Assembly (NCBI GenBank): GCA_963855995.1
Contig: OY979717.1
Coordinates: 64,226,243-64,290,242, forward strand
Length of the DNA stretch: 64,000 nucleotides
From: Muricea muricata
Taxonomy: Eukaryota > Cnidaria > Anthozoa > Malacalcyonacea > Plexauridae
Reading direction: 5' to 3'
Shown: positions 1 through 64,000 of the stretch, piece after piece
Position numbering within the stretch: position 1 is the first letter of the stretch
How the letters are laid out: each line of letters starts with the position of its first letter
Notes under the pieces: generated by a model
What the model saw: the letters and a program-made list of their open reading frames with translations, nothing else
The model's database searches: none
What the model was told of the DNA's origin: nothing
Translations under genes and position numbers: made by a program

Positions 1-430
1 ACCTCTAAATATGACAGCAGCAAATATTTGAAACACTTAAATGTAACGTAAAGAGGACAAAATTTTTGTATAAAAGAATAATTCCTTTGCATGCAAGATT
101 ATGTTCCACACGCCAGTTTAACATGCATTTACTATTAAGCAAATATGTTTTGTATACTAAATTTAACACGCACGGAGAAGAAATGGGGTAAAACATATAG
201 ACACATGCTTTAATATGGTTAAGATTTCATCGCATGTATAACTCTTACGGATTTAAGCAAAAAAACATTGCTTTCGAAAAAAAAACAAGCGAATGTACGT
301 TTCAGACAAAGACTATTTGCATTGCCTTTATGTCTAAAGAAGCATAATAGATTGTTGTGCAGGGGCGGGAAATTGCAAACCTTGTATGACAACGAAAATA
401 TTCCGGTTATCCGAGCAGCGAAACAAATAA
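1..430. other. non-coding flank, presumed separase intron
   Basis: AT-rich sequence with short ORFs on both strands and no recognisable protein. It should be part of the separase intron that continues left of the window. I see no separase protease exon here on the minus strand. Confidence 0.4.
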
Positions 431-754
431 TAGTCAGGAAGTACATTAATAATAGCAGAAACAAAAGAAGGAGTTTTGTGTGTGATTAACACAATTACAG
501 GTAAAACTGAAATGTTCCACAATTTTTGCAAACAGAACTCCCCACTTTTGACATGTAGAATAGATGCGGTATTCATTGACAATGATGACAGCATATTTGT
601 CATTACATGTTCAACAAATCAGATGTCTTTCAACTACAAATTATGGGTGTTCGACCGATCAGGAGAAATTAAACATGATTGCGTTTTGGAGTTTCTTACT
701 TCAAGACATATTGTTGGCAGCGGAATAAATAATAGCAAGGAAGTAGATTATTAA
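431..754 (+). pseudogene. partial duplicate of the propeller-repeat gene
   Basis: From about 452 to 716 this matches 1733-1998 of the downstream 559-aa gene almost base for base. It encodes the same repeats (INTITGKTEMFHNFCKQ, IDAVFIDNDDSIFVIT, YKLWVFDRSGEIKHDC) with a handful of substitutions. The match begins inside a propeller repeat, has no N-terminal helical half and runs into a stop at 752-754 just after the shared HIVG. It is therefore a broken fragment about 1.28 kb upstream of the source gene and in the same direction, as left by a partial tandem duplication. It is not expected to make a folded propeller alone. Confidence 0.75.
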
Positions 755-767
755 ACTCTAGCTATAT

Positions 768-2447
768 ATGTTGTGGGCAATCATATTGTTCAAAATGGGC
801 AATTCACTCAAGATTATACGCTCTGTGTGTATCAGAATAACCACATATTTGAGAATGTCTTCAATATTGACTGGTCTACTGAAGTTAACAATCGGGATAT
901 TGGTAACAAAGTTACGAGATGAAGCTGTGAGACGGCTTTTTGGAGATCCAACGGACGAATCATTTCGCGAGCTTATTTCACGAGAATTAAATGAAATCAA
1001 ATCAAAACTTGATGCACTGTTGAGAAAAGATCTTCTTAGTAGTGTGGAATTTCTTGAAGATGGTATTTGCCATCTTCAGATGTCCATATCGAGAGCGAAG
1101 TCAAGTGCTGAAGAATGGGACTCTGATGAGAGTTTTTCTCTCACCAGAATAGGTCTTGCGACCGCAACAGGAGTTTACGTGATAGCTTCCAAAGAAAGAT
1201 ATGAAAGAGCACAAGAATGTTTCAAAATTGCCGGACAAGAAGCAACGAGAGCGTTCAGTAACTCAGCTTTAGAAATCGACGAAAGAATCCTGGCAACAAA
1301 ACTGCGAATAACGGCTCGAATTTTGGAAGGCATTAATGACTTGGAGTCTGCAGTAAATGCTGGCGTAATGTATCTTGAGAGCCTTCACGATCTCCCGGCA
1401 GTACAAGAAGCATTCTCGGTTTATTTAGATGGAAGCATCAAATCAATCTTTAGTAAAACAAGGAGGCTGCAAATTATTCAGAATGTAACCATGATTAACT
1501 TGGTTTTGTTTGGTTTCGTGAGGAGGTTCACCTGCCTGCCTCGAGATTTGTTTCATTGGCCAAACATAAAGCTAGAAGACGAACGAATATATCAACCTGT
1601 GTTACGAGATCAGAGTATTTCTCTTGACGAATTCGATGTCCACGAAGCACCACCGTTCCAATTTAAGTTTAAGCAAGGGATTGAAATATGTAATGTTGGG
1701 AGCATGGCAGTGGACAGCAAGGGAAATATAATAGCAGAAACAAAAGAAGGAGTTTTGTGCGTGATCAACACAATTACAGGTAAAACTGAAATGTTCCACA
1801 ATTTTTGCAAACAGGATTCCACACTTTTGACATGTAGAATAGACGCGGTATCCATTGACAATGATGATAGCATATTTGTTATTACATGTTCAAGAAATCA
1901 GATGTCTTTCAACTACAAATTATGGGTGTTCGACCAATCAGGAGAAATTAAACATGAATGTATTTTGGAGTTTCTTACTTCGAGACATATTGTTGGCATT
2001 ACTGCACAAATTAAAGCCAGGAACAAGTTGGCTTTAATAAAGAAAGCGGAAGATGAGCATGTCTATGTTTGCGAAGTAAACGGGAAATTGAAATTTAGCT
2101 TTGCCCTGGTGGAAAGATTTGGTCAAGTCTTTCTAAGCAATTCTGATGAAAATGAAATCCTTGTAGGACATGCACAAACTGTCCGTGTTTACACGAACAA
2201 AGGAAATTTAATAAAAACAATTAATCTGCCTGATGGTTACAAAATATATGGTCTGGCATTCAATGAAATCACTAAGAATATTATTGTTGCTTGCAAGACG
2301 ATAAATTGTACGCATGTATTGAGTTATGATCACGAAAGCAATGTGAAAACACTCTCGTTAGGTTTAGATATGTGGTCGTTCAATCTTTGTTCCCATCCAA
2401 AAGGCCTCGTTGCTTTTATTGAAAAAAAAGGAGGTCTGTTCATTTAA
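768..2447 (+). CDS. 559-aa protein: helical N-terminus plus beta-propeller-like repeats
   Basis: Single-exon ORF of 559 codons. Residues 1-50 contain hydrophobic stretches, and residues 50-110 are charged and helical (a KLRDEAVRRLFGDPTDES-type segment). Residues 120-270 look alpha-helical. From about residue 310 there are at least four repeats of about 45 residues of the form 'hydrophobic-x-D-x-x-x-x-I-h-V ... h-x-V-Y/F-D/N-x-x-G', for example AVDSKGNIIAETKEGVLCVI and VRVYTNKGNLIKTINLP. These look like NHL- or SMP-30-type beta-propeller blades. I recall similar uncharacterised proteins from cnidarians but no function. The start is uncertain: Met10 and Met30 are also possible. The gene appears to lie inside a separase intron on the opposite strand, and its intronless structure against that many-exon host could reflect retrocopying. 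Confidence 0.75.
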   Translation: MLWAIILFKMGNSLKIIRSVCIRITTYLRMSSILTGLLKLTIGILVTKLRDEAVRRLFGDPTDESFRELISRELNEIKSKLDALLRKDLLSSVEFLEDGICHLQMSISRAKSSAEEWDSDESFSLTRIGLATATGVYVIASKERYERAQECFKIAGQEATRAFSNSALEIDERILATKLRITARILEGINDLESAVNAGVMYLESLHDLPAVQEAFSVYLDGSIKSIFSKTRRLQIIQNVTMINLVLFGFVRRFTCLPRDLFHWPNIKLEDERIYQPVLRDQSISLDEFDVHEAPPFQFKFKQGIEICNVGSMAVDSKGNIIAETKEGVLCVINTITGKTEMFHNFCKQDSTLLTCRIDAVSIDNDDSIFVITCSRNQMSFNYKLWVFDQSGEIKHECILEFLTSRHIVGITAQIKARNKLALIKKAEDEHVYVCEVNGKLKFSFALVERFGQVFLSNSDENEILVGHAQTVRVYTNKGNLIKTINLPDGYKIYGLAFNEITKNIIVACKTINCTHVLSYDHESNVKTLSLGLDMWSFNLCSHPKGLVAFIEKKGGLFI

Positions 2448-3176
2448 AGAAACAGTGGACTTGGATACGCTAGCTTTGATAGCAAAGGATGTCAGACAAA
2501 TTATTTTTCATGTAATGAAACAATGTACTTGTAGAAATACACTAATTTTGGATAGCAAACGCCATGTTAATGTATCAAGAAAATTACTTTGAAACTCATA
2601 TACAACCCGGGCTGAAAACTCTGCATGTAACTCAACGTTTAACTGATACAGAATCAGTCACTTTTAGGTTTTGTGTTGCTATATTAACTTAAAAATGTAA
2701 AAGGATAGGCTAAATTAGGCTTTGTTCTAAAAATAATTCGATCCATACAAGGGCATGTTTATATGATCCCGGCCAGTACAGTTCCAAAGGACAGTTGCCG
2801 AGGATCCCACTAGTAATGTAAATTCTATTGAGTGTTTGTATGGTCTCGTTTTCATTCCACCTAGGCGGGATGCCGGCATCAGTTGCCGAGATCTCGTCTA
2901 AACGGGACCAAAAAATCGCATACAAACGATCAATCCCAGCTAGGTGGGATGAATTTTGACTTCTGAGCACGCGCAATTGCACTTTATAGCAAAAACCATA
3001 AGACGTCAAGTACTTAAATGGCTTCATCCCGGCAATGTTTTCATAAAAGAGCGGTACCTGGCGATTCAAAGGGCATTGTTTGAAAAGTGCGTCTGGGGCA
3101 CTCTTTTCATCATTTTCCCGACGCGCTCCCGTAAACGGAATACTTCATGTCATTCTTTATATAGATGATAACGCTT
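2448..3176. other. gene-free stretch with repeat-like sequence
   Basis: Downstream of the propeller gene. From about 2740 to 3130 the sequence is GC-richer, with recurring GGGATG and CCGGCA words. A minus-strand ORF (3069-2710) spans it but shows no family motif, and it looks like old repeat sequence rather than a gene. Confidence 0.35.
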
Positions 3177-3354
3177 GATTAGTATAGGAAATTGCACAGT
3201 CCGAGAAGTATTAATGAAAAATCACACGCGTGTTTGGCGAAACGTTTATAATACTGCGAGTGCGAAGTACGAGCGGTATTATCAATATTTCGCCAAACAC
3301 AAGTGTGATTTTTCGTTAATACTGCGAGGACAAGTGTAATTTCCTATTAATATC
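3177..3354. mobile_element. hairpin MITE, about 175 bp
   Basis: Two arms of about 75 bp are inverted copies. The left arm reads TAGGAAATTGCAC, then GTATTAATGAAAAATCACAC and GTGTTTGGCGAAA. The right arm is the reverse complement with a few changes. TA-rich flanks (AGTATAGG / CCTATTAA) fit a TA-targeting Tc1/mariner-type non-autonomous element. It lies in the last separase intron of the window. Confidence 0.7.
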
Positions 3355-3719
3355 ATTTTTTTAAAAAATGTTTCACCGATTTGTTTATGTTTTTAGATTT
3401 AAAAAATCCCGCGCCAAGCGGGGATCGTGATCTGTGCCAATTAATTTTTAATCGGCACACTATGCCGATTAATGATTAATCGGCACAGTTCTTAGCCAAT
3501 CAGAATCGAGCAAACAAAGAAAAATGATATTAAATAACAAAATAAGAGCCTGAGTACAAGGCAGAAGGGCACATAATCACAGCATTATCTTGAAACAACT
3601 GCAAATTGGTGTCTCGTTTTACAAAACAACTGGTCTTTCATACACCAATAGCAGACTGCTTCTCGTTTATGGTACATTGTATATGAAGCCACGTACCATA
3701 TTTCAAAAATAAAAATTAC

Positions 3720-4634
3720 CTCTAGTTGGTTGTCAATTTTGCTTCTTCTGCTCCACCATTCACGTTCAGACTTGATTTTGTTACATTCCTTAAAGTCACG
3801 CATAATTGAAGCGAAATCACTCAAGATGCTTCTGCGAAATATGGATGAAAGATTTCGAACCACACAGTCATTTGTCTAAACGTAAAAGCGATGAGATTAT
3901 AGGTTACGATGATAGTATAGGTATTAATCATGTCCTTGTAACCATATAAGCCATGTGCTAGCAACAGCTGTGATCAAATGTTTGTTTTGGTAAAAAATAA
4001 GAGGATTAATAGAATAGAGATTATTTAATAAAAGTTAGTTATAAAAATTTTAATTTTTCATTTCATTTTTCGGGGTGGTAACGTTATTTGCGTACAAACA
4101 AAAGAACAAGCAAAATACTAACAGAATGTCAATGAAGTTCTGTAGTAAAAAAGACATTGAATGTTCATTTTGATTTCATATGTAAAGTTACATGACAATT
4201 ATGTCTTTCTGTGTCGTGCCGTAAGTGTTCCGGTCGATTTCAACTTGTTTTATACGTCGCATTTCAGTTGCGTCAAATGCAATTCAAACAACAGACAATA
4301 AGATGACTCGCCTAATTATCTATTGTTTAAACCGCATTCGATGGGACTGAAATGCGACTTATAAATTATCCGGTTTAAGCTGTGCTCCCAGGAAATTAAA
4401 ATTAGGGATTTTATACGTGGAATTCTGTTAAGGGCTGGTACATAAAAAAATCGTAAGTAAGACATCCTGTTACCTGGAATTCTTTTTCCATACAATTCCC
4501 TTCATCTTCCTCATTCGGGAAGTTTAACTTTAAAACAAGTGATTGATTATTTCTTCTGAGCCTTGTTACCACAAGATGTTTCACGTTTTCTCTGTCAGGC
4601 GCTTGTACGATGGATAAAGTACACACAGTTAAAT
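3720..4634 (-). CDS. ESPL1: separase exons 18-19, start of the C-terminal domain
   Basis: Exon 18 (4634-4474) encodes LTVCTLSIVQAPDRENVKH and VVTRLRRNNQSLVLKLNFP, the start of the separase pseudoprotease/protease region. Exon 19 (3875-3720) encodes SILSDFASIMRDFKECNK and SEREWWSRRSKIDNQLE, the conserved EWW segment. Exon 17 ends GAA G and exon 18 begins AT TTA, rebuilding an Asp codon. Exon 19 ends at a GTAATT donor in phase 0, so the gene must continue left. Confidence 0.9.
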
Positions 4635-7600
4635 CTAAAACATCGAGCAGTATTTGTGAGCCTCTTTAGGAAAACACAAGGAACGTTTACTCTATAGACC
4701 AGTGTGAAAATAAGAAAAAATTTGTTCGTAAATTCTACAAACACCATATTTAATAGTAAGATTTGTCGTTAGTCTAGCTGATCTGTCCGTAAATGTAAAG
4801 CCTTGGATTAGCTACCAAATAGAAATCCATTTTTATGTTTACCAAAAGTTTACCAAAAATTTGAAAACAAAGTAACTTATATTTTTGCAGTTTGAATGAT
4901 AAAATGGATTTCTATTATGAACACTAGATGTGAGAATGAATTTAGATATGGCACCATTTCAAAAATTTGATGAGTACAGGCAACATTTTAAGAATTTCTT
5001 ACATTTTACAACTGAGCTCTAGTGCTTTTCAAAAAAACAAAATTTTAAGTTTATTTATATCTAAAATAAGTTTATTCAGAATGTATCAAAAAAGTAATCG
5101 AGCTTTGACGTTCTCTGTTTAACCTGATTAAAAATCTATCATACAGGAAACGGGACGAAATCATACAGAAAACATGGGGAAAGCAACGCATAAAATGGTC
5201 ACTGGGTAAATACAGTATACAGTAAGGTCTGTCACAGTAAATACACAGTATAAGGTCATATCTTAACAAGACGCCTGCTAAGGCGTTCACTTCGCCTGCC
5301 AAAACGAAAATGATTAAAAGGCAAGGCAGGGCTGTAACTAGAGAGTTCATTGGGGGGGGGGGGGGGTATACTCACTCTTTGATCATGGACTAAAGGCGTC
5401 TATCAATATTTGCCGTTTTAAAACATTTCTGGAGCAATGTTTCGATAAAGAACCTTCCTGTCCCTGTAGAATTTGCGCTTGATTCTTGTGTAGAAATTTG
5501 TAAATTTGGAAAAAAAGTGGAAACACAACAGAAAATGACGGAAACACGCTCTCAAAACTTCACCGCGATACATCGCTCCTCGCTAAAGTTTCGCGGTGGA
5601 ATTTGTCGTTTTAAAACATTTTGCATGAGAATCTTTGCACGCAAAACCTTCTTGCGGTTTAGATGTTCTAGCATACATGTTAAAATGCGTGTTTTGTTGA
5701 CATATTCCACTAGAAATTGAGTTTAAACGCCGTGTTTAGGTCGGCTCACGCGGTTTGTGCCAGCGGTATCACCCATGAGCGCTGCAACGACTTCTGACAC
5801 CGAAAAAAAAATAATAAAAAGAAAAAAAAAACAGAAACGGGGCGAATTTAAAACTCCGCCTCGCCTACGGCAGGCGGAGTAAAAATGTGAAAAACCGCTT
5901 ACATAAACTTTGTACAGTTTTAACCATAGATATAGTAGGTCTAGATTGCTGACTCATAGTATAATTACTATTGCGTAAGTGTGACCTGTATGATAAATCC
6001 AAGATGGCGCGGGAACCGGGCAAAAAACTATAAGACTCTACAGGGAAATCCATGTTTTTCGCGATTTAAAACGTCTCGTTGCTTGGAATCGCCTCGAATC
6101 AACATTTTTTCCAAACAACTAGTTATTGCGGAAGTTTTGAGCACAATTTGTATAATTTCTGTTGAATTCCTCGTGAAAATCTCGCTCGTGAAATGTGTTG
6201 TGAATTGGTCACTTGGTCAGTTCGAGACATTTGTTGTCCAAAACATGTATTTTTGACCGGCTTTGGCCTCTTGGATGTTATTGTGACCTACAGCTATCCT
6301 AAATCAAACATTTACAAAACGATGGAGCAAGATGTTCGCGTACAAATCGATTATTTGCTTGATTTGTGTGGTGTGTGATTTTCATTTACAATCATGTATA
6401 CTGTAATGCAGTGTCACAGTGTGTCGATGAATCTATGGAGCAAGATGATACATTTTTTGACGTTGCCAATTTGAAAATTATTCTAACGGTATTTGTGTTC
6501 ACTTCATACAATGTCTTTCAGGCTTAATTAGGCTTAATTGGGTTAAATTTGTGCTGAGTGTGTGCAAACTACCCAGACTGAAAAGTTTTATTTTGCGCAT
6601 AAAAGATCCTTTTCACCAGAGAATTTTGCGTAGAAATGTAGAAAACGTCTAGAGTCTAATCAGGTGGTCTGGGTTCAGTTTAGTTGATGACCCTCAGACT
6701 CAGTAAATAAATTTATCATCATCAATTTATCATTATCAATATTGAGCACAGTTGGCAGGTTAGCCTAGATTTTCTGATGATTTGTGCAGATTTCTTCATG
6801 AATTATTAATTTGATTTTATAATGACGACTAATTGTTCATTGGAATATAGCAAATGGGCATTAGAATATTGCTTTAACATACTCGCATGTTTGCAGACTT
6901 TGCTCCAATGTTGTACAAGCTAGCAAGCAGGTGCATGTTGCATTCTATGTACAGTGTATGCAAAAGTATGCTAAAGTTTACCATTATGTTAATTTTAAAG
7001 TAGACACATAGTTTAAATTCAAATAAAAAAAATTCGGTCATTAAACTGTGGACTGTTCAGTTAATTCTACCCACATTTCACACACGATTCACAGGAACGA
7101 AACTTGCAGCTGTAGCACCAGTTTTCGATTATATTTTAGTAATGCATATTACATAATTCAGACAATATTTACTTGATAACCTATCCGTCTTTGAAGTTCG
7201 AAAACAGTACGTTGGCTTGAAGTCGTATCTATGTATGTAGTAAATATTACTAACGTTCAGGTATCACACACCACACAAATCAAGCGAACAATCGATTTGT
7301 ACGCGAAGAGCTTGCTCCATCGTTATGTAAATGTTTAATTTAGGATAGCTGTAGGTCACAATAACACCCAAGAGGCCAAAGCCGGTCAAAAATACATATT
7401 TTGGACCACAAATTTCTCGAACTGACCGAGTGACCAATTCACAACACATTTCACGAGCGAGATTTTCACGAGGAATTCAGCAGAAATTACACAAATAGTG
7501 CTCAAAACTTCCGCAATAATTAGTTGTTTTAAAAAAATGTTGATTCGAAGCGATTCCAAGCAACGAGACGTTTTAAACCGCGAAAAACATTGATTTTCCT

Positions 7601-10600
7601 GTAGAGTCTTATAGTTTTTTGCCCGGTTCCCGCGCCATCTTGGATTTATCATACAGGTCACGCCTCCGATCTATGAGTCAGCAATCTAGACCTACTATGT
7701 CTATGATTTTAACTATGTTCTTTAATTGTAATTTATGTTCTCACCACTGATAGGAAAAAAAACTTGGTCACTCAACCAGTGAAGCTGCGGGAAGTTTAGT
7801 TTAATTCTGCTGCATTGTACACCAACTTGCAGGTTTCGGTAGGCAAACAACTAAGGCGTCTGTATGCGGCATTTTCGATCACTTCAATAAATATTATAGG
7901 TAAAATATTTCACAATCAATGATTTTGTTTTTATTGCTAACAAGGTATCTGAGGTTAGCCGTTTGCCATAAACGTCAATCTTAAGATCTCTATTGTGCAC
8001 TCGTATCTCCCTTGAGGAACGAGTCTGAATACGAGGTTGAGAAACATAAACAATCAGTTGACTTAATACATGTTTCTTAGAAACTAATTACCTTCTGGTA
8101 GCAGCTCCATGGTGCTTCTGAATGATTCCAAAATATTCCCAGCAGATTTTTGAAAACCAACTGCGTTTTTGATGGTCTGTAATTGCAACACTTGATTCAC
8201 ACTGTTTCCTTTATGTATCATCTCTGAATCCCGGGGCTTCAGAAGTTCGTCCTTGTCCAAAACGAAAATATTTTAAGTATAATACAGCCACATGCACACT
8301 ACTTAGAGCAAAGTAGTGTGCGAAATACTCCATACTATCGATACCGGGTTTTGACTGGAAAAGTATCGAATACACGCCACAAATATGGATTGTTTCGATA
8401 CTTTTGAGCCTGCGATTTTTTATTTATTCTGCTCAACAAACGTGTGAAAATGATGGGCAAGTACATATTGATAGAAAAGCGTGAGCTCCCCAGATCACTA
8501 TCTACGATCTCTTTTCGTTTTTGTTAAAAAAGATTTAGATAAATTCTTGCTTATAAAAGGGGAAGATGCAGAGAAGGGGACAGTGGAAATTAGAAGGGCT
8601 TATTATGACATGTATTCTCAATTTTGAAGTACCTATCTAAATTAATCCTTTTAGAAGATCGTTCTCGTGTAGTTCAGTAACACATGGTTTGTACAGGTCA
8701 GTGAGAGTAAAATTAAAGGACGTTTTAAGGACTTTCAAAGCAAACACCAGAAAATTCAAGAACTAAATTCAAGGACAGCTCTAACTGCAACATTGAAACA
8801 CATTCATCGTTGATTTCAGCTAACTTTTCACTGTAATATTCCGAACTTCGTTGCGAAGTTCAAAAGTTCGTTTCAGAATTCACAAGCAGGTTTGTAAACT
8901 AAGCATTTGATTGGTTTCTTTGACTTTAGGGGCCAATCACAGCCTTTGTTTACAAACCGGCTTGCAAATTCTGAAATGAACTTTGGAGCTTTGCAACGCA
9001 CATATGAACTTCGCAACGAAATTCGGAATATTACAGTGAAAAGTGACCTGAAATCGACGATAAAAGTGGTAAGCAATGTCATTGTTCAAAAATAGGTACG
9101 CGCTGCGTACATGTGGGCAGCCTGCAGTGTTTGATAATGGCTATTTCAAAAGCTAAAGTTATTGAAATTAAGTAAATTGGCAAAGTTTACGAAAAATAAA
9201 CATTTAATCACATACAAAACATTACACTTTAAGTAAACGAGTATTACATACATTTTTTTTAAATAAGCATAAACATATTCAAGAAGTTGTGAGGTAGTTA
9301 ATGTGTCAAATACAATTTCGCATACAGTGTACAAAACCTTGACCTGTATGTATACGAAACACAAGAATTCACAGAACAAAATATAGATAATACGAACAAC
9401 CCTTAACACAAGAAGCGTTCTTGTTCCAGGGCGGTACACATCAAGGTCGAAATCTCCGCAGACAATTTTCGTGAAGTTTGAATTTAAAAGATAGTCCAAA
9501 GATCTAGGTTCGGCAAAGTTAAGAAAAGTCAAGATATTCGTCATTTTGTGGCACTTTCACATTATCAGATATATTGACAAAAACATAGTTGCCAAATGTA
9601 TAGATGTTTTTCTTCACTCTAGTTTTTTCAATTGATGAGTATATAAATAGTCCATGACTTTCTCAAAGTTCTCAATGCGTAGGATGGGTACAACGAAGAT
9701 AAACTATGATCGGCTTTTCTGATCCTCTCCAATGAAAGTGAAATTTCGTTGTTGTTTGTTGTTCTCCAAAATACTTCGTTGCTGAGGTTGCACACTGTTT
9801 TAACTTTCTGTGAACCAATTTAATTTTACGCTTGTAGATTAGCATAAATGTCAAAAATTTGAAGATGTCCATAAATTTGATATTAGTGCCATTCATGTTT
9901 TTTGATGAATGCCATTCTCCATGAAGTGTTCTCGTGGTCACCGTATAAATACTGACAGGATCATTTCCAGAATGACCGTCAGGATTTACCTATAAATTTA
10001 GAAATACACAAGGATTATATAGAATTAACAGTTCTTTAAGCAAGCTCACTAAAATATGGCCAGCGGGGTCATACTATTTGTGAAATATCATATCAAAGTA
10101 TAATGTCAACACTTACCTCGAAATCAGTGATATCTCAGTTTAGTTTTGTTGTGATCTTTTAGACAAAAGTGAGGCCATCAGCTCGGTATAACTTCGTAAA
10201 GTATCTCAAATTTGGCAAAATTCTCCTTGCTTCACGTTGTTCGCCATGTATTGTATTTCATGAACAACTTTGAACAAACAAAAATGACGATGTTTTAGGA
10301 CAATCCGGATAGTTGGCGTTTCAAAAGCATTAACGTAACATTTTTTAGACACCAGTGGAGCGATCAGCTTGGTATAATATCGTAAAGTATCTTAAATTCG
10401 GCAAAATTCACCTTCGTTCACGTTCGCCATGCATTCTATCGCTACCTGGTGGCCGGAAGTGATTTTCGCATATATAATTTGCTTCACTTTTGACTATCCA
10501 GTCTAGTACTGGATCAGTACTGCGGACACGAACCCACAGACGATTGTACATTTTACGGTTCTCACATAGTGGGTAGCTACGCATGCGCGGCTACCCACAA

Positions 10601-13600
10601 AAACGAATTCTAGGCCTTTCATGCACTTTTTTATAAATTCAAGGACTTTCAAGGCCTTGAATTTTCGTTTCCAAATTCAAGGTCACCTGAAGACATTATT
10701 AAAGTTTTGTACGAACCCTGGTAACAATTTCACAATTAACGGACGTCACCATGAACAATCGTATTTTGATAGATAGAAAAAGATTGCAAGATTTTTGCTA
10801 TTTATATATCAATTCAAAGTTGTTAGAAAAAGATTACGAGATTTTTGCTATGTATATATCAATTTAAAGTTGTTGGAAAAAGATTACGAGATTTTTGCTA
10901 TGTATATATCAATTAATTTAAAGTTTATAGAAAAAGATTACGAGATTTTTGCTATGTATAGCTATATCAATTTAAAGTTGTTAGAAAAAGATTACGAGAT
11001 TTTTGCTATGTATATATCAATTTAAAGTTGTTAAAAAAGATTACGAGACTTTCTGCTGTGTATATATCAATTTAAAGTTGTTAGAAAAAGATTACGAGAT
11101 TTTTGCTGTGTATACAGGTATATCAATTTAAAGTTGTTAGAAAAAAATTACGAGATTTTTGCTCTGTATGTATCAATTTAAAGCTGTTACAAAAAGATTA
11201 CGAGATTTTTGCTGCGTATATATCAATTTAAAGTTGATTATAATTCATCCTGAGTGAATTTTAAAACTCACCTCTTTTCCCTCTTTGCCTTGTTTCCCTT
11301 TTTCTTTCCTGAATGGCGATTTTGTAAAAAAAATTTTAAAAATATGGTAGAAAATGCAAAAACCGGTTCAATGTGAAAAAGTTCTACTGTTTCTTTAAAA
11401 AATCATTAATAATTCATGACAAAACACAAAAGAAATCATATCCGTGAAGGAGTTTTTATATGTGATAACACACTCGATTTTCCCAGCTTAATCAACATCT
11501 ATATTGAAAATTCTTCCGCAAACAAACTGACACGATGGGTACAAAATGGATCGTATTTGAAGTAATTTAATACACTCGAACGATCACGTTTTATCATATC
11601 TATAAAATGCTCGGCTAACCTCCCGTTGTAATTATGATAAAACTTTCATTTTCGTGTATTAAATAATACTTATCGTCAGGGGCCGGTTCTACGAAGATGA
11701 ATATCGTTATCCACTGGATGGTTATTTTTCAAACTTTCTAAACATGTTCAGTAACTGGTAAAAAGCATATCAAAATTCAGTATTTTTGAGTTAAAATCAC
11801 TTTTTATCTCTTGCGAGTTCAATATCCCCGAGGTGGCATTGCTTCTTGTATCTGCGCAGCAGATATAATGCTATCGCCTTGTTCACTGTAAACTGTTCAC
11901 ATGCAGCTATGCATGCAGAGCCAATCAACGATTGGTGTTGTAAAATGAAATTTTAGTACTTCCACTTTATTGATGCTGAATTTCCATCAAAATTTGTCCA
12001 CAAGATGTCGGTAATTTCCATTTTCCAATTATATTTCACCTCGTGGTTGTGTCGTTCGCTAAAATTTTTACGTGGAAAGTTGTCCAATTTTATCGTTCTT
12101 TTGACACTTTTTGCTTGGAGTGCTTTCTAATTTTGTTGTCATTTCGTGCCCACCTACTTCTACTAGGCCTATAGTCTGTTGTTTTGGATAACAATGTATA
12201 CTCTTTGGCACATGCAACTGATTGTTGAAGTTATCTTGTTAAGAAATAAATATTATAATTTCAATATTGGTTGCCTCAACTTACCTGATCTTGTTGGAAG
12301 AACGATTCAGACATTGGTGGCGTAATGTGGTAGCCATTCCTAGATTCTGATAGACAGCTGCTTTCTCAGGATTGTTCATACCATAACACAACACGAAAGC
12401 ATGACAGATCCGCGTTAACAATACTGGATTATAACACGGGTGAAGACATGCTAGAGATGAATTGAACGAATCCAACGCATTTTTCATATCTTTATCTGAA
12501 TAATATTCAAATACTCATTAATAATTCATAAGATTATTGGCGAATCATGCCAACCATAATAGGTCATGTGAGGTGGCTTTATACCTGATAAAGTCACAGT
12601 ATAATGAATGAACACTAGGGCCACTCAACAGTACAGCATGTCCCCCTATTTTTATGCAATTGACTGGCTGAAAAGACAATTCACAGGCCAGAACCTGCAT
12701 AATGAACATGTGTGATGCGACATGCGTGCGGACACAAACTTCAAAGGTTCCGATTCGAGTGACTCTTCGGTTTATTTTTCTATTCTGTGATAGAGTTGAT
12801 TAGGGTGATAATTTAGAAAAATTAGTCTTCTTTATACAATGTTCTAATTAGCATCATAACTAGTCTTAGAATGTGGCGTATTTGAAGTCATTTTAATGCA
12901 CTTTTTCTCATGTATTAAATAGTTTAAAAACACTCTATTAAATAGTACGAACAGTCTTAGTATATGGGAATTTCCGTAAAGACATACCAACTCCTGCATG
13001 ATAGCAACCGTTATATCAACAAACAGCCTTGTGCTTTTCAGCTTATTCGAACTCATTAATAAATAATAATTGAGGAGCAAAGCACAAAGGCCCTGAGAGA
13101 TCTTAGTGATAAAACACGCGTAATTTTTTGCACAAAACTTTGGCCTTGATTTTCTTGGCTTGAACATTATGTTTATTGGATATGTTTACCCAAGAAAGTC
13201 TCCTGCTATTCAGTTATCAAACATACCTGTACGAGCCTATTCAACTCTATACCTGCTTTCGAAACGTTATGTGACAAAATAAACCTAGTTTAATTTGCGT
13301 CCCTTGTAATTTTGCATGGTGAATATCAGTACCACGCAATTAAATTCAATTTGTTCAGTTTGCGTTATATTTTTTTTTCTAATCTGTTCTTCATATCATC
13401 ACGTATGTTATATATAAATCTCGCATGCTGACAATATCAAGTTAATCTTAGCAGTTACCTTCATTATGTGCATCTTTCATTCCATTTCGCCCATCAAAAT
13501 TTTCTTCAATCTGAATACACTGCTCGACTAAATCACGCGACATTTTTTGAGACGTCTTGCCTCTATGAATTTCTTCATTTCCTTTTTCCTTCCTTTGATC

Positions 13601-16600
13601 TGTTTGGCAATCCTCTTCGTCACACAATATATTGATGTTAGCATTTTTTCTTGGTTTGCTTAAAGTTTTACTATCTTTGGTTTTCTTCCTGCAGGAACGA
13701 CTGCCTTTCCTTGTACATGGCAATTCCCCTTGAGATCGTATATCTTCACAATCGTCCTGGGTCTGCGATGCAAGCGGAGTCTGAGGAAGATTGCTCACAT
13801 TTTTTCTGGAAGTAGGTTTTCTCTTTGAGCGGGTTGCTGGTTCTACAGTTACTTTCTGTGCAGGCCGACCTCTTTTACTGGTCTTGGTCTGTGCAGGGGT
13901 AGGCTCTGCCCCAAGGAAATCTTCATGAAAATAATCGTTACCAAGCTCTCTTTCACCATCATTCGCCCCTCGTTTAGACTTCCTTACTGTAGGCTTCTCA
14001 GCCAACAGAGATACACTTAACTTCGACATGATCTCAGACATATCATCAGCGTCCACTTCCTGTTCATGTGAGGCTGGGTGACCTCGCGCCACTCGCCAAG
14101 AGTCAAAGCCATCGTTGCTTGCTAACACGTGTGCGACTCCTTGCAAATAGTGAAGCAGTGAACTGGACATCAGGTCTAATAACAAAGGATCTTTCACAAT
14201 GTTTTGCGCCCACTCTACCATGTCTAATCCTGTTCGCACGTTAGTTAGCAAACGAGGGTAATCACTTTCGTTCAAGGCATCATCTCCGTCCAATGAGTGA
14301 GTTTTCAAACAACTTTCCAGGAGCACAAGGGAAGCAACATCAGCTTTGTCAGGGATGAGTTGAGCGTCTTTTTCATTTCGCTTTGTTGTAGTTTTCCCAC
14401 GTTTACTTTTGGCTTTGACTTTTCCTTTTCCAGTAGTAGGACGTGTTGCTTCATCATTTTTCACGCCATCCTTACTCTTGAATTTGACCGCCAGCAGGCG
14501 CTCCAGACTATCCAGTGTTTGTTGATATTGTGTAATTGAACATTTCCGCAGATCGTGGGACAATGAAATTAGCTTTCTAACATCAAAAATAGTCCCACTC
14601 AGTTTCAAATACTGGCAATAGCAATTGACTAAACTGATGTGAAGTTGAGCGGAAGAAATGTGCTCGTAATCAGAAAAAGGACAGTTCTCTCTACTTTGCT
14701 CAAATGTCATTAGTTTCGGCTTCTCGATAATATCAGACAAAGGCAAATCAGGGTTCAGGACGCTCATTACATCTTCCAAGTATGTTTTGCACTGTTCAAC
14801 GTTTTCCAAAACAACATTTAATTCTGCCAAATGAAGACTGAACTTCGAAAATCTAAAACGGATTGGACACATTTAATAATTTATTTGCTCAATTTGGCGG
14901 CAGTTCGTGATGCATGCAAGGCAAGTATTTTAAATTCTTCATCGATTTTTTATACTTGTTAAAACTTTTTAGTCAGCTGCCTTCTCACCTTGTATTAAAC
15001 TTTTAATCTCACATACACAATCTGATATAGTTTCAGAAAGTATATTCAGGGTGTTAGGTACAACGAAATATTCGGTATGAGACGCTGTTCTCACTCTAGC
15101 TAAATGCAATTTTACAAATATATGCATACAAAAAATGACAAACATTAAATATTTAAAAAGTAGTCGTTTATAAGTAAATAACTAAGGAATTTTAAATGTG
15201 AAATTGTTCAGCATTAAAAAAATTTGCCTAAAGAATGTGAGTACTATTTCTTCATGTTCATGTCAGTAAGGTGACTTCACAAGCAGGGTTAGCTTCTTTG
15301 GGGTATTATTAGGCGACGACATGCAAACTAAGATAGACGTTTGAAATGTTATGTTATGGAGGCATATTTTTGACGTTATAGTCTCATGTTTTGCGCAAAA
15401 ATGTTCCGTTCTTTGATCCCAGTGTCAATCTTGGTCAAATTCGTGATCAGATCAACGACTGGCGAATTCGTCAAGCGCGAAACATGAGAGTATAACCATT
15501 TCTGACGCATAATGACAACGCTTGGCTGGAGAAACGCTTAGCTAGCCCACCTGTTTGCCGACAAAAATCTTTTTGTGATCTCCCTGCCATCTTTAAGGAA
15601 ATTTTTCGCTTCTCTTACAGCTCCCTGAAGTAAGTAAACTTTACCGAGTTCCACAAAACAACAAGACAGTTCAGTTAGGAGAGACCAGTGGGATAGAAAA
15701 ACTGCACGTTCTTTTTTATGATGGTTCAAACCTGCAACTGTGAGAATTCAACAATGGGTGATAGGACGCACAGGGGAGTTCATTATGTGCTTTTCATGCA
15801 CCACAGCCTGAAACAACTTATCCGGAACACATATTAATCGAAAAATTTCAAATTTAATCGGATTTTTGTAACTTTAGTTTTACCCCCCCCTTGATTATTC
15901 CCTTGAAGGATGATATTACTCTCAAATTCCTAATTAACTCGCCTGGTGACTAGGAAAAAACGCCATACATATGGATTACAATTTAGTTTCGAAGTGGTAG
16001 TTTACAGCCACAAGTGTAGTAGGTGTATTCGAAAGAAACACTGATATAATTTACCAATAATCTAACAAAAATGCAAAGACAAAAGACACCCAAAACGCCT
16101 GAATAATCGAACTGTTTTTCTCAACGTGAATAATATATTATTTACTAATTTTAAATAAATTTGCTTCATTGCTTGCAGTATTGCAAATGATCGATTTATG
16201 GAGCTCGTGATCTTTGTGAAGTGTTGAGCGCGCACTAATTTATGTAAGACTACCAATATAACAGATGTACTAGCGGTCCAAATAATTGATTTTAAAAAAA
16301 AAATTATCTGGTTAAAATTTCCGATAAGTCCAGCATTTGGTTGTACAACCGCGGACAGCCGACCGTTATTTCAGGCTCTGATAACACAACTTCGTAACTC
16401 CGCGGGAATACAACGATTAGTTACAATGACAAGTTAGTTAATCTGGTCAAAAAGTAACAAAGTTTGGACCGGTGATGAGAGCGGGGAATTCAAACCTACT
16501 TAATACTTACACTCAATACCAGCTCCATTTTCAAGAAAATATTCCACTAAGCATATTGCAGTTTTGGCTGAATCCGCCAAATAGTCAAAGTAGCTAGAAC

Positions 16601-19600
16601 AATCAGAACCTTGAAAACAGAAATTTTAAAAATCAACCAATTAAAGTGTTTATAAACCCAAAATGGGTTTTTGGTGATCCAAATAGGGCTAAAAAAGTAA
16701 GTAAGTTATAATTTAGTTTTTTTGTTGAGCATTTAGGTGTGGAGATAAATGCAGTCAAACGTGCTAGTTTGGCCACATTTGGGAAAAAAGTGCTCATCCA
16801 AATTTTACGCTTAGAGGCCTGGGTCCCAGGAACCAATTTTCACAGTCACTAGGCGCGTTCTATTGCGAATGCATGTGTCACCGTAGTTTTTGTGGAAAAA
16901 AGCCTGAAAGATGCGTTGTTTATGTGTTGCTGATCTTTGAGCTTCGAGACTAAAATTACTATGTAATTGTATATCAAGCCTACATAAACATGTTCCTGGT
17001 ATCCAGTCTCCCACAGGCGCGCACTTTTTCAACGAGCTGGCTTTTTGAGCCCGGTTATCTCCGTAACTAAACGCTTAGCGAAAAAACTAAATAATAACTT
17101 ACTAACTAACTTCTTTAGCTCTATCTCAATCACCAATAACCCATTTTGGACTTATACGCACTTTAACAATTACATTACGAGCTCGAGGGCTAAGATGAAG
17201 TGAGGGCAAAGCTCGAATCAACTATCCCCGCATAGAAATTAAGAGTCAGGTAAATGCTTGATTTTGCCATTTTGTTAAAAGTGATACCACAAATTGTCTT
17301 TGAATTGAAAAAAAAAATACACAAGGAAAAAATTGTTTTGCTACTCGCTATCTATCAAGGAATAGATAAGGAGTAGAGTAGCCAATAGAATGACTGCATG
17401 TGCAATAGTATACCAGTATATGATTTTACTAATCATAACTAGATAAAAGAACGAATGTTGTTTGTCAATGTACCAGGGAGCGAATACAATTTGTGAACTT
17501 GTTAGCAATGGTACAACTAACCACACAAAGAACATCAACTGAGCTGCTGTACAGTCTGTGTTTCTAAACTATGCAGTGAGCGGGTTTGAAATTAACAACA
17601 TCCTAGTGAAGTTTATCTATACTCTATGGATTGCTAACGTCAGTCAATTATTATTCAAAAAATTAACACAAAATGGCGGAAATTAAAGTCATTATCGCGC
17701 GTCTCTTAACGGGCGCGCGGCCTTTTTCTAATATACCCTCTTTGTTAGCCTAAATACAATTTAGATTACTTCACAACAAAACAACAAGCGTTCAACTGTT
17801 GATTCAAAATTTCTTGCAGTATTCGTAAATAACACACAAACCTTCAAGACTTTGCAAGACTTTGCACACTGAAGTCGAAAGTGATAAATATCTCATACAC
17901 AAAAACTTGGTTTTCACAAGCAAAAATTGTGTTGTAATTCCTGCTTGCTGTTTTGCCTCGTCTAGAACAGTTTTAGCAAGTTGCCATCCTTCATGGAACT
18001 AAGAAAAAATGAATTATATGAATTATGGTTTACGACTGCTAATATATAGAAATCGTAACTTACGGTCAAGGCGTCTAATTACTTCATTGATAGGGCTAAC
18101 GGCGTGTGTTAATGTACGCAATCCAAATTTAAATTCATTTTTTCAATATATGAACAAATCTTTCTTCACAATATTCAATGTTGTACAATGAGTACAGCTG
18201 CAGTAGTTACATCCATGTTGGCTTTTAAGCACGAAATAACCCCATGCACTCGGGTCTGAAAATTTTACTTTATAAATTTGAGATTCCAGTTGCATGTGCA
18301 AAACTCTTCCATGGTATGACGGGCCGTTCCCGTCATTGTTACTTAGTAATAAATATTAATTTTCAATATATTAATATTTATGCTATAGTATAAAAAAACA
18401 AGTAGAATTTTAATTAGAATGTATTTAAATATTAGCACATGAATTTTAATTAGAATGTATATAAAAACGTGCACATATTGAATTCTAATTAGAATGAAAA
18501 TAAAAGTATGCAAGACCGCGTTCATATTTCAAATTGAATAGAAAGGATATTTAAATTACCATAAATTACCAAAACTTACCATGAATTTAAACGTTTCTCA
18601 TAAAAAAAAATTAGAACTAAAAAATAAACTATAGCATAGATTTAAATATATTAAAATGAATATTTATTACTGAGTAATATTGACGGAAACAGGCCGTCAT
18701 ACCATGTTGCAAAGACTTACGTAATCAACATTACATTGTTAGCTAAATCAACCATGTTATTGGAATATCATTGTCATCAATTGAGACAAGCACACTTCTC
18801 AATAACCTGGCACACCTGTCTATGGAAGCAACGATTGAGTACACTCTACACATTGAGCCTTCCAGCGAGTAAATATGACAATCAGCCACCAGCGGTTGGC
18901 CAACTAAGACGTTCCATGCACCCATGTTTAATGAAAAAACATTAGAATCTTACCAATCCTTTGCACAAAAAGAGCTGACTCTTGGCAATAGAGAATACAA
19001 AATTGCTGATCGTTTCACATTGTTCACCCAGACATGAGATAATCTCCTCGCACTCGTTTTGCAGCAGCTCAGCGGGAGAAAGATTTCCTTCATCACACAA
19101 CGTTTGTATAGCCAGGGAATTCGCAATTATTACAGTTTGGGAATTTTGCTTCCCACCACAATGACTTGCAAATGTCGCCAAAACAAGCAAAGTGTGGACC
19201 CTGATAAGTGGCTGAAAAGAAACAATTTGGGATGTTTAATACACAAAGTGCGCACCTTTGTATTGCATATCTCAAACGATTTGTGCAAGGGTTTGTACCG
19301 AGAGTAACAAGTCAATTGACAATAACGAAAAAGATGGGTGAGACATCTTACCAGAACGCAGTTGTTTAAAAACCGGTTAGTTTAACCCTGGGTTGACGCG
19401 AAATTCAAGCAACTTTTCTAACAACTTGTTTCTAACGTTGAACATATTTCTTTAGAAATCTTGTCTGGATCAATTATAGTTTTGGTTTTAGAAGTTTTGT
19501 AAAAAAAGCCTCAGAAACTCAGAAACTAAACCAACCCATAAGCATAGCTCTAACTCAGCTGTGAACAACTGGTCCCAAGTGACGATAAATCATGAACCTT

Positions 19601-22600
19601 CTAGATTATTGGTGAATAACGTGAAGGCAGAAAGGAGGCGACATAATGCTGACATTACCTACCATGTTAAGAAAACCATATACAGAGGAAGCAATTTGCA
19701 ACATCCACAACGTTTCACTTTGTGAATAAACATCAAGCTGCTAAAAAACGCATATTAATTATACAACATGCTTCAGAATCATTCTCATATACATGACAGA
19801 CTACAGATTCATTTTAATCTAGTTTTCCATATTTCTTAAGGTGAGTCTGATATATTACTTGAAGCACTACGTGATATATAGATTTTTTTAAGATGAATGC
19901 TTTGACATACATAATTCGACCAAGTATTTTACGAGTTTTTCGAGCGTATGCGAAACATCCAGAAAAACTTTTCTTACGTTTTACAAGGATATGCATGTAC
20001 ATGGGGTTGTAAACCGTAAATTTGTGAAATGAGAAAACAATAAAACAAGTTTCGAGTTGCATTTAATAAATTTTGTATAACTGTTTATTATATAGTTGAC
20101 AGTAAGATACTGAAAATACACCGTAAGATATTTTCCATATCTTCACTAGTGAAGATATCGATCACGCGATCATTTCCCGCCAATAATTTTGTATTTTCAA
20201 AATGGCGATGTTTGTAAGAGCAGCGAACCAATTGTCACCTTTTTTTAAAGAAAAAAACTACATGTTTGTGCCGAAAAAAATAGAAATAATACAAGAAAAC
20301 ACTAAAATGATGAACAGGTATTGTTTTAGTTTAAATAATATTGAAATAAAGCCATGTTTTTAGCATTATTGATCGAAAATTAATATTACTGACTTGGCTC
20401 TAAAATTGTTTACAACTATATAATAACATTACAATAATAACAACAATAATAACAGAACATTACACGGCGGTTTGAAGGTATGAATTTTATCTTCTCGTGG
20501 TGAAAACAATATTTTACTCACTCGCTGCGCTCGTTCGTAAAATATTGTTTTAACCACTCGAAGATAAAATTCATATCTTCGCACCGCCGTGTAATATCCT
20601 CTATTTATGAAATTAAAATCTTTGTTATATAATAAGATTCTAGTAAATCTCCAACACGTAGACGCCAAGTACCTTCTCATCTGATTGGATCACTTCATTT
20701 ACTAAATCAGTCCATATATTGACCGCCAAGTGTAAAGGTGGCAAGAAATCCAACCACAGATTATTCAAGGAATTTACCTGTGAAAACAACAATAATTGCA
20801 TTGCTCGCGATGATTCTGATTGGCCAAATTGCTGATAATCTTAGCAAACTTCCTCCTCTAAAACGTTCGATTTTTATCGTCTTTCAACGATTAATACGTT
20901 CATTCGTTTTCTTAACTGATTTCACTTGAAACCATTATACAGGTTGTATAAAAAAGTAGACAAATCTGAAATCGCTCTCTGTTTCGTGAAGCGCCTCAAT
21001 GTACGATGTTTTCTATTAAAATAGATTGTTGTGGTACTTATAATCTAGAATGAACCAAAAAAAACGAGAAATTTAAAACTTCAATACCCGGGGGGTTGTG
21101 CCTTTTACGACAAGTTAAATATGCCTTGCGCGCAAAACGTAAATGCTTAAAAGTTCTTTTGACTTATTAGATGGAAAATTTGTCGAGTGGTGTATTGGTG
21201 TACAAAATTTCAGGAAATTTGCTTCAGTCTGAACCGTTCAAAACATCGCGCGAACGTTCATATTTTTGGCAAAAACTGCTTTGTGCATGCTTAATTTATC
21301 CTTAACATAATTTGCAAGTAACTACCAAGGAACATTTAATTAAAACTGAAACATTTCTTCTGAAAAACAATTCTTATTCAGAAAAAATATAAGTTCGCAC
21401 GACGTTTTGAAGGGCTTAAACTCAATCAAAATTTCTTAAAATTCTAAACAGCAATAAAACACCTAACATATTTTCTACCTATAAACTTTTTAATATTCAA
21501 ATTTCGTGCGAAGCACGCTTTTTAAAGTATCTGAAAATACTCACACCCCTGAGTTTGAAACATTTGAATTTCAGAATATTTTTGTTTTATTCTACACGGT
21601 AAGTACCCAAGCAATACATAAAAAACTTCATACTTCAAGCCGCTTCGCGAGGTTGATAGCCGTTTCAAAATTGTCTACTTTTTTCATACACCCTATATAT
21701 TAATTGTATATTAATTCCAAAGGTCAATTTACACTTGCAATTTGTATTGAGATTTCTCGTGCGATTTTCTCCTTCTAAAAGATGTGAATAAGGGATCAAT
21801 ACCGAATATTCTGAGATGATGATTCCTGACTTGATCACTTCTGGCTGATTGACTATTTCACATCTACCAGGAGGAGAAAAAATTCAAGTGTAAACGAGCC
21901 TTAATAAGACGACCGATAAACCAAATAATTAAAAAATTAAAGAATAGTGACTGGACTAAGTTATTTAAAATAATTAAGCCAATAAGCTCTTAATCGTAAT
22001 TAAATTTATCGAATTACGGATTCAATAAAATGACTTCCGTTTTGTCTAGCAAGCTGTGAAAGTCTATTAACTTTCAAACTTGAGGAGTACTACAAAAAGT
22101 AGTTGGCTGTTCTTCATTGTTTACCTCTCTACTGCTTTCCTTCATCTCGTCCTTCATCTCGTCCTTCATCTGTTCCACAGCTTGTAAATATTGTAAAATA
22201 AAGCGCCAGAAATAGGCTGAAGCCAGGAGATCTTTAAGTAGGATAGAATCCGGTTGTTCATGCAACATTTCGTTCACATCTCTCATAAGATCTTCACAAA
22301 TACCTAAACCATCACTGCAAGCAACCAAATTAAAAAAGATAACAAATATAAAATTGAAAAATTACGAGAACCACTAGATAGCAGATAAAGATAACATTTA
22401 GCACGACGTTTCGACTAAACTATAGTCAATTTCATTTCCTTATGCATGATAAACATTGTTTGGTCGAAATAATTTTCAAAATCTTCGGAGTAACAATTTG
22501 CTTCGCATTTTATAAAATTCAGTATATACCACAACAACTACCCGGTGTTCATGTGATTGCACGCGGCAAAAGACGATTCGCATATTAGACAAACTTCTGA

Positions 22601-25600
22601 GTAGGGAAAATTCATTAGTACAGTTGGAAAAGAGCACTTCATAAAATAGTGAGTTTGGCTGCGAAATATTATAAAATGTAAAAATATACTTCGGTGAAAT
22701 TTGCAAATTTGGAATACTTCTGCATGTATTACGTGCGGAAAGGCATACCACTACGTTGCAATGTGGTAAGGTCTATTGCCCTAGATTAAGCGGGAAGGAA
22801 GGAGAAAGAAGACTTTACCTTGCAGTTGAAATGACATCACCTGTTTGCGCCGTCATATAGTACATTGCTTTAACTTTCTCCAGTTTCATAAGGGTAGCAT
22901 TCGTCTCATCCTGGCGACTAGTGTAAATTTTGAACAACTTTTCGACAACGCAGAGCTGGTTAGAAGGTGTACAGAACCTAGAAAACAACATAGTTAGCTC
23001 AGCAAAATTTAATTCTATATTATTTTTCTCTTTCTAAACTATGCATGTGGTAATTTATCATTATTTTGGCAAACATTTTCCACTTTTTGATTATATAAAA
23101 CAAATAGATGACATTTTGTCGCTATCTGTTCAGTTATAGATACACGGTTGACTTCATAATGTGGCAAGAACATCAGTGAGCCACTCGCCTAGACAGAAAT
23201 GTTGTGCATTACCCGGTTTCCCTGTAAGACTCTAATTCCATTTTAAGCAGCGTGCAGATTTGTTCTTCATTGAGGTTTGGGCCTTGAGGATCTTTGCACT
23301 CATCGTCAAGATTACTTAAAAACGTAGAAAAACAATTATATCAGTTCATATTGTACACGGCAAAAAAATCATCAACCTGTTGCAATGCTGTTGAGAACAA
23401 GATTGAGCAATGTTGTGCAGCTCACATTGTTCAAGGTTGTCGACAACATTGAGCAACATTGTTACAACCGATTCAGGCTCAACAATATTATTTAATCTTG
23501 TTGACAACTATGAACAACGTGGGCAGCACAACATTGTTCAATCCTGTTATACTGCAGGCTCATAATTTTTGGCCGTGTACACGATGAGTTTGTCATATGT
23601 AGATTGCAATGCAATATAACAATATAATTTATGTCGATGGAATGATGCTTTGATGATGTTGGCTGCAAATGTGGTCCTAGCCTTAGAGCTTGGGTACGAC
23701 GTTGGCCCCAAACTTTGCTCTAACCTTTTTTTCAAATCAGCGTGCCCATGGTAAGTAGAGACAAAGGATTTTCAAATATATATGTAGTTTTATCATGGTT
23801 TCATCGGTTCAGTTTACAGTTAAAATATTACTTTAAAGCACGGTCTACAGAAGCTACATATTCAGTAGCAATGATATACATGTTTTTTACTGATCAGATA
23901 AAGACAAGGAATTTCCAAAGGATTGAATAATGCAAATATAAAACTAATTGCATTGGATAACTTGGTGAAGTTGCTATGGCTATACGCAATGAAGACGACT
24001 TGGAATAAAATCTATCGTCAGGAACGTAAGGTAGCTCATTATAGATGATCTATAAAATTTATCTCAAACGTTTCCCAACCATAGATCCACGAATTACCAC
24101 AAACTAGATTTTAAAAAATGTAAATAAACTAGCCAAAAAGTAAGAAAAATTAAATTACGTACCATTTTTGAACTTTGTACACATCCTTTTTGGTCGTTTG
24201 ATGTTTTATAGCATCATCTTTCCTGTTTGACCATTTTATCACATATTCTGATGGCTTGACATCACTCTTAGTAGCACAATCATCGCTAGACAATATGTGA
24301 TAGTGACAGCAAAGACTCATGGCACGTAAGGATTCTAACCAATGACCTTGCTTAGCCAGACAATCTGACAACAGTTCATACTTCCTACACAATGCGACCT
24401 AGAAGATAAAAGACTTTTAAATACGTACTGGAGAAAAATTCTGTCAAAATCCATGAATTTGCCAGACATTCACATTTTACCATAGTATGGAAATCGTGGG
24501 ATGGAAAATAACAATACACTTGTTTACAGCACTGGACCGAGCGCGCCAAACTGCGTGAAGCGTGACAAGTGAGTTATATAGAGTGTACCTTCAGATTGAT
24601 TTCTATTCTGTGACAATACCCATTCTAGTCCTGTCCTGTCCTGAAGCCTTTTATTTATTCACTCACACGCAAAAATTTAAGGTTTGGGAAGATTACCAAA
24701 ACGAGAGATCTGATTGGCTATTCGGTATAACTGATAACTGCCTGTAATGTGACTTTCGGTATTAAATGCACCTAACAGCAGCCCAACAAAAGAGTGTTCA
24801 TTTATTCGCCTTTCAGTTCATTTTGTATACCTAGAAACCTAAATAAAGGCATACGCAATGAACTGGTGCAGAAAATGTGCACTTACGGATACAAAACTTG
24901 CGGACAGAAACTCATGATATTTGTACGAGTAATATATGAAATAAATTGTGAACCAACCTCAGTAATCACCTTGGTGTCGCTAGATTTAGCGTGATACCAC
25001 TTTACAGCTGCTTCACAGGAGAGACGTGCAAGAGATGTTGCTTCATTAATGTGAATACAGTTGTGGAGCATGAAACTACCAACGCGGGACACATGACAAG
25101 AATAACGAACATATTTCTCTAAAGCTGCTGGTACGTCACGAACTACACCATCTAACATTTTCATTCCCTCAACCATCATGGACACGTACTCACAACTCTT
25201 TGGAATTTTCCTGAAATCAAATATAGAAGGGAATTGCTGTTTACTTACGTGTTCGAGGCGTTTACTTACGTGTTGACAAACTCAATTAACCTGGGAACGA
25301 GGCAGTGCTATAGTTAACGGCCACAACTCTATTCTTAAAGCTACAGTAGACCACAATACAAGCAGCAGCACTCTTTCCAGTAGATCTAGGTGGATCTATT
25401 CCTAAAAAAACTTCATCTTTTCTTCGACTAAAAGTAAAACGACTATACGTGGTTCAAAAGATGTGTTTATTATACGTATGATTGATATTTTACCTTCCAT
25501 TTTGTGACTTTGCGATTTCATTGTTCAATATCTTGAGCACGATAGTACTGATGAGAAACAGCATAGCAAGTTTCGGTTGAACAATCATCTCCCAGTTGTT

Positions 25601-28309
25601 ACAGCTTGAAATAGGATCATCAGACGTCATCTTTGATTTAATAACGTGACTTTGAATATTGTAGCACACCAACAGAAGATCATAGATTGTAGGTAGAACG
25701 TCTGAAGGAATTTTCAATCGATTCTCAGAGATTTTTTCTGTTGGACTTAAAATCTTGCCGAGGATCCATCTCAGGTAATTGATGGCAAGAAGGATTTGAC
25801 TTTCTGTGTACAGGTTTTGATCCAATTCTCTCAACGCTTTCAATGTACTACATAACCGTTTTTGAATTGCACTCCATTTTAGATCAAGATCATATTGGTG
25901 GTTTTCTAATTCCTTTTCGTGTTTCAAACGAAAGCAAAAAACACAAAAAAGAATTTGAAGGATGCACTGAAAACTACCTAATCGACTTTGAGAGCTCGCA
26001 TTGTTCCTCGTGTCTTTCCTAACAAGAAGATTAAAACTCCTCAACAGTTCATGAACATGAGAAGGAGTAACAGTGAATTTGCAACAAGTGATACACAAAT
26101 CTTCGAGTCTGGAATACATAGTTACATTTTCTTCGAGACTGCCGGCACCCACTAATGTCACGACTTTGCCTAAAAGACCAAATAGAAACACTTGTCCTTC
26201 GTGTCTTTCAGACGAGCCGTTCATTTCAACCTGAAAATACTTCACTGCCACCAAACCACGTTCAATCATAGTAGATACATCAAAGTTCGCAACAGCAAAT
26301 AAATCAATGGAATATTCTCGAAGAGATAAAGCAAGAAGAGCTTTCTGTTCTTTATCCATGTCCTGAGAAAGCTTGATAGCAGCATTCCATAAATGATACG
26401 AAATTTGATTACATAAGCCTGCTGAATCTTTGGTGATGTTATCCTGGCTTGCTTTCATGGAAGAGCGTGTAATATTTACCAATGAACGAGTTATGGGAAG
26501 CAAATTATTGAAGCAGTTCACTTTTAACGCATTAAGAATGAGATGGTAGAACAGCCTAATGATTCCTAAGATGGAGATTTCAGAAGGTAAGGTAATGCCA
26601 CTAGTAACCAATTTTGATAGTATATCAGCCCCTAGAAAATAGAGAGGGGATATGAGCAGGAAAATAAAATTGGGAGTGAAGAAATGTTCATGTTTTATCA
26701 TCAATATGCAGACTGAGTGGACTTTGCTTAAAGCCGGTCATAAACTAGAGTGTTGTTCAATATGCACCATTCGCAATATTAGTGAAACACTTTGGGGATA
26801 AAGCCGCCCAAAAGGGAGCCCAAAATATCCGTCCTACCCGTCCATGCGTGACAGATGGTAAGATTGGTGAAACAATAAGAGGCCAAAGCCATGTCAAGGT
26901 ATCCCCAAAATATTCGTTCATCCGTCCTATTCATCCGATTGGTCCATTAGGGGTTTTTGATTTCACATATCAAATTGCAGGATAACTTCAGTTCGTGAAT
27001 ACACTTTCCCACGAACCAATACATATAAAATTTATATACATAACAAGCAATTTTATTGCATGATAACGGTATTATTTTGTGAATATACTTAACTTTAATA
27101 GGGTTTTATGAAAAAACAAATACATACTTAACAAAATACATGTAACAAATCAATTGAGGAAAATTGAATTTTATGTTTTGACATATCATATAAGAAGTCT
27201 TGGATTAGCATCTGGTTACAAACTAAATCCTATCACATCTTTCAAAAAGAATTCCCAGTCAGTTAGATATACCAATGCTGAAAACATGTATTGACATTAC
27301 TGTGTCAACTAGAGCATTCTATATAGTTTATCTTTAGAGCTGTAACCTGTCTCCCAACAACAAAAACTTTCTACTTGAAGATCAATCAAATGTTTATGAT
27401 TGGGTTCAAGTCCCCTAAACAAGATGACTAAACCATCAGCTTGTCATTCATAATTCCTTCATATTTCGATGTCTTGCTAGCTAATGTTTATTGTATCTTT
27501 ACTGAAAAAAATATCATGCATAAAAAGACGCATGCTTCATAAGTACAGATGTTGCTTATTCCACCAAGGTAGAAAGTGTTTGCTTAGAAATGTGGAGTTG
27601 ATCTTCACACCATGTTCGATCCGAAATGGTCCTATAATGTCCTCCTCTACTGTGCGGATGACATACTAACTGGAGGACAATAGTGGAAGGAGATCTAGCA
27701 TTTAGTGAACTCATCTGGTCCCTACAGCATAGAACGACAGTCATTAGTCAATGAACACTTACCCAAAATAGCACATTTGAAACAATCTTCTTGAATGGCT
27801 GCCTGCTTCTTGCCTTTGGATAAAGCTTCAACACAGAACCTCAACAATCTCATAGAGAAAACACCATACTTGCACAATTTTTCATACTCAGCCGGCTTTT
27901 TTCCGATGTATCTTGAGACATCACCTCCTAAGATCTTTTCACAAGGGGCCGTGTAGTTCTGTAACAACAATCACGAAATAATGACAGAGTTAAGATAGTG
28001 ATTATGCCGTACGATAGCTGTCTGGGACGAAGAAAGTGGATCTTACTAACTCACAGGCGATCTTTGTCACTGCCTTCCAACAGGTAATTAGTAGTGATAA
28101 AAAACTTGTAAATTAATTAGATAGCAAATTAAATTTTTGTAAATATTTTAAGAACGAAAAATATTCTTCGTTTATACAAAGAAGAAAGTGTCAGAAATCA
28201 GTAAATCTCTATGTTGATATTCAACCATTCAACAACTACAAACCTTTAAATATTGCAATTGCCGACACTCTCTCTTCAAAATATTCTGTAGTATCTTTTC
28301 TCCCTCCAT
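3720..28309 (-). CDS. ESPL1: separase (separin), 19 exons, 3' part outside window
   Basis: Separase is the cysteine protease that cleaves cohesin to start anaphase. Exons on the minus strand: 28309-28244, 27958-27763, 26631-25494, 25210-24958, 24398-24163, 23314-23213, 22977-22819, 22314-22125, 19740-19663, 19211-18954, 17998-17842, 16609-16511, 15731-15551, 14852-13459, 12495-12285, 11308-11272, 8251-8092, 4634-4474, 3875-3720. All have AG acceptors and GT donors, and phases chain without a break into 5,232 nt (1,744 codons). Family evidence is strongest in the C-terminal half: a GKVYLLQGAVREAKNFLKDG helical repeat, ATTLRHQCL, LTVCTLSI followed by VVTRLRR, and SEREWWSRRSKID, in the same order as in animal separases. 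The C50 protease domain with its His and Cys is not in the window and should lie to the left. The ATG at 28309 is the first in frame, but the 5' UTR was not mapped. Extra phase-0 exons in the larger introns cannot be excluded. Confidence 0.9.
5916..7716. mobile_element. 1.8-kb foldback element
   Basis: The left arm (about 5916-6379) and right arm (about 7262-7716) are inverted copies of about 455 bp with high identity. Both contain CAAGATGGCGCGGGAACC and the same 91-codon open frame. The centre (6380-7261) is unrelated AT-rich sequence without an ORF for a transposase. This is a non-autonomous element in separase intron 17. The mirrored ORFs (5981-6256 plus, 7661-7386 minus) are best read as by-products of the repeat. 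Confidence 0.75.
8805..9066. mobile_element. hairpin MITE
   Basis: Arms of about 95-115 bp are inverted copies: CACTGTAATATTCCGAACTT ... CAGGTTTGTAAAC on the left, and GTTTACAAACC ... ATTCGGAATATTACAGTG on the right. The loop is about 45 bp. It lies in separase intron 16 and has no coding capacity of its own. Confidence 0.7.
10157..10440. repeat. two direct copies of a 100-bp sequence
   Basis: Segments at 10157-10258 and 10343-10440 share the order TTTTAGACA, ATCAGCT, GGTATAA, CGTAAAGTATCT, GGCAAAATTC and TTCGCCATG. They read in the same direction with about 186 bp between starts. This looks like an old local duplication in a separase intron. Confidence 0.6.
10770..11240. repeat. 50-bp minisatellite, about nine copies
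   Basis: Tandem units of roughly 50-56 bp, each with GAAAAAGATTACGAG, TTTTTGCT, TATATATC and AATTTAAAGTTG. Copies differ by small substitutions and by 4-6 bp insertions (for example an extra AATT or AGCTA). The array ends about 30 bp from the donor of separase exon 16. Confidence 0.9.
11272..11308 (-). CDS. ESPL1: separase exon 16, 37-nt microexon
   Basis: This short exon was found because exon 15 ends in phase 2 and exon 17 starts in phase 0, so a piece of length 1 mod 3 was required. The 37 nt between the acceptor CCATTCAG and the donor GTGAGT encode RKEKGKQGKEGKE and repair the frame exactly. The strong donor and exact phase fit support it. Transcript data would settle it. Confidence 0.75.
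13459..14852 (-). CDS. ESPL1: separase exon 14, basic disordered linker
   Basis: This 1,394-nt exon covers residues about 1038-1502. It starts with folded helices (FSKFSLHLAELNVVLENVEQ), then a Lys-rich tract (GKGKVKAKSKRGKTTTKR) and another helical stretch. It ends in a long low-complexity basic and acidic region. That tail holds an AT-hook-like core (KRGRP, about 1364-1368), TP dipeptides usable by CDKs and an ExxR-type sequence (EDIR, about 1407-1410). In vertebrate separases the corresponding linker is disordered, phosphorylated and self-cleaved after ExxR. The same roles here are inferred. Confidence 0.85.
16641..17166. mobile_element. TTAA-flanked MITE (piggyBac-like target)
   Basis: About 110-bp inverted ends start TTAAAGTG...CCAAAATGGGTT and finish CACTTTAA, so the element sits between two TTAA tetranucleotides. 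TTAA target duplication is the hallmark of piggyBac-type elements. The inside has no transposase. It lies in separase intron 11. Confidence 0.65.
18310..18706. mobile_element. 397-bp inverted-repeat MITE
   Basis: The ends are CATGGTATGACGG...CCGTCATACCATG. After CCGTCA both arms continue into AGTAATAAATATT. The interior holds three imperfect copies of ATTTTAATTAGAATGTAT between about 18405 and 18500. It lies in separase intron 10. Confidence 0.75.
20138..20159. repeat. 22-bp perfect palindrome
   Basis: The sequence from ATATCTTCACT to AGTGAAGATAT reads the same on both strands. It is probably a relic of another inverted-repeat element in separase intron 8, since nothing else marks a regulatory site. 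Confidence 0.5.
20459..20595. mobile_element. 137-bp hairpin MITE
   Basis: Almost the whole element is one hairpin: ATTACACGGCGG, TATGAATTTTATCTTC and AACAATATTTTAC on the left are mirrored on the right, around the centre CTCGCTGCGCTCGTTCG. Confidence 0.8.
20938..21697. mobile_element. mariner-like non-autonomous element
   Basis: The ends are (TA)CAGGTTGTATAAAAAAGTAGACAA and its inverted partner TTGTCTACTTTTTTCATACACCC(TATA). TA flanks and a GTAT-AAAAAAGTAGACAA terminus fit Tc1/mariner. About 710 bp of interior holds no transposase frame. It lies in separase intron 8. Confidence 0.7.
23352..23581. mobile_element. hairpin MITE with GTACACGGC ends
   Basis: The ends are TGTACACGGCAAAAAAAT and ATTTTTGGCCGTGTACA. 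The interior is full of TTGTTCAA, AACATTG and TTGTTGA words that fold back on each other. It lies 38 bp upstream of the separase exon 6 acceptor. Confidence 0.75.
25494..26631 (-). CDS. ESPL1: separase exon 3, N-terminal helical-repeat region
   Basis: This 1,138-nt exon encodes residues about 88-466. It is almost entirely alpha-helical in character (for example LFYHLILNALKVNCFNNLLP and LLALSLREYSIDLFAVANF), as expected of the separase HEAT/TPR-like superhelix that binds securin. It enters after phase 1 from exon 2 (the acceptor precedes GG GCT GAT) and leaves in phase 2 into exon 4. One segment near residue 315 is rich in Cys and Phe but stays in frame. Confidence 0.85.
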
Positions 28310-28810
28310 ATTTTCACACACTACAAACGAAATCCTCACATTTTAAGCACGTTTTTCGGACAAACTCGATATTTATAATACACAAAATCATGTCTGATCG
28401 GCCGCCATATTATTTTGAAAATTGGCGCCAGCGTGAGGCGGGCAGATTCGTGTGCGGGTCGCAGCACCGTCCTGCAGGCGCCTGCAATAAAATTGTTTGA
28501 AAAAGCTTCCCGACCATTGTTCCCAGACGCAGTACTGTATAGACGTTTCTTTACTCTTTACTGCTCTTTTCCAGTTACGCGTTTTTCAAGGCCTCTCGAA
28601 GATAAAGTCCTAATTTACAGCGGCGATTTTACTTAAACCAACACACAAAATGATATGACGCCAAGGCCGTCGGAAGCAAATTGATGTGGGGGGGGGGGGG
28701 GGGGGGGCAACAGTAGAATCCTGGTTGGGTTCCAGTTGCGCACTTTTGTAGTCTGAGTGTTTGCATATACAGATAGAAATTATTTAACCCCAGCTCTATC
28801 AACTCTTTCG
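28310..28810. other. separase 5' flank with a poly-G tract
   Basis: A GC-richer region (28410-28480) next to the presumed promoter, followed by an uninterrupted run of about 20 G at 28688-28708. No ORF shows family motifs. Confidence 0.5.
28405..28432 (-). promoter_or_regulatory. putative cell-cycle promoter element of separase
   Basis: About 110 bp before the separase ATG, the sense (minus) strand reads TGGCGCCAATTTTCAAAAT followed by ATATGGCGG. TGGCGCCA is an E2F/CDE-like palindrome, TTTCAAA is a reversed CHR (TTTGAA), and CCAAT overlaps the first site. CDE/CHR and CCAAT sites drive G2/M genes in animals. Use here is inferred from motif and position only. Confidence 0.4.
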
Positions 28811-29320
28811 ATCATATTATTCCAAATATAAAGATTAACTTTAACAACTTTATTGGAACCACAATGGCCCAAAGGGGAAATATGCGAACGGGACAGTAAC
28901 TACGTCCCATGCAAGGCATCTCCCTCACAGTAATATAGAAAGTATGTACACATTGTACAGTATCACAATACAACAAACAATACACAACACAACAAGAGCA
29001 GAACAATCTTACAGAAGCGACTAAAACAAATCCACATATCTTTTGTTTTCATCGCATTCAACTTCATTTTGTTAGTATCTGACCAATTCTGAACAGAGTG
29101 GAAAACTTTTTGCATGTCGCTACACTCTCCCTTCATGATACATTCCCTTTGTGTACAATCATCAGCATACTTGTCCATGTGTGCTGGCCTCAAGTTAAGT
29201 TCTTTACGAAAACACGCGTCTAAGTCATCGATATGGATAAGGCCGGCGAAAGTACCGACCCTTGTGGTACCCCAGCCGAGCAGCACACAATCGATGAGAA
29301 CGATTGATTCAACTTGACCT
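28811..29320 (-). pseudogene. LINE fragment: reverse-transcriptase piece fused to 3' tail
   Basis: The minus strand shows non-LTR reverse-transcriptase remains. One frame has GVPQGSVLSPAL, and a shifted frame has IHIDDLD, then MDKYADDCTQRE (the YADD catalytic motif) and QNWSDTNKMKLNAMKTKDM. After about 29010 the frame becomes a Cys/Leu-rich run and then a 3'-UTR-like tail (ATTGTGGTTCCAATAAAG near 28850). The frame break after PQG and the missing thumb region show a dead, internally deleted copy. Confidence 0.7.
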
Positions 29321-29975
29321 AGCTGTTGAGTTCTAGCAGATCAGGGACCGCGGAGGAGGGGGGCCTTGCCCCCCCCCCCCAATAATTTTTCTGTGATTCT
29401 AAGCATTCAACCCCTCAATTCAAAAATCGCTCCGTTGTCCCTGAGATAAGAAGCTTTTAACCCACAAGCAGAAACTTTTGTTGACATTCATGAGTAAGAG
29501 TGTAAGACCCCATGATCAACTAGATCAATAGCTTTTATAACTCGATAAATAGAGAATGAATGCCTGCTTTATCACGGCCTGTACTGTCAGTAGCAGCTAT
29601 CAGAGCTGATGTAGTAGAACGGTCCTTATATTAAAACCATGTTCATTATTCCGGTATCCTGGGTATTTTATTTGAGGTATGCTGTATCTAGATCGTGACT
29701 GCTATTTTCTGGCCACACTCAAATGTAAACCAATTCCAATTAAACATAGTTGCAATTTTCGACACTCTTTCAAGTTGCCTCTGTCAGTGTCTTATGTATT
29801 ATTTACAACATGAACGACATAAACAAATTCTATATCTGATACAATACGGATGCGAATACACAGACGCGAATGTATCGGCGTATACAGACTCTTTCACGCT
29901 CATGATTTCTTTTGTTTTCTTCATGAATTATTAAGTTTCACAATAAATTATTTTATCCTTTTAGTTCTCCTAAAA
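29321..29975. other. gene-free stretch
   Basis: Contains a C tract (29371-29380) and AT-rich sequence. A 79-codon plus-strand ORF (29695-29934) has no recognisable motif. I see nothing else. Confidence 0.4.
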
Positions 29976-29976
29976 C

Positions 29977-30425
29977 GGTCATGGCTTTATAGGATACCCT
30001 AAAGGTCGAAATGTCGAGAGAGCACTGGGACCGAGTTGCCCCTGTGTTTTGTGTATCAAGTATCTCCATACATATAATAACTATCAATATCGAGTCATTC
30101 TTGGGTTGTCACATCATCACTCACCGGGACTGTATCTTCTTCACCAAATTTAGCTAAAGAGGGAGCATGTAGCGCGAAAATCATTACTCGCCCTTCGGGC
30201 TCGCGCTTTAGCTAAATTTGGTGAAGTAGATACAGTCCCAGTAAGTGAGAATAGTTTTAATATAGCAAAACAGTACGCTTATTGTCGCGCTACGCGCTCC
30301 CTCTTTAGCTAAATTTGGTGAAGTAGATACAGTCCCAGTGAGTGAGAAATGCACAAAACACAGGCAGCTCGGTCCCAGTGCTCTCTCGACATTTCGACTT
30401 TTAGGGTATCCTATAAAGCCATGAC
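29977..30425. mobile_element. 450-bp MITE with 75-bp inverted ends
   Basis: The left end (29977-30052, GTCATGGCTTTATAGGATAC ... CAAAACAC-type) recurs inverted at 30346-30425. Inside, TTTAGCTAAATTTGGTGAAG followed by ACAGTCCCAGT occurs twice directly (30207, 30304) and once inverted (about 30124). It has no coding content. Confidence 0.8.
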
Positions 30426-31459
30426 CCTCCCAAAACGTGCCTACACAATTTCCCCCCCCCCCCCCCCACCATTGATAATCATAATCCACTGTCATAATCC
30501 ATCATAATCCATGAGACCCTTCGTAAGCTTTACATAGTCAGCGGTTGCCATCAGCTTCCTAATTTTGTCCATTTGATTTATTTATGCATGTTCGCTGAAT
30601 GTCCGCTAAATGTTCACCTATATAGTCTGCGAGCTGGGCTAGAATAAACTTAGATGAGTTTCGAGAGGTCGTTGTCTAGCTCTACTCTTTTAACAATGCT
30701 ACTATTACACTTTTACATAAATCCCAATCCAATTAGTTCTCTCTCAGGCAGTTCAAACACTTTGAATAAACAATTAAAAATTATAAATAAAATTTTATTA
30801 AGTATTGTTTTTAAATACAATTGAATAATATCTCCATGATTATAGTACCTGGGTTTTATGATCAGCTTACTGAAAGACGTCGTTAAAACGCTGTAATACC
30901 GTTACATCTGTATCATAATATTTTATTTCAATACAGCATCTAGGTAATTATCCCACCACTCAACTCAGCCAGGGCACATATTAACATGCCCGAAATATAT
31001 GACTGTAAACGTTATTCGATCTTGCTGTGGTGGCTTTTTGGTCTTACAGTCCACTGATGTCAGCGATAGCTGGCCAGTGAGCTCCACATATATCTGCAGC
31101 AAGAACTCGCGTTGAAATGAAGTCAGTTAAATTCAGCCCCTTTCGGGGTTCATTTGAAGTGAAATAATGTAGTTCTATGAATTGGTACACCAAATGTCTA
31201 CAATCTTTGGCTTTACTCGGGTGTAAGTTTCCAAATATATAAGAAGCTCACTGTAAATACCCCCATAGAAATAATAGATATCTATTATTTTTATGAAATA
31301 CCCCCAAGATAAAATTACCTACATAACATATCTACAAAATTTCATATGATAAAAATTTAAAATAAAGTTCTTTATATAGATATCCAATAATTTAACACGC
31401 TGAAATCTTATCTAATATGCAGTCAAAATGAAAGGCAGGAGGATATATAACTCTATCTG

Positions 31460-31833
31460 GGAGGTGCAAATAAGTCAGCCCCTAAACAAACTAATGTTCT
31501 TAGGTACAGATCATTTCCTATGACGTCACGGCTGCTATGTTGCTGCGTGAGGGCACACGAATTTTAAATATAGATTTTGTGAAGGACTTTAACGATCCCA
31601 AAATGATATAAGCGGAATTCGACGATTCGTCTTATGCTTGAAATGTTGAATTCCACTTGTATGATTTCAGGCAGTGAAAGATCCTGTCTTTTGAGTGACT
31701 GCACAGCCGACGACAGTTTGACTGAAGGGTCTACCATTATGCTGTTCACTCTGTTTCACACACAAGTGATACAACCACAACAGAACAGCACCCTTGCAGA
31801 ATAACGTTTAAAATTGGCTTTTGCACCTCCAAG
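31460..31833. mobile_element. possible MITE with GGAGGTGCAAA ends
   Basis: 12-bp inverted ends (GGAGGTGCAAA/TTTTGCACCTCC) lie 374 bp apart. Between them are TGACGTCA and a short ORF without motifs. The short inverted ends make this less certain than the hairpin MITEs. Confidence 0.4.
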
Positions 31834-32749
31834 TCATGGATGCCTTCTCTCTGTAAACGTGCAAAATGAGCAAGACATGTAACCATATGCTACCTTAGAT
31901 ATTTTCATAATAGTTCCCTTGATCATATCCCTTGATCTATAATATACTATATTATTCTACTTTCATTCATAAAAAATATTGCAGGAAAAAACAACATAAC
32001 AACCACTACCCCAAAATTATCATAAATTGTCACAACTCATTTTAGTATAAAGCATAAAATCAAACAATGTCGATGATTACATACAGTGACCATCTTTCTT
32101 GCCAGTGTGTGTTGTGCAATGAGATGTTTACTAAAACAACGAAGTGACGTAATTCCTTCGCAATGAATTAAAAAAAATAAACACAACTTTCATGTTATCT
32201 GCAGCAATAAAGGCTTTTTTCCGTGTCATCTTGGCACCCAATAGTTTGCTGTATAAAACTCTTCACCAGATGTTTAACTACATGATTTGATGCATGTTAT
32301 GGATTTTATTGGTTTGATGCAAGCCCGTATCAAGTCTTGGCTTCGTCAAGTTGAACCAATTCTGACTTGATAACGGCAGCAACTGACAGCTCTCAGCAGA
32401 CTTTTTTATCATGCACCACGCTGGAGCACGTGATGTAAACACATCCTGACATCGACTGGATGACAAGTTGGCAGCAGATTTGCGACAACTTGTGCGTTTA
32501 TGGCCACGTGCAAGTCTTGATTTCACATGATTTTAAATTTAACTCAAATCCTTTGATCTGATTGGTTGATTTTCTCGCTAACTGCTGTACATGTTTTGAA
32601 ACAACCAATCTTACATCAAGTGAAGATAGGAATGTATATAGTTGGTTTCAATGTTACTTTGACGACTGTTGGCCTGCTCTTAACACAGAGTACTAATTTT
32701 GTTATTTCAGACAGTAAAATATCATCTTATGTAGCAAAACGTGCCAGCC

Positions 32750-32933
32750 TAAGGGCGGCGCTAGAGCGGTAATTGGGGGGGGGGGAGGTAGCATTTATAT
32801 ATTCAGGTTCTGGCCGACTAATTTCTTTCGAAATCAGCTGCTATTAGAATTGATTTCCACAGAAATTAGTGGGGCAGAACATGAATATATGAGCACACCC
32901 CCCCCCCCAATAACGCTCTAGCGCCGTCCCTAC
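32750..32933. mobile_element. MITE with poly-G/poly-C arms
   Basis: The ends AGGGCGGCGCTAGAGCG and CGCTCTAGCGCCGTCCCT are inverted copies, each followed inward by a run of G or C (32777-32787 and 32897-32908) and TATATTCA. CTA occurs on both outer sides. Confidence 0.75.
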
Positions 32934-33065
32934 TCCAATCCTCTTGACCTGAGCTTAACATATAATTTCTTATCGAGGTTCAACTAGCATTTAAAAATAA
33001 ACTGTAACATTTCCTAGCACCGGGTAGCTTTACAGCTCTGCCACTATATTATTATCTTAAGAACC

Positions 33066-36000
33066 TTACGATTCCGATTTTCTTGATGGGGGAGAGCATA
33101 TTATAACATCTCCATCATCACTGGAAGGACTTTTTACAAGTCTTTTTCTGGCAGCTTTCTTAGCTTCTGCCAACCGCTTTCTTGCTTCCTGCCGTTTCTT
33201 AGCTTGGTCTTCTTTGGATGATTTCTTGGAGGAGCTAGATGACGCATTAGCCTTGCCTTGTGAACTCTTTCTTCTCGGGGATATTTTGCCGTCTTTTTGC
33301 GTGGGACTTTTCGGTGTCTAGATCAAAATCAAAGAACGTATATATAACTGGATGGTAAATTACTCCCGTTTTCACAATGTAAGTCAATCGCTAATTATTT
33401 AAGCTGTGGCATCAATCAATCTCAACTTTCAAAATTATAACTGGATATATCGGCCATGTTGGAGTGACAACCACAAATCCAACAGTGGTGCTATTGTTAC
33501 ACACATAGGCTCTTACAATTGCAGGCTATCAGTGCTAATAGATAAACATTGTGTGAATAAAAATTTTCCAAAAATGGCCACTTCTTCCATTTAAATTTGT
33601 CTTCAAATAGCTAATGATATCACTCCAAGATGGCCGCTTTTGAGTCTCGTTATCAAGAGTTTTAAGCCTTCTACATAGAAGTGATAGAACCACTGGAAAA
33701 GTTGTGGCAAGATAAATCTTCACAGTTACATAGGAAAATGCATTTTCTTGCTAATTTGTACACGTCCGCTTCGCCATGTGATTTGCAGAAACTTTAACCG
33801 ATTTTAAAATCTCATCTCATTATATAAATATTGTGACTTCGAAATTGGACGACTGAATACACCTTTCCGGAAAGCATACGTCAACAAACACGAAGACGAG
33901 GCTCTATAGCCAAAGTCCTAATTTATGCGAAATTACATGTAAAATTCAAAGTATCATCTTTGAATCTATCCAGTTCTAGTTACAAAGCATTACGACGCTT
34001 ACTTTGTATCTTAAAATGTTATCTATTTGTTTTATAAAATAAAAATTATTAAACTTTTTAACATTTTTATTACGTTTACGGATGTTTATTTTTGTTAAAA
34101 TTTGCTTTAGGTTAGTACATTTTATGTGCAATATCTTAAATCAGATTATCATGTTGTGAGGACCAGATGCATGTAGAGCAGTTTGAGCCATCAGTATAGG
34201 GCGAAGTTGAAGACTAAAGCAAAATTTAAACGTGAATATAATTAAAATTTTTTAAATGTCCGGTTGTGTACATCACAAATATCATATTCAGCTAAGTACA
34301 TACTGAGCACCAAATCATGTTAAAATCGCCAATTTCAAAATACATGTATTGCCTATTCAAACCAACCTGACCCCCTAAGTTGGCAAAGCATTAGACTAAA
34401 TAATATTAGATTCCAAATCATAGTTTCACTTCTGCTGTGGTCCTGTGTAATTACAATAATATATGCACTCAGAGTAACACCACAACACATCATGAATAAT
34501 CAAGTTTACTCGGCAAAACTGAATTACATCCTACAGCAGTACCAACATACCACATCACAATTCACAGTCATCAGAATTAGCAATCTGAGCTTATAAACTT
34601 TCAAAGCTAATCCTCTATGTGTTTGATGGACATTTGGGATCTCAAATCATGTCCCGCCTGGCGTGCACCGCAGTGCTGTAAAACACCACAGCGCCGGGAA
34701 GGAGGCTGTTTATGCATACATATTTTGTGAGACCCATTTACAAGAGTTGAAAATTACCTCTCATTCCTGTACCTAATTAGATAGATTAAAGTGTCATAGT
34801 TTAAGTGTCAGAGGTTCCACTAATCAGGGACACTAAATACACTTAGAGTACATGTACATACCTTCGTGTGGTCAACCTCAGGTTCTACATCAATCCAACT
34901 ATTTTTTCGCAATTTTTCAATCTTTTCAAAATGAGAATCAACATCTACAATCTAAAAAGATTGAAGAATGATTCAAATTCAAAACTAATTCGTTAAACTA
35001 ATTGACCAATTCATTTGCTTAAGTTTAACATATCCTCTGATCAATTCCTCCTTTAATTCCTCAAATTTTGAAAAGTTTGTTAAAATGAAAAGTTTGTTAA
35101 AACTTCCTGTTTATTGACCAATCAGAAAGCACACGAATATAATATGCCATTCTGATTGGTCAATTAACAGAAAGTTGTAAACTTTTGAGGAATTTCTTTA
35201 AAATCATGAGTTAGTGCTCAGAGGAACTCCTAAACTTGAACAATTCTATTGCTGTGACTGTAAGGTCACAAGAAAAAAAATACCAGTACCATAGTGAATT
35301 GGTCAAATATTTTTGGAACATTTCTATTGCTGAGACTGTAAGGTCACGAGAAAAAAATCATAGTCATAAAATTGCACATCAAATAATATTGATGTGATAA
35401 CCTGGTACCTGAAGCATAACTAGATCCCAAAAACCTTCCAGATCAGACTTTGTTGGTATTTTCCCATCAGGAGAGTCTATGAGACCCTATAAGAAAAAAG
35501 ACATCATGTTAGCATAATTTCAAGGGTAAAGGTAATTTAACAAAGATCACAGCATGAAAAAGCAAGGCAACACAAATGTAAACTTGCAGCAATATTTAGG
35601 AGAATTATTTTCTCTTCACACATTTTATAACACTATTTTATTTGTCCATTTATGAGGAGTAGCTATATTCATTTATTTTGTAACCTTAATTTTTTGGACT
35701 CTTTTAGAATGAAAACTAAGACCTCTCTCCATAAACATGACCAAGGGTTGCTTTCCAGTTAAATGTGTTTTTCACACATATGCTAGTATACACACAGGAA
35801 TGTTTCAACTCTTTGAAGTAATCTCTATTTAACAAATGGAATAACTAAAGCATGCTAAATTGTTGAGAATGATAAATTCATTAAAACCCTTTGTTTATTG
35901 GAATGTTCATTTGTTAATATTGAAATACTTTTGGAGTTTTGCCAGCACCTTTGTAAAAACATGTAACTGGAAAACAACCTTAAACCAGGAGAACATGACT

Positions 36001-38796
36001 TAAGCCATGCCTGATCAGTAACTGCATTACTACCTAATCTATCTATAAAGATCTAGATGTTTACTCTGATTTGTCTATTGTATCTGAGACTGGTCATTCA
36101 AAGCTAGATTAGCACTAACCCAGGGCAGAATATTAGTTTCTCTTTCTAAATGTTGGTCCACTACAAAACTCAAAACTTAAGAAACCAAAACCAACCCAGG
36201 GTTGGCATTGAGCAAACTAGGGTTTTGAGCAGCTGACTGACCCCTGAGTATAAAGTGGCTATACCTTTAGCTCACGCAAGTTACATGTAATTTAAGAGAA
36301 TAATTAGGTACTTACTGCATTTAAGTCACATAAATCTTTAAACTGCTTAAATTTACTTGACAAAAGAAGTCTAGCTTTTCCACTTGCTGCTCTTATTTTA
36401 CCCTTTACTGAATAAAAAAAAACAAGAAACACCCAGTTAGTGCTATTTTAAAAAATCATAGTCTCAGTTTCACAACTAATAATAGGCAAGGAGAGGTATC
36501 TTAACTGTGATTGGTCAATTTCAGTGCAGTTAATCCCAAAAGGAGTGCAAAAATCTGTGACCAGATTGCAAAAATCTGCAACAGTGCAAAAATCTTTAAC
36601 ATCAAAAGAATCAAACAAATTTGATGTGGGAAAACAGGAGTGAAAATTTTTTTCGTGGGTAAAATTTGAGAGCAATTGTGGTCAAATTTGGTTGGTTTTT
36701 AAACAAAATCTATTTATTTAAATAAAATATATCACTATTAGGTAGTTCTGACTACTTTTCATCTATTTATCATGACATTATGGGGAGTGATTGCAACGTA
36801 AGTACAGTTGTATTGTGTGTATTCTTGTCTTTAACATTTCCTTTTGATTAACAATTAACTCATGATTTTTTCAATGACGTCAAATTGCACTCATACTGTG
36901 GACTTGTGCACACAATATTTCGCTCGACCTCATCCAATAATTGACAAATGTCTGTCATTAGACTGATAACAAAACTTGTACGGTATAGTAGGGTACATTG
37001 TTACATATGTTATTGTATGCAGTTTTAAATTCAGTTATAATAATAATAATATAGGCTAAAAGTTAACAGATTTTTAGATCTATATAACCTATTAAGCTGT
37101 AGAGATTATGCATTGACAAGTAAAATTGCCTGGCATTAGAAAGCAGAATAATAAGCATGGTACACTGGTACACATTTCAGCTCAATGCAGTAGATTTACT
37201 AACACAGTTGAACTGAAAATGCAGGTAAAAAGTAGCACAAGCAGCTGTAATTACTGTCATAATGATAGACAATTCAATGAAAAGTGTTCAAACTTATGAA
37301 TGTTATGTCGCCAAGAGATATGACAACTTCATAAAAAAACATGTTAAGCAATTGTTCTACTAAACAATAAGAGAATATAAAATTGTTGTGACATGATATA
37401 TAGACTGTAAACAAGAACTTGTGAAGGATATAATGCTGTTACAATACTTCTTTGTCACAGTCTAAAATATGTTCAAACTTATGAATGTTATGTTATCTTA
37501 TCAATGTTTTGTTGGAAATAAAACTTGCAGCTTACAGGATGGATATATGAAATGTATAAATTCACCTCTATTTGTAACACTATATTGATATACTTTTCGT
37601 GAAAATGCTACTTTTATATTGTTTGGAATTAATATATATTGAAAAACATATGCATTGTTATGGAGACTTAAAACACAATTCATTCTCAGTGAGTGGCATG
37701 CCAGTGTTCCTACTCACTACCTGCCATCTGTTATCAGCCACCTGTGGTTTGCATGAGAAGTAGGTAGCGACTAATAATGTGCATGTATATTTAAGCCAAT
37801 AATACAAATGTTACACACATTTTAGCTTTCTTCCATTAAGATATAATGCCATGAATATATTGATGATGAATGATATAGGAGTGTCAAATATAAGGATATC
37901 TGCTTGCAGATAAAGGTTTGGATTGTCTAATAATGTATATTGTGCATGATCTTGTGACTGATGTAAATTTCAACATCCAGCTGAATAACCATAAGACCAT
38001 CTATAAACCCCCTAGATAATAAAATGCATGTCCAAAATGAAACTGAAATCGAGATTCAAAAACCTTGAACCTACATTGCCAATGTCATTGAGTCAGTAAC
38101 AAGCACAAAACACAGAATATTTCACTGTCTAAATGATCTTCAAGTTTGCATATCTTGTGGTTTTATATGAAATTTATATGATCTTATGTGGAGGCAAATA
38201 AAGCATACTGAAACCAAATTTTACTAAAAGATTATTGCTGTTGTTCACATGTTTAAAGGATGCCCACCGTCCAGTAACTCATGCCTTGAAAATATATGCA
38301 AAAATAAAACTGACAGAAATTTTACCTTAAAAATCAGATATGAACTTATCATTAAGTTTCCAAATAATCCCTTGCCATTGTAAAAAAACAGTGTTTTTGA
38401 GACACAGATCAGCATGGGTAAGCAGGCTAGCCTTTTAAAGTTGGTTGACTTCCTATTACTGTAAAGTTTAGACATACCTTCCTCAGGGGGGCTGTTCTCC
38501 CACATTTGTAATTGAACAGCAAAACATAGCTTTGATATTCTTTGTTCCTCCTCATCAAGTTTTCTTGCAAAATACAAACCGCTACTTTCTTCTCCTATAT
38601 AATTGTCTAAATTTCCATTGCAAACAGAAGCATTGCTGCTCTTTGGGGGCGTCTTTAAAATCCTTGATCTCACCGAGAACATTTCGTCTCGAGATGGCTC
38701 ATCGCCATTCGGAATGGATGTACCATTTTTGGCCATTGGATAGAACGAGTTTCTGTTTAATACGTCTTGACCATGAACACAGACACAGCCATTCAT
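33066..38796 (-). CDS. DLGAP/HURP-type (GKAP domain) protein, 276 aa
   Basis: Five coding exons: 38796-38478, 36407-36316, 35486-35409, 34951-34862 and 33317-33066, all with AG/GT borders and matching phases, giving 276 residues. Exon 2 encodes IRAASGKARLLLSSKFKQFK, exon 3 DLEGFWDLVMLQ, and exon 4 VDVDSHFEKIEKLRKNSW. These are the ordered signatures of the DLGAP/GKAP domain. The last exon is basic (AKKRQEARKRLAEAKKAARK), as in DLGAP5/HURP, which bundles spindle microtubules in mitosis. Residues 1-106 are polar and probably disordered. In-frame TAG upstream of Met1 supports that start. A non-coding first exon ending at a GTGAGT donor near 39241 and an acceptor near 39033 are plausible. The protein is short for the family, and the choice between DLGAP5-like and a scaffold DLGAP rests on that size and the basic tail. 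Confidence 0.85.
35020..35225. mobile_element. hairpin MITE in a DLGAP-type gene intron
   Basis: The left side (CCTCAAATTTTGAAAAG..., GACCAATCAGAA) is mirrored by the right side (TTCTGATTGGTC, CTTTTGAGG). The core is about 120 bp, in the intron between exons 3 and 4. Confidence 0.6.
36408..38477. other. intron 1 of the DLGAP-type gene
   Basis: About 2.1 kb of AT-rich sequence without a motif-bearing ORF. ATGTTCAAACTTATGAATGT-like words recur near 37290 and 37470, suggesting a small old duplication. Confidence 0.6.
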
Positions 38797-39033
38797 GACA
38801 ATTCCTCGATTAGTTGTAAATAGCTACAAATTGCGACCAATTTCAACGATAAACACCGAAGGACGCTTTCACTGAGGACTTTTTAAGGACTGAAATTTGA
38901 ACAAGTATATTTGCCTTACTTCCTGAGTATATAAGGGGAGTATTCAGCGATAGATGCCTTTTGATCTCAATGAATGACTTTCGACACGTTGCGGTTTCTT
39001 TCTTTCGTGAGAACAGTTGATCGCAAAAACCTA

Positions 39034-39300
39034 AGACAAAAACAGAAATCAATCAATTCTTGCGGCACAAGCCATTGAGGCAGTTGCATTAATGGCAACT
39101 TATATGACGAATGCATAATTATAAATAAATGAAATAAAAAATAATGCCAAAAATGTATACGAAATATTTTAAAGGGCATTCAAAATATCCAATATCTTGT
39201 TTTGATTATGTTCTTGTCTAATACGTACAACATACTCACCAGTGCCTTTCCAACACTATCTCGTCTCACACGATGATGGCCGCTTCGAAGTATTGTGTTT
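39034..39300 (-). promoter_or_regulatory. putative 5' UTR exon and promoter of the DLGAP-type gene
   Basis: On the minus strand a GTGAGT donor near 39240 follows GGAAAGGCACTG, and an acceptor TTTTTGTCTTAG lies near 39033, about 240 bp before the ATG. GCGGCCATCATCG near 39275-39287 resembles a YY1/initiator box, and CTTTTCAAAC nearby is CHR-like. Inferred from splice motifs only. Confidence 0.35.
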
Positions 39301-41602
39301 GAAAAGCAATTAAATATTGTCGCACGCCAGAAAGGCCGAGAACCCACGAAGATTTCTTTGGTTTAGGAATTTTTAAAATGACGAAATATAACTTGTATAA
39401 ATGTGCATACAAGTTAAACTAAAGTGAACAACGATGACCACACAAATATAAAATACACATGTAGACCAGCACTTCCAATGTCGAGATTATACGATCGTTC
39501 TCATTTCGACTTGTCACGTCCACACACGTCATAATCCGAGGAACAAAGAATGTCGTAATGTTGTGGGCGGCGACCATAGCGGCGACGGGCATAGAAATAC
39601 AAAAGGCTTTTTTCAGGTCTTTTTGTTATCATTTCCTCCCATAATTCTTTTTATACTTTTTAAGGGCAGCAAATAATTAAAAACCTTAGAATAAAAAATT
39701 GTAATTGCGCTCAGAAAATACATTGCTTTAACTTCGCAATCGTCAGTCAACCATAGAATACATGACTATAATTGCTAGCAATTTAAATTAATCCACCATT
39801 AATTAATTATTTCTAAAGAAACATACAGATTTTTTTATTGCTATGGACATATAAATGATGGTAAAAACTAAGAACTCTAGACAGGAGCAAAACACGACTA
39901 ATTATTGTTTGTGGTGTATGTTACTCTGAGTTCATACTCCAGTTTATATACCGTGGGAACTGAATCTGCGACATTTAGAATGCTAATGCTCTGGCCGGCA
40001 ACTGCGCTATATGGACAGCTAGGTTCAATTCGAGTATGTGATATTTCTGAACTAAATCCGGTTATTTCTTTCCAGTGAGGTTCCTAAAGGGGTAAAAATT
40101 GGAACTGGGATGGTCAGTTATTCGCTGGTTGCTGGGTTTGGGTTTGGCCACTGGGAATGGGTTGAAGTAATGTGGCAATTCCAATTATGTTTTTTCACGT
40201 TTTCAAATGCAATGTTGGTGGGTTTTCATCATTTTTGTTGTTTTAGCGCCATTAAGCCCGGCTCATACTTGTCGTAAGAAACAGTCAAAGTGAATGAGTG
40301 AATTCTACACTATTGCGAAAGCAATCTAACATTTGTCCTTTATTTTAGTTTACATATTTAGTCACATACGTGAGAAGGACAAAATCCCCGATTCTTACGA
40401 TAAGAGAATACGGTTGTCGCGTGTTATCATTTTAAATTATCAAGCATAGGAATCGAAACATGAAACGCTTCAATGCAAGATTTCTATCGCAAACCTTTAG
40501 GTGATATTCTGGGCCATCCTAATGGTGAAAAATTCAGTATTGTCTTATTTTTTATGATACAATTAAGTCCAATTATTGCCATTCACAAGATTTAGCATTC
40601 AAAGGTCTACGTAGACAATACTATTAGCTATATGCCTCGCTCACACTAATTAGCGTAAAAAACTTGGGGATTTTTTCTTTCTGACTCATGAAAATGGTGT
40701 TCCACAAGGTATTGGAGTAATGGGACGATTATTAGAGTTTTTTGCAAAAGTATCCACTTATACATAATTACATTCACTCAACTACGTCCGCCAAACTGAG
40801 AAGCCAGCACCGAGTCTTACTAGAAGTGTGAAGCACGATTTACCCTGCCGCTGGTGTATGTTTTCCAATAAACACACGTAAAGGCGTACGGCTATCAAAT
40901 TTTACCATCATCGAATTAATGAGCAAAATCCTGACGCCAGGATGGAAATCGCATGCGACAAGAGTGTAACAAGTACAGGGTTTGAATGTGCAAACACATT
41001 TCGGTACAAACAATCGGAATTCAGAAATACTTTATACTCGCTGCTTTTATTTTTAAAACTTAAATGGCTCTTAATGGAAAAGCATTTCTCTAATTTTAGA
41101 CCATTAAAGAGCGTAACAGATTTTTAGACAATTAGATTTTTGATGTAATTGATGGGATGCCGTTGCAAAATTCTTATCATCATGGTACTGATAGTCCATT
41201 CCACTACTTGTTCAAAAATTCAAATATTATGACGGTGAAGCAGCACCAGATGAATAGAAGCGCCCCAGGCCTGTCTACAACCAAATTCAATTTTCCGGCC
41301 CTCAGCCCAGAAAAAATGTTAACGGATGGCTTCAGTCTCGAGAAAATGTATATAAAAATGAGAAATTTTAGACTCCCGAACACTGGGGAAATATTAAAAA
41401 AGGAGAAAAAGTATTGGGAAGCTGCTGTTTTGTGGTTCTGATCTCACGATTCCATCTCCCCCACCGCCACCCCTCTGCGGATCACGTAATTACGCAAATA
41501 AAGCACTGTGTCGGCGCAAAAATCAATGTTTCATATACAATCTACAAATAATGGATTATAACATACGAATCTAGACTAGATAGATAAATGTTATTTGTTA
41601 TA
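39301..41602. other. intergenic stretch, no intact gene seen
   Basis: The AT-rich spacer includes a tRNA-like SINE head (listed separately). A 94-codon plus ORF at 41157-41441 has no recognisable motif or splice partner. Confidence 0.45.
39945..40030 (-). repeat. tRNA-derived SINE head
   Basis: On the minus strand TATAGCGCAGTTGCCGGCCA resembles a tRNA A box. About 30 bases later CAGATTCAGTTCCCACGG resembles a B box. The segment between can form an anticodon-like arm, but the acceptor stem is not complementary, so this is a SINE remnant rather than a tRNA gene. Confidence 0.5.
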
Positions 41603-42829
41603 TTAATTATTTTTTAACCATTTTTTTACCGTTCGCTGCTGGTCGCCGTCACATTTATCAACTGGCAGCCCATTATGCCCCTTGGGATTCTTTGCTATCC
41701 TCATACATATACGGCAGTACAAAGGTAATCCATCCCACCATTGACCAATTGCAGACGTGTAATACTCCTTTGGAAATTGAAAGCCTTCGTACTTCCACTT
41801 CAAATATTTGTTGTATTCGGTTTCATTTCTAGCAAGATAATGAAGATATTCAGCCAACTTTGCAGGAGAAGCAAAATTGTTTACTTTAATAATAGAATGT
41901 TTTAAATTTCCCCACTGAAGAACTTCATCGATTTTGTCGGTTCCCATCCACACCGGAACACTGCCGGCTGACATTGCATTGTGAATCTTTTCAGTCATGT
42001 AATAGTCACAGTCGGCGTTTGGAAAAATCAATGAGAATTTATATCCTCTTTGGATTTCGCGAACGGCTCTCCACGCATGTTCATAATGTTCAGTATATCG
42101 AGCCTTTAACCCTTCCTTATTTTTTAAACATTTTCCATACGAATCAACTTTAATAATTTTCATAAGTCTCTTTACATACTCTGTTCGTAACCATTCACAA
42201 TTAGTCATTGCGAACATGACAAGTCCTTTTTTGTCTGCAAATGGCACTGGTAGGTCTAAAAGTGGTTTGGTAAATTCCGGACAAGGAAAATCTGAATCAA
42301 GACGATATGTTGCAGAGTAATTGAATTGCGACATAATTTTGTGGTCACGCAGTGCTGGTGTATAAATGGGATTATCATTTGAGTGTATGATCCATGATAT
42401 ATTTTTCAAATATTTAGGTGGCATCTCAGCCATGTTTCGTGAATGAACGACAAGAGCCGAAGCCTCACCAGCCCTGTTCTTGTCTGTAGTCAGTTCGCAT
42501 TCCACAGGACAGTTTTTATTAACATAGAAAAACGGCCAAACTTTTGGATTGACGTTAACTGGAACATCATAGATATGCGTTTTCGTCCAATATATGATAA
42601 GGACTTTGGATGCTGGCGACTTTTCTGTATTATTGTTGGCTTTATTACCCCATTTGAAAGCCAGATATCGTTTGAAATTTTGAGACCATGGAATGGTTGA
42701 TAGATGTTTGTTGCCATTGTATAACACAGGAACATACAACAAGATGAAAAGAGAGACAACAAGGATTGTTGATATCAACAAACATCGTCGAGCACGAAAA
42801 AGCGACCTCGCAATTTCAAAAGATGACAT
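41603..42829 (-). CDS. alpha-1,3-fucosyltransferase, GT10 family, 408 aa
   Basis: Single-exon gene for a Golgi type II membrane enzyme that moves fucose from GDP-fucose to N-acetylglucosamine-containing glycans. Residues 1-16 are a basic cytoplasmic tail and about 17-35 a membrane anchor. A stem follows, then the GT10 N-terminal lobe (VVHSRNMAEMPP, ISWIIHSND) and the donor-binding lobe. The family motif lies at about 263-296: YKFSLIFPNADCDYYMTEKI, then NAMSAGSVPVWMG. N-glycosylation sites include NIS (143) and NYS (170). The length is normal for animal enzymes (350-410). The first Met is favoured because the anchor follows directly. Acceptor specificity cannot be read from sequence. Confidence 0.92.
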   Translation of the reverse strand: MSSFEIARSLFRARRCLLISTILVVSLFILLYVPVLYNGNKHLSTIPWSQNFKRYLAFKWGNKANNNTEKSPASKVLIIYWTKTHIYDVPVNVNPKVWPFFYVNKNCPVECELTTDKNRAGEASALVVHSRNMAEMPPKYLKNISWIIHSNDNPIYTPALRDHKIMSQFNYSATYRLDSDFPCPEFTKPLLDLPVPFADKKGLVMFAMTNCEWLRTEYVKRLMKIIKVDSYGKCLKNKEGLKARYTEHYEHAWRAVREIQRGYKFSLIFPNADCDYYMTEKIHNAMSAGSVPVWMGTDKIDEVLQWGNLKHSIIKVNNFASPAKLAEYLHYLARNETEYNKYLKWKYEGFQFPKEYYTSAIGQWWDGLPLYCRICMRIAKNPKGHNGLPVDKCDGDQQRTVKKWLKNN

Positions 42830-43275
42830 TTCCTCAAAGATCGATATTCAGCCAAATTGCGCTTCAAAATTTGCCTAGTACACTTCGGTAAAAAACTTAC
42901 TTATTCTGAAACAAAAAATAATAACAACCAACGATTACAACTGAGAGACTCTAATCAGTAGCTGGCACACTATTGAACAAGCAGAGTCCCAGCATTAAAT
43001 GCTAATTATATACAATTTGTATCGGTGCTGGAGGCCATCACATCTAGACAAAAGCTACAGCATGTCGTTATGACAAAATGCTATGCACGAATATAATGTA
43101 TGTACAGGTCGTTGCGACGTTACCCCCATATGTGACATAAAAATATTTAGCATAAAAATGTCATAAAAATATTTTTCAAGCAATTCAATACAAATTGGCA
43201 CGCGACTACTTTTTAAAAACAACAGTTATCATCTTGAATTATTCTTAAATAAAACTTGTGTCTATAGTAAGCTTG

Positions 43276-44325
43276 GAAAGGGTGTTCAGTGTATTCAAAG
43301 TAATGAGTATAAACGACTAATGAGTAATGAATTTTTTTTATTTACATTATAAAGAAAACCATGAAAACAATGATTCCACTGACTCATTGAGTCTTCAAAC
43401 GATCATTTTCAAGGTTAATAACATGTCCGCAATAGTAGAATGCTAGTAAACGAACCTGTTCTGCTGTCCTGTAAAAGTTTATAATAAATTTTCGACCGCC
43501 ACATTCTTTTCGGCATTATATTGGGTTCTTTGGGTTCTGATCACACGTTAATGCCAGCATAATGGCAGCAGGTTGAATTCGACGATTTAATTATTTAAAT
43601 TCTTTGAAAATCTGAAAATGCCATGAGGCGGACATTCATTCATGTATGCAGGAAAGTTTGTATGAGTATTAGTCAAGTGGAAAAAACTCCAAAGGTTTCA
43701 GCGGGGTATTCCCAGAAATTTTCAACAGGGCGAAAGGTAAGTGAATTTTTGTTTAATATTTCAACTTTATGTTTTATTAATTTTGTCATGAAACATGCAT
43801 GCTATTTTTATTTTGGTCAGCTTTGGTCAACCTAGGTAATTACCGTAGTTTGAACAGGCTCCATTTTGCGTATATTCAACTAGCCAACGTGTTTGTACTG
43901 ATCTTAGACGAGGGCCTACACAGTGTCATGCGTAAAAACACACAAGTTGTGACAAACTGCATCAGACTTGTACTGACCAGCAACTTGTCACCGGCTGTTC
44001 CCAATCCCAGCTTGTTGGCAATTGTGAATGGTTTGTTGACAACTTGCTACAAGGTTGAAGATTGTTGAGCTCAGCAGATGTGTATTAAGTTGTTCCAACA
44101 ATATGGCGGTCGAAAATGTATTATAAACTTTTACAGGACAGCAGTAGCAGGTTTGTTAACTAGTATTCTACTATTGCGAACATGTTATTCACCTTAGAGA
44201 CAATCGTTTGAAGACTCGATGAGTCAGTGGAACCAATGTTTTCATGGTTTATCTTTATAATGTAAGTAAAAAAAATTCATTACTCATTACTAGTTACTCA
44301 TTACTCTGAATACAAACACCCCTTG
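43276..44325. mobile_element. 1.05-kb foldback element
   Basis: Arms of about 230 bp (43276-43510 and 44098-44325) are inverted copies: GGTGTT, GTAATGAGTA, CCATGAAAACAATG, GACTCATTGAGTCTTCAAACGAT and CCTGTAAAAGTTTATAATA, with their mirror on the right. The centre has short ORFs (43623-43835, 43799-44068) without motifs. Non-autonomous. Confidence 0.8.
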
Positions 44326-45044
44326 CGAAACTCATTTTTATTACAACTGAAGAAATTAATTTGTGGAATTGTATATTTTACCTGGAAACCGAACAGTTCG
44401 ATACAACTATGCATTCATATGCACTTATGACTTATGCCACGTATTTTTTCTACTGCATGCACGTTAAACATTGGCTATGAGCGACAGGGTGACAGCCAGT
44501 GAGATGGAAAAAGACAAATCACTTTGGATGATTTCCAAAAAGGAAAAAAATGGGGAGAATTTTTTTCAGTATTTTGTTCATTTTCAGTATTGTGTTCATT
44601 TTTGTTCGAAAACCACTGGCGCAAAAATCTCACTGGCGTAACTTATGCCGATAATTTAGGGGCGAATATTTCATTTTATATATCGTGTTCTGGACAACAA
44701 TTTCTACGCAAATCGATTGTCTTTACAAAATGTTATGAACACGAATATATGAATATCCCTCCCCCTACTCATCAACGCAGGCTACGCCATTAACCTCTTC
44801 ATCAATAGCGATGCAATGTTGAGTCGCGATGCATTGTGGTCTAGCCAGGGTAAAAAAGCGCGGTCGTCGTAGACATTTTCTAAGCATGTTCTTCCTTTAT
44901 TGTGCCATAAAGTACTTCTCATTCATTTTATATTAAAGAAAACCTAGTTAGTTATTCTTATGTGAAAAGAGCTAACTTATCGAAATTTTAAATAGAGCAA
45001 GCATTTTTGAGATTGCAAAAAATTTGCCAAAAATGGCTTGTTCA
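44326..45044. other. gene-free stretch
   Basis: AT-rich. A weak inverted pair TGGCGTA/TACGCCA at 44633 and 44784 may be the ends of a small degenerate element. No coding signal. Confidence 0.4.
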
Positions 45045-45297
45045 TTATTTCTACTAAATCCCACATTGCTGGGCGCGCTATGTTTAGGTACCAAATCCCG
45101 CCAAACTTAACACAAAGTGTCAAAATGTCGTAGCTTTGGAGATATCAGAAACTCAAGGCTTAAACTAAAAAAGAGTTGAGTTAAAAGAGTTTCTTATAGC
45201 CCTAAAGTCACGACATTTTGTTTTGATTTTGGCGCGGTTTGGTACTCCAAACAATGCACGCGAACTGCATTGTAGGATTTAGTAAAATAGTGAATTT
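45045..45297. mobile_element. hairpin MITE
   Basis: The ends CTACTAAATCCCACATTGC and GCATTGTAGGATTTAGTA are inverted copies, followed inside by GGTACCAAATCCCGCCAAAC against GGCGCGGTTTGGTACT. It lies about 500 bp outside the large inverted-repeat element. Confidence 0.75.
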
Positions 45298-45877
45298 GAT
45301 TAATCTCAGTACTCTCGTGATTATTAAAATTCAGAGCAGTTTTTATTGAATTTCTTAATGTTGTTGATACACTTTCAACTTCTCGACATTAAGCAAAAAT
45401 TCTGAATATAGATTTCAACAAACACCCAAGAAGGATGTCAACATCGTGACGCTTTACACGCATGTCAAACGTTGCATTAAACAACCTAGCGATCATTCCT
45501 TTGATTGCATGGTTGTGCCGACTGTATAAGGTGACTTTGACATATAGAGAGTTTCTATGATTGAGTAAACAGCGATATTTCAAACAAAAATGTTTCATAC
45601 AAATGTTTATAAAACAACTAAGCGATGTAAAAAACGTGGTGCAATGCTCAATTCTGAATAGGACTTTTTATGCAAATTTTTCGCATTACCATAAACGCAA
45701 TTTCGAGCTAAAATATCAATATCTCAACTGAAGTTGCCTCAAAATCTTATTCTAGCATATCAGAATTTAAGTATATAAGCCTTTCTTAGATACGATGTAA
45801 TTCACTAGTAGTACTGTCCGGTCCCTTTGGGAAACATTATAAATTCAAGATGGCGGCGGTCTTATTATAGATTCAAG

Positions 45878-45950
45878 ATGACATCATTGAAATGATAGTG
45901 CAAGAGGGGTCAGGATGACGTCATTCAAATGACAGTGCAAGAGGGGGTCA
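45878..45950. repeat. subterminal tandem repeat with CRE-like core, left
   Basis: Two 36-bp units: GATGACATCATTGAAATGAT... and GATGACGTCATTCAAATGAC..., each ending GTGCAAGAGGGG. The second has a perfect TGACGTCA. Mirrored at about 58887-58960. Subterminal repeats are often transposase-binding sites. CREB/ATF binding is the other reading. Confidence 0.7.
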
Positions 45951-46305
45951 TCAGGTAAGGGTGATAGTGAATGGGGTGTGAACCCTAGGTGTAAAAAAAA
46001 CACACACAGAGAAATAGTTTTTGGAATGTTCTATTTTTAAAAAGCGATCAACATAGTATTTAAATGTAAAAATGTTTGTTATATAAATGAACGAAAACTA
46101 AGTGTTCATATGTAAACTAAACGTTCGTGAAGCGTAACTGTTCGAATTGAGAACATTCTAATAATATTGAAACGAATTACAGTGATTCATTGAAAAGCAA
46201 CCATATACATAAGAATTAAACATAAATTAATATTTTTAATGTTCGTATAAAAAGCTATTTAGGCATGCATGATGTTTTTAAATTTAAAAGTTCGTAAGTG
46301 AAAGA

Positions 46306-46767
46306 CTAAATATCAACCCATAAACAATTACATCCAATGTGGCCGCATTCTAAGTAGGGTTTAATTTCCTTGGTGTCATAAAATTGATGAAGTTTCGTAA
46401 TACAGTTTGCGTGTAATTTCGTTTTACAGCACGTTGATTCTAAGTATTCTTCGTTCTGTTCGACTTTCTTTAGGTATAGGAAGCATTTTTCATCGTTGTA
46501 GTTGGAATGGCAGTAAGCGCAGGAACTTTGAACGTTTCTTGTCCGTATAAAGGAGCTATGGATCCATGTTTCAAAGCATTTACAGTGTGCGGTTTGATTG
46601 CAGCATTCGGTATTTAAACTAGGGACTGATGATTGGCTGATATCGTTTAAACAGAAGTGGCAGGTCGTTTCATCTGTGTTCGAAATGGATTTTGAAAATA
46701 ACCCGAACATATGAACAATATCTTCTCGAGAATAAGTTTCGTCTGGATGAGGTAGTTTACCAGCCAT
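46306..46767 (-). CDS. 153-aa RING-like Cys/His-rich protein, left copy
   Basis: Residues about 36-88 hold CHFC, CCNQTAHCKCFETW and CAYC, spaced like a RING or treble-clef finger (C-x2-C ... C-x4-H-x-C-x-C ... C-x2-C). A second Cys/His set follows: STCCKTKLHANC, then CGHIGCNC. This suggests a zinc-binding E3-ligase-like or DNA/RNA-binding protein, but I do not recognise the family and assign no function. A TATATAA box lies 47-53 bp before the ATG, then the GGTAAYRTTACC array, with the 71-aa gene divergent beyond. It differs from the right copy at residue 11 only (Tyr here, Asn there), so the two arms are recent copies or kept alike by gene conversion. Confidence 0.75.
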   Translation of the reverse strand: MAGKLPHPDETYSREDIVHMFGLFSKSISNTDETTCHFCLNDISQSSVPSLNTECCNQTAHCKCFETWIHSSFIRTRNVQSSCAYCHSNYNDEKCFLYLKKVEQNEEYLESTCCKTKLHANCITKLHQFYDTKEIKPYLECGHIGCNCLWVDI

Positions 46768-46813
46768 GGTTGCTTTTCAATGAACAATGGGACTAGCGTG
46801 AATTCTGGTAACG

Positions 46814-46820
46814 TTATATA
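46814..46820 (-). promoter_or_regulatory. TATA box of the left RING-like gene
   Basis: TATATAA on the minus strand, 47-53 bp upstream of the ATG at 46767. The same spacing is kept in the right arm (58019-58025). Confidence 0.6.
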
Positions 46821-46892
46821 CCAGGTAATGTTACCAGGTAATGTTACCGGGTAATGTTACCCGGTAATGTTACCAGGTAATCTTACCGGGTA
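46818..46892. repeat. near-palindromic GGTAAYRTTACC array, left
   Basis: Five 14-15-bp units of the form CCAGGTAATGTTACC or CCGGGTAATGTTACC in tandem. Each unit is close to its own reverse complement. The array fills the gap between two divergent ORFs and so could serve a shared promoter, a transposase-binding array or a replication start. Confidence 0.8.
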
Positions 46893-46921
46893 AAAATCTC
46901 ACGGGAGATCTCACGTTAGAT

Positions 46922-47137
46922 TTGATGGCTTATGATTGGTTCGCATTTGATTGGCTGAAGCGACATGGCTGCCCGAAAGCAGAGATTTTAATTAATGAAT
47001 TGGTCTGGCTAGAAACCTGCGGAAATCATACCGTACCGGGTGCCTACGCGCATTGTGCGAAACTTGAAGTGGAGGCGTACGCGTACTGGTTGGAAAAAAA
47101 CAATGAACTTTTATTAAACAATAATTTATATATTTAG
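46922..47137 (+). CDS. 71-aa protein, left copy
   Basis: Small ORF identical in both arms at every residue (57702-57917 is the mirror). It has aromatic helices (AYDWFAFDWLKRHGCPKAE and LEVEAYAYWLEKNNELLL) and two Cys plus two His in the middle. No family recognised. Exact conservation in two arms, and a start facing the repeat array, are the reasons to treat it as a gene. Gene conversion alone could also explain the identity. Confidence 0.5.
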   Translation: MMAYDWFAFDWLKRHGCPKAEILINELVWLETCGNHTVPGAYAHCAKLEVEAYAYWLEKNNELLLNNNLYI

Positions 47138-47532
47138 TAATTAACAATGAACAATATTTTAGTAATAGTAAGAACGTTTTGAACAATATTTTTTAGTAAT
47201 GTTTACCATGAAATTGTAAATATTTAGTAAGGTTTTTTGATTAAATTGTTTGTTTATACGAAAAAATTTTTAGTGTTCGTTCTGCCAGTAGTGGAGGTAG
47301 CCCAGAATGTCTTGGTGTTCGGAAAGGTCTGCTTTGAACTGCAAGTCCATCAAAAGGGAGATAAAGGGGATATGACGAATACGAAATCGTACTGATTTTG
47401 GAGAAAAATATTAGAGCGTTTCTTGGTTTGCATAAATTAACACATGGATTAACGTTTGGAATAATTTATTTTTGTAAGTATTACAGACAGTAGAGCTATA
47501 TAAGATCTTGTTAGTCTCGTACAAGTTTACGA

Positions 47533-47596
47533 GATGAGCAGATGAGCATCTGCTCATAACTGCTCATGAGTACATACTCATACGCTCATAAGGCCC
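47533..47596. repeat. TGAGCA/TGCTCA palindrome cluster, left inner
   Basis: A chain of TGAGCA and TGCTCA words forming overlapping palindromes (AGATGAGCATCT, TGCTCATGAG). Related clusters lie at 56414-56452, 56522-56572 and 57256-57318. Confidence 0.75.
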
Positions 47597-47666
47597 CATG
47601 TGGCCCGATGGCCGAGCACATATGAAACATACCTATAGTGTTTAATTATGCCTGCATAATTAGAAG

Positions 47667-48159
47667 CAGGGTTGGTAGTTTGGCCTATTAGAGGCCAAAT
47701 AACTCGATTTTGGCTCCTTTTTTTCTTGCTTGGCCTCAAAAAAAAAGTTTGGCTTTTTGGCTACTTTTTGGCCTCTTTCTATTTCAAAGTAATGCTTGGA
47801 AAATGTTTCGATCTTAGTTTGATTTTATATGTTTAATCGCCATAATAATGTAGGTATACTAATTGTGATATTAAAGGCATTTAGTATTCATGAGGACTTT
47901 TAGTATATGAGGATTATTTAGTATTCATGGAATAAATTAGCTGTGCTACGCAGTACACTAGACATCGCACTGGTTGTAAAAGAAAAGCTGAACAGCGTCA
48001 ATACCCAAAACTATTAGTAATGAGTTTGCGATAAATTTGGGCTTTTTAGCATTTGCTTGGCCGCGTTAGAAAAATTGTAGTTTGGCCTCTTTTGGTAGAT
48101 TTTGGCCTCTTTTTGCATAGCTATTTGGCTCCAAGCATGCGCAGGACCTACCAACCCGG
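47667..48159. mobile_element. 493-bp hAT-type MITE with 8-bp target duplication
   Basis: The left end is CAGGGTTGGTAG and the right end CTACCAACCCGG, flanked on both sides by ATTAGAAG (47659-47666 and 48160-48167). Removing the element rebuilds the uninterrupted LTR sequence seen at 55653-55670. An 8-bp duplication is typical of hAT. The interior is rich in TTGGCC words and non-coding. Confidence 0.9.
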
Positions 48160-48239
48160 ATTAGAAGAGCACATGTAAACAAATATGGCGGAATTTAGCA
48201 ACACGATGGGAGAAGTACATAAAGAGATTCAACAATTTA

Positions 48240-50153
48240 ATGGCCGCAATGGATGTCAAAGAGGAAAGCCGAAAACGTGCATTGCTATTACACTATTCTG
48301 GTGAAGAAGTAAATGATCTTTTTGATACACTTCCTGATACAGGCGAGGACAACGACTACAAGGGAGCTTGCGAAGCATTAACAAGATATTTTACGCTTAA
48401 AAAGAACGTTTCGTTCGAAATATTCAAATTCCGAAATCTCAAACAAGATTCGCAAGAGACTGTAGACGAATTTCACACCCGTTTGCAGATAGCTTCAAAG
48501 TACTGCGAGTTTGGCGACAACAAGGAAAAAGAAATTAAAGCACAAATTGAACTGGGGACATCGAATAAAAAGTTACGACGATACTCATTCCGTACGCCTG
48601 GTCTCACATTGACACAATTACTGGGTTATCCGAGAACACTCTATGAAACTGAGAGGCAAGCGAAAGGCATCGAAGCCACAAACCACGATATAACCAGCCG
48701 ACGTACAGAAACAGATCACGCTGATGTACACAAGATTCAAATTAACACACAGCGATCACCTAATCCCCCCACCAATAAAATGCCACAACACTCCAAGAGG
48801 AAACCTGCTCCAGCAAAAATACCTACAAAATCTCAACGTTGTTTTCGCTGTGGTTACTCATGGCCACACAACAATGGCAAGTGTACTGCTGAGGGCCAGA
48901 AGTGTAATAACTGCTCCAAATACAACCATTTTGCCAGTGTGTGTAACTCCAAAGCTAAAATCAGAGAACAACTCAACCAGGATTCCACCCATGCAATATG
49001 GAATGATATTCGATCGCCTCATTCCAATAACAACAGTAACTGCAGCAGCGACGAAAGCTCCGACAGCGACGAGAATGCCTTTACTATTAATGAAGTCCAA
49101 ACCCAGCCCAACACAAGAAAGAAACAACGCTCATTCAATGCAAACCTGAAGATAGGCAAGTCAACCATCCCTTTCCAGATTGACAGCGGTTCATCCGTTA
49201 ACATTATTGACGAAACTACGTTTCAGCGTATAAAGAAGAGCAACCCAAACATTGTTCTACGAAAATCAAGAAAACGGCTATTCGGGTTTGGCAGTCAGAC
49301 GCCCTTACCCTTGGTGGGACAGTTCGAATGCGTACTTGAATCAAAAAAGCGAATCACCAGTGCAAAGATCGTGGTTGTGAAAGGGACAACGGGCTGTCTC
49401 TTGAGTGGTCAGACGTCCATCGATTTAAGTTTCCTAACGGTCAAGGTCAACAACGTAAAGACGAAATCCACTTTTACTAAACTAGCTTCACAAGAGAAAG
49501 TTTCGCCGCGTTTAAAACCCATGGTTACCAAATACGATAAAGTTTTCCATGGAGTAGGCAAATTAACCGAGGTTCAAGTCCATCTTCACATAAACAAAGA
49601 AATAAAACCTGTGGTACAACCTACCCGCCGAATTCCGTTTGCCATTCGCAAAAAAGTTGAAAGCGAACTTGTTCGACTGCAAAAAGAAGATTTCATTGAA
49701 CCAGCGAAAGGACCATCGCTGTGGGTCAGCCCAATCGTGGCATTTCCCAAACCAAACAACCCCGAGCAGATTAGACTATGTATTGATATGCGTCAACCGA
49801 ATACCGCTATCCAACGAGAACGTCATCCTCAGCCAACAATCGACGATTTGATCCACGACCTGAATGGAGCCCGCCATTTCAGCAAATTGGATTTGTCATC
49901 CGCATACCACCAGCTAGAATTAAATGAAGAATCACGGCAAATAACAACATTCACGACTCATAAAGGACTTTTTCAATATAAAAGATTAAATTTTGGCACT
50001 AACAGCGCAAGTGAGATTTTTCAACATACGATTCAAGGCGTCTTCAATGGCATTCCGGGCTGCAGAAATATCAGCGACGATACCATTGTGTTTGGTAAAA
50101 CCCAAAACGAACACGACAAAGCTTTAGAAATGATTCTACAAGTGGCTGAGTAA
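48240..50153 (+). pseudogene. gypsy gag-protease-RT, stopped in RT
   Basis: 637 codons. The first half is a gag nucleocapsid precursor with two zinc knuckle-like clusters (CFRCGYSWPHNNGKC, CNNCSKYNHFASVC). An aspartic protease follows (FQIDSGSSVNII, 49172-49206). The reverse transcriptase includes KLDLSSAYHQLELNEE and the catalytic ISDDTIVFG near 50075. The frame ends at an in-frame TAA (50151-50153), and coding continues in the same frame to the next ORF, so one nonsense codon splits pol. The gag N-terminus is also disturbed just upstream. I expect no active element. Confidence 0.85.
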
Positions 50154-52121
50154 CGTAATCTAAAGTTCAATTTCGCCAAGTGTCAATTCGATCAAACGCA
50201 ACTGGAATTCTTTGGCTTTATTATCTCAGCAGATGGAATCTCCCCTAGTGCGAACAAAGTACAAGCTATAAAAGACGCTTCCGTTCCCCAAAATGCATCA
50301 GAAGTCCGTTCGTTCCTGGGAATGGTCCAGTACTGTGGACGTTTTATCCCCAAACTGGCTGATATCTCTGCTCCACTTCGCGCTCTTACTCATAAAGATG
50401 CAAAATGGAGTTGGGGCCCCAGACAAAAACAAGCCTTCGAAAACTTGGAACACGTGCTCACAACGGAAACGACCATGGCCTACTTTGACAGTTCGAAAAA
50501 TACAGAGTTATACGTTGATGCTTCTCCTTTCGGACTTGGTGCCATTTTAACCCAGACGACCCCTGGCCAGCAAGATACAAAAGTTATCGGATATGCAAGT
50601 CGTTCATTAACGGACACCAAAAGTCGATATTCTCAAATTGAGCGTGAATCACTGGCAATAGTATACGGGATCGAACATTTTCACATTTACTTGTACGGCC
50701 ACGAATTTACACTGATCACAGACCACAAGCCGTTAGAGCTAATTTACGGAAACCCAAAGTCACGACCCTCGGCAAGACTCGAAAGATGTTGCCTACGGTT
50801 ACAAGATTATACTTTTCGAGTAAAGTATCGACCAGGACCAGCCAATCCTTCGGACTATTTGTCTAGACACCCGCTGACCACTCGCCCAGACAACAAACAG
50901 CAAAATTTGTCCGACGAACATGTCCGTTTTGTTGTAAACCACGCTGTGCCAATGGCACTTGACGTCAACGCTATCCGTAGAGCAACACAAGATGATCCGA
51001 CATGCCAAAAACTTATTGAACTTTTGCAAAACAATTCTTGGAACTCACTTAACACTAACAACCTGCACCCTGAAATTAACACCGCTGAACTGCGCGCATA
51101 CGAGTTACTGAAACAAAAACTCTCGTTGACACCGGAAGCTGATCTCATCATTCGAGGAAATCGTCTTGTCATTCCCACCAAGTTACGCCACCAAGTCATT
51201 AGTCTAGCACACGAGGGTTACCAAGGGCTGATAAAGACCAAAAAGCTATTACGTGAGAAAGTTTGGTTCCCCAAGATTGACACTTTAACGGAAAAAGCTG
51301 TGAAAGAATGTCTCGCGTGTCAGTCGGTGGGACAACCTAGCAAACCAGCTCCCATTCAACCTATGCCAATTCCACAACAAGCGTGGGACGTCATTTACGT
51401 TGACTTTCTGGGACCATTGCCAACAAAAGACCTTCTGCTCGTTATTATCGATGGCCGTACTCGTTATCCAGAGGTTGAAATTGTTCACAATACGAGCGCC
51501 CAGTCAACCATTCAATGTTTCAAAAGTATTTTTTCCCGCCATGGCATTCCGCGAATGATTGTATCAGACAATGGTCCACCGTTCCAGGGAAACGAAATTC
51601 GCCAATATATGTCTACAAATGGGATCAAACACCGCAAAATTACGCCCATATGGCCACAAGCAAACGGCGAAGCCGAGACGTTCATGAAACCGCTAACGAA
51701 GTGTCTACAGACGGCAGTCGTTGAGCACAAAGATTGGAAACTCGAACTACAACGATTCCTGCTGAATTACCGCGCCACGCCCCATTGTACGACCAAAGTA
51801 CCACCCGCCACCGCACTGTTCGGACGAAACATCCGCACCAAGTTACCAGAGAAATCTTCGAAAGTAAACATGGAAGAGATCGACAAGAAGATCAACGAAG
51901 CTGATGCCTCAGCTAAAGCGAAACAGAAAGTCTACGCTGACCATCGTCGCGGAGCCACGACGCCAATCTTTAAAGTGGGAGATCAGGTCCTTGTTCGACA
52001 ACGTAAACGAAACAAATTAACGTCACGGTTTGACTACCGACCATATACAATCGTAGCAATAAAAGGAACGATGATTACTGCACGTCGTAACGACCATCAC
52101 ATCACAAGGAATTGTTCACAT
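50154..52121 (+). pseudogene. gypsy pol, RT end-RNase H-integrase
   Basis: Open frame after the TAA through 52121 (Met-initiated part from 50322). RNase H starts at ELYVDASPFGLGAILTQ (about 50505). The HHCC zinc region is near 51210-51320 (HEGYQGL...CLACQ). Integrase follows with catalytic D (VDFLGPL), D (SDNGPPF) and E (NGEAETF). The C-terminal part is interrupted at 52121 by the LINE and resumes at about 55261 (KPFKGTLRETNTESD), ending at the TGA at 55435-55437. Confidence 0.85.
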
Positions 52122-55100
52122 CCGAATTCAGAGCGAATCCCAGGACGTATCAGTAGCATGTGATCATGAGTGTGACCCCACACAAGACAGCAGCCAAGGT
52201 AATCCACTTAATATTTTGAACAAATTTAAGGGACTAAAAATAGCCAGTCTTAATATAAACAGCATTATGAAACATATATCGATGAATTACAAGTGTTACT
52301 GGAAAATAGTCCTATAGATATTTTGGCTATTAATGAGTCCAAAATTGATGATACTGTTTCAGATGATGAAATACATATTAATGGTTATAACATTGTTCGA
52401 AATGATCGTAACAGAAACGGTGGTGGAGTATTAATGTATATCCGGAAACCTTTATCATTCGCAGAAAGGAACGACTTGGTACCTGATTCATTGGAAATCA
52501 TATGTGTTGAGATTAAGAAACCATATAACAAGTTGTTTCTTGTATGCGCATGGTATAGGCCGCCAAGTACGGATATTAACCTGTTTGATAAATTTGAAGC
52601 TTTTCTCCATAAGTGTGATCTTGTTGATCAGGAGCTTTTAATAATGGGAGACTTAAATTGTGATGTCTCCAGATTCCCTTTAGAATGTAATGCGCGAAGG
52701 TTGCAGTTTTTGTCCTCATTATATCAGCTCGATCAACTGATTAATGAACCCACGAGGGTCACGAAAGCGTCAGCCACTTTGATTGATCTATTTTTCACAA
52801 ATAAAAAGGAGAACATTTTACAGTCGGGCGTGGTTCATCTTGGAATATCTGATCATAGTTTAATTTACGCTGTTAGAAAATTCAGTCTTCCAAAATCGCG
52901 AAAAAGTGTAAAAATTGCTCGTAATTTCAAAAATTTCAGAGCAAACGATTTTCTTAATGATATTTTGCAAATTCCATGGCATCGTATAACTTCCCATGAC
53001 AACCCTAATGTATGTTGGAAAATTTGGCAATCGCTTTATGTAAAAGTTTTGGACATGCATGCACCTATTCGGCACACAAGAATCCGGACAAATTCTCACC
53101 CTTGGATTAATCAAAGAATAAAAGAACAAATGCGACTAAGACATTTCTATAAGAAGCAGGCTGTAAAGCATAGCTCCCAAACTCATTGGAATATGTACAG
53201 AAAGACTCGTAATGATTTGAATTTGGAAATGCGTTTAGCTAAAAAGAAATACTTTTGTGATAAAATCAATGCATGTGCGGAAACTAGTAACCCTAAAAAA
53301 GTTGGTCTTTAATAAATGATCTTCTTGGAAAAAGAAGGAAATCCAATAACATAACTGAACTATGTGTTGATGACGTCACTATTTCTGAAGATGCTTCAAT
53401 TGCGGAAACATTTAATGACTTCTTTATTGATATCGGCTCTAAATTAGCTTCAGAAATTGACACCCAATGGTTGAATGAGAATAATGCTGATAGTGACACT
53501 GATAATAATACTTCCCATCTAAATACATTGTTTAAGTTTCGAACAATCTGCGAACAAGAAGTTATAACCGAGCTGAATAACCTTAAAGTGTCAAAATCAA
53601 CAGGACTTGATACTATACCAGCTCGGGTTCTTAAAATATCTACAAATATCATAGCGCCATCCATAACTTGGATTTTCAATCTTTCATTGGAAAAAGGCCT
53701 GAGTTTTACCGATATATAAATCGGATATGAATGGAAAAAGGCCTGAGTTTTACCGATATATAAATCTGGCAATAGACACAATTGTGAAAATTATAGACCA
53801 ATTTCGATTTTACCTGTTATAAGTAAGATATTGGAGAGATTAGTTTTCAACCAATTGTACAAATTTCTCAATGACAACTCATTGTTATCAAAACATCAAT
53901 TTGGATTTCGTCCAAAAAATTCGACCTTAACCGCACTAATACACATGTGCGATGAATGGTATCAAAATATGGACAACGGTAAAATGAATGGTGTTGTATT
54001 TTTAGACATTTGCAAGGCATTCGATTCGGTAGACCATCAAATATTACTAAATAAAATAAAAACACAATTTGGCCTCAGAAATATTGAATTTGATTGGTTT
54101 GTGTCATATTTAACGAACAGGGAACAGGTCTGTAATATCAACGGCAGTATTTCGTCCTCAAAAAAGATTAAAACGGGGGTGCCGCAGGGATCTATTCTCG
54201 GGCCACTTCTTTTCTTGCTTTATATAAATGACCTACCTGAGTGTCTTCAAAGGACGACTCCCTGTCTATACGCCGATGATACTCAGATATTTGCTTCTTC
54301 AGCGGATTACGGGGAACTTATTGAAAGCTTAAGTCATGACTTAAATAGAATCAGCCATTGGCTTGCAAAAAATAAAGTACAACACTATCCTACCAAAACA
54401 AAAGTAATGATAATAGCTTCGAACTACCACCTTAATAATAGAGTTCAGGATATTCCAGTGAGATTGAATGGAAAATTGATTTCCCGAACTAATTCCTTTG
54501 AGTGTTTGGGAGTTATGCTTGATGAAAGACTAAGATGGGACCTACACGTTGAAAAGACGTGTAAAAAGGTTGGTGGCGGCATAGCAGTTATGAAACGAAT
54601 TAAGCCCTTTGTTCCTGATGATACTTTGCAAACAATTTATCGAGCCATGATACAGCCATATTTTGATTACTGCTCCCCTTTATGGGGAAATTGCTCAGCC
54701 TATTTAAAAGGAAAACTACAAAGATTTCAAAATCGAGCGGCAAGGATTATTGCAAGTGCAAATTATGAAACTAATTCGGATGACGTTCTCGAAACTCTTG
54801 GCTGGGAAACTTTGGAGAAAAGACGCTTGCGGAATAAATCAGTTTTGATGTACAGAATTTTAAATAATCGCACAGCACCAAATTTGAAAGACTTGTTTAC
54901 CAGAAACAATGAACTACAGGCAAATTATGATCTGAGAAGCAGGTGTACTGACCTAGCTCTTCCTAACCCGAAAAGAGAGTTTCTTAAAAATAGCTTTGGG
55001 TATAGTGGTGCTAAACTTTGGAATAGTCTTCCTATTGAAGCAAAATTAGCTATATCTGAAAATGTATTTAAATTGAATCTCAATTAGATCTTTAATGTTT

Positions 55101-55257
55101 GTCTTTTGTATTAACGAGGGTCACACCTATCTTCTTGTATATACCTTGTAAATAGTTTTTTTTTTATTCGACGCCCCTCATGGAAACCAACTTTTGTTGA
55201 TGAGGCTAGCGTCGATTGCTTGTAACAGTTAATTTTTAAATAAAGGATACATACATA
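52122..55257 (+). mobile_element. 5'-truncated LINE (CR1/jockey-like), dead
   Basis: An endonuclease part (52293-53312) has IASLNINS upstream in another frame, then GDLNCDV and ISDHSLIYA. The reverse transcriptase (53831-55087) has FGFRPKNST, KTGVPQGSILGPLLF and CLYADDTQIF. A frameshift near 52270, another near 53302 and a duplicated 37-bp block (53690-53727 and 53729-53765) disable it. The 3' end is AATAAAGGATACATACATACAT, a microsatellite-like tail as in CR1/L2 clades. Only CAT is shared at the insertion borders. Confidence 0.9.
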
Positions 55258-55260
55258 CAT

Positions 55261-55437
55261 TTCAAACCGTTCAAAGGGACTTTGCGAGAAACAAATACCG
55301 AGAGTGATCTTGAGAGTGATGAGTCTGATGATACCATGCGTGGAAACGAGGAGGTGAGAGTTGAGGTGGACGAAAGCTTAGAGGGAAGAGACGATACAGC
55401 AGATAGAAGAGAACGTCGATACCCAGTACAGAGATGA
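55261..55437 (+). pseudogene. gypsy pol C-terminal tail, detached by the LINE
   Basis: A short acidic tail (TESDLESDESDDTMRGNEE) ending PVQR and TGA. It continues the integrase frame broken at 52121. Identified by its position and frame rather than by a domain. Confidence 0.65.
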
Positions 55438-55846
55438 GCAGAACGTCCGATAGATAAGTTGTTCTAGATACATATAGTTTATACATACTGAACACTTTAC
55501 CAGCGTACTTCAATACGCCTGGATATTTGATATTACTATTTATTAACATTAGCATAGTTTCGTTGAGTTGCGTTATTATACAATTTTGGTTTAATTTCAG
55601 TAAGTACTTTTGAACTGAACGTGGGTAGAGATATAGTGTTTAATTATGCATGCATAATTAGAAGAGCACATGTAAACAAATATGGCGGACGTTGTATTAA
55701 ACTAAGAAGAGAGACATTATAATACCATATTAAAATCTGATTGGTTTTTAGTTATCCTGCTAATAGTATAAAATGATAAATTTGAGTCGGTAAGAGCATA
55801 CCGCTTGCAACGTTCACAGAGATAAGACTTTTAGATTGCCAATTTA

Positions 55847-56110
55847 ATGGAGGATAACTTATCGCGGTTACATGACCTGAACTTATTGCGGTTACATGAC
55901 CTGAACAAGCGTGTGGCAGAGGCAAGAAAAAGAGTTGAATATTTGAAGAAAAAGAGAAATGCTTTATACCTTCGCAAAAGGACGGTTGACGTACAAGCCT
56001 GGATGTTAAACAATTTGGTAGACGATGCATGCCGTGGCCTCAAAGAAATGAGAAGACTTAGAAACAACCAGGGAACGCTGTGCTTATATTTGTTATGTAG
56101 GCTACTGTAG
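55847..56110 (+). CDS. 87-aa coiled-coil ORF inside the putative 3' LTR
   Basis: The ORF reads as one long basic amphipathic helix (NKRVAEARKRVEYLKKKRNA, then DDACRGLKEMRRLRNN). The N-terminus contains a 24-bp direct duplication (LSRLHDLN, LLRLHDLN). It lies between a TATA-like box (55766) and an AATAAA (56177). It may be an accessory gene of the gypsy element carried in its LTR, or chance coding. No family recognised. Confidence 0.4.
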   Translation: MEDNLSRLHDLNLLRLHDLNKRVAEARKRVEYLKKKRNALYLRKRTVDVQAWMLNNLVDDACRGLKEMRRLRNNQGTLCLYLLCRLL

Positions 56111-56390
56111 ATCAAATAGAAATTCATCGTCTAATGAAAAGCTGTAGTACAGCTTCTAATGAAAAGCTGTTGTAAATAAAGGATACAAACCTGTTGAGTT
56201 TGTGGACGTTGTTTTACTTTCTTGTCCTCAATACATTCACCCCACACCGGTCTCGCATTGACCCAACATAGATCTTTTGTCGGCCCCACACCACTCTCTA
56301 ATCAACCTCGTATAAGCAGATCCTCATCTGCATATACCAATAGTCGGGATCTACACAATGGTTAATAGCTGTCAATACCTAACAGTTAGG

Positions 56391-56627
56391 GCCATATCAG
56401 CATTTGAGTACCTGCTCATAACTGCTCATGAGCACATGCTCATACGCTCATAGGTCCCGATGTGGCTAGCCAAGTTAGTATAGCTATATTTTGTTAGTCT
56501 TGTACAAGTTTATGCGATAAGCAGATGAGCACCTGCTCATAACTGCTCATGAGCACATGCTCACTTGCTCATAAAAATAGAGTGCTGCTCAATGACAAGG
56601 CATTTCTACACACTCAGTTGTAGCGGA
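56391..56627. repeat. two TGCTCATGAGCA palindrome clusters
   Basis: 56414-56452 and 56522-56572 both contain CTGCTCATAACTGCTCATGAGCACATGCTCA-type chains, including the perfect 12-bp palindrome TGCTCATGAGCA. They lie just upstream of the zinc-finger gene in the unique centre of the element. Confidence 0.75.
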
Positions 56628-57150
56628 ATGAGTTGTAAATTTTGCGGGAAATCACTTAATCGTGGTTTCAATCTACGTCGACACGAAAACGAGTATTGTC
56701 CGCTGAAAACCGAAGAGAGAGAAATGTCAGAAACAGAAAATCAGAAGATGATGTTTCGAGCGTTGCAACTGACGGGTCTCAGAGTTCGATGACAACTGAG
56801 GAGGAAGAAGCGGATCCTTGGATGCCTATGGTAGAAGAAGCGATGCAAAAGCATAAGGCGGCTTTTCAAGAGATGAAGATGAATTTGACTCAAAGTGGTC
56901 TGGATGATGAGGAAACCGCTGGGGAAACAGCCTACTCTAATATTCTGCCTGAGCTCCAAAAGGAATTGGAAAGTATCTATAAGATCCGGTGCATAAGAAA
57001 ATAATGCAAACAAAGAACACGATCGTGAGCGATGATGATTTTGATCCAGAAGAGGCTATGGAAGCAGCTGTCAATAAGAGAAAATTTCTAATTAAAAGAC
57101 GTTTAAAAGACTGCAGTTTCACTGAGGACAGTGATGATGAAGAAGATTAA
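56628..57150 (+). pseudogene. broken C2H2-like zinc-finger/acidic protein gene
   Basis: It starts MSCKFCGKSLNRGFNLRRHE, a C2H2/C2HC-like finger. After a frame change near 56742 it continues in the next frame as SEDDVSSVATDGSQ, acidic EEEEADPWMPMVEEAMQKHK and a helical stretch to ELQKELESIY. A second break near 56978 leads to a third segment, DPVHKKIMQTK ... DDDFDPEEAMEAAV, ending SDDEED and TAA at 57148-57150. From memory, hypothetical proteins of this type recur in cnidarian genomes. It may have been the element's own DNA-binding factor. Confidence 0.6.
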
Positions 57151-57255
57151 TAGAAATATTTGTCATATTGTTCTCAATAAAATTTTATATAGATATCCGA
57201 GTTTGGTATTATTTTATTATGTGGGAGGGTTATAACTGTCGGGCCACATAGGGTC

Positions 57256-57318
57256 TTATGAGCGTATGAGCATGTGCTCACGAGCAGTTATGAGCAGATG
57301 CTCATCTGCTCATCTCGT
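57256..57318. repeat. TGAGCA/TGCTCA palindrome cluster, right inner
   Basis: Mirror of the left inner cluster, with small differences (TGTGCTCACGAGCAG here). Confidence 0.7.
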
Positions 57319-57701
57319 AAACTTGTAGACTAACAAGATATAGCTCTACTGTCTGTTATACTTACAAAAATAAATTATTCCAAACGTTAATCCATGTGTT
57401 AATTTATGCAAACCAAGAAACGCTCTAATATTTTTCTCCAAAATCAGTACGATTTCGTATTCGTCATATCCCCTTTATCTCCCTTTTGATGGACTTGCAG
57501 TTCAAAGCAGACCTTTCCGAACACTAAGACATTCTGGGCTACCTCCACTACTGGCAGAACGAACACTAAAAATTTTTTCGTATAAACAAACAATTTAATC
57601 AAAAAACCTTACTAAATATTTACAATTTCATGGTAAACATTACTAAAAAATATTGTTCAAAACGTTCTTACTATTACTAAAATATTGTTCATTGTTAATT
57701 A

Positions 57702-57917
57702 CTAAATATATAAATTATTGTTTAATAAAAGTTCATTGTTTTTTTCCAACCAGTACGCGTACGCCTCCACTTCAAGTTTCGCACAATGCGCGTAGGCACC
57801 CGGTACGGTATGATTTCCACAGGTTTCTAGCCAGACCAATTCATTAATTAAAATCTCTGCTTTTGGGCAGCCATGTCGCTTCAGCCAATCAAATGCGAAC
57901 CAATCATAAGCCATCAA
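57702..57917 (-). CDS. 71-aa protein, right copy
   Basis: All 71 residues are identical to the left copy (46922-47137). It faces away from the repeat array and from the right RING-like gene. Function unknown. Confidence 0.5.
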   Translation of the reverse strand: MMAYDWFAFDWLKRHGCPKAEILINELVWLETCGNHTVPGAYAHCAKLEVEAYAYWLEKNNELLLNNNLYI

Positions 57918-57946
57918 ATCTAACGTGAGATCTCCCGTGAGATTTT

Positions 57947-58020
57947 TACCCGGTAAGATTACCTGGTAACATTACCGGGTAACATTACCCGGTAACATTA
58001 CCTGGTAACATTACCTGGTA
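57947..58020. repeat. near-palindromic GGTAAYRTTACC array, right
   Basis: Five units mirrored from 46818-46892, again directly before the TATA box (58019-58025) of the RING-like gene. Confidence 0.8.
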
Positions 58021-58071
58021 TATAACGTTACCAGAATTCACGCTAGTCCCATTGTTCATTGAAAAGCATCC

Positions 58072-58533
58072 ATGGCTGGTAAACTACCTCATCCAGACGA
58101 AACTAATTCTCGAGAAGATATTGTTCATATGTTCGGGTTATTTTCCAAATCCATTTCGAACACAGATGAAACGACCTGCCACTTCTGTTTAAACGATATC
58201 AGCCAATCATCAGTCCCTAGTTTAAATACCGAATGCTGCAATCAAACCGCACACTGTAAATGCTTTGAAACATGGATCCATAGCTCCTTTATACGGACAA
58301 GAAACGTTCAAAGTTCCTGCGCTTACTGCCATTCCAACTACAACGATGAAAAATGCTTCCTATACCTAAAGAAAGTCGAACAGAACGAAGAATACTTAGA
58401 ATCAACGTGCTGTAAAACGAAATTACACGCAAACTGTATTACGAAACTTCATCAATTTTATGACACCAAGGAAATTAAACCATACTTAGAATGCGGCCAC
58501 ATTGGATGTAATTGTTTATGGGTTGATATTTAG
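58072..58533 (+). CDS. 153-aa RING-like Cys/His-rich protein, right copy
   Basis: Same protein as 46767-46306 except Asn11 for Tyr11. All Cys and His residues are kept. TATATAA is at 58019-58025. Both copies intact while the central gene is broken suggests that the arm genes are selected or homogenised. Confidence 0.75.
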   Translation: MAGKLPHPDETNSREDIVHMFGLFSKSISNTDETTCHFCLNDISQSSVPSLNTECCNQTAHCKCFETWIHSSFIRTRNVQSSCAYCHSNYNDEKCFLYLKKVEQNEEYLESTCCKTKLHANCITKLHQFYDTKEIKPYLECGHIGCNCLWVDI

Positions 58534-58886
58534 TCTTTCACTTACGAACTTTTAAATTTAAAAACATCATGCATGCCTAAATAGCTTTTTATACGAACAT
58601 TAAAAATATTAATTTATGTTTAATTCTTATGTATATGGTTGCTTTTCAATGAATCACTGTAATTCGTTTCAATATTATTAGAATGTTCTCAATTCGAACA
58701 GTTACGCTTCACGAACGTTTAGTTTACATATGAACACTTAGTTTTCGTTCATTTATATAACAAACATTTTTACATTTAAATACTATGTTAATCGCTTTTT
58801 AAAAATACAACATTCCAAAAACTATCTCTCTGTGTGTTTTTCTTACACCTAGGGCTCACACCCCGTTCACTATCACCCTTACCTTA

Positions 58887-58960
58887 TGACCCCCTCTTGC
58901 ACTGTCATTTGAATGACGTCATCCTGACCCCTCTTGCACTATCATTTCAATGATGTCATC
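58887..58960. repeat. subterminal tandem repeat with CRE-like core, right
   Basis: Mirror of 45878-45950, with GATGACGTCATC in one unit and GATGTCATC in the other. Confidence 0.65.
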
Positions 58961-59030
58961 TTGAATCTATAATAAGACCGCCGCCATCTTGAATTTATAA
59001 TGTTTCCCAAAGGGACCGGACAGTACTACT

Positions 59031-60052
59031 TTCCAGGCTCGGGCTGGCCTATGTGCCACTGTGCCATGGCACATGGGCCCCAACTGGGACATCAAATGGG
59101 CCCTCGACAATTGTTAATTTCCGTATTTGTAAACATTCAAAAATGTTTAAAACAGACTATCAGGCAGTACGAAACGAAAATAAAAGGGACCAGATGGGAA
59201 TGATTTGGAATTTTTGAACTCTTCAAGAAAGCGGTTAAATAATTCATCATGTTCTCTCCAGAATACCATAAAATCTTCACCTAAAACATTCAGGACAGCA
59301 AAAAATTTCAGGGCTCCTCTCAGTGCTCGAATGGCAAGGCCCCCTAATTGGGGCCAGTCCGAGTCTGCTACTTTCACTTAGTTCGGGCTGTCCTACATTT
59401 TCTCGTATATCAAATGAAAGAGGAGCACTTTTTGAGAACCATTCGCGGTACATGGTATATAGCGTATTGAACTTTAAGTGTACAATGTACTCTTATTTAT
59501 TTATGTTGATCCTTGGGTTTGTTAATAATAAAAATTACAGTTCTCTCCCTCATCAATAATTTTATTTGTAACGGCTCAAAAAAGGCAAACTTCTTTGGAT
59601 AACCACAATGCATTGCCATATGCTAAAAAACAAGTTGGGCATCACTATTCGTCACTGCATGCTGTTGGACTAAAAATCAGCCTATTTTCAGAAGCACCGT
59701 GCAATGCCATGCAAAGATGCTAAACTCGATTATTTTGAACATGGTTTTGGCAAGTCGAGTACGGTGATTTCCAATGCAAACATTTCACGCACAAGGAGTG
59801 GTAACCGTCGCAACTATTGAGATCATCTATAGTTTTTCTTTTCTTCTTGTTGGGGAAACAGGTTAATTATGATGAGGAAATATCGAAGAACTGGAATCCG
59901 ATAATCCTTACTAGTTTTCCAACGAAAATTAGAATTTGCTGAAGGTCGTGTTTCCTAAGGGTGATGAACCGAGCAAAACCAAGAAAGACTGTTTCTAAAA
60001 ATGAAATTTTATAGTTTTGTGTATACAAGCTTTGTTTTCACATCCGCGTAAT
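59031..60052. other. intergenic stretch right of the large element
   Basis: GC-richer repeat-like sequence at 59040-59110 (TGTGCCATGGCACA palindrome). A 76-codon minus ORF (59377-59147; RALRGALKFFAVLNVLGEDF) looks helical but has no known motif. It may be an old transposon-derived piece. Confidence 0.35.
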
Positions 60053-60660
60053 TCAGGGGCGGATCTAGGATTTTTGAAAGGGTAGTCAAATAAAAAATGT
60101 AGGGCGTGGCCAAAGGTGTGACCAAGGGCGTGGCCAGCAACCACAAATTTATGATTTGGTTGAAAAACTTCCCCAGGCCCCAAAATTCCCTCATGACAAA
60201 ATAAAATATGAATATCAACTCCAGTATGTTTAGCATTTTCCCTTGGTTCAACAAATTGATTGGACAACAATTTGTTTCTAAATTTTAACAGAGTCTGGAT
60301 AATAAGTATAAATATTTCTATGCAATACAGTAGAAAGACCAAGAATACACAGAAATAAAGACCACTTCTTATCAGTAATATTTAAAATAGCTTCAAGTCC
60401 AACCAAGTCATTTTTAGCTATCCCTGTATCTAAGCACTCAACTGAAACAGACGAAGGTGACAGGTTACTGGGCTTACCATGCTCTTTTATAAGAGAGAAA
60501 AAAACAAGGAGGTTGCAGTAATACCCGGCATTAAGAAAACGTTCAGTAGATTTTAAAATCCAAAGGCTTTTCACTAAACCATTGTCACCTACCATTACCA
60601 AGGACACAGAACTGTACAAGCAATTACCAGAAGCCTCTGACCTTAGATGCATAATTAATG
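60053..60660 (-). pseudogene. degenerate OTU-like gene fragment with hAT-type end
   Basis: The minus frame from about 60650 has SEASGNCLYSSVSLVMVGDN, resembling the OTU/vertnin-type DGNCLYxAVS box, then LNAGYYCNLLVFF. Near 60290 the frame changes and continues NKLLSNQFVEPREN, VDIHILFCHE and VFQPNH. The usual catalytic Asp of the box is Ser here and the frame is broken, so it is dead. The plus-strand sequence CAGGGGCGGATCTAGGATTT at 60053 resembles a hAT-type terminus, which may have truncated the fragment. Confidence 0.5.
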
Positions 60661-62288
60661 TTTGGTGAATCATGGTTTGTTAAATTTAGCTGTCTTAGCA
60701 CTAACAATAATCACATATTCACATCATCGCATTACATAATTGGTGGAACAGTTACTTGAGTTCTTAATCTAATATATAGTCTATAGTTCTTAATCTAATC
60801 TAATATATCTAATGTTAGTTATCATGACTGAATTTATAAAACACATGTGGTCTGTGACAGTCGATAAAACTCTTTTTAAATTATAAATTCGATTATAAAC
60901 TGATAAACATGTTGAATATTCACAGCAATTTTTTATTGTCAATTAAAATAACTTCTAATAATGCATTTGACTCAATGTTTCAACAACAAACATTACATAT
61001 CGGGAAGCTATAGAACACATAACCTTCGACCTTTGCACCGACCACGCGAACGTGTGCTAATTTGAACTGACATATTTAAATATTCATAACAACAAATAAA
61101 GGATAGAGCTACGCATTAAACAAGGTGTCTTGCCTTATTGCTGTGCACTTCTTGCCCTGTCTCCTGGCAATAGATAGGATGATGGTTTCAGCACTAAAAT
61201 TTCAAGCCAGAGAACATCCAGTGTCGTTGCCCGAGACCGTCTAGCAGTTTATCAGCCGACTTGGTTTCACGTTGTCGAGTCTTTCAAAAGCGTGTCATTC
61301 GCCTTTCGAACGAACTCATCGTCATTCAAGTTAAACGCACCTTTACTCCCTCGAAGTCGTATTCACTTATTTTAAAACACTGTCGAGTGTAAACGTACAA
61401 CTCAATTTTACTTATGCGAACGCATATTAATTTTAGTTAGGCGGAAGTCAGCAAGTCTATAGTTCAATGCTAAATACTACGTTAGTTATTTAGTTTAGGC
61501 AGACTCTGCATATTAATTTGAGTTAGGCGGAAGTCAGCAAAACATGATGTTTTGGCCAATCAGAAGTTTTGAATATTGCGTAAAGTTAGGCAGACCCCCG
61601 CAAAGTTTAGGCAAACGTCATTTTGCCTAACTCGAGATCATTGAGTTCTATTACATCTGGAGAGAGCACGCCAATCTCTGCTCAGTCAACCAGTTGAAGC
61701 CAAAAACATGGCCGATTTCTGACGAATCATCACGCCATTTGACGCCATCTCACGCCATTTGACGCCATATCTATGGCAACGGCTAAAGGTAGTAACCGCT
61801 AGCCAGGCTCAATTTTGAGCCCGCGGCTGTTTTCACACCCCCCTGGATGTTATGTTGATCTTTTTCGCAGTGAGTTTTTTTTGTCAATGAGAGTGATTTT
61901 GATGAATTTTTTGGGACTTTTACGATTTATTCAAAGATGTACAAGTTATTCATCGTATACTTGGCCTTGGACAGGAACGGAAAATTAATAAAGTCTTGAA
62001 AATGTCGACAATTGCAAGATTTTTGATGAGGAACACCAGCCTGAACTATTTGAAGTTTTGTATTTTAATAACAGGTATTTGAAAGTTAGAGTTTCTTTCT
62101 TTTAAGTTTATTTTTTCAATTTTCATGTTCAATGTTGTTTTATATCAAATTTGTAAGCTTGACGCCTGAATATACTCTACAGTCTAACATTGAATGTACA
62201 GATTTATGTTATGTATAACTTGGATCAGTTGGATGTAGAAAGTTGAAATTGCCTTCTGGTATATTTTATATCTTTGAATAATAAAAAC
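60661..62288. other. gene-free stretch with small direct repeats
   Basis: TTAGGCGGAAGTCAGCAA follows ATTAATTT(T/G)AG at 61427 and 61512. CACGCCATTTGACGCCAT occurs twice in tandem at 61731-61768. No motif-bearing ORF. Confidence 0.5.
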
Positions 62289-62413
62289 AGGGTCCTGAAG
62301 GGCTACTAATCCCGGTGTCCAGTGTTTATGGGAAGTCCCAGTGCATGGACTCTTATTTTCCCATCAAAAATATGTGCAATTCCCAGCTCCCAGTTTACCC
62401 TTTTCAGGACCCT
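62289..62413. mobile_element. 125-bp MITE with CAGGGTCCTGAA ends
   Basis: The inverted ends CAGGGTCCTGAA and TTTTCAGGACCCT bound CCCAGTG/CCCAGTTT-rich sequence. Flanks share TAAAAA. Confidence 0.6.
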
Positions 62414-62936
62414 CTAAAAATCTCATATTTCTGCCAAATTAGTTCTTTTATTCAGGTACATTGACACACAGTTTGTAAAGCTAACCACCCTGTATGCAAT
62501 GAGACAGTAAAATACATAGAAGTTTAGATATAGAAGTGCATATCTTTTCTACTCTGGCACAAATTGACACATATGTCTGCAAAAAAACACATCTCACCTT
62601 GATTTGTGGGTCCTATGCCTTTTTAAGGAAGGGGAGTCAAAGTCATCATTTTCCTAATGCAATTTTCTACTGATTTCAATGAATCCTATGTCCAACTACC
62701 ATCCCCTAGGTGATGCCAATGTGTATCATCTCACATCCTTTCTTGTCAATGTTATGTTTTTGTTTCTAGTGAACACTGTAAATTTGACACCTGGTTTGTA
62801 CAGACTCTTACCTTTTGTATTCTAGGGGAATGCAAAAAATACATGCAAAATGTGTCTTGAAGATAGCATTTATAAAGAAAATTGGAGACAGCATTAATGC
62901 AGGACTAATTTTGAACTTTTTTAATTTGGCTTTTTA

Positions 62937-63245
62937 CATGTATTATTATTATTATTATTATTAATAAATCTTTACAGAGGATAGGACATTTCAGTGTTCA
63001 AGTGACACTGCTTTCAAAATGTGTCCTCTATTTACCAATATAATAAATAAATTAAGAGAAATAACAATTAATAACAAGATATTACACGGTTCTACCTAAT
63101 GTGATCATAAAAAATGTTCGTTTAAAAGACTTAAGAACTTCCCATAGCGTTGTTCCTGCCTGATCTCAATGGGCAAATCATTATAAATTTTCGCTCCATA
63201 GAAATAAAATGACTGCCTAGCAAATTCCAACTTGTTAATGTTAAG
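62937..63245 (-). pseudogene. 3' end of a LINE with (TAA)n tail
   Basis: The minus strand encodes LEFARQSFYFYGAKIYNDLP, the usual 'RTEFGRRSF...LWNSLP'-like C-terminus of non-LTR RT proteins. A frameshift and a short 3' UTR follow, ending in a TTA/TAA microsatellite (62941-62965). Only the 3' stub remains. Confidence 0.65.
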
Positions 63246-64000
63246 CTATCATTACTAGCTTAACATTAACAATGTAACTTTAAGAATAGTAGTGACTACT
63301 GTACAATATAGAATTTGACATTTTATTAAAACATTCATCATGTCATAGATATGACATGATAAAATTTCTGTCTCTGTTGTTTTACATATGTATGCTTTAT
63401 GCCATGTTGAGGTGAGGTTCTTACAGTAGATAGGTCCTACAAAATAAGAAAACATTAACAAGTATATTAGTATATTGTAGTACATTTTTGCCTTTACAAC
63501 ACAAGGATACACAAAGAAAAGCAAATGCCTTTATTCTATAAGGGTGGAACTATCAAGGACTCTCTTAAATATTGATAAGTCAATGATATTTACAATTATA
63601 ATTACACAATTTTATTTTTACAGAGTGACCCCATTCAATACTGGCCCCCTGTATTTGGTCTTGAAATGTCTAATTTTCTGTGCACATGCAATCAACTATT
63701 GTATCTTTAAAAGGCATCAATGGCTAATACAAAACTTGGCAATGAAAACATGCAGTTTTCTGGACCCTGTCACTTCTAAATTTCTTCTGATTGTTAATAT
63801 AAAGTGTGAGTTACCTTGGTGCATTTGGAAAACAAAACCTCTTATATGCCATGTCCTGGATATTTTCCCTTCTCTGTAGCTGACTTTTTTCTTAGGTATT
63901 GGATTTGCACATATACTTGCAGGTACAAACCTAAAACAAAGCGAGTGTGTACTTTGTTTAAATATTCTGGTAGTATCTACTTTCTACATAAGCAGCCGAA
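63246..64000. other. AT-rich right edge, no gene identified
   Basis: A short inverted pair (TTAACATTAA near 63236 and 63257) and two unremarkable ORFs (63524-63255 minus, 63544-63879 plus) without motifs or splice partners. Confidence 0.4.

Follow-up and report, generated by a model that had tools for sequence, protein, structure and literature searches.

The 64,000 nucleotide window of the Muricea muricata genome analyzed here (contig OY979717.1) contains an element whose long inverted arms carry genes, and the question which this locus raises is what class of mobile DNA it belongs to and how it could have moved. Our initial annotation had left open either an undescribed class of non-autonomous element or a Polinton-like derivative. 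The ends, target duplications, gene content, relatives and nested insertions described below could be read directly, and we consider it very likely that a Polinton/Maverick element of this genome gave rise to it by deletion and rearrangement, leaving it non-autonomous. Movement with help from complete Mavericks of the same genome is probable, because the element has no replication and integration genes of its own.

Inverted arms, insertion site and interior

The left terminal inverted repeat (positions 45807–47608, plus strand) starts with AGTAGTACTG and the right one (57239–59030, minus strand) has the terminal letters ACTACT; each is 1.8 kb in size. AGTAGTACTG was exact at both element ends with no other match in the window at up to one mismatch; taken by itself, this count does not exceed what chance would give (mean 2.21 with one mismatch allowed). 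Alignment of the two arms gave 20 substitutions in 1,792 aligned sites and 10 gap columns (K2P 0.0113). As initially annotated, both arms contain an intact RING-like ORF of 153 aa (46306–46767, minus strand, and 58072–58533, plus strand), a second intact small ORF (46925–47137, plus strand, and 57702–57914, minus strand) and a repeat array with a 13-bp unit (46819–46893 and 57946–58020), which in the left arm lies between the two divergent ORFs. The single residue difference reported between the arms was also found (Y12N), while the sizes had to be corrected from 71 to 70 aa for the small ORF and from 224 to 223 for the residues compared. An assembly artefact is an unlikely source of the inverted arms, because they differ at 20 sites, their flanks are unlike and related elements were found at other loci.

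The 6-bp target duplication TTCACT was present on the left at 45801–45806 and on the right at 59373–59378, where it lies past a 334-bp hAT-like MITE (59034–59367; 8-bp TSD CTACTTTC at 59026–59033 and 59368–59375). This MITE splits the right copy, and with it discounted the duplication matched at six of six bases. Such duplications had been proposed as a check on the annotation, and they were exact in 5 of the 11 end-pairs which could be tested in the genome, the full series being 6, 6, 6, 6, 6, 5, 5, 4, 4, 2 and 0 matches of 6 bases. In a control of 110 mismatched pairings the mean was 1.63, with no pairing at 6, one at 5 and three at 4. The pairs with no and with two matching bases have no duplication; the ends of the latter (C1:27984707/28031685) are 47 kb apart and probably not one element, and were rejected as such on their TSD.

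A Ty3/gypsy retroelement (47634–55722, plus strand; 8,089 bp including nested insertions; 4-bp TSD TACC) fills most of the interior; it is a later insertion and not part of the element proper, and its insertion site is empty in relatives L010, L013 and L014. It contains a hAT-like MITE in its 5' end (47667–48159; 8-bp TSD ATTAGAAG, identified by eye) and the ORFs of a LINE (non-LTR retroelement; 52254–55087, plus strand). A reading of about 55637 to 56268 as a gypsy LTR was rejected, the relatives showing element-proper sequence from 55723 onward. Once the gypsy with its nested LINE is removed, about 5.1 kb remain as the element proper. Its interior contains an 87-aa ORF with the working label SMALL87 (55847–56110, plus strand), also found in both arms of L010–L013 and of the element at C3:25584874–25592760, and a central C2H2 gene with the working label DPW (56592–57150, plus strand). 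The central gene had been annotated as broken, and it is indeed frameshifted and split over three frames; relatives of about 200 aa exist.

No protein-primed PolB was found among the element's own ORFs scanned, and a weak tblastn match to the PolB ORF of relative L020 (54320–54568) lies in the nested LINE and mostly outside the PF03175 part. The only integrase domain among nine ORFs scanned was that of the nested gypsy, with no retroviral-type integrase of the element itself, and capsid, packaging ATPase and protease gave no match in the element-proper ORFs scanned. The initial annotation of no visible polymerase or integrase of the element's own needs the correction that such domains are present in the interior, as parts of the nested gypsy and LINE. 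A trace of an aspartyl protease was seen in the gypsy ORF.

Polinton/Maverick ends and relatives in the same genome

In a published description of vertebrate Mavericks the commonest end motif is (AGT)2//(ACT)2, with (AG)3//(CT)3 as an alternative, TSDs are 6 bp, element size is 12.7–24.6 kb, repeats of intact elements are 46–1,447 bp and in most elements the core is flanked by accessory regions (PMC8097293). The window element has inverted repeats and a 6-bp TSD, and the commonest of these motifs was found at its ends (AGTAGT at 45807, ACTACT at 59030). In contrast to the elements so described, it is only about 5.1 kb and without core genes, its 1.8-kb repeats exceed the range given for intact vertebrate elements, and its accessory genes lie inside both repeats and are therefore doubled.

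A single-copy locus had been named as the outcome that would tell against a transposon; the genome showed otherwise, with other copies bounded by AGTAGTACTG. Among the relatives is a 14,701-bp element, read over approximately 9.1 of its 14.7 kb and falling within the size range given for vertebrate elements (PMC8097293), which shares ends and genes with the window element and has a PF03175 PolB ORF inside (E 1.2e-17). A RING gene lies near its right end, a 113-aa gene with the working label EXO70 (201 bases read) lies near its left end in the mirrored place of the RING, and it also holds the 5' part of a C2H2 gene. A search of 453 Mb with up to one mismatch allowed gave three forward matches, and one of these was its left end, which had been predicted from the right flank and lay 14.7 kb away in the correct orientation. 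The pattern overall matched no more often than its backward control did (16 vs 19), so that it is only the place of the match which counts. The two ends showed 90.7% inverted homology over 462 alignment columns, with a TSD of TTTGTA/TCTGTA (5 of 6).

PolB was found in relatives L017 and L020; in L020 it gave E 1.9e-26 and lies 2.8 kb from an AGTAGT terminus, on the inner side, a partial RING module occupying part of the space between the two. In the genome 178 stretches matched PF03175, where 82 out of 505 candidates were scored, and a single gene frequently contributed two or three; the 14 control genomes had none. Of the Polinton core genes the survey of relatives covered PolB, and neither a Polinton integrase nor a capsid was identified in a relative. 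Gene-bearing arms around a central C2H2 gene recur in several relatives, where the arm genes are different ones or have decayed, and among the relatives examined the exact arm layout of a RING plus the 70-aa ORF was unique to this locus.

The ends, the 6-bp duplication, the relatives and the PolB-bearing 14.7-kb relative with the arm genes bear out the Polinton-like derivative first suggested, and a class apart from Polintons is not supported. Like other deletion derivatives of DNA transposons, MITEs included, the element has kept its ends, lost the enzymes and was presumably moved in trans; it differs from these in having intact genes in its repeats and a broken central gene. No description of non-autonomous, defective or MITE-like Polintons/Mavericks was found in the literature searched. 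Mavericks are regarded as integrated viruses, and we take the adintoviruses to be their kin. Gene-bearing inverted terminal repeats, with accessory genes doubled on linear DNA, are known from poxviruses, which are unrelated, have far larger genomes and are alike in layout alone.

Genes carried by the arms

With zf-RING_2 the window RING copy scored 14.6 bits and three related proteins (P0002, P0003, P0008) 19.5–25.3 bits, the curated cut-off being 27.3, and a profile of five sequences matched PHF7 (E 0.003) and RNF13 (E 0.064). The 70-aa ORF aligned with residues 52–108 of the 113-aa EXO70 protein (P0012), whose gene sits in PolB-bearing relatives; the C-terminal half of the parent is kept and the N-terminal half is missing. 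Pfam and PDB searches of this family gave no match, and the RNase H or exonuclease reading from which the label comes was set aside. Viral contigs searched with the RING protein, the 70-aa protein, the C2H2 piece and the RING, EXO70 and C2H2 alignments yielded no real relative, the sole match being 12 residues of an acidic stretch, and phage records gave no match. Structure models were of low confidence (mean pLDDT 33.9 and 56.2) and not good enough for a fold search. The arm genes, proposed initially as possible factors of the element's survival, have the look of accessory rather than mobility genes, and the RING product would modify host ubiquitin signalling.

There is close to an even chance that these genes are functionless passengers, their ORFs intact through the youth of this copy, which would be compatible with a Maverick derivative. 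In the L010–L015 family the arm RING paralogue ends after 42–50 aa (8 arm copies examined, six loci), even though the arms of L010–L013 are 97.5–100% identical, and the 70-aa ORF is without half of its parent. Both window RING copies, and L017, have Tyr in the second zinc-binding pair, in place of the Cys found in P0002, P0003, P0005 and P0008 and in copies L016, L018 and L021. Against this, of five coding differences between the arms four are synonymous (P 0.006 under equal rates), and RING dN/dS was 0.12–0.59 and below 1 in all 15 pairs of six sequences, a value to which selection in full-size elements may have contributed.

Origin and movement of the element

The starting form of such a derivative would be a complete Maverick with PolB inside, the RING near the right end and EXO70 near the left. 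Core genes would have been lost and the RING module joined to the C-terminal half of EXO70, and the joined segment would form both inverted arms around one central C2H2 gene, the arms presumably growing by inverted duplication. Replication and integration were most likely provided in trans by the PolB and integrase of complete Mavericks, for which the arms would supply the ends. The element inserted with duplication of TTCACT. Later arrivals were the gypsy, which itself took up a LINE and a MITE, and the MITE in the flank.

A wider proposal, which we hold to be rather unlikely, is that mini-elements with inverted gene-bearing arms and one C2H2 gene form an enduring class of satellites of Mavericks, analogous to satellite viruses. 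They would have given up every core gene, would retain or exchange accessory genes (RING, C2H2 zinc finger, SMALL87) doubled in their arms, and would multiply at the cost of the complete Mavericks in the same genome. With its many long PolB frames and short derivatives with Maverick-type ends, this is a natural genome in which to ask about such satellites, and gene-bearing inverted arms would offer a route for doubling and reshuffling accessory virus genes.

A local fold-back event in the chromosome, forming the arms by inverted duplication without mobility of this copy, is very improbable. One member (C15:8065759–8067234) does form a full palindrome, and a C11 member lies within a larger palindrome with its flanks mirrored too; the window copy, however, was inserted as a unit, because its flanks are unmirrored and its 6-bp duplication is perfect. 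Equally improbable is that the element comes from a different superfamily with an integrase or transposase, such as Ginger, and acquired Polinton genes. In favour of this, a superfamily cannot be named from long inverted repeats and a short duplication by themselves, and in the full-size relatives PolB but no integrase was identified. Against it, Ginger1 and Ginger2, transposons with a Gypsy-type integrase and cnidarians among their hosts, are described with TGTNR termini, 4-bp TSDs (5 bp for TDD-4 and TDD-5) and repeats of approximately 40–300 bp (PMC2836005), compared with AGTAGT ends and a 6-bp TSD here, and in the 14.7-kb relative PolB is enclosed by ends of the type seen in the window element.

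Some ORFs of the relatives were considered separately. An integrase in L018 (rva_4, E 3.3e-22) was set aside as probably that of another transposon, a nearby ORF having weak HECT and zinc-ribbon matches, and a Bcl-2 identity for ORFs of L017 and L022 was not supported. Pfam gave no informative match for the ORF at C2:31611885–31612202, in which an NTPase-like motif was seen by eye, and an ORF of L017 and L019 was labelled LRR, also by eye.

Inverted arms, nested insertions and target duplication

The inverted arms of the element lie at 45807-47608 (left) and 57239-59030 (right) and were aligned over 1,792 sites with 20 substitutions and 10 gap columns (K2P 0.0113). Each arm contained an intact 153-aa RING-like ORF and an intact 70-aa ORF, and the arm copies of these differed in one of 223 residues. 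Five of the 20 arm-to-arm substitutions were coding, four of them synonymous (P 0.006 at equal rates, weaker under transition bias). Comparison with the relative at L010 in the same genome indicated that the right arm has apparently lost approximately 0.85 kb which is retained on the left side (55723-56573). Each arm also has a 13-bp repeat array (46819-46893 and 57946-58020) made up of near-palindromic units between its divergent ORFs. It may serve as a regulator or as a replication site, and a similar array was found in L056, close to where the C1:112836357-112840400 element ends on the right.

The element interior contained a Ty3/gypsy insertion with gag, RT, RNase H and integrase domains and also a LINE with endonuclease-RT. 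Because the limits of the gypsy insertion (47634-55722, 4-bp duplication TACC) were set by gypsy-less relatives (L010, L013, L014), the element proper was determined to be about 5,131 bp. A 493-bp MITE (47667-48159) was located inside the gypsy 5' end, with an 8-bp target site duplication (TSD), ATTAGAAG, read by eye. The raw 6-bp flanks of the element differ (TTCACT vs TTCCAG). The right flank is interrupted by a 334-bp hAT-like MITE (59034-59367) with the 8-bp duplication CTACTTTC, and its ends agree at 14 of 16 bases. This MITE was the sole candidate when the 64-kb window was scanned for CAG..CTG ends that agree at 11 or more of 16 bases and are bordered by an exact 8-bp repeat. Beyond this MITE the right TSD copy reads TTCACT, and the element duplication therefore matches at all six positions.

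When the 453-Mb genome was searched with bases 1-344 of the left arm, at least 58 stretches matched, 40 of the 71 candidates having been scored, and the matches listed included ten inverted pairs of 1.5-8.9 kb, window excluded. One member (L044, C15:8065759-8067234) was a single complete 1.5-kb palindrome, 92% self-complementary and without a central region. Duplication was tested on 11 end-pairs, comprising the window, nine of the ten inverted pairs and one 47-kb pair of doubtful status (C1:27984707/28031685); the pair C2:56966058-56970766 was left out because its left end was not located. Matching bases of six were 6, 6, 6, 6, 6, 5, 5, 4, 4, 2 and 0, while 110 mismatched left-right pairings used as control gave a mean of 1.63, with six matches in none, five in one and four in three. 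The tested ends start with AGTAGT or a near variant. Vertebrate Mavericks have 6-bp TSDs and most often end in the motif (AGT)2//(ACT)2 (PMC8097293). Ginger elements, an integrase-type alternative, are described as having TGTNR ends and TSDs of 4 bp, or 5 bp in TDD-4/5 (PMC2836005), in contrast to the AGTAGT ends and 6-bp duplication found here.

Relatives with polymerase genes and arm modules

A full-size relative was found at L017 (C1:26549000-26558900). It contained a PolB ORF (PF03175, E 1.2e-17), followed by an ORF that looks like a continuation of PolB but is without Pfam match, and also the 5' portion of the C2H2 gene, an ORF labelled LRR by eye, a RING ORF and a GRF zinc-finger ORF (PF06839, E 3.2e-7). 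The right terminus is AGTAGT at local position 8482. The left end was predicted from the right flank as a 16-mer and the genome searched at up to one mismatch; with three forward and 13 reverse matches against 13 and six for the backward control, the match count by itself was not above control. One match lies 14.7 kb upstream of the right end in the correct orientation, and the 501 bases read there showed 90.7% inverted homology over a 462-column alignment reaching the end of the read stretch. The element so delimited is 14,701 bp long (about 9.1 kb of it read), with the flank duplication TTTGTA/TCTGTA. At the mirrored place of the RING, 201 bases read at its left end contained no RING and instead the C-terminal part of EXO70, our label for the 113-aa parent (P0012) of the 70-aa arm ORF, its translation matching P0012 by eye. 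The L017 element thus has RING and EXO70 at opposite ends, whereas in the window they are adjoining and doubled.

L020 showed the AGTAGT terminus followed by a partial RING module and then PolB (E 1.9e-26), and EXO70 adjoins PolB pieces in L023, L024 and L025 (aligned residues 1-111, 1-111 and 1-84 of 113). L026 contained a RING paralogue (33% identity) next to the same terminal module. At L022 4906-5355 and 5943-6335, an ORF was present in both arms of a short inverted repeat (552 bp, 97.8%), its first part resembling the N-terminal part of the L020 PolB-side ORF (52%-54% identity, ~60 aa).

The inner module of the L010-L015 family gave at least 11 inverted pairs and at least four unpaired matches (40 of 874 candidates scored). 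Here a RING paralogue (31%-42% identity) and an 87-aa ORF (SMALL87) lie outside a single central C2H2 gene, and in L010-L013 both are in both arms; the L014 and L015 stretches come from a single locus. The RING ORF of this family ends early, after 42-50 aa, in 8/8 arm copies examined. The element at C3:25584874-25592760 has SMALL87 in both arms, a central C2H2 gene and a perfect duplication (CACTGG), and the 1.39-kb arms of that at C2:3198250-3202369 are 94% identical and each contain a zinc-finger ORF (the left one Pfam C2H2). Another relative lies mid-way in a larger palindrome (L066, L011 and L067; G000:C11:1815800-1826800) whose outer arms are tandem satellite of 1,255-bp units, 97.3% alike; the block recurs at L010 (C15, 98.7%, 6 kb) and L013 (C1, 97.6%, 5.4 kb).

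Element proteins, enzyme supply and derivation

The RING protein search returned nine proteins, the window's own included, among 15 candidates (P0008, 36% identity), and Pfam RING scores were all below the curated cut-off. RING dN/dS was 0.12-0.59 in 15/15 pairs of six sequences (the two arms, L016, L017, L018 and L021); L019 (frameshift) and L020 and L027 (partial) were left out. The L017 frame diverges at the C-terminus. Both window copies, and also L017, have Tyr at a site which is Cys in P0002, P0003, P0005, P0008, L016, L018 and L021. The C2H2 gene piece matched 178 of 179 candidate proteins (the best 120 of the 178 at 69%-97% identity), and this gene is a member of a large gene family.

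With 82 of 505 candidates scored, PF03175 matched at least 178 stretches of the genome (a lower bound), a single gene often accounting for two or three of them; none of 14 control genomes gave a match. Several matches, at separate loci, were in open frames of ~1,300 aa with equal scores. These many matches make it plausible that PolB is supplied in trans, and the equal-scoring frames suggest that Mavericks have amplified recently in this genome. No integrase was identified in a full-size relative.

The ends, duplications and nested insertions were observed directly, as were gene content and order where read. The element is proposed to have arisen from an ancestor which lost its core genes. Its right-end RING module would have been joined to a left-end EXO70 fragment, and the joined segment duplicated in inverted form, perhaps during linear-DNA replication, with movement occurring in trans. 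Our literature search found no report of non-autonomous, defective or MITE-like Polintons/Mavericks; since most subscription journals were outside its scope, this is weak evidence for the novelty of a non-autonomous Polinton/Maverick derivative.

An integrase-core ORF (rva_4, E 3.3e-22) was observed at L018 1392-2376, ~3.7 kb from a RING copy and close to an ORF that matches CUE, zinc-ribbon and, weakly, HECT; it probably belongs to another transposon.
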